A stretch of 45,733 nt of DNA from Thermoplasmatota archaeon (GTDB lineage Archaea > Thermoplasmatota > E2 > UBA202 > JdFR-43): assembly GCA_029259055.1 (NCBI GenBank), contig JAPDJP010000028.1:1-45733 (forward strand), in the 5' to 3' direction. Below are positions 1-45,733 of this stretch, piece after piece. Made by a program: the position numbers and the translations under genes. The notes beneath the pieces are model-generated. The model saw only the letters and a program-made list of their open reading frames with translations. It did not search any database and had not been told where the DNA came from. How positions within the stretch are numbered: the first letter of the stretch is position 1; the number at the start of each line of letters is the position of its first letter.

Positions 1-1
1 A

Positions 2-269
2 AGCATTGATTTATTTGAGAAGAAAAGACTAATTATTGAAGGAAGAAAGGTAAAAATCTTGCCAGGAGATTCATGGCTCCCCAAATATAGTTATCCTGAT
101 GTTCTTTATTCATATGGCTATTGATGAAAGTTATTGTGATGCACGCTATAATTATTGGGGAACTATATTTGGTCCACTAACCTTTGGCTTGCTTGGAGAC
201 GGAATTGCATGGGTAGGAGATGCTAACATAAAATTTTTCCCATGGAGCATCTTTAAAAACCAATGGTAG
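2..269 (+). pseudogene. C-terminal remnant of a beta-helix-type surface protein, frame broken
   Basis: Two overlapping open frames together look like the end of one protein. The first (2..124) is open from the window edge and ends in the residues DVLYSYGY. The second, one frame over (readable from about 54, first ATG at 114, stop at 267-269), contains CDARYNYWG followed by FGP. An aromatic NYWG next to a GP is typical of the last turn of right-handed beta-helix (NosD/PbH1) surface proteins. A shift somewhere around 90-125 would join the frames. A genuine frameshift, a sequencing error or two unrelated small frames are all possible. The large surface protein at 39286 carries a similar GGNYWDDF motif, so this would be a second family member. 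Function cannot be stated beyond a likely exported surface protein. Confidence 0.45.
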
Positions 270-433
270 CGTAAATTTTTTCTTTTTCTTTCTTATTTTT
301 AATACCCGTTGGAATAAATGAAAAGAATAAGGGTAATAACGCTGATCGCTCTTGCTCCATGATGGAGAACTGCTGGTAACAAAGGTTTAACAAATGCAAT
401 TTGGGGCTAAAAATTATTGTAAATAGCGAAGGA

Positions 434-471
434 TTTAAATTCTCCTAATGCATATGGAATAAGGAGGCGAT
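434..471 (+). promoter_or_regulatory. TATA box and strong Shine-Dalgarno for the 69-aa protein gene
   Basis: A TTTAAAT element at 434-440 is followed about 25 nt later by a purine-rich stretch with GGAGGCGA at 463-470. The ATG is at 475. The SD is nearly the full anti-SD complement, so this gene is translated from a short leader rather than leaderless. Confidence 0.55.
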
Positions 472-474
472 AAA

Positions 475-684
475 ATGGCATATGAATATAAAAGCAAAAA
501 AAGTGGAAAAAAATATACCTTATATACAAGAGATGTAAAACTTAAGGGAGGAAAAATACAAACAATATATTTCTTTAGCGCAAGGAAGCCAAAAAGTGGT
601 AAGCCATGCGACTTACCAAAGGGCTATGAAGTAGTAGAGAATCCAAGGACTGGACTACCATTCCTGAGAAAGAAGAGAAAATAA
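475..684 (+). CDS. Small basic conserved protein, function unknown
   Basis: This is a 69-residue, lysine-rich soluble protein starting MAYEYKSKKSGKKY and ending in a basic tail. It has no transmembrane segment, no cysteine pair and no recognisable catalytic motif. The middle holds an alternating hydrophobic stretch (IQTIYFF) and the C-terminal part has the pattern LPKGYEVVENPRTGLPFLRKK. Short proteins of this pattern occur in archaea and small-genome bacteria as uncharacterised conserved proteins; I recognise the pattern but know of no function. The start is fixed by a very good SD. It is monocistronic and converges with the UPF0147 gene across a short T-rich gap. A nucleic-acid or ribosome-associated role is only a guess from the charge. 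Confidence 0.8.
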   Translation: MAYEYKSKKSGKKYTLYTRDVKLKGGKIQTIYFFSARKPKSGKPCDLPKGYEVVENPRTGLPFLRKKRK

Positions 685-705
685 TCTCTTCCCTTTTTTA
701 TTCTT
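685..705 (+). terminator. T-rich transcription end of the 69-aa gene
   Basis: Immediately after the stop codon the plus strand reads a pyrimidine tract with a run of six T and further T blocks. Archaeal RNA polymerase terminates on such tracts without needing a hairpin. It sits in the convergent gap to UPF0147. Confidence 0.5.
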
Positions 706-966
706 TTATTCTCCAGCTGTTAGGCTTTCTAAAGCACTCATTATATTCCATATCGATGTCCTACCATGTGTAGGTATATTTGGGTCGCTTAACAACTCAT
801 CCAATACAGATATTGCAGATGCAACTTTCACATCTAACGATTCTCCCTCTTTTAGCAATATTTCTTTTGCTTCTCTTGCTCCTCTCCTAATATTTCTAGG
901 AACAGATATATCTTCAGATAATTCCTCCAACATTTTGCAAACTTTTCTTAAGCCTTCTTCTTTCAT
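706..966 (-). CDS. UPF0147 family protein
   Basis: This is an 86-residue helical protein matching the archaeal UPF0147 family, including the segments SVPRNIRRGAREAKEIL and DPNIPTHGRTSIWNIMSALE. The length is the usual one for the family. The molecular function is not established. It is a single gene on the minus strand, divergent from pcm and convergent with the 69-aa gene. A GGGTGA purine stretch precedes the ATG at 966, so an SD-led start is likely. No unusual features are seen. Confidence 0.9.
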   Translation of the reverse strand: MKEEGLRKVCKMLEELSEDISVPRNIRRGAREAKEILLKEGESLDVKVASAISVLDELLSDPNIPTHGRTSIWNIMSALESLTAGE

Positions 967-1041
967 TTTCTCACCCTAAAAAACTTGTTATGTAATACAA
1001 CGCAAATAAAAAAATTTTTCTCAACGACAAACATTATAAAT

Positions 1042-1689
1042 GTGGATTTAGAGGCAAAAAAAGAAAAATTAATCAAAAGGCTGATTAAATATGGTTATCT
1101 TAAAAGCAGGGAAGTTATAGATGCAATGAGAGAAATTCCTAGGGAAGTCTTTATTCCAAAGAGTCAGCAAAAGTATGCATATGATGATATTCCTTTAGAA
1201 ATTGGATATGGCCAAACAATATCTGCTCCCCATATGGTAGCCATAATGCTTGAAGCACTAAAGCTAAAAGAAAATAGCAAAGTTTTAGAAATTGGAACAG
1301 GCACAGGCTATCATGCTGCTCTTGTCGCGAAAATCGCCAATAAAGGAAAGGTATATACAATAGAGAGAATAGAAGAACTTGCTAAAAAAGCGGAAGAAAA
1401 TTTTAAAAAACTCGGTATAAAAAATGTTAAAGTAATTGTTGGCGACGGCTCCCTAGGATTGCCTACATATGCTCCTTATACCCATATATATGCGACATGT
1501 TCTGCGCCTTCCATTCCAACAGAACTTGTTGAACAGCTTGATAAAAAAGGAAGATTGCTTATTCCTGTTGGAAGAATTTATGGTGAGTTGTGGCTTGTGG
1601 AAAAGAATGAGGAAATAAAAAAGAAAAACTTGGGGGGATGCGCCTTTGTTCCGATGATTGGAAAAGGAGGATATGATGAAAAAGATTAG
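1042..1689 (+). CDS. pcm: Protein-L-isoaspartate O-methyltransferase
   Basis: This enzyme uses S-adenosylmethionine to methylate isoaspartyl residues in damaged proteins and so starts their repair; it is common in thermophiles. The family signature GYGQTISAPHMVA is followed by the SAM-binding motif VLEIGTGTGYHAAL, and the C-terminal half has LPTYAPYTHIYATCSAP. A methionine-led frame begins at 985. However, its first 19 residues are low-complexity and lie in the divergent promoter area, and family similarity begins at the GTG at 1042. That GTG lies about 25 nt after an AT-rich TATA-like stretch near 1011-1020, so I prefer it as a leaderless start; the ATG at 985 is the alternative. The 3' end overlaps the next gene's SD and start, indicating coupled translation with the radical SAM gene. 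Confidence 0.9.
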   Translation: MDLEAKKEKLIKRLIKYGYLKSREVIDAMREIPREVFIPKSQQKYAYDDIPLEIGYGQTISAPHMVAIMLEALKLKENSKVLEIGTGTGYHAALVAKIANKGKVYTIERIEELAKKAEENFKKLGIKNVKVIVGDGSLGLPTYAPYTHIYATCSAPSIPTELVEQLDKKGRLLIPVGRIYGELWLVEKNEEIKKKNLGGCAFVPMIGKGGYDEKD

Positions 1690-2575
1690 AGTTTCGATTG
1701 CCACCGCTTCCATATTAGGATTGAAAAATTATAGAACAGATGTTGCGCCTTCCACCCTCTATTTTCTTTTGCCGGGAGAATGTAAAGGAAACTGTTATTA
1801 TTGCGAGCATAAAAAAGGTTATTTGGCTAGGGTAAGATGGCCTGAATTTGATTTCAAAGAGGTAAAGGAAAAAGTTAAAAAATTAGACGCAAAAATAAAA
1901 AGAATATGCATACAAAGTATATATGGGGAAGATAGCATAAAAAATATTGTTGAAATTGTAAAGGAATTCGATGTCAATTGTTCTTTCTCCACAGCTATAA
2001 ATGCTATAAGTCTGGAAGAAATGAAAATTTTAAAAGAAAACGGTATCGAGAGGGTTGGAATTGGATTGGATTGTTTTACAGAGGAATTATTTAATAAATG
2101 GAAAAAAGGAATACCTTCATGGAACGAATATATGACAGCTTTAAAAAATGCAAAAAGATTGTTCGGTTTTGTTACTTGCCATTTAATAGCTGGATTAGGA
2201 GAAAATGACTATGAAGCTATACAGCTAATGAAAAAATTGAGCGGTAAAGGAATTGATCTAGCATTATTTGCATATTCAAAAGGTAAAGAAACTGTAGTCG
2301 AATTACCTCGTTATAGAGTTTTGCAATTAGCTAGATATTTTATTAAGGAGGGAAAGTTTTATTTTGAAAATGGGAAACTTGTTGAAATGCAATTGCCATA
2401 TTTCGATAAAAAAGCATTTTTAACGGCTGGTTGCCCATTCTGTAACAGACCATTTTACAATGAGAGAATTACAAAAATTTATAACTATCCTTATGAATTA
2501 GATGATAAAGAAGCTTTAAAAGCTTTAAAGGAGGCGGAAAAATATGCAAGAATATATTTTACTTCTCAGCAGTAA
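1676..2575 (+). CDS. Radical SAM protein, LipS/biotin-synthase-like
   Basis: This is a 299-residue radical SAM enzyme. The [4Fe-4S] motif is CX3CX2C at C36, C40 and C43, close to the N terminus. Near the C terminus there is an extra cysteine pair in GCPFCNRPFYNE, consistent with an auxiliary cluster. The LARVRWPEF stretch after the cluster and the CxxCNRP tail resemble the archaeal LipS1/LipS2 lipoyl-synthase pair rather than classical LipA or BioB. This assignment comes from pattern memory and is uncertain. A start 18 nt further upstream is possible, but an AGGAGG at 1665-1670 points to the ATG at 1676. The gene overlaps pcm at its start and trmI at its end, so the three form one operon. No lipoylated-protein genes are nearby. 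Confidence 0.75.
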   Translation: MKKIRVSIATASILGLKNYRTDVAPSTLYFLLPGECKGNCYYCEHKKGYLARVRWPEFDFKEVKEKVKKLDAKIKRICIQSIYGEDSIKNIVEIVKEFDVNCSFSTAINAISLEEMKILKENGIERVGIGLDCFTEELFNKWKKGIPSWNEYMTALKNAKRLFGFVTCHLIAGLGENDYEAIQLMKKLSGKGIDLALFAYSKGKETVVELPRYRVLQLARYFIKEGKFYFENGKLVEMQLPYFDKKAFLTAGCPFCNRPFYNERITKIYNYPYELDDKEALKALKEAEKYARIYFTSQQ

Positions 2576-3272
2576 GAACAGCCTGCTCGTTAAAAAGGGA
2601 AAAGTTATTAACACAACTTTTGGAAAAATTGATACAAGAAATATAGAAATAGGAGATATTGTTGAAACAAAAAAAGAAATATTTGTTGCTGTCAAGCCAA
2701 CGATAACGGATTTAATAAAAAAATGCAGGAGGGGGGCGCAAGTAGTTTTGCCAAAAGATGCCTGCCAAATTGCCGCAATAACTGGCATGAGATACGGATG
2801 GCGTTGCCTAGATGCTGGCTCAGGCTCAGGCTTCTTGGCAATATTTTTGGGGAATATTGTAGGGGGGAAGGGAAGGGTTTATACATATGAGAAAAGGAAA
2901 GAATTTTATGAAATAGCAAAGAAAAATATAGAAATGTGTGGGTTGGAGAAAGTAGTTAAAATAAGGAATGAAGATGTTTTGAAGGCTAGGGAAAGAAACT
3001 TGGATTTGATAACTCTTGATTTGAAAAATGCTCATATGCTTGTTGAAATGGCTAAGAAAAAATTAAAAACAGGAGGATGGCTTGTTGTATACTCCCCACA
3101 TATTGAGGAGCAAATTAGGGTAAGGGAAGAAATGGAAAAACATGGATTTTATATATATGCGACAATAGAAAATATACAGAGGAGATGGAAAAGTCTATTT
3201 GGTTATACTCATCCAGAGCCGAGCGGAATTTTACATACTGGTTTTATGACATTTGGAAGGAAGACTTTATAA
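2544..3272 (+). CDS. trmI: tRNA (adenine-N1)-methyltransferase TrmI
   Basis: This SAM-dependent enzyme makes m1A in the T-loop of tRNA (positions 57/58 in Archaea). It has the short N-terminal beta domain (residues 1-55), then the Rossmann motif LDAGSGSGFLAIFLG at 89-103, an acidic residue after the second strand (VYTYEKR) and the C-terminal ENIQRRW segment typical of the family. The 242-residue length fits archaeal TrmI. The start lies 32 nt inside the preceding radical SAM gene, next to a GGAGGCGG stretch at 2530-2537. The gene ends three bases before the convergent secreted-protein gene. Confidence 0.93.
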   Translation: MQEYILLLSSKNSLLVKKGKVINTTFGKIDTRNIEIGDIVETKKEIFVAVKPTITDLIKKCRRGAQVVLPKDACQIAAITGMRYGWRCLDAGSGSGFLAIFLGNIVGGKGRVYTYEKRKEFYEIAKKNIEMCGLEKVVKIRNEDVLKARERNLDLITLDLKNAHMLVEMAKKKLKTGGWLVVYSPHIEEQIRVREEMEKHGFYIYATIENIQRRWKSLFGYTHPEPSGILHTGFMTFGRKTL

Positions 3273-3275
3273 TTG

Positions 3276-3809
3276 TTATAGGAACTTATCCCATCCAACC
3301 ATAATCCATGCACTTCCTATGAATATGTGCATATCTGGCTTTAATTTATATGGAATTTTTATATGCAATCCAAAAAATCCAAGCATCATGCCAAATTGAT
3401 TTCTTAACATTAATCCATAATCTCCCAAGCTTTTACCTTTCCATATATAGTTTGCTCCAAATTTTACAAAAGTAAATCCTTCCTCGTAATTGAAAAAGAC
3501 CGGTCTTAGGAATAATCTGAAAAATGTTCTGTCTCTATGCAATGGAATATAAACCTTTCCCCTTCCATAGCTAATGAGGAGCGTTGGTGCTATAAAATCA
3601 AATTTTAATCCAAGCTTTGTTACATTCCCTTTTAATAAATCTTCTTGGATTTTTTCTGCTTCTTCATATGTAACTTCCTTTTCCATTATTTTGTTCCCAA
3701 AAGCATCAAAAACTTCTATTTTTGTTGCTGTCAAAGAAGTATTAAAGTTTGCTGGGGTTGCAATCGGCAAAAACAACACCAAAACAAAGAGTGCTACCAA
3801 TTTTTTCAT
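3276..3809 (-). CDS. Secreted protein of unknown function
   Basis: This 177-residue protein has a clear N-terminal signal peptide (MKK, then a hydrophobic stretch to about residue 20). The mature part is mixed beta-rich sequence with no cysteines, no metal motif and no recognisable domain. Hydrophobic stretches in the last third (FGMMLGFFGLHI, IFIGSAWIMVGW) could be membrane-associated but are short. I do not recognise the family. It follows ychF on the same strand after a 31-nt gap. That gap contains a strong palindromic TATA region, so it probably has its own promoter. Confidence 0.7.
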   Translation of the reverse strand: MKKLVALFVLVLFLPIATPANFNTSLTATKIEVFDAFGNKIMEKEVTYEEAEKIQEDLLKGNVTKLGLKFDFIAPTLLISYGRGKVYIPLHRDRTFFRLFLRPVFFNYEEGFTFVKFGANYIWKGKSLGDYGLMLRNQFGMMLGFFGLHIKIPYKLKPDMHIFIGSAWIMVGWDKFL

Positions 3810-3813
3810 GATA

Positions 3814-3838
3814 GTTTATAAATTTTCTATTTATAAAC
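3814..3838 (-). promoter_or_regulatory. 9-7-9 inverted repeat containing the TATA box of the secreted-protein gene
   Basis: The plus strand has GTTTATAAA at 3814-3822 and its exact reverse complement TTTATAAAC at 3830-3838, with a 7-nt AT spacer. Read on the minus strand, the distal arm is centred 25 nt before the ATG at 3809 and is the likely TATA box. The proximal arm abuts the start codon. The same 9-7-9 geometry occurs upstream of the pilin gene at 36248. Confidence 0.5.
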
Positions 3839-3840
3839 TT

Positions 3841-5019
3841 TTATCTTGCAATTATATGAATTATATCCCCATTTTTTAACTCATGGTCAGCTCCAACAAT
3901 TTTCTTCGTTCTCACATCAACAGCCTTTATAAATCCCTCTCCTAAATCAGTATGAACTTTATAAGCCAAATCTATGACTGTTGAGCCTTTGGGCAATAAA
4001 AAAACATCTGGTAATACATTTCCATCCTTATCGCATAACTTATGCTCATCTTCTACAGGATAAACAGCTATTAATTTTAGCAAATCAAAAACAGCTTTGT
4101 CTATGCATTTTTGCACACCTGTAGAACCAAATCTTTCAAAAACATGCTTATTTATGTATTCCAATCCTTTTTTCTGCCTTTCATCTAATTCCTTTAAAAT
4201 TTTAAAGTTATTATCTCCTGGCTTATAATCAATATATCCATTTTCTACCGCCTTTATTAATGCATATTCCGCCATTGCAGAAGTTGGTATTGCATATTCT
4301 CCCTCAAACTTTTTCACCATTTCTATTGGTGCTTTATCCGCTTTATTCAATGCTATTAAAATCGGCTTCGCCTCCTTTCTAACAAAACTTGCAAATTTTA
4401 ATAGCTCGTTTTCTTTCCATAAGGTTGGATCTTCTGGCAGGCTCGCCTTTTTTATGGCTAATTTTATTTCCTCTTCCTTTATTCCCAGACCAGCAAGTTT
4501 CTCTGCAAGCATTTTCTCTATTTTCTTGCCTTCCAATTTACATTTTGTTGCAAGCCTCCTCCAATCTCTTTCTAATAGCCCTTTAATCCAATAATCAATT
4601 TCTTCCTCCAAAAATTTTATATCATTTGCTGGGTCATGTTGCCCAATTCCACAAGCCCTCCCTTCTTCATCTGTTGAACCAGAAACATCTACAATGTGAA
4701 TAAGGCAGGAAGCCTGTCTCAAATCATCTAAAAATTTATTTCCAAGTCCTCTTCCCTCATGAGCTTTTGGGACCAATCCAGCAACATCTATTGCTTCAAT
4801 TGGCACGTATCTTATGCCATCTAAGCATCTAGAATTTTTTGGATTACATTCCAGACCAAATTCTTTGCAAGGACATTTTGTTCTAGCATACATTACTCCT
4901 TTATTTGCATCAATAGTAGTAAATGGGTAATCCGCCACTTCAGCATGCGCATTTGTGGCAGCGTTAAAAAAAGTTGTTTTCCCTACATTTGGCTTACCAA
5001 CTATACCTATTTGGACCAT
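3841..5019 (-). CDS. ychF: Archaeal YchF/Obg-related GTPase
   Basis: This 392-residue P-loop NTPase of the Obg family acts in translation and ribosome-linked processes. The Walker A motif is GKPNVGKTT at residues 8-16. The switch region is YPFTTIDANKGV, Walker B is DVAGLV, and a coiled-coil insertion follows. The C-terminal third (from about residue 300) is the TGS domain. The G4 motif reads NKAD near residue 224, so GTP recognition looks canonical, unlike bacterial/eukaryotic YchF/OLA1, which prefer ATP. A cysteine-rich insert (CPCKEFGLECNPKNSRC) is present, as in other archaeal members. It is the last gene of the winged-helix / 92-aa / ychF series, with a 4-nt gap to the 92-aa gene. Confidence 0.93.
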   Translation of the reverse strand: MVQIGIVGKPNVGKTTFFNAATNAHAEVADYPFTTIDANKGVMYARTKCPCKEFGLECNPKNSRCLDGIRYVPIEAIDVAGLVPKAHEGRGLGNKFLDDLRQASCLIHIVDVSGSTDEEGRACGIGQHDPANDIKFLEEEIDYWIKGLLERDWRRLATKCKLEGKKIEKMLAEKLAGLGIKEEEIKLAIKKASLPEDPTLWKENELLKFASFVRKEAKPILIALNKADKAPIEMVKKFEGEYAIPTSAMAEYALIKAVENGYIDYKPGDNNFKILKELDERQKKGLEYINKHVFERFGSTGVQKCIDKAVFDLLKLIAVYPVEDEHKLCDKDGNVLPDVFLLPKGSTVIDLAYKVHTDLGEGFIKAVDVRTKKIVGADHELKNGDIIHIIAR

Positions 5020-5023
5020 TTTA

Positions 5024-5302
5024 TCAGCTAAAATAATGTGTTGCTTCTTCTTTCTTTTTCTTTTTTGGCTTCTTTTCTTCTATTATATCTATTGCAAGAA
5101 TCATGCTTATTGGTATTATTCTTATCAACCCTTCTTTTGGACCATGAGAAGAATCCATTTTAATGCAGATTCCTCCTTCATCTTTTGAAAGATATGAATA
5201 TCCAACAAAAGTTCCACTTGTTTGCATAATTTCCTTTTCCGAACCTACTGAATAAATAACGTATTTAGAGCCTGGAATCAATTCAATTTCTTTTTCCTTC
5301 AT
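5024..5302 (-). CDS. Conserved 92-aa beta-barrel-like protein, function unknown
   Basis: This small soluble protein has a predicted beta-rich body (residues 5-72) and a very basic, low-complexity tail (EEKKPKKKKKEE). The pattern of short strands around glycines (GTFVGYSYL, GGICIKMD, GLIRIIPISMILAIDII) is reminiscent of a small Sm-like or SH3-like barrel, but that is only a fold guess. It overlaps the upstream winged-helix gene by 4 nt and sits 4 nt from ychF, so all three should be co-translated. A role in translation or RNA binding is plausible from context only. Confidence 0.75.
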   Translation of the reverse strand: MKEKEIELIPGSKYVIYSVGSEKEIMQTSGTFVGYSYLSKDEGGICIKMDSSHGPKEGLIRIIPISMILAIDIIEEKKPKKKKKEEATHYFS

Positions 5303-5739
5303 TTTAATCCCTCAATATATCTCTTTTCAACCAACTTTTGTAAATGTCTTACGGTCTCTCCATAATTTTCCATTGCTACTTTTACATGAGCTTCTACGAA
5401 ATTCCAAGCTTTTGCTAGATTACCATATTTAAGTCTGTATGTCTTTTTAATATTTTTGGCTTCCCCTTCCTTCCCTTCTTCAAGAATATCCATTGATTTT
5501 AGTTTGTTAAGGTGCCTATAAACTGTTGCTTTTGTAGCGTTTAAATTAACCATTAATTCTTCTATTGTCCATTGCTTATTTGGATATAATAAAAAGTTTT
5601 CAAACAATTTATACGCTATAGAATTTTCATCAGCATTTTCAGGCAGATATCCAATCATTTTTAAAAAATTTATAGCTACTTTTTTGTAATCGTTTTCTCC
5701 AGTTAAAGGACTACTTTTAACAACCACTATTCTAAACAT
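5299..5739 (-). CDS. Winged helix-turn-helix transcriptional regulator
   Basis: This 146-residue protein has a central winged HTH: WTIEELMVNLNATKATVYRHLNKLKSMDIL, followed by a wing ending in YRLKYGN. The C-terminal 45 residues are helical and probably dimerise. The N-terminal 40 residues show no known ligand-binding domain. The start at 5739 lies about 25 nt from an AATATAAAAA element, so it is probably leaderless. It heads the operon with the 92-aa protein and ychF. The target is unknown; autoregulation of this operon is a natural guess. Confidence 0.8.
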   Translation of the reverse strand: MFRIVVVKSSPLTGENDYKKVAINFLKMIGYLPENADENSIAYKLFENFLLYPNKQWTIEELMVNLNATKATVYRHLNKLKSMDILEEGKEGEAKNIKKTYRLKYGNLAKAWNFVEAHVKVAMENYGETVRHLQKLVEKRYIEGLK

Positions 5740-5790
5740 AGTTCATATAGAAGCATTTTTTATATTATTTCCTATTATTTTTTATTTTAT

Positions 5791-6408
5791 CTATTCTTCT
5801 CCCGCCCATAATAAAGCGTCGATAAGAACCGCTATTATACCCGTTAAAAAAATCATATCTAAAATAGAAGCACCTCCAATGCTTGCTACAGTTAATTCCT
5901 TAACTTTAATACTTAAAAGCTCCTTTAAATGCAATAAATCCGCCCCCACAAGTACGCCAATAGTGCCTGTTGAATATGCTATGGATGCCGCTTTCTTTTT
6001 ACTTTTTATTGCAACAGCAACTGAATATAAACTTGCTATAAATGGAGGAATGAGCCAGTAAGGAAAAGTAGCAGATACCCCTTTTTCAGTTACATATGTT
6101 ACTTCATAAGCAAAATATGCAACAATGATTATGCCCAGAATACTTCTCATAACAACTTTTCTGGAGAGAATTAAATATATACTTATTATGAGAGGAAGTA
6201 AAGCCCCTCCTAAATTTATCGCAATTATCCATCCATTGTGTATAAATAATGGAATATCAACCAATCCAAATATTATGCAACCAAAAACAATTAGAATTGC
6301 CTCCCATTTATCAAAACCAACCTCTTCAAATGCCATCGTCAATATTATATAAATGATGTAGAAAAGAAGAGCAAAAATTAGCAAAGCGATTAAACGAACC
6401 ATGTTCAT
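5791..6408 (-). CDS. DUF1614 family integral membrane protein
   Basis: This 205-residue protein has about six hydrophobic segments. It matches the DUF1614 pattern: INLGGALLPLIISIYL in the first half, then STGTIGVLVGADLLHL and a C-terminal SIGGASILDMIFLTGIIAVLI. Function is unknown for the family. It starts 3 nt after the HAD phosphatase gene ends and is on the same strand, so it is co-transcribed with it. A start at the second methionine (6402) is equally possible. Confidence 0.85.
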   Translation of the reverse strand: MNMVRLIALLIFALLFYIIYIILTMAFEEVGFDKWEAILIVFGCIIFGLVDIPLFIHNGWIIAINLGGALLPLIISIYLILSRKVVMRSILGIIIVAYFAYEVTYVTEKGVSATFPYWLIPPFIASLYSVAVAIKSKKKAASIAYSTGTIGVLVGADLLHLKELLSIKVKELTVASIGGASILDMIFLTGIIAVLIDALLWAGEE

Positions 6409-6411
6409 TTA

Positions 6412-7038
6412 TTAAAAATTAAATATATATTTACCTATTTTAATCAATTCTTTTAAATCTCTTTTCTTTACAGAAAAATCGGCGTATCTTTCCAAAATTT
6501 CGTCAGAATTAAAGGCAATTTTATATTTTGCTAATTTGAACACACATAAATCATACTTTGTATCCCCTACAACTATAACCTCATCTTTTTTAATCCCAAG
6601 TTTTTCCATTAAATTTTTTAAGACAATTTTTTTATTTTTAGGCGGAACCCTCAATATCCCTCTTATTGGTATATCTTCTTTAAATTCTATTCCATTTGCG
6701 AATATATAATCAATACCAAATTTTGCTATTCTTTTTGCAAGTATATCAATACCTCCAGAGATAATCGCTGTTTCCCCCCTTTCTTTAAAAAATTTTATGC
6801 ATTCTTTACTACCGGGGGTTAATTTAACTTCATTTAAAACTTTTAATATATCTTTTCTTTTTAATCCTTTCAATCTCCATCTCTCTATATCTTTATCTAT
6901 AAATTCTTGGTCATTAATTTTTCCTTTCTTATATAATTCTATCAAATCTCTATTATCTATACCATAAGCATTATGAATGAGCTTCCATGAACTTCTTTCC
7001 TTTATAAATACGCCATCCATGTCAAATACTATTAGCAT
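6412..7038 (-). CDS. HAD-superfamily phosphatase, SerB-like
   Basis: This is a 208-residue haloacid-dehalogenase hydrolase. Motif I is DMDGV with nucleophile D6 and D8. Motif II is IISGG, with Ser about 85 residues later. Motif III/IV includes K in KNKK and VVGDTKYD. The cap between motifs I and II is helical, as in phosphoserine phosphatases and related small-molecule phosphatases. The substrate cannot be read from the sequence. It is divergent from the NTPase gene through a 47-nt gap with one symmetrical TATA box, and is followed at once by DUF1614. Confidence 0.88.
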   Translation of the reverse strand: MLIVFDMDGVFIKERSSWKLIHNAYGIDNRDLIELYKKGKINDQEFIDKDIERWRLKGLKRKDILKVLNEVKLTPGSKECIKFFKERGETAIISGGIDILAKRIAKFGIDYIFANGIEFKEDIPIRGILRVPPKNKKIVLKNLMEKLGIKKDEVIVVGDTKYDLCVFKLAKYKIAFNSDEILERYADFSVKKRDLKELIKIGKYIFNF

Positions 7039-7055
7039 CTAAAATGCATATATTT

Positions 7056-7067
7056 TTTAAATTTAAA
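7056..7067. promoter_or_regulatory. Palindromic TATA box shared by two divergent genes
   Basis: TTTAAATTTAAA is a perfect 12-bp palindrome centred at 7061.5, inside a larger 9-bp inverted repeat (7048-7056 / 7065-7073). The HAD start codon (7038) is 23.5 nt away on one side and the NTPase ATG (7086) is 24.5 nt away on the other. This is the spacing expected for two leaderless transcripts from one TATA element. Confidence 0.6.
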
Positions 7068-7085
7068 ATATATTCATAGTTGAAA

Positions 7086-7631
7086 ATGATTATTCCAAAA
7101 ATTGGAATTACTGGTTTACCGAGAGTCGGGAAGACGGAGGGACTGATAAAAGTCATAAAGAGATTAGAAAATGAATATATATTTGGAGGAATGATTACAA
7201 AGAGCATAGAAGAAAATGGGGAAAGGGTGGGTTTTAAAATCGTTGATTGGTTAACGCAGGAAGAAAAACTTTTTGCCCACATAAGCATGGAATCATCCTA
7301 TCGAGTAGGAAAATATAAAGTGAATCTGAAAATACTAGAGGAATTTGGGATACCAGCAATTAAAAAAGCCATTGAAAGCGAAAATGTTGATATTGTAGTC
7401 ATAGATGAAGTTGGAAAAATGGAACTAGAGAGCAGAAAATTTAGAGAAGTTGTTAGGGAAGCATTGGATTGTGAGAAGCCCGTTCTACTTACATTACATA
7501 AAAAATCAAGAGATTCATTACTCCAAGATATTAGGAACATGAATAATGTAAGAATCTTTGAAATTACTCCAGTAAATAGAAACTTACTTCCATACAAAAT
7601 AGAAAAATTACTTAAGGAAGGATGGCCTTAA
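7086..7631 (+). CDS. THEP1-type nucleoside-triphosphatase
   Basis: This 181-residue P-loop NTPase is of the archaeal/thermophile THEP1 family, which hydrolyses NTPs and has an AAA-like fold. Walker A is GLPRVGKTE at about residues 10-18, and Walker B is VVIDEVGKME. The strongly conserved region after the P-loop (GGMITKSIEENGERVGFKIVD) is family-typical. A TTG two codons upstream (7080) is possible, but the ATG at 7086 is better placed relative to the shared TATA box. The 3' end overlaps trm1 by 10 nt, so trm1 is translated from the same mRNA. The physiological role of the family is not established. Confidence 0.92.
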   Translation: MIIPKIGITGLPRVGKTEGLIKVIKRLENEYIFGGMITKSIEENGERVGFKIVDWLTQEEKLFAHISMESSYRVGKYKVNLKILEEFGIPAIKKAIESENVDIVVIDEVGKMELESRKFREVVREALDCEKPVLLTLHKKSRDSLLQDIRNMNNVRIFEITPVNRNLLPYKIEKLLKEGWP

Positions 7632-8716
7632 TAAAAGAAGGAAAAGCAGAGATTTTCCTCGAAAAATTTCGCCCCTATAAAGGGCCGGGCAAAAGGCAGG
7701 CGGGATTTTATAATCCAACGTTAGAAATAGATAGAGATATAAACGTTATTTTTTGTCAGTATATTGTAAAGAAAGGGGCAAGAAATTTCCTGGATGGGCT
7801 GGCATCAACTGGAATAAGAGGTATAAGAATCGTGAAGGAAGTGGAAGGAGACTTTGAAATGGATATAAACGACTTAAATAAGAAAGCTTTTGGAATCATA
7901 AAAAAGAACATAGAAATAAATGGCATCGATGCAAATGCTTTAAATGAAAATTTTTGTATTTTAATGCACAAGAAAAAATACGATTATGTTGATATCGACC
8001 CTTACGGCTCTCCCATTCCATTCCTATCCTGCTTATTTAGAGGAATAAAAAGAAAAGCATATGTATCAATAACAGCAACAGATACAGCTACTCTGTGTGG
8101 TGTTTATAAAACAGCCTGTATAAGGAAATATGGTGCGATTCCTTTAAGAGGACAATCAATGAAAGAAATTGGAATAAGAATTCTTCTAGGTTATATTGCA
8201 AGGCAGGCGGGAGGGTTTGATTATAAATTTCACCCAATTTTAAGTTATGTTTGTAGCCATTTTTTTAGGATTTATGGTTTATTAGAAAAAGGAGCAAAAA
8301 AATCAAATGAATGCATAAATAAAATTGGTTGGGTATATTGGGACAATGGATGGAAGATTTGCGAATTTGAAAAGCCCCCAGCAAAAAAATTTGCCGGCCC
8401 CTTATGGATTGGCAATCTACATGATAAAAATTTTTTAGATGAAATGCCAGAAATATTGAAAGAAAAGAAATTTAAAAGCCAGAATGAAAAAGAAATCAAA
8501 AAATTGATTACATACTTTAAAAATGAAATAATACTTCCTCCCTTATTTTATGAAAGCAATTTTATTGCTAAGGAATTAAAAAGGAAGCAACCAAAATTAA
8601 ATTATATAATAGAGAAATTGAAGGAAAAAGGATATTTAGCAGGAAGAAGCCATTTTGCATCAAATGCTTTTAAAACAAATGCACCTTATAATGATATAGT
8701 TGAAATTTGGAAATGA
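7622..8716 (+). CDS. trm1: tRNA (guanine26-N2)-dimethyltransferase Trm1
   Basis: This SAM-dependent enzyme forms m2,2G at position 26 of tRNA. The N terminus has the family pattern EGKAEIFLEKFRPYKGPGKRQAGFYNP. The SAM-binding region is FLDGLASTGIRGIR (about residues 56-69), and the catalytic loop is DIDPYGSP at 124-131. The C-terminal half holds the Trm1-specific domain with KFAGPLWIGNLHDKNF. The 364-residue length is normal for an archaeal Trm1, perhaps slightly short. It is the middle gene of the NTPase-trm1-radical SAM operon, overlapping both neighbours. Confidence 0.96.
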   Translation: MALIKEGKAEIFLEKFRPYKGPGKRQAGFYNPTLEIDRDINVIFCQYIVKKGARNFLDGLASTGIRGIRIVKEVEGDFEMDINDLNKKAFGIIKKNIEINGIDANALNENFCILMHKKKYDYVDIDPYGSPIPFLSCLFRGIKRKAYVSITATDTATLCGVYKTACIRKYGAIPLRGQSMKEIGIRILLGYIARQAGGFDYKFHPILSYVCSHFFRIYGLLEKGAKKSNECINKIGWVYWDNGWKICEFEKPPAKKFAGPLWIGNLHDKNFLDEMPEILKEKKFKSQNEKEIKKLITYFKNEIILPPLFYESNFIAKELKRKQPKLNYIIEKLKEKGYLAGRSHFASNAFKTNAPYNDIVEIWK

Positions 8717-9663
8717 TTTGTAAAATATGCGGGAAAAATATAGCAGCAGATTCAATAAAAGTTTGTAAAAAATGCATTATTGAAGGAAAGGGGAAAGAAT
8801 TCTATATGGAAGCTCATAAAAAGATTCCTTCAGAGGGCATTGAATGCTCGTTATGCGGAAATAATTGTAAAATAGGGAAGAATGAAAAAGGATTTTGTAG
8901 GTTAAGAGAAAATATAGATGGAAAATTATATAATTACTCAAATAGAGAATTTGCTATAGGAGAATTTTATTTAGATCCATTACCAACAAATTGTGTTGCA
9001 AGCTGGGTATGTAAAATGAATTATGGATACAATTTAGCGGTTTTCTATGGAGCGTGTAGCTTTGATTGCTTATTCTGTCAAAACTGGATTTATCATGAAA
9101 TGGTAGAAAGAAGATATCCTTTAATGAATATAAATGATCTTTTATTGGCGGCAGAAAAAGCCAAATGTATATGCTTTTTTGGAGGAGACCCAAGCTGTCA
9201 AATTTTACATGCTTTAGAAGTTGCAAAAAGAGTTGATAAAATAATTTGCTGGGAAACAAATGGAAATTTTGCAAAAAGATTTTTGAAGGATATAGCAAGA
9301 TATACAAATGGTATAATAAAATTTGATTTGAAAGCTTGGAATGAAAATTTACATTTTGCTTTATGTGGAGTTAGTAATAAAAATTCTTTAGAAAATTTTG
9401 AGTATTTGGCAAGGCATTGTAAAATGGCAGCAAGCACTTTATTGGTTCCATATTATATTGATAAGGAAGAAGTTTATGAAATAGCAAGTTTTATAGCAAG
9501 TATTGATGAAAGTATTCCATATACTTTATTGGCTTTTTATCCATGTTATAAAATGAGAGATTTACACAATACAACGAAAAAGCAGGCGATGGAGTGTTAT
9601 GATATGGCTATAAAAGCGGGACTCAAAAATGTAAGAATTGGTAATAAGCATTTATTGATTTAA
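8713..9663 (+). CDS. Radical SAM protein with cysteine-rich N terminus (PflA/PflX-like)
   Basis: The radical SAM motif CX3CX2C is C115, C119 and C122 (GACSFDCLFCQN). Ahead of it is a cysteine-rich region: CXXC at C3/C6 and C18/C21, then C45, C48, C52 and C62. The latter group resembles the pattern seen in uncharacterised PflX-type iron-sulfur proteins. The rest is a partial TIM barrel with FFGGDPSCQ after the cluster and ETNGNF on a later strand. I chose the ATG at 8713 because it forms an ATGA overlap with the trm1 stop; a TTG at 8707 is the alternative. Its 3' end overlaps the convergent cmk gene by 12 nt. The substrate is unknown, and a glycyl-radical partner is not seen nearby. Confidence 0.82.
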   Translation: MICKICGKNIAADSIKVCKKCIIEGKGKEFYMEAHKKIPSEGIECSLCGNNCKIGKNEKGFCRLRENIDGKLYNYSNREFAIGEFYLDPLPTNCVASWVCKMNYGYNLAVFYGACSFDCLFCQNWIYHEMVERRYPLMNINDLLLAAEKAKCICFFGGDPSCQILHALEVAKRVDKIICWETNGNFAKRFLKDIARYTNGIIKFDLKAWNENLHFALCGVSNKNSLENFEYLARHCKMAASTLLVPYYIDKEEVYEIASFIASIDESIPYTLLAFYPCYKMRDLHNTTKKQAMECYDMAIKAGLKNVRIGNKHLLI

Positions 9664-10191
9664 TTTATGCAATATTTTCTTCACTATCTCCTCTGGCTTA
9701 ATATTTGTAGTATCTATAACCATATCATATATCGTTTTATCCTCCAAATCTATTCCATAAAATTTCTTATATCTTCTTTTCTCGCTTTCCACTCTTTCCT
9801 TTGTTTCCTTCCTTTTATCATGAAATTCTCCTCCTTCTCTTTCTATTATTCTTCTAATCCTCTCTTCCTCATCGCAATCCAGCCATATTTTAAAAGCAGG
9901 AATTCTCTTTAAATGGGCAATCCATCCCGATAATCTCCCTTCCATGATTACATTTCCTTTTCTCATTATCTCTTCCTGCTTTTTGTCCAGCTCTATATCC
10001 ACTTCAGGATTTTCCTCACAATATTTTTCAAAAAGATTTAAACTCAATTTTTGTTCTTCTGCCATTTCCCTAAATAACTTTCCAACATTTATATACTCCA
10101 TATTTAGCTTTTCCGCCAAAATTTTGGCTATGGTTGTGGTGCCACTTCCCGGCAGACCACTTATTGTAATTGTTCTTTTTTTCTTATCCAT
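9652..10191 (-). CDS. cmk: Cytidylate kinase (archaeal type)
   Basis: This enzyme phosphorylates CMP/dCMP with ATP. The protein is about 179 residues with a P-loop GLPGSGTTTIAKILA. The NMP-binding segment is MEYINVGKLFREMA, and the LID region is RIIEREGGEFHDKRKETKER. The open frame continues upstream to 10308, but those extra 39 residues lie inside the DUF106 gene and lack family similarity. The ATG at 10191, with a GAGGTTA ahead of it, is the real start. The adkA-DUF106-cmk order after secY is a known archaeal arrangement. It is the last gene of the ribosomal/translocon operon. Confidence 0.92.
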   Translation of the reverse strand: MDKKKRTITISGLPGSGTTTIAKILAEKLNMEYINVGKLFREMAEEQKLSLNLFEKYCEENPEVDIELDKKQEEIMRKGNVIMEGRLSGWIAHLKRIPAFKIWLDCDEEERIRRIIEREGGEFHDKRKETKERVESEKRRYKKFYGIDLEDKTIYDMVIDTTNIKPEEIVKKILHKLNQ

Positions 10192-10778
10192 CTTAACCTC
10201 AATATTGATTGTATAACTTGGGTTAGGGGTATTGAAAGGAGCATATATAAGAGAATCCAATTTGGGAAAAGAAATGGATTGCTGAAGAGATTGATGTGAA
10301 ATTTCCATGGAGTATCAAAATAGTAATGGGGAGTGCCCTCCAGAAATTCCCATAGCCATGTAAAGATTGGAACAAAAATAATTAAAGTTATTGGCGTTAA
10401 TTTCATTTGTTTTGATGAAATCTCACTTTGTAATTTCATTATCTCAATCTGCTTCTTTTGCAATTTTTTAATCATATATTTGTTCTTACTCTTTAAAGCT
10501 TCCCTATACTTCTTTTGGAAAGCAGAAACAATATGCTGAACTTTTGCCATCTCAATCCAATTAACAGCAAAATGTCTTATTACAGCAGAAATTACAATTA
10601 CAATCGAACCAGCAATAAAAATTGTTAAAACTGGATAAGCATGTCCAAATCCGAAAAGGGGATAAAAAATATAGCCAACTGCATTTCCTAAGGCAGAGCG
10701 CAATCTGTAATCAAATATTATAAGTAAGGAAATCATGAGCAAGAGAAAAAAACCCATTGAAGATTGTTGTTTTGCCAT
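10161..10778 (-). CDS. DUF106 membrane protein, archaeal Oxa1/YidC/EMC3-superfamily insertase
   Basis: This 205-residue membrane protein has three or more hydrophobic segments: near residues 8-22, 48-68 and 127-145, plus a hydrophobic C-terminal region. Between segments two and three there is a long basic coiled-coil hairpin (about residues 75-125). This is the architecture of DUF106, the archaeal branch of the Oxa1 superfamily related to EMC3/TMCO1, which assists membrane-protein insertion. Its position between adkA and cmk downstream of secY supports a translocon-linked role. It overlaps cmk by 31 nt and follows adkA after 12 nt. Confidence 0.9.
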   Translation of the reverse strand: MAKQQSSMGFFLLLMISLLIIFDYRLRSALGNAVGYIFYPLFGFGHAYPVLTIFIAGSIVIVISAVIRHFAVNWIEMAKVQHIVSAFQKKYREALKSKNKYMIKKLQKKQIEIMKLQSEISSKQMKLTPITLIIFVPIFTWLWEFLEGTPHYYFDTPWKFHINLFSNPFLFPNWILLYMLLSIPLTQVIQSILRLRWIRKKEQLQ

Positions 10779-10790
10779 TTTATCCCCTTT

Positions 10791-11330
10791 TTACTCCCTT
10801 ATAGCTTTTAATATCTCTTCAACAGCCTCGTTAATCTTATTTTCTTTGTTCTTTATAATCTTTACTGTCGCATTTACCATTGTTGCATATGCCATTGCAG
10901 CTATCCTATTCATCAACTGATGCATTTCAATTTCTTCTATACTTTCAACATCTCTTTCCCTAATTCCTTCATCCTTTTTTCTCCTTGCCAATATTTCTTC
11001 AGGAGAAGCTTCTATTAAAATAATTCTTTTTGGATTTAATATTTTTAGAACATCATATGGTAATCCTGGCAAATAACCATATGGTGTTTTTATAGTTGAA
11101 TGAGTATCAATAATAATGTTTTCTTTTTTTGCAATCTTCTCTGCAGCTTTCTTTTGCAGTTCCAGTTGCCTTTCATATGGCAGTTTTCTCATTTCATCTC
11201 TGTTTTTAACCCCCGCCATTTCAAACATTACATCTCCAAAATTTACCACTTCTATGTCAAACTTTTCTAAAAGTTTTTTGAGAACCGTTGTTTTCCCAAC
11301 ACCCGCTATACCAGCTATTATTATTCTCAT
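10791..11330 (-). CDS. adkA: Adenylate kinase, archaeal AdkA type
   Basis: This enzyme interconverts ATP + AMP and 2 ADP. The sequence is the archaeal form, not the bacterial Adk. The P-loop is GIAGVGKTT at 7-15, then IEVVNFGDVMFEMA, an IIIDTHSTIKTPYGYLPGLP block, and ARRKKDEGIRERD in the lid region. The 179-residue length is slightly shorter than many relatives. Its start codon shares one base with the secY stop (TAATG), indicating coupled translation. Confidence 0.95.
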   Translation of the reverse strand: MRIIIAGIAGVGKTTVLKKLLEKFDIEVVNFGDVMFEMAGVKNRDEMRKLPYERQLELQKKAAEKIAKKENIIIDTHSTIKTPYGYLPGLPYDVLKILNPKRIILIEASPEEILARRKKDEGIRERDVESIEEIEMHQLMNRIAAMAYATMVNATVKIIKNKENKINEAVEEILKAIRE

Positions 11331-12865
11331 TATTCAACTCCTAAAAACTTTCTCAATACAGGATGCATTTCCATGGCCTGCTCTCTTGCAATTTCTTCAT
11401 AAAGTCTTATCACTATTCCTACGGTAAGCAATACTCCCGTTCCAGAAGTCTGACCAACTGTTCCAATTAAGTTTGCAAAAATAGCAAGCAGTCCAACTAA
11501 TGCAGAGCTTAAAATTGTTAATGCTGGAATATATCTTGCAAGCACCTTTTTCAATACCCTTGGATCCCTTCTAAAGCCGGGAATCTGCATACCAGATTGT
11601 TGAATCTGTCTTGCCACAGCATCTGGTCCCATATTTGTTGTTTCTATCCAGAATTTTCCGAAGAAAATGCAACCAACAATAAAAACTGTGCTATAAATCA
11701 ATATCCTTAAACCCATTTGCCATGGCTCATGGCCATGTAAATATCCTCTATATTTTGGATCGATCATTGGAAATAGCCAGCTATGCAAGCCATTTGGACG
11801 GCTTAAATACCAAAGAGCTCCAGCAACTGGTTGGGTGGAGCCTGCTGTATATTTTCCAATCCACCATGCTCCACCAATTATTGGTATATTATCAAGGCGA
11901 TTATATAAAAGCATGCCAAACATATTTAGATTAGCCATTAAGGCAGCCATTAGAATGACAGGAATATTTGAAGCATACATGAGGCGGAGAGGATAGCGCC
12001 CTCTTGCTCCTCTTACTCTTCCATGTGCTAATGGCAACTCAACTCTTGAAGATTCGGCATATACTACAAAGAGAAAGATTATGATTGTGCCGAGTAAGGC
12101 AACAACAGGATTAGGAGGAGAAATAAATATTTTTTCAAAACCACCTCTATTTACAAGCTCTCCCAAGGATAGCTTACTTGTTAAATAAATCGTTTTTGGA
12201 ATTGTTCCCGCTGGAGGATTTGTTGGGCTTAATGGCAATTCCCTATTTACAGGAAGCCAACTGAACATTCCGGTGACGATGGCATTTGAAACGCCCGCTG
12301 CAATGAATAACGATACTCCAGAACCAATCCCCCACTTCGATATTAATTCATCCATCCAGAAAACGATCATTGCTCCTATGAAAAGCTGTATAATTATTAT
12401 AGTTCTTGCCAACCCGCTCCCGACCATGCTAATAAGTTTTGGGCTTGGGGTTAAATAACCAAATACCTGAGGAACCGCCTCAACCAAAATCATTATTACA
12501 ACTAGAACCTTCTGAAATCCTTGATATAATGCTCTATCTTCCTCATCCTGCAAATCTAGCTTTATTATTTTCGCTCCTACAAAAAGTTGAAGTATAATGG
12601 ATGCTGTAACAATTGGTCCTATACCTAAGTGAACAATGCTTCCGCTTGCTCCAGCAATCACTGCTCTAAATCCTTCAAACATGTCCATGCTCTCTGGAGC
12701 TAATCCATAGATTAAAATTTGTGTTAGAATGTAGTATAAAATGAGGCAGGTCGTTGTCCATAGCAATTTTGTTCTAAAAGGAACATGCCCTTTAGGTTTT
12801 TTAATTGCTGGCCATCTTTCAATGATTGGCTTAAATAAATATAGCTTACTTTTTTCTTCAGCCAT
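11330..12865 (-). CDS. secY: Protein translocase subunit SecY
   Basis: This is the channel-forming subunit of the Sec translocon, 511 residues, with about ten transmembrane helices. Family patterns include the N-terminal P-x-x-RWPAIKKP helix, then GIGPIVTASIILQLFVGAKII (plug/TM2 region), ESSRVELPLAHGRVRGARGRYPLRLMYASNIPVI (the cytosolic ribosome-binding loop) and a C-terminal RLYEEIAREQAMEMHP tail. It follows uL15 with a 1-nt gap and precedes adkA, the canonical archaeal order. Confidence 0.97.
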   Translation of the reverse strand: MAEEKSKLYLFKPIIERWPAIKKPKGHVPFRTKLLWTTTCLILYYILTQILIYGLAPESMDMFEGFRAVIAGASGSIVHLGIGPIVTASIILQLFVGAKIIKLDLQDEEDRALYQGFQKVLVVIMILVEAVPQVFGYLTPSPKLISMVGSGLARTIIIIQLFIGAMIVFWMDELISKWGIGSGVSLFIAAGVSNAIVTGMFSWLPVNRELPLSPTNPPAGTIPKTIYLTSKLSLGELVNRGGFEKIFISPPNPVVALLGTIIIFLFVVYAESSRVELPLAHGRVRGARGRYPLRLMYASNIPVILMAALMANLNMFGMLLYNRLDNIPIIGGAWWIGKYTAGSTQPVAGALWYLSRPNGLHSWLFPMIDPKYRGYLHGHEPWQMGLRILIYSTVFIVGCIFFGKFWIETTNMGPDAVARQIQQSGMQIPGFRRDPRVLKKVLARYIPALTILSSALVGLLAIFANLIGTVGQTSGTGVLLTVGIVIRLYEEIAREQAMEMHPVLRKFLGVE

Positions 12866-12866
12866 A

Positions 12867-13232
12867 TTATCCCTTTATTATAACATCTCCCCCTACAGCT
12901 TTTATTTTTTCAACTGCTTTTGGTGAAGCTTCCTTTACTATTACTTTTAAGGGTTTATCTATATAGCCAGCCCCCAATAACTTATCATATCCTAACTCTA
13001 TCAAATTAACCTCACCTTCAAATTTGTTTAATTCTTCAACATTTATTATTTTTTTCTCTCTTTTTATCCCGTGTCTTGTAAATCCATGCCTACCGAATCT
13101 CCATTCTAAATGCTTGTGTTTGCACCCTCCAGCAAATCCATGCCCTCCCTTATGTCCTTTACCCCTGTGCTTTTTCTTGCTACCGTATCCACATGTCTTT
13201 GAACCACGCATTTTCTTTGTTTTCTTCCTCAT
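12867..13232 (-). CDS. rpl15: Large ribosomal subunit protein uL15
   Basis: The N-terminal half is the basic Gly/His-rich extension typical of archaeal/eukaryotic uL15 (GYGSKKKHRGKGHKGGHGFAGG). The compact C-terminal globular domain ends in VEKIKAVGGDVIIKG. At 121 residues it is on the short side for Archaea (usually about 140-150), with the middle region trimmed. It lies between uL30 (8-nt gap) and secY (1-nt gap). Confidence 0.95.
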   Translation of the reverse strand: MRKKTKKMRGSKTCGYGSKKKHRGKGHKGGHGFAGGCKHKHLEWRFGRHGFTRHGIKREKKIINVEELNKFEGEVNLIELGYDKLLGAGYIDKPLKVIVKEASPKAVEKIKAVGGDVIIKG

Positions 13233-13240
13233 TTTCTCAC

Positions 13241-13645
13241 CTATAGCATTCTTCTTATAAGCTCATTAATATCTTTTCCTCTATAACCAGCTGCACCTCC
13301 TAATTTGTAAGGCCTCTTTATGCTTTTATATCCTTTGCGAGGAGGATGTAATCTTATACAAGGATTTGTTATTTCTTTTAATTTCGTCCCTTCCTTTAAT
13401 TTATTAATTGCTTCTTCAACATTTTCAACTTTTGCTCTTTTTTCCAAAAGAAGTTTTAGTGTTTCATCATCTATTTCCCCCCATGTTACATAATCCTTAA
13501 CTTTTTGTAACATTCCCTTATAGCTTGGATTTGGATGTATAATAGTGCAACTGTTTATTCTATGTAAGTTAAGCATTTTTAATGTATCTCTTATTTCTCT
13601 ACTTGCTCCAATTGTGCTTCTTATCCTAATAACCGCATACATCAT
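13241..13645 (-). CDS. rpl30: Large ribosomal subunit protein uL30
   Basis: This 134-residue archaeal-type uL30 begins [31 protein letters not shown]. The archaeal-specific insertion and C-terminal part contain [34 protein letters not shown]. The start at 13645 forms an ATGA overlap with the uS5 stop. The next methionine (13642) is an alternative. Confidence 0.95.
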
Positions 13646-14286
13646 ATTCCACCCATTCCTGATACAATATTAAGCTTCTTTTTCATCTCTTCAGGAATCT
13701 TATAAATAGTTGTATTTCTTAAAGCATCATATACCGCTTTTGCATAATTAATAGTTGTTCTTGTCTCTCCTTTTGAAACACCCCATGCATCATTCACTCC
13801 AGCCAATCTTAAAACAACTTTTGCAACGTCTCCAACAGCCAGGCCTACACCTCGAGGAGCGGGTTTTAAAGTAACTCTTACAGAACCGCATTTCCCAGTG
13901 ACTTTAAATGGTAGGCTATGAGGCTGTCCACAACCACATTCCCATGAACCACATCCCCTACATATTTCTATTATGTTTAATTTTGCTTTCTCAACAGCTT
14001 TTCTTATTGCCATTCCAACTTCTCTATCCTTAGCTTGTCCTATGCCAACATATCCATTTTTATTCCCTACAACGACTACTACTCTAAATTTTGTTCTTCT
14101 GCCAGAGTCTGTCATCCTTTGAACCATGTTTACATCTATTACTTCATCCTCCAAGTCCGGCAATAGCATATCAACTATTTCCACTTCCCTCAAAGGCAAT
14201 CCACTTCTCAATGCCTGAGCCATGGAAGTTATTTTTCCCTCCGCCACAAGCCTTCCTAACCTTGTTTTAGGTCTCCACTCCTCCAT
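13642..14286 (-). CDS. rps5: Small ribosomal subunit protein uS5
   Basis: This 214-residue protein has the S5 double-stranded RNA-binding domain ([40 protein letters not shown]) and the C-terminal domain with the nucleotide-like loop [42 protein letters not shown] cysteine cluster typical of archaeal/eukaryotic S5 is present. It overlaps uL18 by 20 nt and uL30 by 4 nt. Confidence 0.97.
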
Positions 14287-14767
14287 ATTCTTCCTCTATC
14301 TTATTTTTAATCTCTTTTACTTTTTCCTCAATTTCCTCATTTATATGTTTTCCATATATTCTATCTTCTGAAGGTAAAATTTCCTCTCCATACGGAACAT
14401 CTATTCCCGCATCAACCACACCTTTCAAAGCAGCAAATACTTTTGCTCCCTTACGAGGAGTATGCAAGCCTATATCTAAAACACCCTCTTTTATTCCTTT
14501 TTTTAATGCTCTTTTTCCCGCTAACAAACCAGTAAGATAAGCAGCGGGCGTATTAGATAGGCTATATGTCCATCCATATTTTCTTAAGTCGCTCCCAATT
14601 GCAGAAGCGGTGATTCTATCGCCATTGAAATCATATATTGCAAATTGCACCCTAATATTTTTATTTGATTTTCTAACAATTACACGGGGTTTACCAGATT
14701 TAAGTAAAGCCAATCTTTTTCTATAGTTTGTTTTTCCTTCCCTTCTTCTTCTGAATTTAAGCCTCAT
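14267..14767 (-). CDS. rpl18: Large ribosomal subunit protein uL18
   Basis: This 166-residue archaeal uL18 binds 5S rRNA. The N terminus ([32 protein letters not shown]) and the block [44 protein letters not shown] are family-diagnostic. It overlaps eL19 by 11 nt and uS5 by 20 nt. Confidence 0.97.
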
Positions 14768-15221
14768 TCTCTGCCTCCTTTAATAATCCTTCTGTTATTA
14801 AATGTAGCTTAACGTGTGCTTTATCCTTGAATTGTCCTCCTTTAGCCCTCCTATAATATAAACGGTAGGTTTTTCTATCTATTAAACCTTTATCTCTCAA
14901 TTCCCTTAAATAAGCCCTAATTGGGCGTATCGTTTTTATCCATCTTCTTTTCTTTGGTAATCTTGCTGTTGCTTTGCCCTTCCTTGAACCATGTCCCCTA
15001 CGGCGCCCCTTTTTCTTTTGCATTAATCTTTTCTTTATTCTTGCCCTTGAAATTCCCTTCTTTTTTCTCGCCTTAATCAATCCCTGCTTAATCAAGTTTT
15101 TAATATCTCTCCTTGTTACCGCTTTTTCAATCTCTTCCAGATTATCTGGGTCCATCCATACTCTATGCACACCGCATTTCAGCAATTGGGCAGCCAACCT
15201 ACGTTGATTCCTTAAATCCAT
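14757..15221 (-). CDS. rpl19e: Large ribosomal subunit protein eL19
   Basis: This 154-residue eL19 begins MDLRNQRRLAAQLLKCG. A conserved VWMDPDNLEEIEKAVTRRDIKNLIKQGLI segment and the very basic KKGRRRGHGSRKGKATARLPKKRRW linker follow. It is a protein of archaeal and eukaryotic ribosomes only, so it directly supports the archaeal origin. It abuts eL32 with no gap. Confidence 0.97.
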   Translation of the reverse strand: MDLRNQRRLAAQLLKCGVHRVWMDPDNLEEIEKAVTRRDIKNLIKQGLIKARKKKGISRARIKKRLMQKKKGRRRGHGSRKGKATARLPKKRRWIKTIRPIRAYLRELRDKGLIDRKTYRLYYRRAKGGQFKDKAHVKLHLITEGLLKEAENEA

Positions 15222-15647
15222 TTACAACACCCTATTCAATACTCTAATACCCAACTCATCAGCTTTTTCAATAATTTCCATCCTTTTTTTCTTACCCACA
15301 GTATGAGCAATTCTTATAGCTTCCTTACTTGCATCTATATCTTCTAAATCCTTTACATTATAAACAAGCCTTTCTTTAAAACCAGAAGGATGCAAGCCTC
15401 TTACTTTCCGAGGCGATGAATAACCAATACGAGGAACGGGGGGACGATATTTAAAATGCCTCCTTTGTTTTGAATGCCTTCCTTTGGGGCGACGCCATTT
15501 GTCATCCAATTTTTTGAATTGCCATAATTGCTGCCTGATAAAGCGAGGTTTCTTTTTTCTTTCCTCCATTAATCTACGCATTTCATCATCTATTTGGGGC
15601 TTGATTTTCTTTTTTATTACTTCCTCTGACTTAACTTCTTCTTCCAT
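15222..15647 (-). CDS. rpl32e: Large ribosomal subunit protein eL32
   Basis: This 141-residue eL32 has a short acidic/lysine-rich N-terminal extension. The family core follows: FIRQQLWQFKKLDDKWRRPKGRHSKQRR, then VRGLHPSGFKERLVYNV and a C-terminal AHTVGKKKRMEIIEKADELGIRVLN. It is specific to archaea and eukaryotes. It starts 1 nt after uL6 ends. Confidence 0.96.
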   Translation of the reverse strand: MEEEVKSEEVIKKKIKPQIDDEMRRLMEERKKKPRFIRQQLWQFKKLDDKWRRPKGRHSKQRRHFKYRPPVPRIGYSSPRKVRGLHPSGFKERLVYNVKDLEDIDASKEAIRIAHTVGKKKRMEIIEKADELGIRVLNRVL

Positions 15648-15648
15648 T

Positions 15649-16185
15649 TTATCCTCCTTTACTAACTATATAAATGCCATCCTGGAATACTCTTACATCT
15701 CTATCTTTAACTTTTGTTGCAAATTCAATATTTGCTGCTGTTTGCCCAACTTCTTCCCTATTTATTCCTTCTATAATTACTTCATCTCCCTTTACACTTA
15801 CCTTAACATTTCCAAATATCTTTGCCCTTCTTGGATGTTTTTCTCCAAGAAAATTTTCAATGACTACTTCATTTCCTTTAACGCTTACTTTCATTGGAAA
15901 GTGTGAATAGACGATTTTCATTTTATAAACAAATCCTTCTGTTACGCCTTTAATCATATTTCTTATATGAGCTGCAAATGTACCAACTAAGGCTTTTTCC
16001 TTACGCCTTGCAAATTCACATTTTACTATTATTTTATTATCTTGTTTTTCAATTTTTATTTTTGGATGATATAATTTTCTTTCTAATTTTCCTTTTGGCC
16101 CTTCTATAATTACGAGTCCATCTTCTTTTATTTCTGCTTTTACATCTTTTGGAATTTCAACTTCTCTTTCCACTAATGGCACCAT
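15649..16185 (-). CDS. rpl6: Large ribosomal subunit protein uL6
   Basis: This 178-residue protein has two tandem L6 alpha-beta domains. The second carries the conserved [28 protein letters not shown] region and ends in [15 protein letters not shown]. It is the second gene of the operon, 8 nt downstream of uS8. Confidence 0.96.
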
Positions 16186-16193
16186 TTTTACAC

Positions 16194-16583
16194 CTAATAT
16201 ACGTAAGCAAGCAATTTTCCTCCGATTCCCTTCTTTCTTGCTTCATACTGAGACATTACACCCTCATTTGTTGTTAAAATTAATATCCCAAAATTTTCTG
16301 CTGGTAAAAAGCGGGCTTCCCATTTCTCAAATTCTCCTTTCTTAATGGAATATCTCGGCTTAATAACATTGCAATTGTTTATATTTCCTTTTAATTTAAC
16401 TTTAAATAGGCCTCCTCTGCCATCGTCAATCCATTCAAAAGCTTCCACATATCCATGGTCCTGCATAACCTTCAATACTCTCCCTATTAGCTTTGAAGCT
16501 GGCTTTATTATACACTCTTTTTTTCCTACTCTTTCTGCATTTTTTATTGCTGATAACGCATCTGCTAAGGGGTCGTTTAACAT
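16194..16583 (-). CDS. rps8: Small ribosomal subunit protein uS8
   Basis: This 129-residue archaeal uS8 binds the central domain of 16S rRNA. It begins [19 protein letters not shown], and the C-terminal signature is [29 protein letters not shown]. In most archaea uS14 and uL5 precede it, but here the upstream sequence is a promoter and then the divergent cysS gene. uS8 is therefore the first gene of a shortened spc operon. Confidence 0.97.
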
Positions 16584-16604
16584 TTTACCCCAAATATTCC
16601 TAAG

Positions 16605-16614
16605 GTTTTTAAAG
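16605..16614 (-). promoter_or_regulatory. TATA box of the uS8-cmk operon
   Basis: On the minus strand CTTTAAAAAC is centred about 27 nt before the uS8 ATG (16583). This places transcription start at or just before the start codon and shows that the operon is newly initiated here rather than continued from uL5/uS14. Confidence 0.55.
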
Positions 16615-16687
16615 CTTTTGGGTCAATAAAAAGTGGGCTGTCAAGAATTTTAAAATTTAAAAAATGAGAAATGCCCCCATTGCAAAA

Positions 16688-16696
16688 TATTTAAAC
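16688..16696 (+). promoter_or_regulatory. TATA box of cysS
   Basis: ATATTTAAA is centred about 26 nt ahead of the ATG at 16718. It falls inside the apparent upstream extension of the open frame, which argues for the shorter CysS start and a leaderless transcript. Confidence 0.5.
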
Positions 16697-16717
16697 TCCT
16701 TTTCTAATAACAAACCA

Positions 16718-18190
16718 ATGCTAAAAATATATAACACCTTAACGAGAAAGAAAGAACCATTTATTCCAATGGAGGAAGGCATAGTAAAAATGTATGTTTG
16801 TGGGATGACTACATATAGCGATGCTCATATTGGACATGCCCGCACTTATGTAGCTTTTGATGTGATAAGGAGGTATTTGGAGTATAAGGGGTATAAGGTT
16901 TTTTATATTCAAAATATAACTGATATAGATGATAAGATAATAAATGCTGCCAATCAGGCTGGAATGGATGCTTTAGAATATTCTTCATATTACGCAAAAA
17001 GATGCTTAGAGGATATGGATAAACTTGGTATAAGAAGGGCAAATTTATATCCAAAAGCAACAGAGCATATCAATGATATGGTGGAGACAATAAAAAAATT
17101 GATCGAGAAAGGATATGCATATGTTTCTAATGGTGATGTCTATTTTAGTGTTGAAAATTTTAAGGAATATGGTAAGTTATCAAGACAAAATTTACAACAA
17201 ATAAAAGCGGGAGCCAGAATTCAACCAGGAGAAAAGAAAAGGAAGCCGGAAGATTTTGCTTTGTGGAAATCTGCAAAGCCTTTGGAGCCCAAATGGGCAA
17301 GCCCATGGGGTTATGGAAGACCAGGTTGGCATATTGAATGTTCCGTAATGAGTTCTAAATATCTGGGAATGCCTTTTGATATTCATGGGGGAGGACAAGA
17401 TTTGATTTTCCCTCATCATGAAAATGAGATTGCCCAAGCTGAAGCAGCCTATGGAAAAAAATTTGTAAATTACTGGCTCCATTCTGGAATGCTAAAAGTG
17501 AAGGGAGAGAAAATGAGTAAATCTTTAGGCAACATTATAAATATAAGAGATGCTTTAAAGGAGTGGGATGCTGAGGTTTTGCGCTTCTTTTTTGTTTCTT
17601 ATCATTATCGTAGCCCAGCTGATTTTAGTGAAGAAGCTTTGAAAAATGCTGAGAATTCTTTAAAAAGGCTTAAAGAAGTAAAATACAAGCTTGAGGAAAA
17701 AGCAGATGAAAATGATGAATTTAATGTGAATGCTTTAGATGATAAAGAAAAAGAATATTTAAAAAGGGTAGAAGAATTTAAGAAGAAATTTGAAGAAGCG
17801 ATGGATGATGATTTTAACACTCCAAAAGCATTAGAAACAATTTTTGATTTTATAAAAGCTACTAATAAATTCCTAATGGAAATAGAGAATCCGGATGGCA
17901 AATTGTGTAGATATGCTTTAAATGTATTTTTAAAAGCATCCAATGTTTTGACTCTACTACAGGAAGAGGAAAAAAGATTAGATGAGGAGATTATATTGAA
18001 GCTTGCAAAAAAGCATAATGTGGATGTAAAGAAAGAAATAAAGGAAATTATAGAAACCCTTTTAGAAATAAGGAAAAAAGCGAGAGAAGAAAAGAATTAT
18101 CAAATAGCAGATGAAATAAGAGATGAATTGAGAAAAGCTGGAATTGAAATAGAGGATATTGGGAAAGAAACGAAGTGGAGAATAAAATGA
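16718..18190 (+). CDS. cysS: Cysteinyl-tRNA synthetase
   Basis: This class I aminoacyl-tRNA synthetase charges tRNA-Cys. The HIGH motif is at residues 37-40, preceded by the zinc ligand C28. A PGWHIECSVMS block and an FPHHENEIAQAEA block supply further zinc and active-site residues, and KMSKS is near 265. The C terminus has the helical DALR-like anticodon-binding region and ends around 490 residues. An in-frame ATG at 16664 would add 18 residues with no family similarity, and a TATA box lies within that extension, so I use 16718. It stands alone, divergent from the uS8 operon. Confidence 0.95.
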   Translation: MLKIYNTLTRKKEPFIPMEEGIVKMYVCGMTTYSDAHIGHARTYVAFDVIRRYLEYKGYKVFYIQNITDIDDKIINAANQAGMDALEYSSYYAKRCLEDMDKLGIRRANLYPKATEHINDMVETIKKLIEKGYAYVSNGDVYFSVENFKEYGKLSRQNLQQIKAGARIQPGEKKRKPEDFALWKSAKPLEPKWASPWGYGRPGWHIECSVMSSKYLGMPFDIHGGGQDLIFPHHENEIAQAEAAYGKKFVNYWLHSGMLKVKGEKMSKSLGNIINIRDALKEWDAEVLRFFFVSYHYRSPADFSEEALKNAENSLKRLKEVKYKLEEKADENDEFNVNALDDKEKEYLKRVEEFKKKFEEAMDDDFNTPKALETIFDFIKATNKFLMEIENPDGKLCRYALNVFLKASNVLTLLQEEEKRLDEEIILKLAKKHNVDVKKEIKEIIETLLEIRKKAREEKNYQIADEIRDELRKAGIEIEDIGKETKWRIK

Positions 18191-18198
18191 AAACTTAA

Positions 18199-18636
18199 TT
18201 AAAAGATTTTGGAAATAATTTTGGCAACCTTTTCAAGAAATTCTTTGTCATTTTTACTAAATGGAGCTTTAGCATGAGAATCAATATCTATTTCAGCTAC
18301 AATCTTTCCTTCTTTAAATATTGGAACAACAATTTCAGCTTTCACTTTGGGACTACAAGCAATATAATTTTTCTCCTTAGATACATCTTGAACCACTATT
18401 GTTTTTCCCTGTTTCACAGCCATTCCACATATTCCCTTTCCAACTGGTATAGTTTTATGTTCCGTTTCTTCTCCAACAAAAGCTGTTAGTACAAGCTTTT
18501 CATTACATACACGATAAAATCCGACCCAGTTATAATAAGGAATTTTACTAAGCAGTTTACAAATTTCATTAAGTTTTTCGTCTCTTTTTCTTTTGCCCTC
18601 GACAATTTCTTTAATTTTCTCCAGCATTTCTTCCAT
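18199..18636 (-). CDS. GAF-domain protein, free methionine-(R)-sulfoxide reductase-like
   Basis: This 145-residue single GAF domain resembles fRMsr (E. coli MsrC), which reduces free Met-R-sulfoxide. The family elements are YNWVGFYRV, the GKGICGMA loop with C70, YIACSPKVKAEIVVPI with C94, and AEIDIDS. C70 and C94 match two of the conserved cysteines, so catalysis is plausible. A frame opening at 18672 exists, but the AAGGAT ahead of 18636 fits that ATG, giving only a 1-nt gap to mscS. It is the last gene of the DUF432-mscS-GAF operon. A simple redox-sensing GAF role is the alternative. Confidence 0.8.
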   Translation of the reverse strand: MEEMLEKIKEIVEGKRKRDEKLNEICKLLSKIPYYNWVGFYRVCNEKLVLTAFVGEETEHKTIPVGKGICGMAVKQGKTIVVQDVSKEKNYIACSPKVKAEIVVPIFKEGKIVAEIDIDSHAKAPFSKNDKEFLEKVAKIISKIF

Positions 18637-18637
18637 T

Positions 18638-19468
18638 TTATCCTTCTGTTTTTCCAGCCATCCAAATAACACGTTGTGGAAATGGAATTTGTATTCCTTC
18701 TTTTTCTAGTGCAACTTTGATTTTCCATAACATTTCTGTTTTTACTGAAAACCATACAGTTGAGGGAGCCCATATTCTTACAGCTAAATTTACGCTACTG
18801 TCTCCAAGCTCCTCAACAAAAATTTGGGGGGCTGGTTCCTTCAGAATAAAAGGATGCTCTTCTAATAATTTTTTAATTACTTCTATTGCTTTTTCAGCAT
18901 CATCTTTATACCTTATTCCTATTTTATATTCAAATCTTCTTGCTGCATGGGCAACAAAATTTTTTATATTAGATGTGAAAACTTTTTCATTTGGTATTCT
19001 AACATAAATCCCATCCCATGTTCTAATTGTTGTTGATAAAATTCTTATATCTTTTACGACTCCCCCTACATCTCCTATGCTTACGCCATCCCCAATTTTA
19101 ATGGGCTTTTCTATAAGCAAAAATAGTCCGCTGATGAAATTGGAAACAACCGTTTGGCTTGCAAATCCTATTACTATACCAGCAATCCCCCCAGCCACCA
19201 ATAATCCAGATAAAGAAAATCCTATATACGGTAAGGCAGCCATAAACCCGATAAAAATTATCCCATAATATACTACTTTTTCCACTGCATTTAAAGTCGT
19301 TTTTGGTACTTTTTCTTTTAATATTCTTCTTGCATTTATTTTAGCAACTTTGGCTATTATTACAGTAACAATTATGATTGCTGTAAATCTTAACAAATCC
19401 GCAACATTTACTCCATTATATATTTTATAATCAAGTATGCTCTTTATTGTTTCAAATATATCATTCAT
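18638..19468 (-). CDS. mscS: MscS-family mechanosensitive channel
   Basis: This 276-residue small-conductance mechanosensitive channel releases solutes under hypo-osmotic stress. There are three hydrophobic segments; the third is the pore helix (LSGLLVAGGIAGIVIGFASQTVVSNFISGLFLL) with its Gly/Ala-rich packing surface. The cytosolic beta domain follows (IKIGDGVSIGDVGGVVKDIRILSTTIRTWDGIYVRIPNEKV), then the alpha/beta C-terminal domain. It lies 1 nt after the DUF432 gene and 1 nt before the GAF gene. Confidence 0.95.
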   Translation of the reverse strand: MNDIFETIKSILDYKIYNGVNVADLLRFTAIIIVTVIIAKVAKINARRILKEKVPKTTLNAVEKVVYYGIIFIGFMAALPYIGFSLSGLLVAGGIAGIVIGFASQTVVSNFISGLFLLIEKPIKIGDGVSIGDVGGVVKDIRILSTTIRTWDGIYVRIPNEKVFTSNIKNFVAHAARRFEYKIGIRYKDDAEKAIEVIKKLLEEHPFILKEPAPQIFVEELGDSSVNLAVRIWAPSTVWFSVKTEMLWKIKVALEKEGIQIPFPQRVIWMAGKTEG

Positions 19469-19469
19469 T

Positions 19470-20177
19470 TTATTTAAACCCCCATTCCATTACAAATTTT
19501 TTTTCTAATCTTTTTATTCCTTTGGCTAAATAAATATCTATCGCTCTTTTCATTCCTCTTGGGAGTCTATCAAAAAATGTTGTTTCTCCCAAACTCTTTT
19601 TAAGTATTTTGAGAGAAGCATGCATATATGCATATCCATCATAAAATATTTTCATATCTATTGCTCTCAAAACCACTTTTTTGATTTCTACCCATTCTTC
19701 ATATGCATTTTTAACATCCAGCCTCAAAATTCCTTCATATAATTTATCAACTTCTGGAATCTCATTGTATACACTGCTATTCCACCATTTACAAATAATT
19801 CCACTTTCTGGTGGCCCATATAATATATATTTTGGCATCGTTTTTGTGAATATATCAATTCTTTCAACGTCAATTTCATCAACAAGAAAAACTCCTATCT
19901 CTATGGGAAATTTTAAATATACACTACTTTCTGTTTTCGGTTCAATAATAAGGGGTTTATCAAGTTCTACCAAAAGATATTCTGAAACCCCTTCCTTTGG
20001 TAAATTAACAGGCTCAACAGGGCAAACTACTAATTTTCCTTTATCAGCATGAATAAATTTTTCTACTTCCTCTTCCCCAACTTTCCTATAATATCTCTTT
20101 CTTTTCCCCCTTCCCTCAACCAGTAACTTTAAATCTTCTTCTTCAATTTTCACATTCAATTTATATTCTCCAAACAT
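19470..20177 (-). CDS. DUF432 family protein
   Basis: This 235-residue soluble protein matches DUF432: an N-terminal beta-rich portion, a central FPIEIGVFLVDEIDVERIDIFTKTMPKYILYGPPESGIICKWW block, and a C-terminal helical region. The function is unknown. DUF432 genes often neighbour MscS-type channels in archaea and some bacteria, and here the two are 1 nt apart, supporting a role tied to the channel. It has no signal peptide or transmembrane helix. It is divergent from the phosphoesterase gene through a 45-nt gap with a palindromic TATA box. Confidence 0.85.
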   Translation of the reverse strand: MFGEYKLNVKIEEEDLKLLVEGRGKRKRYYRKVGEEEVEKFIHADKGKLVVCPVEPVNLPKEGVSEYLLVELDKPLIIEPKTESSVYLKFPIEIGVFLVDEIDVERIDIFTKTMPKYILYGPPESGIICKWWNSSVYNEIPEVDKLYEGILRLDVKNAYEEWVEIKKVVLRAIDMKIFYDGYAYMHASLKILKKSLGETTFFDRLPRGMKRAIDIYLAKGIKRLEKKFVMEWGFK

Positions 20178-20196
20178 CTCTTTATAACTATAAAAA

Positions 20197-20206
20197 ATTT
20201 ATAAAT
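20197..20206. promoter_or_regulatory. Palindromic TATA box shared by DUF432 and phosphoesterase genes
   Basis: ATTTATAAAT is a perfect palindrome centred at 20201.5. It lies 24.5 nt from the DUF432 ATG (20177, minus) and 21.5 nt from the phosphoesterase ATG (20223, plus). No other TATA-like element better placed for either gene is apparent in the 45-nt gap. Confidence 0.5.
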
Positions 20207-20222
20207 TATTCTGATTACTTTT

Positions 20223-20741
20223 ATGATGCAAAAAATGTTTTTAAGAGAAGAAAATAAGGAAGTTAAAAAAATAGGGGTGATGGCGGATAGCCATGACAAT
20301 ATTGAGGCAATTAAAAAAGCTGTCGAAGTGTTTAATGAGGAAAAAGTTGAAATTGTTGTACATGCTGGTGATATTGTTTCTCCGTTTACTGCGGATTATT
20401 TCAAAGAATTATGGTGCGATATGCTTATAATTTATGGAAATAATGATGGGGATAAAATCTATTTAAAAGAGAGATTTAAAAATATAGGTTCATTATATAA
20501 CGATCCATATATCGGAGAGCTATATGGAAAAAAAATTGCTGTCACCCATCTTCCCTCAATTGTTCCCGCCTTAGCGGAGAAATTTGATATAGTAATCTAT
20601 GGACACACCCATGAAAAATATGTTGAAAAAAATAAAGCCCTTATAGTGAATCCAGGAGAATGTTGCGGTTATTTAACAGGTATTAAAAGTATAGCAATAA
20701 TTGATATTGAAAAAATGACTGCAAATATAATTGAAATATGA
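20223..20741 (+). CDS. Calcineurin-like metallophosphoesterase, YfcE/MJ0936 type
   Basis: This 172-residue two-metal phosphodiesterase contains all five metal-binding blocks in order: MADSHDN (DxH), VVHAGDIV (GD), YGNND (GN), THLP (H) and GHTHE (GHxH). The length matches archaeal MJ0936-like enzymes, which hydrolyse model phosphodiesters; the natural substrate is unknown. The first 15 residues precede the core, and M5 is an alternative start. The stop overlaps the start of the CBS gene (ATGA), so the two are co-translated. Confidence 0.9.
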   Translation: MMQKMFLREENKEVKKIGVMADSHDNIEAIKKAVEVFNEEKVEIVVHAGDIVSPFTADYFKELWCDMLIIYGNNDGDKIYLKERFKNIGSLYNDPYIGELYGKKIAVTHLPSIVPALAEKFDIVIYGHTHEKYVEKNKALIVNPGECCGYLTGIKSIAIIDIEKMTANIIEI

Positions 20742-21139
20742 TAGAGTTCTATGAAACAGAAGTAAAAGATGTGATGCAAAATCGTTTATGGGATTTACCT
20801 ATTGTTGAGAAGGATGTGGATATGAAATTGATTTTACTTATTCTAGTTTCAAGAGGATATGTATGGATTGTAAATAACAAAAAAGATATGAAATTAATGG
20901 GAATAATAACTGAACACGATGTTTTGGGGTTATTCGAAGATTTTAAAGTTGATTTAAAAGCGGAAGATATAATGAAAAAAGACTTGATTACATGTAGCAA
21001 ACATGATAAAATAAAGGATGTAATAGATAAGATAAAAAAATATAAGGTAAGAAGATTGCCAGTTATTGAAAATGATAAAATTATTGGAGAAGTTACTTTA
21101 AGACATTTAATAGAAAAATTTTCCTCATTCTTTTCTTAA
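20738..21139 (+). CDS. CBS-pair domain protein
   Basis: This 133-residue protein is made almost only of one CBS pair (Bateman module): VKDVMQNRLWDLPIVEKD...LMGIITEHDVLGLF and AEDIMKKDLITCSKHDKI...VRRLPVIENDKIIGEVTLRHLIE. Such modules bind adenosine nucleotides or SAM and regulate partners. Position and overlap couple it to the phosphoesterase, which might be its target. The 3' end overlaps the convergent membrane-protein gene by 15 nt. Confidence 0.88.
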   Translation: MIEFYETEVKDVMQNRLWDLPIVEKDVDMKLILLILVSRGYVWIVNNKKDMKLMGIITEHDVLGLFEDFKVDLKAEDIMKKDLITCSKHDKIKDVIDKIKKYKVRRLPVIENDKIIGEVTLRHLIEKFSSFFS

Positions 21140-21529
21140 CTCATCGATTAGATTACAAGTAACATGATAAACTTCTTTTATACTATATTCATCTGGATAA
21201 GAAGCCATGAATTTATCTACTACTTTCCTAACAGTTGGTTTTTCCATCGTTTTCATTATTTTCCTTAATTTTTCTTCCAATATTTCTCTCCTCCTTAGCC
21301 TATTCACATGTTCATGAATTTCTTTCATAACCGCAAGAATTTCAAGAATTGATAAAAATAAAACGAAGCTCGAAGCAATCAAAATATTTTCTTCTTTATT
21401 TTTCCATGCAAAATAAAAGATTTCCGCATCAAAAATTAGGACAATGAAAGGTATAATTAAAACTAATTTTTCTAATCTACTCGCTTTAAGCATTTCTGTG
21501 AATAAATTCCTTATAAACCTATGCCTCAT
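21125..21529 (-). CDS. Small two-TM membrane protein, function unknown
   Basis: This 134-residue protein has a short basic N terminus, two transmembrane segments (about residues 22-41 and 48-67) and a charged, coiled-coil-prone cytosolic tail. No selectivity-filter sequence or catalytic motif is seen. It lies 21 nt downstream of the two PhoU-RCK_C genes on the same strand, so co-transcription is likely. I do not recognise the family. A membrane partner for the adjacent RCK_C proteins is a context-based guess. Confidence 0.7.
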   Translation of the reverse strand: MRHRFIRNLFTEMLKASRLEKLVLIIPFIVLIFDAEIFYFAWKNKEENILIASSFVLFLSILEILAVMKEIHEHVNRLRRREILEEKLRKIMKTMEKPTVRKVVDKFMASYPDEYSIKEVYHVTCNLIDELRKE

Positions 21530-21550
21530 TAAAAGGAAATAAGTAGGGTA

Positions 21551-22132
21551 TTAAATTTCTTTTTCCCTTCCTTCCGCTAGCGCAACAAAATGTTCCATTC
21601 CTTCTCTTGCTCCTTTTGCAAACAATATATCTCCCGCCTTTATGATGGTATTCTTATCCACTCCATAAATCCATTTCTTCCCTCTCTTTATTGCAATTAT
21701 CCACATCCCGGTATGGGAGGCGAGTTGTATATCTCCCAATTTTTTGCCATCTAAAACGGATTCTTCAGAAACTTTAACTTTAACAAGTATTTCATCCGAT
21801 TCCATTATACTTTCTTTTATTATTGGATGCAATTCAACATCTCTCAGCTCCACATCTGCGATATCGCGGGCAGCATCCGCAATTGCTTCGGAGCAGGAGC
21901 CGAGCTGGATGATTGCTAAGGCCTCATTTACTTCCAACTCTCCCGCTTTTGCATCTTTTATTGCCAATTTTTGTAGTTCTTCATTTAAAAGGTCAACTAG
22001 ATTTTCTAATTCATAAACTTCTTTTGCCAAATCTTTATTATCATAGATAACAGATGAATATGCTAAATCAACCATCAGTTCCGCCTTTTCTTTTAATTCT
22101 AATAATAATTCTTCTGCTTCTTTCTCGCTCAT
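21551..22132 (-). CDS. PhoU-like plus TrkA-C (RCK_C) domain protein
   Basis: This 193-residue soluble protein has an N-terminal helical PhoU-like bundle (about 1-105) and a C-terminal TrkA_C/RCK_C domain (about 110-188: VSEESVLDGKKLGDIQLASHTGMWIIAIKRGKKWIYGVDKNTIIKAGDILFAKG). RCK_C domains bind ligands such as c-di-AMP or nucleotides in ion-transport regulators. It is a clear paralogue of the next gene, which it overlaps by 4 nt (ATGA). Proteins of this layout are thought to control cation transporters in archaea, but no channel gene is adjacent here. Confidence 0.87.
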   Translation of the reverse strand: MSEKEAEELLLELKEKAELMVDLAYSSVIYDNKDLAKEVYELENLVDLLNEELQKLAIKDAKAGELEVNEALAIIQLGSCSEAIADAARDIADVELRDVELHPIIKESIMESDEILVKVKVSEESVLDGKKLGDIQLASHTGMWIIAIKRGKKWIYGVDKNTIIKAGDILFAKGAREGMEHFVALAEGREKEI

Positions 22133-22752
22133 GTTAATACTTCTATTTCTCCTTTTAACAATTTATTCAATTGATTTAATCCCTCTTCTGGACCAATACA
22201 TATCAAAATATCATTTTCTTTAAGTGTAATGTCTCCTTTTGGTCCATAAATCCATTTATTTTTTCTCCTTATAGCCAAAATTCTTACACCAGTTTCGGAT
22301 GATATCCTTAACTCCCCAATTTTTTTGTTCACTGCAGCAGAATTTTTATGAATTGTCATTTTTCTAATAACTTCATCTGATTCCTTTATTAAATGAGGTA
22401 ATATAGGATGGGTAAGTTTGTATGATAGAAGTTTTACAATATCTCCAGCAGCATTCGATATTGTTTCAGCAGCCTGTGCTATTTGTAATATTCCCGCCAT
22501 TTTTTCAGCATCTTCCGCACTTCTTGCTGCCAGCATGGCCATTATTCTTATTTGATAATTCAATTTGTCCATTCTTACTTCTAAATATTTTACTTCTTCG
22601 GCAATTTCCTTGCTATTAAAAAGTATAGCAGAATATGCCAAGTCAACAATTAACTCACAAATATTTTTCATTTCTCTTAACAATTCTCTTATACTAGTTG
22701 GCTCATATTCTATTTCTTCAAATTCTGCTTTTTTCCACCGAGGAATTTTCAT
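22129..22752 (-). CDS. PhoU-like plus TrkA-C (RCK_C) domain protein, paralogue
   Basis: This 207-residue paralogue of the gene at 21551 has the same two-domain order: a helical PhoU-like bundle, then an RCK_C domain (SSETGVRILAIRRKNKWIYGPKGDITLKENDILICIGPEEGLNQL). It is the first gene of the operon. A TATA-like AATTTAAATAC on the minus strand is centred about 25 nt upstream, so the mRNA is probably leaderless. The tandem pair suggests a heteromeric regulator. Confidence 0.87.
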   Translation of the reverse strand: MKIPRWKKAEFEEIEYEPTSIRELLREMKNICELIVDLAYSAILFNSKEIAEEVKYLEVRMDKLNYQIRIMAMLAARSAEDAEKMAGILQIAQAAETISNAAGDIVKLLSYKLTHPILPHLIKESDEVIRKMTIHKNSAAVNKKIGELRISSETGVRILAIRRKNKWIYGPKGDITLKENDILICIGPEEGLNQLNKLLKGEIEVLT

Positions 22753-22842
22753 TTCTGATTATATATAAGCTTGTATTTAAATTTTTATCTTATTAGGAAA
22801 TTTCTTTCTTATAGTAAATTTTATATTGCTATAATTTATAAT

Positions 22843-23322
22843 ATGAAGAAGAGAATGGAAAAGAAATTAAGGAAAGGTATTGTTGTTGGATTTTTTCTTT
22901 TGTTTATAGGAATAACATGTGGATGTGTGAAAACAGAAGAAAGTAAGGGAGTATGCAGATGGGATTTTAAGGTAAGAACAACAGACCACATAGGAAAATA
23001 TTATCAATATCTTAAGGAATATCAGTGGGAGGCAAGAGAAGGATATATATTTGCAATTGTAACAATTCGTATTGTAAATAATGCAAGTAAAACGGTTAGC
23101 ACTAATCCATGGAATTGGAGGATGGTCATAAATGGGGTTGAGTATCTTCATCATACCGCAACCTATGATGATGAAATTAACCAAATTACAGTTGATGTTG
23201 GAAAAGGAGGAGATGTTACAACAGAGATTGTATATGAAATACCAGCCGATGCAACTTCCTATGAGTTAAAATATACGGGTTTATTCCCTCCGAAAATGGT
23301 GCGTGATGATACACTTCTATAA
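22843..23322 (+). CDS. Lipoprotein with DUF4352-like immunoglobulin-type domain
   Basis: This 159-residue protein has a basic N terminus, a hydrophobic signal and a lipobox-like end (GITCGC) after which cysteine could be lipidated. The mature domain shows FAIVTIRIVNNASKTVSTNPWNWRMVINGVEY followed by TEIVYEIPADATSYELKYTG. This is the pattern of DUF4352-type beta-sandwich lipoproteins. An open frame from 22771 exists, but a TATA-like element about 25 nt before 22843 and the start of the signal peptide support 22843. Role unknown; it is probably co-transcribed with the following 4-TM gene. Confidence 0.75.
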   Translation: MKKRMEKKLRKGIVVGFFLLFIGITCGCVKTEESKGVCRWDFKVRTTDHIGKYYQYLKEYQWEAREGYIFAIVTIRIVNNASKTVSTNPWNWRMVINGVEYLHHTATYDDEINQITVDVGKGGDVTTEIVYEIPADATSYELKYTGLFPPKMVRDDTLL

Positions 23323-23331
23323 GGTGCTAAA

Positions 23332-23691
23332 ATGAGAGCATCACAGGTATTAGCTATATTTGGTGGAATTTTTGGCATTTTGGGAGGTATATTTGCTATT
23401 GTTGTAGGATTTATAGCAGGGGTTTTCGAGGAAGCATTTGGTAAAGATTCAACCGGTAGCATCCCCAGCTATTTTCTTTATGTAGGTGGCATTATTGCTA
23501 TATTTGTTTCAATAGTTGGCATTGCAGCATCTTTTATGAGGAATAAAACGGCAGCTGGCATAATAATTCTAAGTTGTGCTATCGTTGGTTTAATATGTAT
23601 TTCAACAGGATATATTATTTCGTTTCCGCTTTTTCTTGTATCTTCTATCATATTCTTCATCGAGGGTAAAAAGAAAAAAGACCGTGAGTAA
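23332..23691 (+). CDS. Small four-TM membrane protein (DUF4064-like)
   Basis: This 119-residue hydrophobic protein has four predicted membrane segments: about residues 5-28, 46-66, 73-91 and 96-111. The first is Gly/Ile/Phe-rich (ILAIFGGIFGILGGIFAIVVGF), as in DUF4064-type proteins. It ends in a basic KKKKDRE tail. It begins 9 nt after the lipoprotein gene. Function is unknown. A degraded zinc-ribbon-like continuation may exist in the next frame. Confidence 0.7.
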   Translation: MRASQVLAIFGGIFGILGGIFAIVVGFIAGVFEEAFGKDSTGSIPSYFLYVGGIIAIFVSIVGIAASFMRNKTAAGIIILSCAIVGLICISTGYIISFPLFLVSSIIFFIEGKKKKDRE

Positions 23692-23989
23692 AATTGTCAG
23701 AGGAGAAAAAATCGGTGATGAAGAACAATTTATCGAAAATGAGTTAGAACTCAAATATTATCCATCCTGCAAGAAGGAAAAGAAGAATAGAAATTATGTT
23801 CCTATTATGGCATATATTTAGAAAGATAAAGTAAAATAATTCCTATTTTTTCTTCAGATAAAAAGATTACTTATACGCATTCATGCCATCCAATACTTTG
23901 TGTTTCATGCTATAAGGGTAGGCTTTATATTCCTCAAATCCTGCATTACAATCCTATAAAAATTTAAAGTCATTCTTTATACAAATTGT
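23692..23989. other. 298-nt gap before pheS: possible decayed coding tail, then promoter
   Basis: The first ~130 nt hold an open stretch in the +1 frame relative to the 4-TM gene, ending at 23821, with residues LKYYPSCKKEKKN that faintly recall a zinc-ribbon tail. The remainder is non-coding on both strands as far as I can see. A TATA-like TATAAAAATTTAAAG lies about 20-35 nt before the pheS start. No tRNA or other RNA gene was recognised. Confidence 0.35.
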
Positions 23990-25456
23990 ATGGAAGCTTT
24001 GTCCCCATTGGAAAAGAAATTACTAATTGAATTACAAAAAAATGATGGCAAGATAAAACCAGAAAAAATTGATATGGAATTGGTAAAGGTAATGAATGCT
24101 GCTGCTTGGTTACAGAGCAAAGGGCTTGTTAAAACATCTGAAAACATAATAAAGGAATATGAAATTACAGAAGAAGGTGAAAAATTCTTAAAGGAAGGAT
24201 TGCCAGAAAAAAGAATTTTAAAAGATGTAGAAAAAATTGAAATAGAAACTTTAGAAAAAAAATTTGGTAAAAAAGATGTTTCAATATCGATAGGATGGGC
24301 TTTAAGGAAAGGATGGTGTAGAATAGAAAAAAATGAAAAAAATTATTTAATTATAACAGAAAAAGGGAAAGAAGAAATAAAGAAAAAGCAGCCTGAGGAG
24401 GAGGCTTTAGAAAAAATTGCAAAAAAGGATTTTAACATCGACGAAAAAATCATAAAAGTATTAAAGAGGAGGGAGGCAATAAAAGAAAAGGAAAAGGTGG
24501 AAAGAATAATATATTTAACTGATAAAGGATGGGAAATAGTAAAGAAAGGTATTAAAATTGAAGAAGAAATTTCTCAATTAACACCTGAAATTATAAGAAG
24601 TGGAAAATGGAAAAAGGTAAAGTTCAGAAAATATGACATAAAAGCTTTCGCACCTTCTATATATCCTGGAAAGCTCCATCCTTTAACACAACTAATAGAA
24701 AAGATAAGAAGAATTTTTTCTGAGATGGGTTTTAAAGAAATCAGGGGGAGTTATGTAGAATCCTGTTTTTGGAACATGGATGCTCTATTTATACCCCAAG
24801 ACCATCCAGCAAGGGATATGCAAGATACTTTTTATTGCAAGAAGCCAGACAAAATAGATATAGATGATGAGCTAATAGAAAAAATTGCAAGAGTACATGA
24901 AAATGGTGGGATGACAGGCTCGATAGGATGGAGATATAAATTTAATAAAGAAGAGGCTAAAAAAGCCCTGTTAAGGACTCATACAACAGTAAATACAATA
25001 AGATATTTAGCGAATAATCCTGTTCCTCCGGCAAAGGTATTTTCCATAGAAAGGGTTTTTAGGAGGGAAAACATTGATTCCACGCATCTTCCAGAATTCC
25101 ATCAAATTGAGGGAATTGTCTATGAAAAGGATGCAAACTTTTGCATGTTAAAAGGAATATTAAAAGAATTCTATACAAGGATGGGATTTAAAAAAATAAG
25201 ATTTAGACCATCCTATTTTCCATATACTGAACCATCTTTAGAAATAGAGGTTGAATGGCAAGGAAAATGGATTGAACTTGGGGGGGCTGGGATATTTAGA
25301 CCAGAAGTTACAATTCCTTTCGGAATAAAAGAACCAGTGCTGGCATGGGGGCTCGGCCTGGAAAGGATGGCGATGATTCTGCTTGGGTTAAATGATATAA
25401 GAATGCTTTATTTTAGTGATTTGAAATGGCTTCGCGAGCTTCCTTTACTCATCTAA
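23990..25456 (+). CDS. pheS: Phenylalanyl-tRNA synthetase alpha subunit
   Basis: This is the catalytic alpha subunit of the class II alpha2-beta2 PheRS, 488 residues. The N terminus (about 1-200) carries the winged-helix repeats typical of archaeal/eukaryotic PheS. The catalytic core starts at HPLTQLIEKIRRIF. Motif 2 is FSIERVFRRENIDSTHLPEFHQIEG and motif 3 is GLGLERMAMILLGLNDIR. The pheT gene for the beta subunit is not adjacent. The stop abuts the convergent CBS gene with no spacing. Confidence 0.96.
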   Translation: MEALSPLEKKLLIELQKNDGKIKPEKIDMELVKVMNAAAWLQSKGLVKTSENIIKEYEITEEGEKFLKEGLPEKRILKDVEKIEIETLEKKFGKKDVSISIGWALRKGWCRIEKNEKNYLIITEKGKEEIKKKQPEEEALEKIAKKDFNIDEKIIKVLKRREAIKEKEKVERIIYLTDKGWEIVKKGIKIEEEISQLTPEIIRSGKWKKVKFRKYDIKAFAPSIYPGKLHPLTQLIEKIRRIFSEMGFKEIRGSYVESCFWNMDALFIPQDHPARDMQDTFYCKKPDKIDIDDELIEKIARVHENGGMTGSIGWRYKFNKEEAKKALLRTHTTVNTIRYLANNPVPPAKVFSIERVFRRENIDSTHLPEFHQIEGIVYEKDANFCMLKGILKEFYTRMGFKKIRFRPSYFPYTEPSLEIEVEWQGKWIELGGAGIFRPEVTIPFGIKEPVLAWGLGLERMAMILLGLNDIRMLYFSDLKWLRELPLLI

Positions 25457-26254
25457 CTATTTCCCCAACAATTCTTTTAACAAATGTTTTAGTAAATCTG
25501 TTCTTGTAACAATACCTTTAATCTTATTATTCCCTCCCACAATTGGCAAACAACCAATTTCATGTTTTATCATCAATTCTGCCGCATCTCTTATTGTTAT
25601 ATTATCTCTTGCGGTTATTGCTGGGCTCCTCATTATATCTTTAACAAGCAGGTTTCTGAGTCTATTTTGCTGGTGTCCTAAACTTATACTTTTTCTTAAA
25701 GTTGCAAAAGCAAATGCTATTTCTCTATCTGCAATTATCCCAACCACTTTTCCTTCTTCAACAACAGGAAGTCTTGCAATATTATGGTCAATAAGTAATC
25801 TTCTTGCATGAATTACTCTATCATCGGGCTTGACAGTTATTACTGGAGTTGTCATTATTTTTTTTATATTTTCCTCACTTTTTACTAAAGGTAATAAATC
25901 AGCCTTTGTAACAACTCCAACAAGCTCATCGCCCATAACAACGGGAAGCATTGTTGGGCCGGGTTCACCCACCGTCTTTAAAATATCAATAATATCTGTA
26001 TCGGGGGAGATGGTTTCAAAATTTTTTTCCATAACTGTTGATGCATGCATCTTTGATGCAGGAACCCCTTTGCTTCTAATACTTCCTAACTTATCCGCTA
26101 TTTTATTATCTGTTACTATTCCAACAAGCCTCCCATTATCTAAAACAGGGAGCTTCGTTATATTATGTTTATCCATTAAATCCAAAATATGACTTAAATC
26201 ATCACTTTTACTCACATAAATAACTTCTTTTGCCATAATTTCCCCAACTTTCAT
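25457..26254 (-). CDS. Protein with two CBS pairs (four CBS motifs)
   Basis: This is about 265 residues consisting of four consecutive CBS motifs, starting VGEIMAKEVIYVSKSDD, KMHASTVMEKNFETISPDTD, ENIKKIMTTPVITVKPDD and VKDIMRSPAITARDN. It has no additional enzymatic domain. A perfect GAGGTGAT SD (26259-26266) sits 4 nt before the ATG at 26254 and overlaps the stop of the upstream CBS gene, so the genes are translationally coupled. It is likely an adenosine-nucleotide-responsive regulator of unknown partner. Confidence 0.9.
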   Translation of the reverse strand: MKVGEIMAKEVIYVSKSDDLSHILDLMDKHNITKLPVLDNGRLVGIVTDNKIADKLGSIRSKGVPASKMHASTVMEKNFETISPDTDIIDILKTVGEPGPTMLPVVMGDELVGVVTKADLLPLVKSEENIKKIMTTPVITVKPDDRVIHARRLLIDHNIARLPVVEEGKVVGIIADREIAFAFATLRKSISLGHQQNRLRNLLVKDIMRSPAITARDNITIRDAAELMIKHEIGCLPIVGGNNKIKGIVTRTDLLKHLLKELLGK

Positions 26255-26259
26255 AAAAA

Positions 26260-26811
26260 TCACCTCATCGATTCCGCACAGGATTCACAGAGTAATCTCC
26301 CATTTACATCAACAAGCCTATCAGAAAGCATCCCACATTCTTCACATTTCCCCGCCATAAATTTTGCCGTTTTTCTATATGATATTCTTTCTTTTGTTAT
26401 TTCTGCCCATTCTTCCAATATATCCAAAAGAAGAGGAGAAAATTGCATTATGTCTTTTTCAGTCACCATCCCAACCAACTTATCTTTATCAACGACTGGC
26501 AATCTCCTTATTTTATGCTTTCCCATTATTCTTACCGCCTCTTCTATACTTGCATCTGGCGATATTGTTATAATGGGCTTACTCATTACTTCCTCAACAC
26601 ATATTTTTGATGGGTCTTTTTCTTCCGCAACTATTTTCCTCAAGATGTCACTTTCTGTTAATACCCCTATTGGTTTTCCATTTTCTACAATTATTATGCT
26701 ACCAACCTTCTCGCTCTTCATTTCTTTTGTTGCATCTAATACGCTTGCCTTCTTGTTAATAATTACTGGGCTTGGATTCATAATGTCTTTAATGCGTATA
26801 TTTTCTTTCAT
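26260..26811 (-). CDS. CBS-pair protein with C-terminal zinc ribbon
   Basis: This 183-residue protein has a CBS pair (residues 8-125: IKDIMNPSPVIINKKAS...VEEVMSKPIITISPDAS...VRRL-like KIRRLPVVDKDKLVG). A short linker follows, then a C-terminal four-cysteine ribbon, CEECG...CESCAES, with CXXC spacing. This combination recurs in archaea and may link nucleotide sensing to nucleic-acid or protein binding. A TTG one codon upstream is possible, but the ATG at 26811 is preferred. It is first in the two-gene CBS operon. Confidence 0.88.
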   Translation of the reverse strand: MKENIRIKDIMNPSPVIINKKASVLDATKEMKSEKVGSIIIVENGKPIGVLTESDILRKIVAEEKDPSKICVEEVMSKPIITISPDASIEEAVRIMGKHKIRRLPVVDKDKLVGMVTEKDIMQFSPLLLDILEEWAEITKERISYRKTAKFMAGKCEECGMLSDRLVDVNGRLLCESCAESMR

Positions 26812-26888
26812 CAATATGTATTACCGCATAGCTAAAAAACTTTGTGTAGTTTCATGAATGTACTATAAAGTTCGATGATTGTTGCATA

Positions 26889-26902
26889 TTATTTATAAAT
26901 AA
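26889..26902. promoter_or_regulatory. 14-bp palindromic TATA element in a divergent gap
   Basis: TTATTTATAAATAA is a perfect palindrome. It is 84 nt from the CBS-ribbon start on the left and 122 nt from the methyltransferase start on the right, too far for leaderless transcription of either. The methyltransferase has its own TATA-like TTTTTAAATA at 26987-26996. Rightward transcription from the palindrome would start near 26920, exactly at a terminator-like hairpin. Confidence 0.45.
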
Positions 26903-26918
26903 ACAAAATTTGTAGGAT

Positions 26919-26950
26919 GGGGGAGGGAAAATTGCCTCCCTCTTTTTTTT
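26919..26950 (+). terminator. Intrinsic-terminator-like hairpin with U-run
   Basis: GGGGGAGG (26919-26926) can pair with CCTCCCTC (26935-26942), allowing one G-U, around an 8-nt loop. Eight T follow directly (26943-26950). No known gene upstream on the plus strand needs it, because the CBS operon runs the other way. Confidence 0.55.
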
Positions 26951-26991
26951 CCTATCCCCTCCCCCTTGCCTCCACCTCCCCTTTATTTTTT
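26935..26991 (+). other. Polypyrimidine tract
   Basis: About 57 nt of almost pure C/T on the plus strand, interrupted by only a few purines. The opposite strand is G-rich, with runs of four and five G near 26955-26980. It lies just upstream of the TATA box for the m5C methyltransferase gene. Such a tract can adopt non-B DNA or act as an upstream element; no function can be shown. Confidence 0.5.
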
Positions 26992-27017
26992 AAATACATT
27001 GATTATATAAAGAGATT

Positions 27018-27911
27018 GTGAATGAAAAATTTAAAGAAAGGATAAAAAAGATGGTCAGGGATGCCGATAAAATTTTTGAAGTTGAACAAGAATGGAAAAG
27101 CATAAGAGTAAATACAATAAAAATCGATAGAGAAAAACTTTATGAAAGACTGTGCAGAAATTTTGAAATAAGAGAAATCCCATGGTATGAAAATGGTTTT
27201 TTTGTTAAGGAGGGGGAAATTTCGAAAACAGTTGAATATTATTTAGGATATTACCACATTCAAGAAGCTTCGAGCATGCTCCCTCCATTGGCAATGCAAC
27301 TCGAAAAAAATGATAATGTATTGGATTTGTGCGCCGCCCCAGGGAGCAAAACAACCCAAATGGCAATGATGATGGAAAATAATGGTTTGATTATTGCAAA
27401 TGATGTTAATATAAAAAGGATAAGGGCTCTTGCTCATAACATCCAAAAAAGCGGGGTAATAAACTGTATTATTACAAATTATAATGGTATTCACTTCTGG
27501 CGAACAGGATATAAAGCTAATAAAATATTGTTAGATGTGCCATGTACAGCAAGTGGTAAAATAATAAAAAACAAGAAAATTGCTGAGAAATGGAATTTTA
27601 ACAGAGTAATTAGGATGAGTAAATTGCAAAAAAAGCTTATTGAATCTGCTTATAAATGTTTAATGGAGGATGGCATAATTGTTTACTCAACTTGTTCCTT
27701 AGAGCCTGAGGAAAATGAGGAGGTTATAGATTTTGCAATAAGAAAATTTGGGATGGAGGCAGAGGAAATAAAGTTTAAAGGAATAAAAACAAGAAAAGGA
27801 ATTAGAAGATGGAATGGAAAAGATTATGAAGGAGCTGAAAAAGCTGTTAGAATTTGGCCTCAGGATAATTTGACGGAGGGATTTTTCATATGCAGATTAA
27901 GAAAGTGCTGA
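27018..27911 (+). CDS. RNA (cytosine-5)-methyltransferase, NOL1/NOP2/Sun family
   Basis: This SAM-dependent m5C methyltransferase acts on tRNA or rRNA. SAM motif I is LDLCAAPGSKT (102-112). The two catalytic cysteines are present: C176 in DVPCTASG and C226 in STCSLEPEENE. At 297 residues it is the short archaeal form without a fused PUA domain; a separate PUA gene follows. The start is a GTG at 27018, about 26 nt from a TTTTTAAATA box, consistent with a leaderless mRNA. tRNA versus rRNA cannot be decided. Confidence 0.93.
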   Translation: MNEKFKERIKKMVRDADKIFEVEQEWKSIRVNTIKIDREKLYERLCRNFEIREIPWYENGFFVKEGEISKTVEYYLGYYHIQEASSMLPPLAMQLEKNDNVLDLCAAPGSKTTQMAMMMENNGLIIANDVNIKRIRALAHNIQKSGVINCIITNYNGIHFWRTGYKANKILLDVPCTASGKIIKNKKIAEKWNFNRVIRMSKLQKKLIESAYKCLMEDGIIVYSTCSLEPEENEEVIDFAIRKFGMEAEEIKFKGIKTRKGIRRWNGKDYEGAEKAVRIWPQDNLTEGFFICRLRKC

Positions 27912-28360
27912 ATGAAAAAGAAATTAGGGAGATAGAGGAGATTATTGAGAAAAATTATGGCTGTAAAATAAACTTAAGAAAATATAAAATTTTTCTCACG
28001 AGAGAAGATAAAATATGGCTTGTTAATAAAAAACTAAATTTTGATATATTTAGAAATATAAAAAGATGTTACAGAATCGGAATTTATTTTGGCAAATTAA
28101 AAAGAAACAAAAAAATTAAGTTAAGTATAGAAGGCGCTTTATTAGTTGGAAAAAGAGCTGTCAAAAATATCGCAATTTTGGATGATAAAGAAGCTTTAAG
28201 ATTTATGCAGGGATATGATGCAAAGGTCTATGAACTACTAAATTGTGAAATTAACAATTTTGTATTAGTAAAAAATAATAATGATGTTATAGGTGTTGGA
28301 ATTTTAAGAGATGGCTACATAGAAAACCTTGTGCCAAAAGCAAGAAGAATAAGTTTTTAA
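27890..28360 (+). CDS. PUA-domain protein, partner of the m5C methyltransferase
   Basis: This is a 156-residue protein. The N-terminal half is an alpha/beta region (EIREIEEIIEKNYGCKINLRKYKIFLTREDKIWLVNK). The C-terminal half has PUA-like sequence: ALLVGKRAVKNIAILDDKEALRFMQGYDAKVYE, then VLVKNNNDVIGVGILRDGYIENLVPKARRIS. PUA domains bind RNA, and related sequences form the C-terminal part of fused NSUN/RsmF proteins. It overlaps the methyltransferase by 22 nt, so it probably supplies RNA binding in trans. Confidence 0.82.
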   Translation: MQIKKVLNEKEIREIEEIIEKNYGCKINLRKYKIFLTREDKIWLVNKKLNFDIFRNIKRCYRIGIYFGKLKRNKKIKLSIEGALLVGKRAVKNIAILDDKEALRFMQGYDAKVYELLNCEINNFVLVKNNNDVIGVGILRDGYIENLVPKARRISF

Positions 28361-28383
28361 GCTAATTAATCATTATTTTTGAG

Positions 28384-29124
28384 ATGAAAGAAATAAAATC
28401 TGGAAAAAATCTGCTATTCTTATTTATGGCAATAATTATAATTATAATTGTAATAGTTATAGCTCCTTTTGTGTATCAAAGTTATAAAAGAGTTTTCAAC
28501 CCAACACATGATAGAGACCATGATGGAATACCAGATGATAGGGATGCTTTTCCAGACGACCCTCTGGAATGGGCTGATAATGATGGAGATGGAATAGGGG
28601 ATAATGCAGATAATGATGATGATAATGATGGTGTATTAGACAGTCAAGATTATTTGCCAAAAGCCAACGCTGGAATAATGGTAGAAATTCCAAAAATTAG
28701 AGTATATGACCCAAGATTGGCTCAAACAATCAAAATATATGCAAAAATATTTGTGGACAATAATGAATTTACCCTTCCTTCAGAGGGATTGAAGGAAATA
28801 AATATAGATGAAGATATTGATTTAAACTGGAATATAACAGTTGATGTGCCCGATGACGTTGGATATCATGATATAAAAATAATGCTCTATTATAAGAGTC
28901 TTAAAGAAGGATTAATTGACATAAACGGAGAAAATGCTGATAAAAACGAGGAGGGAAAAATAATAGAAATAAGTTATTATATAGGGAATAAAATAGGTTA
29001 TCAATATCCAGAAGGAAAAGATTATGCATATTCAGATGGATATGATGATGGAAATGATTTTCTTTTCTTTGATGAAAGGGATGCGAGAATCTATTACAGA
29101 ATAGTAACTATTGAGATAACTTAA
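28384..29124 (+). CDS. Membrane-anchored protein with thrombospondin-type-3 calcium repeats
   Basis: This 246-residue protein has one N-terminal transmembrane helix (about 10-32, very Ile/Val-rich) acting as signal anchor. About 45 residues of Asp-rich repeats follow (DRDHDGIPDDRDAFPDD, NDGDGIGDNADNDDDNDG), matching the calcium-binding TSP3 pattern, and then a beta-rich extracellular domain of unknown type. Such anchors are common on euryarchaeal surfaces. It follows the PUA gene by 23 nt and converges with the phosphatase-like gene, overlapping it by 17 nt. Function unknown. Confidence 0.8.
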   Translation: MKEIKSGKNLLFLFMAIIIIIIVIVIAPFVYQSYKRVFNPTHDRDHDGIPDDRDAFPDDPLEWADNDGDGIGDNADNDDDNDGVLDSQDYLPKANAGIMVEIPKIRVYDPRLAQTIKIYAKIFVDNNEFTLPSEGLKEINIDEDIDLNWNITVDVPDDVGYHDIKIMLYYKSLKEGLIDINGENADKNEEGKIIEISYYIGNKIGYQYPEGKDYAYSDGYDDGNDFLFFDERDARIYYRIVTIEIT

Positions 29125-30514
29125 CAATAGATTTGATAATCTTCAATTCCTTTTCACTTATTCCATATTTATTCCAATCAACTTTTTTAACATTTAATTT
29201 TTTGAATATTTCTGCAACTTTCCCATCTACATGTAATGGGATGGGTAAATTCATGGAATGGAAAACTGTTGGCAAGACATCGACAACTTTTATTTCCCCA
29301 TTCCATTCCTTTATATTTTTCCCATATGCCATAAATATTCCATATTTTGAATGCTCTCCTTTAAAATGAAATTCTCCCGGCTTATCAATAATTTTTCTGA
29401 AATTTAAAACGTCTACTATTGCGTATCCCTCCATTAAATCTATAACAATGTAATCATTCATTTCGGTTGCTTTCATTGGTTTTATATTGTTATCTTCAAA
29501 ATTGTTTATTAATTCTATAATTTCATTTTTTACTTCTTTTTTTGCTACAATTGCTCTCGAACTCGATGACAAACAGAAAGCTTTTGATTTTTTAAAATCA
29601 ATAACATTTTCTTTGGATGCTATGGAAAAAAGATGTTTTCTAAATAGACGTATAAATTTTTTTGGAAGATAATACAGAAGTTTGGCAAATCTTTTTCCAA
29701 TATCTATTGTTCTTATTCTTCCTATTGCTTCTAAATATTTCTTTTCATAAAGGAGATTATTCAGAAAAATATTCTTTTTTATTCCATAAAATCCATGGTC
29801 TGAAACAATGAAATAGTTTGCTTTATATAATTCCATTATTTTTCCTATTTCCTCATCAATTTTTTTATATATTTGGAAAACGTAATCACTATCCCATAAA
29901 AAATGCTGTACTAAATCTGATGCTCTGAAGACAACCATGCCAAAATCCCAGCTGTAATTTTTTAACAGCATGATAAAAGCTTTTCTTCTCCATTCTATCC
30001 ATTCCCGCAGTATATTCATTACTTTTTCTGGATTATATCTTGCTGAGATTCTTATTGGTAAATCATCTATGATTAAATGTTCCATTTTATAGCCTTTGAG
30101 CAATTGTTTGGCTTCCTTTGGTTCGACAAAATTCTCGTTTGGAGGCGTTAGCAATCCCGAAACAATTACCCCATTTATTCTTTCTGGAGGATACGTTACT
30201 GGAACATTAACAACAATGCTATTCCTTCCTATTCTGCTAAGTAAATTCCATATTGCCGGAACTTTCCTAAATCTAGATGATATTGTTTTTATGCTCATTG
30301 TTTCTCTATCAAAATAGAAAAAATCAAAAATCCCATGCTTTTCTGGATTTACCCCAGTTACAATACTTGTCCAGGCGGGGGCGGAGGAAGGAGGTAAAGT
30401 TGATTCAAGCTTTCCAAAACAGCCATAAAATTTTTGGATATTTGGCAAGTCGTCAATCCATTTTTCAATAAGCTTTGGCTCAGCTCCATCTATGCCAATA
30501 ACGATGCTTTTCAT
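29108..30514 (-). CDS. Alkaline-phosphatase-superfamily phosphodiesterase/nucleotide pyrophosphatase-like enzyme
   Basis: This 468-residue protein has the metal-binding fold of type I phosphodiesterases. The first metal site is IGIDGAEPK. The nucleophile region is SSAPAWTSIVTGVNPEKHGIFDFFYF (a Thr/Ser nucleophile), the later metal block is IVSDHGFYG, and the C-terminal block is GEHSKYGIFMAYG. There is no signal peptide. Homologues are annotated as alkaline phosphodiesterase or nucleotide pyrophosphatase; the substrate is unknown. It overlaps the upstream small EF-Tu-like gene by 4 nt (ATGA). Confidence 0.9.
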   Translation of the reverse strand: MKSIVIGIDGAEPKLIEKWIDDLPNIQKFYGCFGKLESTLPPSSAPAWTSIVTGVNPEKHGIFDFFYFDRETMSIKTISSRFRKVPAIWNLLSRIGRNSIVVNVPVTYPPERINGVIVSGLLTPPNENFVEPKEAKQLLKGYKMEHLIIDDLPIRISARYNPEKVMNILREWIEWRRKAFIMLLKNYSWDFGMVVFRASDLVQHFLWDSDYVFQIYKKIDEEIGKIMELYKANYFIVSDHGFYGIKKNIFLNNLLYEKKYLEAIGRIRTIDIGKRFAKLLYYLPKKFIRLFRKHLFSIASKENVIDFKKSKAFCLSSSSRAIVAKKEVKNEIIELINNFEDNNIKPMKATEMNDYIVIDLMEGYAIVDVLNFRKIIDKPGEFHFKGEHSKYGIFMAYGKNIKEWNGEIKVVDVLPTVFHSMNLPIPLHVDGKVAEIFKKLNVKKVDWNKYGISEKELKIIKSIVKLSQ

Positions 30515-30756
30515 TCTACTTTATATACTTTGTCTCCTTCCCTTACCCTATCTATGACTTTAATTCCGATTTCATCTCCCGCTTTTGCTTCCTCAATTTT
30601 TTGCCTATTTATTTCCATTGATTCAACGGTTTGCTCAAAATCTGTAGTAGCGCCTTTTATTCTTATTTTATCTCCTATTTTTAAGCTACCTGTTAATTTT
30701 ATTGCTGCTACTCCTATTTTGGAAAAGAAATGGGTAACAACTCCTATTTCTTCCAT
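30511..30756 (-). CDS. EF-Tu domain-2-like small protein
   Basis: This 81-residue protein consists of a single translation-factor beta-barrel: GVVTHFFSKIGVAAIKLTGSLKIGDKIRIKGATTDFEQTVESMEINRQKIEEAKAGDEIGIKV. This pattern is shared with domain 2 of elongation factors and with the C-terminal part of some U32-type proteases. The GTPase domain is absent. Freestanding versions are annotated as translation-elongation-factor-like proteins without a known role. It is transcribed ahead of, and coupled to, the phosphodiesterase-like gene. Confidence 0.85.
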   Translation of the reverse strand: MEEIGVVTHFFSKIGVAAIKLTGSLKIGDKIRIKGATTDFEQTVESMEINRQKIEEAKAGDEIGIKVIDRVREGDKVYKVE

Positions 30757-30842
30757 ATTCTTAATATTTAACTCCTATTTATTATTTTCATTAATAACAA
30801 TACAATCAAAAACAAATATAAACACAAGAGTATTTGTAAATC

Positions 30843-31265
30843 ATGAAAATAAAAAATATGGAAATAAGAAGCATTGAAGCAAGAAGATTTATCAAAGATT
30901 TTTCTCGTCCAATGAATATTAGAATAGACCATAACAGTAGTATAACTCTATTTTCTGTTATAAAGAAAGGAGAAGCCCAAGTTGAATTTGAATATACTGC
31001 TAGTTATGGTCCTGTGGGTATAATAAAATTCGAGGGAGATTTTATATATGAGGGGAAAAATGCAGAAGAAATTGCAGAAAGATGGCAAAGCAAGAGAGAT
31101 ATGCCAAATGAAGTAGCCTCTCAGATACATACCGCTATAATGCATTTTTGTGTTCCGCAAGCGGTTATAATCGCAAAGGAACTAAAGCTCCCTCCTCCGA
31201 TTCCGCTTCCTCAAATAAGAATAGATAAAAAGGGTATCAAAAAATTTGGACCAGAAGTTGCATAA
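30843..31265 (+). CDS. Conserved archaeal protein, SecB-like fold suspected
   Basis: This 140-residue soluble protein has an N-terminal SIEARRF segment, alternating beta strands (VEFEYTASYGPVGIIKFEGDFIYEG), and a helical C-terminal half with VASQIHTAIMHFCVPQAVIIAKELKLPPPIPLPQIRI. The strand-then-helix order and proline-rich end resemble SecB-related proteins in archaea; this is a fold guess, not a demonstrated homology. The stop is 27 nt before ileS, which has its own TATA-like box. Confidence 0.72.
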   Translation: MKIKNMEIRSIEARRFIKDFSRPMNIRIDHNSSITLFSVIKKGEAQVEFEYTASYGPVGIIKFEGDFIYEGKNAEEIAERWQSKRDMPNEVASQIHTAIMHFCVPQAVIIAKELKLPPPIPLPQIRIDKKGIKKFGPEVA

Positions 31266-31292
31266 AATATTTTAATACTCCGCTTATTTCCC

Positions 31293-34200
31293 ATGAACAT
31301 GAACATTGAAAGTTATCCAAAAATGGAAGAGGAAATCCTTTCATACTGGGAAAAAAACAAAATATTTGAAAAAAGCGTTGAAAAAAGGAAGAATAATAAA
31401 AAATTTGTTTTTCTTGAAGGACCCCCCACCGCAAATGGATTACCCCATCCCGGGCATGTATTAACAAGGACAGTGAAGGATGTTGTATTGAGATATAAAA
31501 CAATGAAGGGATATTATATTGAGAGGAGAGCAGGGTGGGATACTCATGGACTCCCTGTTGAAATAGAAGTTGAAAAGATGTTAGGATTGAAAAACAAACA
31601 GGAAGTTGAAAAATACGGCATTGAAAAATTTAATGAAGCCTGTAAGGAAAGTGTTTTTAGATATGAAGAAGCATGGAAAGAAATGACCAGAAGAGTTGGT
31701 TTCTGGATTGATATGGAGAATCCATATATTACTCTTGACAACAAATATATAGAATCTGTGTGGTGGTCTTTAAAAGAGGCTTGGAAAAAGGGATTGTTAT
31801 ATAGGGGGTATAAAGTTACTCCTTATTGTCCAAGATGTGGAACGACCCTTTCTTCTCATGAAGTTGCTCAGGGCTATAAGGAAGTTGAGGACCCTTCCAT
31901 ATTTGTTAAATTTAAAGTTAAGGGGAAAGATGAATATTTCTTAGCATGGACAACCACGCCTTGGACTCTTATTTCTAACGTTGCTTTAGCAGTTCATCCA
32001 GATGAATGGTATTTAAAAATAGAATATGAAGGAGAAAAATTGATATTGGCAGAGGAAAGAATTGCGGTATTATTAAAAGGAAAAGAATACGTTGAGATTG
32101 ATAGATATAGGGGAAAAGAATTAGAAGGTATAGAATATGAACCTCTGTATAAATTTGTAATACCTGATAAAAAATGCTGGTATGTAATTACTGCGGATTT
32201 TGTTACAATGGATGAAGGAACTGGCATAGTTCATATTGCCCCCGCTTTTGGAGAAGAGGATTATGAGGCTGGTTTAAAATATGATTTGCCAATAATTCAG
32301 CTAGTTGATCTGGAAGGAAAATTTAAAAGAGAAGTTGCGCCGTGGGCTGGAAAATTTGTAAAAGATGCGGATAGTGAAATTATAGAAGATTTAAAAAGGA
32401 GGGGTTTATTGGTTAGCAAGCAAACTTATAAACATCAATATCCATTTTGCTGGAGATGTGACTCTCCCTTATTATATTATGCCATTGAATCTTGGTTTAT
32501 TGGTATGTCAAAGCTTAAAAAAGAATTAGTTAAAAATAATGAAAAAATAAACTGGTATCCCGCATATATAAAACATGGGAGATTTGGAGAATTTATTAAA
32601 GAAGCAAGAGATTGGGCTCTTTCTAGGAAGAGATATTGGGGAACTCCCCTGCCGATATGGATTTGCAAAAAATGCAAAAAAGAAATTTGTATTGGCAGTA
32701 TAGAAGAGTTAAAGGAAAAAGCTGTTAATTTTCCAGAAAAATTGGATTTGCACCGTCCCTATGTGGATAGAATAATACTGAAATGTGATTGTGGAGGAGA
32801 AATGGAAAGAGTCGAAGAAGTTATTGATGCTTGGTATGATTCAGGAGCAGCCTTTTTTGCGCAATGGCATTACCCTTTTGAGAATGAAGAAAAATTCTGG
32901 CAAAATTTCCCAGCAGATTTTATATGTGAAGCTATTGACCAAACAAGAGGGTGGTTTTATTCTTTATTGGCGGTATCAACTTTAATCTTTGATGATGCTC
33001 CTTATAAAAATGTTCTAACTTTAGGATTAATTTTGGATGAAAAAGGACAAAAAATGTCGAAAAAAGCTCGCAATTACGTTGAACCAAATGAAATATTTGC
33101 TAAATATGGTGCAGATGCATTAAGATGGTATTTAATTTCTTCTTCCCCTCCTTGGCAACCCAAAAGATTTTATGAAAAAGTTGTCAAAGAAGCATTAAGT
33201 AAATTTTTGCTTACACTATGGAATGTTTATTCTTTCTATGAAACATATGCATCTCTGGATAAATTTGATTATGAAAAAAATTTTGTCGAAATTGATAAAA
33301 GAGAACTTATTGATAAATGGCTCATATCCAAACTGAATAGCTTGATTAAAGAAGTAGAAGAAAAAATGGAAAAGTATGAAATTCATAAGGCTGCTCGTCT
33401 GATTGAGGAATTTGTTATAAATGATTTAAGCAACTGGTATATAAGAAATTCTAGGAAAAGATTTTGGGTGGAAGAAGAAAGTATTGAAAAAATGGCTGGA
33501 TATTCAACCTTATATGAAATAATATTGAACATTTCAAAACTTATTGCTCCTTTTGTTCCATTCATTGCTGAGAGAATTTATTTAGATATAACAAATAATG
33601 AAAGCGTGCATTTATGCGATTATCCAAAATACAATGAAGAATTGATTGACAAAGAATTGGAAGAAAAAATGGAAAAGGTAAGGAAAATAGTGGAAGAAGC
33701 TAGAGCAATTAGAGCAAAAAAAGGAATAAAGCTAAGATATCCATTAAAAGAAATAATAATTGTTGGGGAAAAACTGGAAGAATTTGAAGACATAATAAAA
33801 GATGAAATAAATGTAAAGAATGTTATATTCGCTGAAAATGAAGAACGATTTATGGAAAAAGTTGCAAAACCCAATTATTCTAAGTTGGGAAAGAAATTTA
33901 AAGAAAAAACAAAGGAAGTTGCAAAAATTATCGAATCAACGCCCATTGATGAATTAATTGGTAAGGAAATATATGGGATGGAAATAGAGGAGGAGGATTT
34001 TATTATTGAATTAAAAGAAAAGGAGGGATATGCTGTTGGAAAAATTGACGAGTATATATTGGCTTTAAATATTGTTCAAACTCCTGAACTATTAAGGGAA
34101 GGATTTGCAAGAGAAATTGTTAGAAGAATACAAGAAATGAGGAAAGAATTAAATTTAGAAATGGAAGAAAAAATAAAAGTAGAAATAAGTATAGATAAGA

Positions 34201-34349
34201 ATCGGCTTGGAGAATGGGAAGATTATGTAAAAAGAGAAACAAGAAGTGAAGAAATTGCATATAAAGAAAATCCAGAAGGGGATTATATAAAGGAATGGAA
34301 AATAGGGGATGAAAAAATAAGGATAGGAATAAAAAGAATAATGATTTAG
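31293..34349 (+). CDS. ileS: Isoleucyl-tRNA synthetase
   Basis: This 1018-residue class I synthetase has the HIGH-type motif HPGH at 52-55 (LEGPPTANGLPHPGHVL). The editing (CP1) domain includes LAWTTTPWTLISNVALAVHP and DEGTGIVHIAPAFGEEDYEAG. Zinc-binding cysteines occur in CPRCGTTLSSHE, CWRC and CKKCKKE, and the KMSKK motif is near 587. A long anticodon-binding C terminus follows. An AT-rich TATA-like stretch about 22 nt upstream suggests a leaderless mRNA starting at 31293; ATG 31299 is possible. The 3' end overlaps mtnA by 4 nt. Confidence 0.97.
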   Translation: MNMNIESYPKMEEEILSYWEKNKIFEKSVEKRKNNKKFVFLEGPPTANGLPHPGHVLTRTVKDVVLRYKTMKGYYIERRAGWDTHGLPVEIEVEKMLGLKNKQEVEKYGIEKFNEACKESVFRYEEAWKEMTRRVGFWIDMENPYITLDNKYIESVWWSLKEAWKKGLLYRGYKVTPYCPRCGTTLSSHEVAQGYKEVEDPSIFVKFKVKGKDEYFLAWTTTPWTLISNVALAVHPDEWYLKIEYEGEKLILAEERIAVLLKGKEYVEIDRYRGKELEGIEYEPLYKFVIPDKKCWYVITADFVTMDEGTGIVHIAPAFGEEDYEAGLKYDLPIIQLVDLEGKFKREVAPWAGKFVKDADSEIIEDLKRRGLLVSKQTYKHQYPFCWRCDSPLLYYAIESWFIGMSKLKKELVKNNEKINWYPAYIKHGRFGEFIKEARDWALSRKRYWGTPLPIWICKKCKKEICIGSIEELKEKAVNFPEKLDLHRPYVDRIILKCDCGGEMERVEEVIDAWYDSGAAFFAQWHYPFENEEKFWQNFPADFICEAIDQTRGWFYSLLAVSTLIFDDAPYKNVLTLGLILDEKGQKMSKKARNYVEPNEIFAKYGADALRWYLISSSPPWQPKRFYEKVVKEALSKFLLTLWNVYSFYETYASLDKFDYEKNFVEIDKRELIDKWLISKLNSLIKEVEEKMEKYEIHKAARLIEEFVINDLSNWYIRNSRKRFWVEEESIEKMAGYSTLYEIILNISKLIAPFVPFIAERIYLDITNNESVHLCDYPKYNEELIDKELEEKMEKVRKIVEEARAIRAKKGIKLRYPLKEIIIVGEKLEEFEDIIKDEINVKNVIFAENEERFMEKVAKPNYSKLGKKFKEKTKEVAKIIESTPIDELIGKEIYGMEIEEEDFIIELKEKEGYAVGKIDEYILALNIVQTPELLREGFAREIVRRIQEMRKELNLEMEEKIKVEISIDKNRLGEWEDYVKRETRSEEIAYKENPEGDYIKEWKIGDEKIRIGIKRIMI

Positions 34350-35287
34350 TTATCAGCTAACTTTATTATACCTTCCTCTGTTATTATTCCTGTTATGTAT
34401 TTTGCGGGAGTTATATCAAAAGCCGGGTTTCTCGCTTTCTTGGGTTTCCATGTATATATATTCATGACTTCTTTCTCACTTCTTTCCTCAATCTCTATTT
34501 CATCTCCATTTTTTATATTATTATCAAAAGTGCTTAAAGGAGCAGCTACATAAAATGGGATTTCATTTTCTTTTGCTAAAACGGCTTTTTCATATGTACC
34601 TATCTTATTGGCAACGTCATAATTTTTCGCTATTCTATCCGCCCCAACAATAATTAAATCAACCTCTCCTTTTCGTATAAAGTAACCCGCTGCATTGTCA
34701 GCTATTATAGCATATTCTATACCTTCCTGCTCTAGCTCCCAAGCTGTGAGCAACCCTTGGAGGCGGGGTCTTGTTTCATCAACCCATACAAATATATTTT
34801 TATCCTTTGCCATTCTTATCGGCGATAAAGCTGTTCCGTGATCAACCGTTGCTAAAGCCCCAGCATTGCAATGTGTCAATATGCGAGCATTTTTTGGTAT
34901 CAATTTTTCTCCATATTCTCCGATTTTTTTGCATTTTTTAATAATTGTTTCAACATAGGCATCGGCGGCTTTAATCGCATCTTCTCCTTGCTCGATTTTT
35001 TTAAGCATGTAATCAATTGCATGAAATAAATCGTGGGCAGTTGGTCTAGTATTGCTAATCAATTCTGCAGCTTTTTCCTTATTCTTTGCCATTGCTATTC
35101 CGTAGGCGGCTGCGCATCCTATGGCTGGAGCACCTCTAACAACCATTTCTTTTATTGCATATGCAACATCTTCCTCATTTTTTGCAACAAATATTTCAAA
35201 TTTTGCTGGAAGCTTTCTTTGGTCGATTAATTTTAAACAATCGTCTTCATACCATAAACTTCTCATTTCTTTACCATTTACAAGCAT
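34346..35287 (-). CDS. mtnA: S-methyl-5-thioribose-1-phosphate isomerase (MtnA-type)
   Basis: This enzyme converts the aldose 5-methylthioribose-1-phosphate to the ketose 1-phosphate. The conserved blocks are VVRGAPAIGCAAAYG, THCNAGALATVDHGTA with catalytic C140, RPRLQGLLTAWEL, and VGADRIAKNYDVANKIGTY with catalytic D217. The 313-residue length is slightly short for MtnA. It is the third gene of cupin-aldolase-mtnA, overlapping the aldolase by 10 nt. The same fold includes ribose-1,5-bisphosphate isomerase and eIF2B-like proteins, but the C140/D217 context favours MtnA. Confidence 0.93.
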   Translation of the reverse strand: MLVNGKEMRSLWYEDDCLKLIDQRKLPAKFEIFVAKNEEDVAYAIKEMVVRGAPAIGCAAAYGIAMAKNKEKAAELISNTRPTAHDLFHAIDYMLKKIEQGEDAIKAADAYVETIIKKCKKIGEYGEKLIPKNARILTHCNAGALATVDHGTALSPIRMAKDKNIFVWVDETRPRLQGLLTAWELEQEGIEYAIIADNAAGYFIRKGEVDLIIVGADRIAKNYDVANKIGTYEKAVLAKENEIPFYVAAPLSTFDNNIKNGDEIEIEERSEKEVMNIYTWKPKKARNPAFDITPAKYITGIITEEGIIKLADN

Positions 35288-35778
35288 TTTAATTCCTCCA
35301 GAGCTTTTTTTAAATTTATTCCTACCGCAACACTCCCATGATTTTTTAAATTTATTAGATTTGCATTTTTCAAAGCCTTTAATGCTTCCATAGCAAGTTC
35401 AACACTTCCAGGAGGAGCATAATTTTCTGTTGTGGGGGCAGATTCAAAAAACTTATGCACATGAATAATAGCATTTACATCTGGCCTTCTGTAAATTAGC
35501 CAATGCATCGGTGTTTCTATTGATGGTTTTTTTAATCCAATAACAAGGGCAATATTTGAGGATATGTTATAATCAACAACTTCAACAAAATCTTCATTTT
35601 TAAGGTTCCCTAAATCTGTTCCACTTGCAGTAATAATCATTCTCTTTCCATATCTTACGCTTATATTTCCATACGTTTCTTTAACTAATCCTTTTTCCTT
35701 GATTATTTTACCCACTTCTTTTATTTCTTCTATTAGGGGATTCCTTACTTCTTCCCTTACCAAAAAGAATGTTTTCAT
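35278..35778 (-). CDS. Class II aldolase/MtnB-like protein
   Basis: This is a 166-residue zinc-dependent class II aldolase/adducin-family protein. The conserved elements are KETYGNISVRYG, MIITASGTDLGNL, IIHVHKFFESAPTTENYAPPGSVEL (HxH zinc ligands and the following acidic segment) and LKNHGSVAVG (third His). The family contains L-fuculose-1-phosphate aldolase and MtnB, the methylthioribulose-1-phosphate dehydratase. Next to mtnA it is likely to act on the ketose product, by dehydration or by aldol cleavage to dihydroxyacetone phosphate plus an aldehyde. It is shorter than typical members (about 190-210). The start at 35778 gives an ATGA overlap with the cupin stop. Confidence 0.88.
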   Translation of the reverse strand: MKTFFLVREEVRNPLIEEIKEVGKIIKEKGLVKETYGNISVRYGKRMIITASGTDLGNLKNEDFVEVVDYNISSNIALVIGLKKPSIETPMHWLIYRRPDVNAIIHVHKFFESAPTTENYAPPGSVELAMEALKALKNANLINLKNHGSVAVGINLKKALEELKCL

Positions 35779-36110
35779 ATTGGGATCATGCATAGGAAGA
35801 TAAAATCTTCTTTGCCAACATTTTTAAATTGGTGTATTTCATTTGGCTCTACATATGCAAAACAACCAGGCTTTAATGGATGTTCATTTCCTTCCTTATC
35901 AACTAATGCTCCCTCTCCAGCTAAAACAAAAATTTCATGTTCCCAATCATGCCGATGCAATGGAGTATGCCCTCCCTCCTTTATTATAAATCGTCTCATG
36001 GCAAATGTCTTGGCCTTATCGGGGGGAATAAGCCACTGTATTAAAACATTTTTTGCGCCCTCGTCTTTAACTTCTTCTGCCAAGACTTCTTCCTGTTTTT
36101 TAACGAACAT
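35775..36110 (-). CDS. Single-domain cupin
   Basis: This 111-residue cupin has complete metal-binding motifs: motif 1 GGHTPLHRHDWEHEIFVLAGEG (HxHx4E) and motif 2 PGCFAYVEPNEIHQFKN (His). It is the first gene of the cupin-aldolase-mtnA operon. Two sulfur-salvage enzymes are cupins: acireductone dioxygenase (MtnD, larger) and the methylthio-xylulose-5-phosphate methylsulfurylase of the methylthioadenosine-isoprenoid shunt. Either kind of role would fit the context, but sequence alone cannot choose, and a regulatory or isomerase cupin is also possible. Confidence 0.85.
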   Translation of the reverse strand: MFVKKQEEVLAEEVKDEGAKNVLIQWLIPPDKAKTFAMRRFIIKEGGHTPLHRHDWEHEIFVLAGEGALVDKEGNEHPLKPGCFAYVEPNEIHQFKNVGKEDFIFLCMIPI

Positions 36111-36208
36111 GAAATAAAATGCCTTGTTATTTATAACACTTGTGAATTCTCGGTTGCTAAAATAATTGCTAACAAAAAATCAACAAAATGCTTGCAAATT
36201 GCAAAAAA

Positions 36209-36233
36209 TTTATATACTCCTTTTGTATATAAA
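36209..36233 (+). promoter_or_regulatory. 9-7-9 inverted repeat containing the TATA box of the pilin gene
   Basis: TTTATATAC (36209-36217) and its exact reverse complement GTATATAAA (36225-36233) flank a 7-nt pyrimidine-rich spacer. The first arm is the likely TATA box, placing transcription start near 36238. A GGTGAT at 36238-36243 then provides an SD 4 nt before the ATG at 36248. The geometry is the same as the element at 3814-3838. Confidence 0.5.
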
Positions 36234-36247
36234 AATTGGTGATAACC

Positions 36248-36775
36248 ATGAGGAAAATAAGAAATATAATAAAGGAGAAGGCGGGCGTAAGCCCAATAAT
36301 CGCCATCATATTGATGGTGGCGATAACTGTAGTATTGGCAGCGACAATATACGTATGGGTTAGCGGAATGGGAAAGAGTGGACAGAAAGCACCAAACCTC
36401 TCATGCAACGTTGATAACATATATGACAAAGTAACAATAACAGACGTTGAAGCAGGAACAAAATGGAATGACATAAAAGTTATTATAGACGGAGATGTAA
36501 ATAGTGTAGATAATAACAATACATTAGTGGTCTATCTTTATACACCAGGTAATACAAGTTCTCCATATACTACGCTGTTAACGATTGACGAATCAGACGA
36601 TATACCAACTAGTGTAGATATGAATACCATAGTAGGTAGTGGCACACCAATAAATTCCGGTGATTACTTCAAAATAGCAGTAGGTAAGGGGAACCCAAGT
36701 TGGGATTATATCTCAATAACACTAGTATATAAGCCAACAAATACAAATCTCGGAACCTGGACAGTATATAGCTAA
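36248..36775 (+). CDS. Archaeal type IV pilin-like protein
   Basis: This 175-residue preprotein has a class III signal peptide: a basic leader MRKIRNIIKEKAG, predicted cleavage between G13 and V14, then VSPIIAIILMVAITVVLAATIYVWV as the conserved hydrophobic assembly helix. This is the archaeal pilin N-terminal domain (formerly DUF1628). The mature body is beta-rich with many Asn/Thr, suited to glycosylation and extracellular exposure. A frame opening at 36236 is ruled out by the SD that lies between it and 36248. It is followed by a strong terminator-like region and a second pilin gene. Prepilin peptidase and assembly ATPase genes are not in the window. Confidence 0.9.
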   Translation: MRKIRNIIKEKAGVSPIIAIILMVAITVVLAATIYVWVSGMGKSGQKAPNLSCNVDNIYDKVTITDVEAGTKWNDIKVIIDGDVNSVDNNNTLVVYLYTPGNTSSPYTTLLTIDESDDIPTSVDMNTIVGSGTPINSGDYFKIAVGKGNPSWDYISITLVYKPTNTNLGTWTVYS

Positions 36776-36798
36776 ACGCCCGCCCCTCTCTCCCATTC

Positions 36799-36866
36799 AG
36801 GGGGTGTTTTGCCTCCCGCCCCCCTCCTTCTTTTTCTTTTGTTTTTTGTTTTTTGGTTGGTTTTTG
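36799..36866 (+). terminator. Hairpin plus long U-rich tract after the first pilin gene
   Basis: AGGGGG (36799-36804) can pair with CCCCCT (36820-36825). About 40 nt dominated by T runs (36826-36866) follow. This looks like a strong but possibly leaky terminator between two pilin genes on the same strand. Confidence 0.6.
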
Positions 36867-36885
36867 GGAAGGGAGGTGATAAAAA

Positions 36886-37458
36886 ATGTTTAATAATAAA
36901 AAAGGTGTTTCCGCAATTATTGGCATCATAATGCTTTTAGCTATTGTAATTGTTACTTCTTCCACCATTTATGTGCTTGTTAATACCACGAAATTGCCAG
37001 AAAAATATCCAATATCATATTCTGTTCAGGCAAGCGCTACCTATAGCCATGTAACTGGAATGGGCGAGACCTCACAAATTGTTGAAATAAGACATATTGC
37101 GGGAGATAAAATTCCTGTTGATGAGATAAAAATAATGGTAGAAATTTATAGAGGCAATAACCTATTAAAACATACAGTATTTTGGGGATTTCCTTGTTAT
37201 CCATGGGAAATAGAATGGTCAGGAAATGATATTATTTCTCGCTCCCATCATGAAATAAATCAAAAAGTTTTCGGAGAATTAGGAAAAATAGGTGACCACT
37301 CAGAAGATGGTATATGGGAGGCGGGAGAGAAAATCGGTTTTAGAATAAAGATTTCAGGAGATGGTTTAGTATTGCAAGACGGAGACAAAATAGATGTTAA
37401 AATAATTCATATCCCAAGTAATGTTTTAATTATTCATAAGGAAATTTATGTTCAATAG
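36886..37458 (+). CDS. Second archaeal type IV pilin-like protein
   Basis: This 190-residue preprotein has a short class III leader (MFNNKKG, cleavage expected after G7) and the hydrophobic helix VSAIIGIIMLLAIVIVTSSTIYVLV. The beta-rich mature domain includes GFPCYPWEIEWSGNDI and an acidic DHSEDGIWEAGEKIGFRIKI stretch. It differs from the first pilin beyond the N terminus, so it could be a minor pilin. Translation start is fixed by a near-perfect GGAGGTGAT SD at 36872-36880. No clear TATA box lies between the terminator and this SD, so expression may depend on read-through. Confidence 0.87.
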   Translation: MFNNKKGVSAIIGIIMLLAIVIVTSSTIYVLVNTTKLPEKYPISYSVQASATYSHVTGMGETSQIVEIRHIAGDKIPVDEIKIMVEIYRGNNLLKHTVFWGFPCYPWEIEWSGNDIISRSHHEINQKVFGELGKIGDHSEDGIWEAGEKIGFRIKISGDGLVLQDGDKIDVKIIHIPSNVLIIHKEIYVQ

Positions 37459-37526
37459 ATACAGATATAGATTTAGATTTTAGCAACACCAAAAATCATA
37501 TTAATTAATTCAATAATAAGTATAAA

Positions 37527-39227
37527 ATGAAAAATGCTGAAGTAGCGAAGATACTTTATGAAATAGCTGATTTACTTGAAATAGAAGGAGTGGAATTTAA
37601 ACCAAGAGCTTATAGAAAGGCAGCCCAAAATATAGAAAGTTTAAGCGTCGATATAGAGGATTTGTATAGGAGGGGGGAATTAGAAAAAATTCCTGGAGTA
37701 GGAAAAAGCATAGCAGAAAAAATAAAAGAATATCTGGAAACGGGCAAAGTAAAAAAACTTGAAGAATTGCGCCAAAAAATACCAGTTGACATAAAAAGTT
37801 TATCGGCGGTAGAGGGCTTAGGCCCGAGAATGATAAAAATTCTTTATGAAAAACTCGGAGTAAAAAATTTAGATGACTTGGAAAGGGTGGCAAAAGAAAG
37901 AAGGATAAGAAGATTAAAGGGATTTGGGGAGAAAATAGAAAGAAAAATCTTAGAAAATATCGAAATAGCCAGACAGCGCCAACAGCGCTTTCTTTTAGGA
38001 TTTGTTTTGCCCGAAGCAAATGCTATCGTCGAAGAACTTAAGCCTTTTGTTAAAAAGATAAGTTTAGCTGGTTCAATAAGAAGAAGAAAAGAAACAATCG
38101 GAGATGTTGATATTTTGGCGGTTGCGGACGATGCGGAAAAGATAATGGATATATTCACGAGCATGAAAAGAGTTGAAAAAGTTTTAGCCAAGGGAATAAC
38201 AAAATCATCTGTTAGACTGTATGGAGGAATACAGGTAGATTTAAGAATAGTGGAAGAAGAAAGTTTTGGCTCGGCTTTGCAATATTTTACGGGAAGTAAA
38301 GAACATAACATAGAAGTAAGAAAAATTGCTATTAAACATGGATACAAATTGAATGAATATGGTTTGTTTAAAGGAGAGAAAAGAATAGCTGGAAAAAGCG
38401 AGGAAGAAGTTTATAAGGCATTAGGAATGGAGTGGATTCCTCCCGAGCTTAGGGAAAATAGAGGAGAAATTGAAGCAGCATTAAATGGCAGTTTGCCAAA
38501 ACTTGTTGAATATGAAGAAGTTAAAGGTGACTTGCAAATGCACACAAAATGGAGTGACGGGGCAAATACTATCGAAGAAATGGTGCAGGAAGCCATTAAA
38601 CTTGGTCATAAATTTATTGCAATAACAGACCATGTAGGCAGCCTAAAAATTGCTGGGGGAATGGATGAAGAAGATGTTTTAGAACAAGCTAAAGAAATCG
38701 AGAAATTAAGGGAAAAATACGATGATATATACATTTTTCATGGAGTTGAAGCAAATATAATGAAAGACGGTAGTTTAGATGTTAGCAATAAATTGTTAAA
38801 GGAAGTTGATTTAGTTTTAGCAAGTGTTCATTCAGCTTTCAGAATGGATGAAAAGGAAATGACTTCAAGAGTAATAAAAGCTATAGAGCATGAATATGTT
38901 GATATTATAGCACATCCTACCTGCAGAATAATACAAAAAAGAGAGCCAATAAAAATTGATATGGAAAAGGTTTTGGAGAAAGCCAAAGAAAATGAGGTTA
39001 TAATGGAAATAAATGCATATCCAGACAGGCTTGATTTAAATGATATACATACAAAAATGGCTGTTGAAATGGGAGTAAAACTTTCTATAGGAACGGATGC
39101 TCACAGTAAAGAACATCTTAAATTTTATGAGTACGGAATAGCTGTTGCGAGGAGGGGATGGGCGAAAAAGGAAGATATAATAAATACTTATAGCATAAGG
39201 GAGTTAAAGAAATTATTTGAGAAGTGA
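37527..39227 (+). CDS. polX: DNA polymerase X with C-terminal PHP domain
   Basis: This 566-residue family X polymerase acts in gap-filling repair. The N-terminal 8-kDa-like and helix-hairpin-helix regions are LEKIPGVGKSIAEKI and VEGLGPRMIKILYEKLG. The palm has GSIRRRKETIGDVDILA (catalytic aspartates) and VDLRIV. The C-terminal PHP domain (from about 335) begins GDLQMHTKWSDG. It continues with ITDHV, GVEANI, ASVHSA, IAHPTCR and GTDAHS, so the metal-binding residues for its 3'-5' exonuclease/phosphodiesterase activity look intact. This is the standard bacterial/archaeal PolX layout. Confidence 0.96.
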   Translation: MKNAEVAKILYEIADLLEIEGVEFKPRAYRKAAQNIESLSVDIEDLYRRGELEKIPGVGKSIAEKIKEYLETGKVKKLEELRQKIPVDIKSLSAVEGLGPRMIKILYEKLGVKNLDDLERVAKERRIRRLKGFGEKIERKILENIEIARQRQQRFLLGFVLPEANAIVEELKPFVKKISLAGSIRRRKETIGDVDILAVADDAEKIMDIFTSMKRVEKVLAKGITKSSVRLYGGIQVDLRIVEEESFGSALQYFTGSKEHNIEVRKIAIKHGYKLNEYGLFKGEKRIAGKSEEEVYKALGMEWIPPELRENRGEIEAALNGSLPKLVEYEEVKGDLQMHTKWSDGANTIEEMVQEAIKLGHKFIAITDHVGSLKIAGGMDEEDVLEQAKEIEKLREKYDDIYIFHGVEANIMKDGSLDVSNKLLKEVDLVLASVHSAFRMDEKEMTSRVIKAIEHEYVDIIAHPTCRIIQKREPIKIDMEKVLEKAKENEVIMEINAYPDRLDLNDIHTKMAVEMGVKLSIGTDAHSKEHLKFYEYGIAVARRGWAKKEDIINTYSIRELKKLFEK

Positions 39228-39285
39228 GAAAAATTATTCGAAAAATGAATTGTAAAAAATTTAAAATGGAAGTGTATAACAAAGT

Positions 39286-42200
39286 ATGAAAAAGAAGAAT
39301 CTCTTTCTATTTATTGCATTTGTTGTCGCATTTGTAGGAATTGAGATAGTAAACTCACTACCAGCAGAAAATGCCGTTGTTCAAATAATGTGGAGTGATG
39401 GTTCAAGACAATATACAAACTATACTTTGACAAATTCAGCAGGATACTATGAAATAAGAGTTGCTGAAGGAGATGTAAATTTATCTGTTCATCTAGAAAA
39501 TATAAGTGGAAATAGACAAGTTGTTGTATATGACTATGCAAATTTTAGCATAAGTGGTAGCAAATGGCAAAATTTCACTTTATTTTCTTTTCCAGATGAT
39601 AATGTGAAATTGTACGGCTATATTTATGACAATGAAACAGATGAGCCAATAAAAAATGCCACGATTATGGTATATTTTGAAAATGATAAATGGTATGGAA
39701 GCAACTATACAACTACAAATGAAAGTGGATATTACGAAATTAATTTGCTGGGAGGGAAAATAGAAGTTGAAATATTTGCAAAACATTATTACTACAAATT
39801 TGACCAATTTCTATTAATAACTGATACAGAAAAAATTTATTATTTGGATGCTTATCCAGAAGAAACAGCTATTTTAAAAGGTTATGTCAGAGATTTTTAT
39901 GGTATTCCAATAACAAATGCTCAAATAATTGCTTCCAACATTTCATATGCATATACAAATTACACATTTTCAGATTTAACTGGCTACTATGAAATGAATT
40001 TAATAGAGGGAAATTATTCCATAATAAGCACAGCAAATGGTTATCTATCCAACCAAAAATTTATTTATGTAGATGGTATTCAATGGCTTAATATTTCTTT
40101 GGATGCTTTTCCAGCAGATAATGCTTTAGTTGAAGGTTACATATATGATGCTCAAACTTTACAACCTATTCCGGATGCAAATGTTACAATATATGGTAGT
40201 ATAATTAAATTTGCAACAAATGAAATATATTTTGGCACTTTTACTAGATACGCAGTAACTAATCAATATGGTTACTATAGCGTAATGGTGCCCGCGATAC
40301 AGCAAAAAGTTTTTCCATACCAACAATCTAACATAAATAGTGTATGTGCTGTAGCATACCATTATTTTGATAATTCAACAAGCTTCGGCCCAATTTCGGG
40401 ATTAATTGAACCCGGGGATACAATACGTGTGGATTTGTATTTAGAGCCATATCCTGAGGAGAATTGTCTTATAAGGGGCTTTGTTTATTTAGGATATACA
40501 AATAATCCACCGATATGCAGTTTAAATGTCATGCCATCTGAAGGATATGCTCCTTTACAGGTGGAATTCTTGATGTATGCTCATGATACAGATGGATATA
40601 TTACTTCATGGAAACTCGATACAAACAACGACGGCATACCAGAATACAGCGGGGCGGGGGAGCCTCCTTCTAACTGGCATCATGTGTATTATTATCCCGG
40701 CGAATATGTAGCAAATCTTACAGTTTTTGATAATTTAGGCAATTCTTCCTATTCAACAGTTACGGTAAATGTATACGCCCGCAATATTCCGCCAACAATC
40801 AATATTACATATCCTGCAGAAGGAGAAACAGTATCTGGAGTAATTACAATAACAGGAATTGCGTATGATGAGGATGATGGATTACCAACAGTTGATTTAA
40901 GAATAGATAATGGAAGCTGGGAAGAAGTAGCGATAGCAGCCAATCCTGATTATTTAAGTTGGAGCTATGTGTGGGATACAAGGAGTGTAGAAAACGGCTT
41001 GCACACGATTTTTGCAAGAGCATATGATGGAGAAAATTATAGCATTGCAACGGTAAATGTAACTGTGTATAATTTGCCTCTCCCAAGCATTGTTTATGTG
41101 GATGATGATTATAATAATGAAACAGAAGGTTGGCAATATGACCATTTTGATAACATACAAGATGCTTTAAATATGGTTAAGAAAAATGGTATAATTTATG
41201 TTTATGATGGAATGTATTCCAATCTAACAGTAAATAAAACGGTAAATTTGATTGGATACGGAGCAATATTAAAAGATCTAACTTTTGTAAGTTCAGCAAA
41301 CATATTTAATTTTACTGTTTATAATACGGAAATAAAACATGAAAATGTTACAATCGAGGACTGCACACTTATAAATGTATCCATTGATTCTGGTTTTGTT
41401 AAAATAATGGAATCTTTATTCATTAATGGGACAACAATAGGCTACAATCAAACAAATATTTCAATACAAAATTCTTCATTTTATGGATATGAAATCAATT
41501 TTTCAAAAATAAATCATTCAATTATTAAGAATTGTTACTATGAAAATAGCAGTTTTCATATATACAATTCCTCCTTCAATTATATAATAAATTGTTCAAC
41601 ACTAAATAGTAGCATTTTAATGAAATATTCTGAAAGCATCGTCATTGAGCAATGTAAATGCTCACATAACACGAAAGCTATATACTTATATTATTGCACA
41701 AACATTACCATAAATGATTGCAATTTATCGAGTAACAATATAGGAATATACTTATATTTATCAAATAAGAATGTTATAAGGAATTGTTACATACATTCAA
41801 ATAATTTTGGAATTTTCTTGAATCAGTCCTTCAACAATCGCATATATTATAATAGCTTCATAAGTAATATAATACAAGCTTATGATACTGATTCAAATAA
41901 ATGGGATAATGGCTACCCATATGGAGGAAACTATTGGGATGATTTTGACTCACCAGAAGAAGGAGCACATGATAACAACAGTGACGGGATAGTGGATAAG
42001 CCATATCACATTAATGAAAATGCAATAGATAATTATCCCCTCATTTTTCCTTATTCACCTTTTATTATTTATAATTTAACAATAATTGTAAGTCCGGAGG
42101 AAGGGGGAAGCGTTATTTTACAGCCACCCGGCGGATTATATAGGGAGGGAACAATTGTTAATATAACAGCTGTTCCAAATTTTGGATATATATTCGACCA

Positions 42201-43425
42201 TTGGTCTGGAGACATTACAGGAAATAAAACTTCTTTGGAAATTGTAATGGATGGCAATAAATTTATTACAGCATATTTCATAACCAACTCTCCTCCAGAT
42301 ACAATTCTTATACAATATCCTTCTTCTTCCTTAATAAATTATTCAAATGTGACTTTCAAATGGAGTGGAAGTGATGATTTAACACCTGAAGAGCTAACCT
42401 ATTCCTATAAACTTGAAGGATATGAAATAGAATGGAGTGATTGGACTAAATCAACAACAGTAACTTATAATAATCTTAGAGACGGAACATATACATTTAA
42501 AGTCAGAGCAAAAGATGCATATGGTATGGTTGATCCTACGCCAGCAATCTTTCATTTTACTGTAGATACCACCCCTCCATACACATCTTCAAACATAAAT
42601 GCACAATCTGGAAACAATGGGTGGTATGTAAGCAATGTCACTGTTAACCTTTCATCAAATGATGTAAATGGGGTGAATGCAACATATTATAGAATAAATA
42701 ATGGAAACTGGAAAGAATATGAGAATGAAATCGTGCTTACAAATGAAGGAGAATACATTCTGGAATATTATTCCATAGATGATGCTGGGAATAAGGAAAA
42801 AGTGAAGAATATTACAATAAAAATTGATAAAACAAAACCATTAACAAGCCATACTATTGAGCCATCTTCTCCAAATGGAAAAAATGGATGGTATATAAGC
42901 AATGTAACTATATCTTTATCTGCAAATGATACTATTTCCGGTATAAATAAAATACTTTATAGAATAAATAATGGAAGTTGGAATGAATATAGTCAACAAA
43001 TAAAAATAACGGAGGGAGGTGAATACGTTATAGAATATTACTCAATAGATAATGCGGGAAATGAAGAAAGCGTTAAAAAGATAAATGTAAAATTGGATAA
43101 GGATACACCTTCTTTATCTGTCGACAAGCCCATGGAAAGATATTTATACATATTTGATAGAAAGGTAATGCCATTATTGTTAAGAACTGTAATAATAGGA
43201 AAAATAACCATTGAAACCACCGTAAATGATGCAATCTCAGGAATTAAAGAAGTAAGATTCTATTTTGATGATGAACTTGTTTATAATGATACAGAATATC
43301 CATATAAATGGGTTTTAAATGAAATGGCGCTAATTAGGCATAGGCATACAATAAAAATAGAAGCTATTGATAATGCGGGAAATTCAATATATAAGGAGAT
43401 TAAGATATGGATTTACAACATCTAG
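39286..43425 (+). CDS. Large secreted multidomain surface protein (carboxypeptidase-regulatory-like, PKD, beta-helix, InlB-like and Ig-like repeats)
   Basis: This 1379-residue exported protein has an N-terminal signal peptide ending near residue 25. About four carboxypeptidase-regulatory-like (CnaB-type) beta repeats follow to ~400 (each with a GYYE/GYYS turn). A PKD domain (~405-495, DTDGYITSWKLDTNNDG), an Ig-like domain (~500-600) and a NosD-type beta-helix (~603-925, ending GGNYWDDF) come next. An InlB-B-like repeat (~930-995, FDHWSGDITGN), a fibronectin-like region and two nearly identical Ig-like repeats (~1095-1280, each with YRINNG and IEYYSIDNAGN) complete it with a final Ig-like domain. 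No C-terminal anchor is evident. There are many N-x-S/T sites. Likely adhesion, S-layer association or polysaccharide binding. Confidence 0.88.
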   Translation: MKKKNLFLFIAFVVAFVGIEIVNSLPAENAVVQIMWSDGSRQYTNYTLTNSAGYYEIRVAEGDVNLSVHLENISGNRQVVVYDYANFSISGSKWQNFTLFSFPDDNVKLYGYIYDNETDEPIKNATIMVYFENDKWYGSNYTTTNESGYYEINLLGGKIEVEIFAKHYYYKFDQFLLITDTEKIYYLDAYPEETAILKGYVRDFYGIPITNAQIIASNISYAYTNYTFSDLTGYYEMNLIEGNYSIISTANGYLSNQKFIYVDGIQWLNISLDAFPADNALVEGYIYDAQTLQPIPDANVTIYGSIIKFATNEIYFGTFTRYAVTNQYGYYSVMVPAIQQKVFPYQQSNINSVCAVAYHYFDNSTSFGPISGLIEPGDTIRVDLYLEPYPEENCLIRGFVYLGYTNNPPICSLNVMPSEGYAPLQVEFLMYAHDTDGYITSWKLDTNNDGIPEYSGAGEPPSNWHHVYYYPGEYVANLTVFDNLGNSSYSTVTVNVYARNIPPTINITYPAEGETVSGVITITGIAYDEDDGLPTVDLRIDNGSWEEVAIAANPDYLSWSYVWDTRSVENGLHTIFARAYDGENYSIATVNVTVYNLPLPSIVYVDDDYNNETEGWQYDHFDNIQDALNMVKKNGIIYVYDGMYSNLTVNKTVNLIGYGAILKDLTFVSSANIFNFTVYNTEIKHENVTIEDCTLINVSIDSGFVKIMESLFINGTTIGYNQTNISIQNSSFYGYEINFSKINHSIIKNCYYENSSFHIYNSSFNYIINCSTLNSSILMKYSESIVIEQCKCSHNTKAIYLYYCTNITINDCNLSSNNIGIYLYLSNKNVIRNCYIHSNNFGIFLNQSFNNRIYYNSFISNIIQAYDTDSNKWDNGYPYGGNYWDDFDSPEEGAHDNNSDGIVDKPYHINENAIDNYPLIFPYSPFIIYNLTIIVSPEEGGSVILQPPGGLYREGTIVNITAVPNFGYIFDHWSGDITGNKTSLEIVMDGNKFITAYFITNSPPDTILIQYPSSSLINYSNVTFKWSGSDDLTPEELTYSYKLEGYEIEWSDWTKSTTVTYNNLRDGTYTFKVRAKDAYGMVDPTPAIFHFTVDTTPPYTSSNINAQSGNNGWYVSNVTVNLSSNDVNGVNATYYRINNGNWKEYENEIVLTNEGEYILEYYSIDDAGNKEKVKNITIKIDKTKPLTSHTIEPSSPNGKNGWYISNVTISLSANDTISGINKILYRINNGSWNEYSQQIKITEGGEYVIEYYSIDNAGNEESVKKINVKLDKDTPSLSVDKPMERYLYIFDRKVMPLLLRTVIIGKITIETTVNDAISGIKEVRFYFDDELVYNDTEYPYKWVLNEMALIRHRHTIKIEAIDNAGNSIYKEIKIWIYNI

Positions 43426-43433
43426 CATTACAT

Positions 43434-44675
43434 CTACCCATGGCTTAAATATTCAGAAACTCTTCTAAATCCTTCCTTTATTATTTCAACATTTTCGACA
43501 TGCGGTCCATAACTTATTCTAACAGCTTCTCTTAAGCTTTCTCCAAAACCTTTTCCAGGAATAAACAAAACACCGGTATTTTTTAATACTCTTTTAACAA
43601 ATTCATCAGCATCCTCATTTACTTTCATAAGGGTATATAAACCTCCCTGTGGTATCAAACAAGGCATGTCCAAATATTCTTTGATTGCTTCTACGGTAAT
43701 TTCACCAGCTTTCTTATAAGCTTTTTTAATTTCCTCCAAATATTTCCTCAAACTACCATCTTTCAAACTTTCCTCAATATACGTGGCAAAAGCGAGTTGA
43801 TGCATTGTATCTGGACACAATATGCTACATTGCTGAACTCTTTCTAATGCATTTATTATTTCTTCATCAGCGATAACCCAGCCAAGCCTTCTTCCCAGGC
43901 CCCTCCCCCATTTTGAATTGCTGTGTAAAGCTATCATGAAGGGGTAATCCAATGGACTCCATGAAAAATAAGATGGCTCTTTAATAAAACATTGTGTCTT
44001 ATATGCATAATCAATAATTAAAAAAGATTTTTTTTCATGGCAGATATCTGCAATTGTTTTTACAAACTCTTCATTAAAAACTTGCGAAGAAGGATTATCT
44101 GGAGAGGGAAATAAAACGATCTTTGGTTTTTCCCTTTCGTAAATTTCCTTAAAATCCTCAGCCATATCATTTGGTGGTTTATATTCCCATCTATCCATAT
44201 CTATGACTCTTTGCCTAATTATTTTTGCATTTCTTAAAGCCATTTTTATTTGGCCCGGGTAATTAGCGTAAGTGGGGTCGAAAAGCAAGATTTTATCATT
44301 TGGGTTAGCCAATGCAATAAACAAGTCATGTGCTAATTGTGTAGAAGACTGACCAACAATAATATTTTCTATTTCAGATTTCACCCCAAACAATTCTTTC
44401 TCCATCTTTGATATAGCAATTCTGCATTCCTCAAATCCTAATGTCGGGCTATATTTACCAGCATCATAAAATTTTTCCATATCACTACATATTTCTAAAT
44501 ATTTTTTTCTTAGTTCATCTGGAGGATGATGACCAACCCATCCTCCTCCATAAGAAATAACTTCATCTGGGTTTAAGCCCATATTTATTATGTTTTGCCT
44601 GCTTGCCATTTTCATTATCTGGCGGATGGGGGATGGCTCGTTAATCATTTCCTGAATTAAAGTAGATAATTCCAT
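43434..44675 (-). CDS. PLP-dependent aminotransferase, class I/II
   Basis: This 413-residue fold-type I PLP enzyme has the Schiff-base lysine K255 in SNSKWGRGLGRRLGW. N194 is in SPDNPSSQ and D222/Y225 in LIIDYAY, at the positions of the cofactor-binding Asn, Asp and Tyr. A phosphate-binding R is in GRRLG, and a C-terminal substrate Arg is in VRISYG. The usual NPTG is replaced by NPSS. The substrate is unknown; MocR/alanine/aspartate-type aminotransferases are the general neighbourhood. It stands alone, convergent with the surface-protein gene. Confidence 0.9.
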   Translation of the reverse strand: MELSTLIQEMINEPSPIRQIMKMASRQNIINMGLNPDEVISYGGGWVGHHPPDELRKKYLEICSDMEKFYDAGKYSPTLGFEECRIAISKMEKELFGVKSEIENIIVGQSSTQLAHDLFIALANPNDKILLFDPTYANYPGQIKMALRNAKIIRQRVIDMDRWEYKPPNDMAEDFKEIYEREKPKIVLFPSPDNPSSQVFNEEFVKTIADICHEKKSFLIIDYAYKTQCFIKEPSYFSWSPLDYPFMIALHSNSKWGRGLGRRLGWVIADEEIINALERVQQCSILCPDTMHQLAFATYIEESLKDGSLRKYLEEIKKAYKKAGEITVEAIKEYLDMPCLIPQGGLYTLMKVNEDADEFVKRVLKNTGVLFIPGKGFGESLREAVRISYGPHVENVEIIKEGFRRVSEYLSHG

Positions 44676-44705
44676 GGCTGGATATGGAAAAATAAAATAT
44701 AATCT

Positions 44706-45733
44706 TTATGTTACTTCATATCCTCCTATTTTTAAACTCGGATCCCCTAACAATGCCCATTGTTCAACAATTTTTGTATCTATAAGGTTGCTCATTGGCG
44801 GGAATTCATTTAAATAATATATTAAATCCTGAGCGTGCACTTCCCCTAAATATTCCCTACCTTCGGCATAGCTTTTGAAGAAACATATTTCCATATATCT
44901 GCCTCTTCCCTTCAAACAATTCTCTCCAGGTATTCCATATCCATATCCCGTATTTGCAATGGTAGCTATGCTACCTCCATTAATATTTCTAGCAAGCCAC
45001 CATCCCCAACATTCTGGACTCCATTCAGATTTATAATAAATTTCCTTCAAATGCTTTATTTTTAATAGGTTAAGCAAGGTAACGTTAAATTGGTTATTGT
45101 GACAACCTCCAACAATGCAAATTGGATACATATCCTTATTTGAAAATAGTGGGAATTTAGTAACATCTATTCCAATCCATGTTTCTTCATCATGGGGCGG
45201 ATGCGTCGCCCAGCTCATTGGATTGCCATGCCCTGAGAAATGTAGAAATCCACATCCCTGATTTATTGCATTTATTATGTCCCAATGGCTTTTCAAATTG
45301 CCGTTTGAAGTCCATATGAAATTTGCTTCGAATCCTTCCAAATATTTAAAGGCTTCAGCTGTCGCTAATTCTCCTTCATAGTAATTTTCATTTTCATTTG
45401 GATATGTATCTCCAGCTATTCCAACAAATCTTTTAAACCATTCCTTGCCATATGCTGTATTTTCATAAGTTATTATTTTTTCAATCATTATTCTCAATTC
45501 CATTTTATTTCTACAAGCAAGTCTCCCTACATAAACATCAGGATATAAATCCAAAATATCCTTTCCTCCCCATCTCCATTCTCCATAAATGCCGTTTCCA
45601 TTGCTATCCCAGTCTTCAAATTTTATTTCTCCATCTTCATATTTATAGATGTCTGCAAAATATAAATCGCTGAGAAATCTTTTTTCTCCCCCATCATCTA
45701 AATGGGCATATCTTACTGGCATTAGCCATCTTT
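44706..45733 (-). CDS. Peptidase family C25 (gingipain-like) protein, 5' end cut by the window
   Basis: The frame is open to the window edge, so only the C-terminal part is present. Numbering from the first internal Met (45722), the caspase-like catalytic dyad is H165 in LHFSGHGNP and C207 in IVGGCHNNQF, as in C25 cysteine peptidases. Upstream is YPDVYVGRLACRNKMEL, a C25-typical strand; the end is WALLGDPSLKIGG, characteristic of these proteins. A signal peptide would lie beyond the window. C25 proteases are secreted, and have been noted in protein-degrading Thermoplasmatota. Confidence 0.88.
   Translation of the reverse strand, partial: RWLMPVRYAHLDDGGEKRFLSDLYFADIYKYEDGEIKFEDWDSNGNGIYGEWRWGGKDILDLYPDVYVGRLACRNKMELRIMIEKIITYENTAYGKEWFKRFVGIAGDTYPNENENYYEGELATAEAFKYLEGFEANFIWTSNGNLKSHWDIINAINQGCGFLHFSGHGNPMSWATHPPHDEETWIGIDVTKFPLFSNKDMYPICIVGGCHNNQFNVTLLNLLKIKHLKEIYYKSEWSPECWGWWLARNINGGSIATIANTGYGYGIPGENCLKGRGRYMEICFFKSYAEGREYLGEVHAQDLIYYLNEFPPMSNLIDTKIVEQWALLGDPSLKIGGYEVT

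Follow-up and report, generated by a model that had tools for sequence, protein, structure and literature searches.

Two abutting TATA boxes as the probable basis of a conserved palindrome between divergent genes of a Thermoplasmatota archaeon

How can two genes, transcribed away from each other, be served from a very short intergenic gap, and what does the palindrome in the middle of that gap represent? The question is raised by a locus of a Thermoplasmatota archaeon, whose AT-rich genome of 1.34 Mb is divided into 37 contigs. The window, i.e. the whole stretch of DNA analysed here (45,733 nucleotides), is one of these contigs (C12, 1-45733). Three of its genes are concerned:

6412 to 7038, minus strand: putative HAD-IB phosphatase, phosphoserine-phosphatase-like, 208 aa (PF00702, E 6e-14)
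7086 to 7631, plus strand: THEP1-type nucleoside-triphosphatase (NTPase), 181 aa (PF03266, E 1e-50)
7622 to 8716, plus strand: Trm1, tRNA N2,N2-dimethylguanosine methyltransferase (PF02005, E 4e-91)

In profile searches, the NTPase passed the cut-off of NF010248 (190.6 bits, cut-off 156), and it has relatives of 72-82% identity. The HAD protein belongs to the HAD-IB group; the nearest model is the archaeal phosphoserine-phosphatase-like TIGR01491, for which it scores slightly below the cut-off (144.1 versus 151.9 bits). Trm1 overlaps the NTPase gene by 10 nt and was found near it in all 21 loci examined at the order level; the two genes are probably carried on one transcript. The start codons, ATG at 7038 (minus) for HAD and ATG at 7086 (plus) for the NTPase, are 48 nt apart and leave an intergenic gap of 47 nt. 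Since relatives start HAD at the same codon or close by, and the NTPase one codon upstream of 7086, both annotated starts are credible. An alternative NTPase start, TTG at 7080, was rejected, as relatives give it no support.

A palindromic TATA box centred between the two genes had been pointed out in the initial annotation, and both its position and its distances were confirmed: the centre of symmetry falls at 7061.5, and the ATG codons of HAD and the NTPase lie 23.5 and 24.5 nt away from it, respectively. The symmetric elements are as follows:

7056 to 7067, unstranded: TTTAAATTTAAA, a 12-bp palindrome of two adjoining TTTAAA hexamers, found exactly in 11 of 17 family genomes at the NTPase promoter
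7044 to 7056, unstranded: left arm of a wider repeat and also the region directly upstream of the HAD start (TATATGCAT on the minus strand), complementary to 7065-7077 at 12 of 13 positions
7065 to 7077, unstranded: right arm of the wider repeat and also the region directly upstream of the NTPase start (ATATATTCAT), complementary to the left arm at 12 of 13 positions

The element between the divergent starts is self-complementary over 14 bp (7055-7068), which lie inside a 24-bp palindrome (7050-7073) with a single mismatched pair, its arms 7050-7061 and 7062-7073 being 92% complementary. The wider inverted repeat spans 34 bp (7044-7077), with 12 of 13 pairs matching.

Short AT-rich gaps yield palindromes by chance, and the symmetry might be simply an artefact of composition. 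Of such AT-rich 47-nt gaps, 12-15% are expected to contain a palindrome of 12 bp or longer. At least 14 bp are reached in 4.4-6.3% of shuffled or Markov-simulated 47-nt gaps, and at least 14 bp centred within 1 nt in 0.24-0.38%. Our sample of divergent pairs comprised 65 pairs in 445,733 bases, one third of the archaeon's own genome, with uncurated gene starts from a simple ORF caller; with so many pairs, one centred palindrome is by itself unremarkable. Nor are the counts enriched: the window contains one copy of TTTAAATTTAAA versus 0.26 expected (19 of 100 shuffles also reach one), and the own genome contains it in five places versus seven for the reversed control. The remaining four copies, inspected by eye together with 60 nt to either side, showed no second such arrangement. 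Data from the own genome alone are weak evidence for the 12-mer.

Gaps of 41-47 nt were found in six of the 65 sampled pairs, and elsewhere in 2 of 29 divergent pairs in G003, 1 of 17 in G011 and 1 of 22 in G022; we do not claim an excess for this peak of gap lengths. In three of the six sampled pairs, a palindrome measuring at least 12 bp lies close to the middle. These are the HAD/NTPase pair, a second pair in the window (20177/20223) and a pair on contig C5, whose genes, named from the look of their sequence, we take to be response-regulator-like and PUS10-like. As a separate observation, a paralogue of the NTPase (L043, G000:C10:27479-27997; 44% identical) is divergent from its neighbour, presumably a formate-tetrahydrofolate-ligase-like gene, with a gap of 47 nt.

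Comparison with relatives speaks against an artefact. The NTPase is present in all 17 family genomes and the HAD gene lies head-to-head with it in 15. In 11 of the 17 (G000, G001, G003, G004 and G010-G016), representing 6 of 8 genera, the NTPase is preceded by the exact 12-mer, and in G010, G012 and G013 this copy is the only one in the genome. In the nine head-to-head genomes with the 12-mer, its 12 columns and the two Ts flanking it show no variation, unlike most codon and spacer columns; the rows were anchored on the 12-mer and are invariant there by selection, so the figure to rely on is 11 of 17. Because an identical 12-mer is conserved at the same place among relatives, amid variable columns, the artefact is contradicted and we consider it very improbable. 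From this conservation it follows that the palindrome is being maintained.

Its persistence follows the distance between the genes. All ten head-to-head genomes with gaps of 45-52 nt carry two TTTAAA hexamers, nine of them as the exact 12-mer; in the tenth, G006, one extra T separates the hexamers and breaks the exact symmetry. Where the gap is 57-98 nt (G002, G005, G007, G008 and G009, four of these five belonging to one genus), the second hexamer is retained in none of the five. A script measured the gaps of 13 head-to-head genomes; those of the other two, G001 (about 46 nt) and G006 (about 50 nt), were read by eye. The loss at wide gaps agrees with the prediction from fixed TATA-to-start spacing, by which the HAD box shifts together with the HAD start. 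Where the HAD start is farther off, or HAD does not adjoin as in sister families, the NTPase has the left hexamer only; at its position, sister families and other Thermoplasmata without a HAD match in the flank carry TTTTTAAA or TTTCTAAA. In G003 and G004 the NTPase is preceded by the complete 12-mer although HAD is located elsewhere, so the link between the right hexamer and HAD is not a strict one. The 12-mer of these two genomes may be left over from a former pairing; alternatively, the right hexamer may assist the NTPase as well. Phylogenies of the NTPase, HAD and Trm1 gave no resolved backbone and did not tell whether G003 and G004 lost the HAD neighbour.

Next, the gap was compared with promoters of the own genome. 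Its upstream regions (187 examined) are A-rich at -34 to -30 (BRE), followed by T at -28 to -26 and A at -25 to -23; counted from the start codon, the genome-wide TATA signal, TTTATATA, occupies -28 to -21. An A-rich BRE followed by TATA in this register is the leaderless pattern of this genome. Both genes conform to it in sequence: a TATA box precedes each start codon by about 25 nt, and a Shine-Dalgarno site is lacking in both. A promoter matrix (aAAAAaTTTATAtA, start mode -34), trained on 185 regions with the HAD and NTPase promoters excluded, located two candidate boxes:

7048 to 7061, plus strand: proposed NTPase BRE/TATA box (ATATATTTTTTAAA) with the left hexamer, 7056-7061; 4.0 bits, start at -38; in relatives that lack the HAD neighbour, TTTTTAAA or TTTCTAAA aligns with it
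7062 to 7075, minus strand: proposed HAD BRE/TATA box (GAATATATTTTAAA) with the right hexamer, 7067-7062; 5.3 bits, start at -37; retained by head-to-head relatives whose gap does not exceed 52 nt, lost from 57 nt upward

These best in-register boxes abut exactly between 7061 and 7062, the centre of the palindrome. Their scores are modest, the median best score over 379 genes being 3.2 bits. The usual AAAA BRE is absent from both, and the flanks, ATATAT and GAATAT, fit the A-rich BRE of the genome only weakly. Boxes of relatives, scored with the same own-genome-trained matrix, are modest throughout and shifted in register in several genomes; in G012-G015 the best HAD score (3.3 bits) lies on a slightly shifted register, and the NTPase box of G016 reaches 1.9 bits only.

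Since the best in-register boxes meet at the palindrome centre, two boxes back to back are preferred over one central box. The gap is probably a compact core promoter that serves two leaderless genes in divergent directions and is composed of two ordinary TATA boxes. TTTAAA at 7056-7061 would direct the NTPase-Trm1 operon rightward, and TTTAAA at 7062-7067, on the minus strand, the HAD gene leftward; the 12-bp palindrome results because two self-complementary hexamers abut. The BRE region of each gene would overlie the start region of the other, so that TBP-TFB-polymerase complexes of both directions should not assemble together, and on these steric grounds the two promoters likely fire in a mutually exclusive manner; balanced expression of phosphatase and NTPase, the alternative named in the initial annotation, is a conjecture. 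The sequence, its register relative to the starts and its conservation are observed, whereas the start sites, the hexamer used by each gene and the mutual exclusion are what we infer. That the promoter has been kept for the sake of this exclusion, the abutting hexamers tying the firing of the phosphatase to that of the THEP1-Trm1 operon with each initiation one-sided, seems unlikely to us. If true, selection across the Thermoplasmata family would preserve a steric switch, not merely two strong TATA boxes.

The initial annotation had instead proposed one box read in both orientations, i.e. a central symmetric TATA element (TAAATTTA, about 7058-7065) which TBP would bind either way, with TFB picking the direction. 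The symmetry centre, at about 24.5 nt from each start (exactly 24.5 and 23.5 nt), is where a single box would be expected, near the -24.5 centre of the genome's TATA octamer, and Pyrococcus furiosus offers a precedent with one TTTAAA-cored TATA, a BRE on each side and starts 49-50 nt apart (PMC6640164). However, when sites above 2 bits are considered, an in-register central octamer plus BRE appears in neither direction, whereas the half-boxes at 7048-7061 and 7075-7062 reach 4.0 and 5.3 bits. G006 possesses both hexamers without exact symmetry, and the outgroup NTPase uses the left hexamer alone. The single box is not well supported by these data, and we regard it as possible, though doubtful.

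The second pair of the window, 20177/20223, is a better example of a single shared box, since the box on one strand there covers precisely the same positions as that on the other; they score 11.0 and 7.9 bits. The genes of this minimal divergent pair encode an uncharacterised protein and a YfcE-type phosphodiesterase, and AATTTATAAATT lies at 20196-20207; as a palindrome the site is less conserved, and relatives mostly show wider spacing there. The description of the HAD/NTPase gap as a minimal divergent core promoter of two apparently leaderless genes stands, being consistent with the TATA register (-28 to -21), the lack of Shine-Dalgarno sites and the conservation. Its being called extreme does not, given the six of 65 pairs with similarly short gaps and the fully coincident boxes of this second pair.

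Returning to the two back-to-back boxes, one may ask whether something is superimposed on them. The palindrome and the wider repeat 7044-7077 could form an operator, at which a dimeric repressor or activator would co-regulate both genes atop ordinary TATA boxes. A symmetry spanning 34 bp, and the retention of the 12-mer where HAD no longer adjoins, would suit such a site. Against it, regulon searches with the 12-mer counted it in the own genome no more often than the reversed control (5 versus 7) and gave scattered hits within the family, with a single copy in each of G010, G012 and G013. Moreover, the arms coincide with start-region elements that are specific to each gene and are still present where the promoters are separated: TATATGCA of the left arm, upstream of HAD, is retained also in relatives with the two boxes separated, and the right arm lies where other Thermoplasmata carry TGCATTCATA or TGCATTACAT ahead of the NTPase. 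An operator appears quite improbable.

The NTPase upstream region has a further feature in distant Thermoplasmata (L099-L139 and others), where the 60 nt preceding the THEP1-type NTPase contain a widely conserved element, TTTCTAAAC-(~6)-TGCATTACAT. Among 44 such loci (L097-L139 and L152, one incomplete), 33 have TTTCTAAA at an almost constant distance, 29 have GCATTAC and 23 have the two together in strict form; the median identity at four-fold coding sites of these NTPase loci is only 33%. The combined pattern is present once each in five of eight genomes and is missing from the other three, and with up to three mismatches it revealed no regulon above control. Neither TTTCTAAA nor GCATTACA was found in 120 sampled upstream regions of G022, the one distant genome sampled in this way, whose profile displays Shine-Dalgarno-like G enrichment instead; most of its other genes have leaders of that type. 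The combined pattern thus resembles a promoter element that is peculiar to this gene and occurs throughout the class. TTACA is weakly enriched upstream of genes (11 versus 3 occurrences) and for this reason was left out of the model as a generic start-region element. Rfam searches detected no RNA in the window, L105 or L129, and two tRNAs only in L097.

A literature search of partial coverage found no title on divergent promoters of Thermoplasmata. The locus provides a clear, phylogenetically conserved example of what would be two archaeal core promoters fused in one palindrome, and illustrates that an operator-like palindrome can arise simply from fixed TATA-to-start spacing. The gaps of 45, 50, 57, 66 and 98 nt in relatives constitute a natural series for TATA-box competition.

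Symmetric divergent promoters of bacteria and archaea, in which directionality is lost because core elements are self-complementary, were reportedly described by Warman et al. in 2021, and the promoter presented here is like them in its self-complementary core element. The bacterial form relies on a -10 element with starts 18 bp apart (PMC10268837), whereas here the element is an archaeal TATA box and the distance about 48 nt. A further known system is the BRE-TATA-BRE arrangement of P. furiosus: PMC6640164 (Front Microbiol 2019) reports bidirectional transcription from one TTTAAA-cored TATA, with mapped starts 49-50 nt apart, and demonstration in vitro for one promoter. Both systems have a symmetric TTTAAA-cored element, and our start codons are 48 nt apart. 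In that source, however, the P. furiosus motif was analysed for head-to-tail genes and yields presumed non-functional antisense RNA, whereas here conserved protein genes lie both ways; and one TATA element is shared there, whereas ours is better read as two abutting hexamers. Two-way TATA promoters are already known in archaea; what is new here is a conserved case, with two abutting hexamers and two protein-gene targets.
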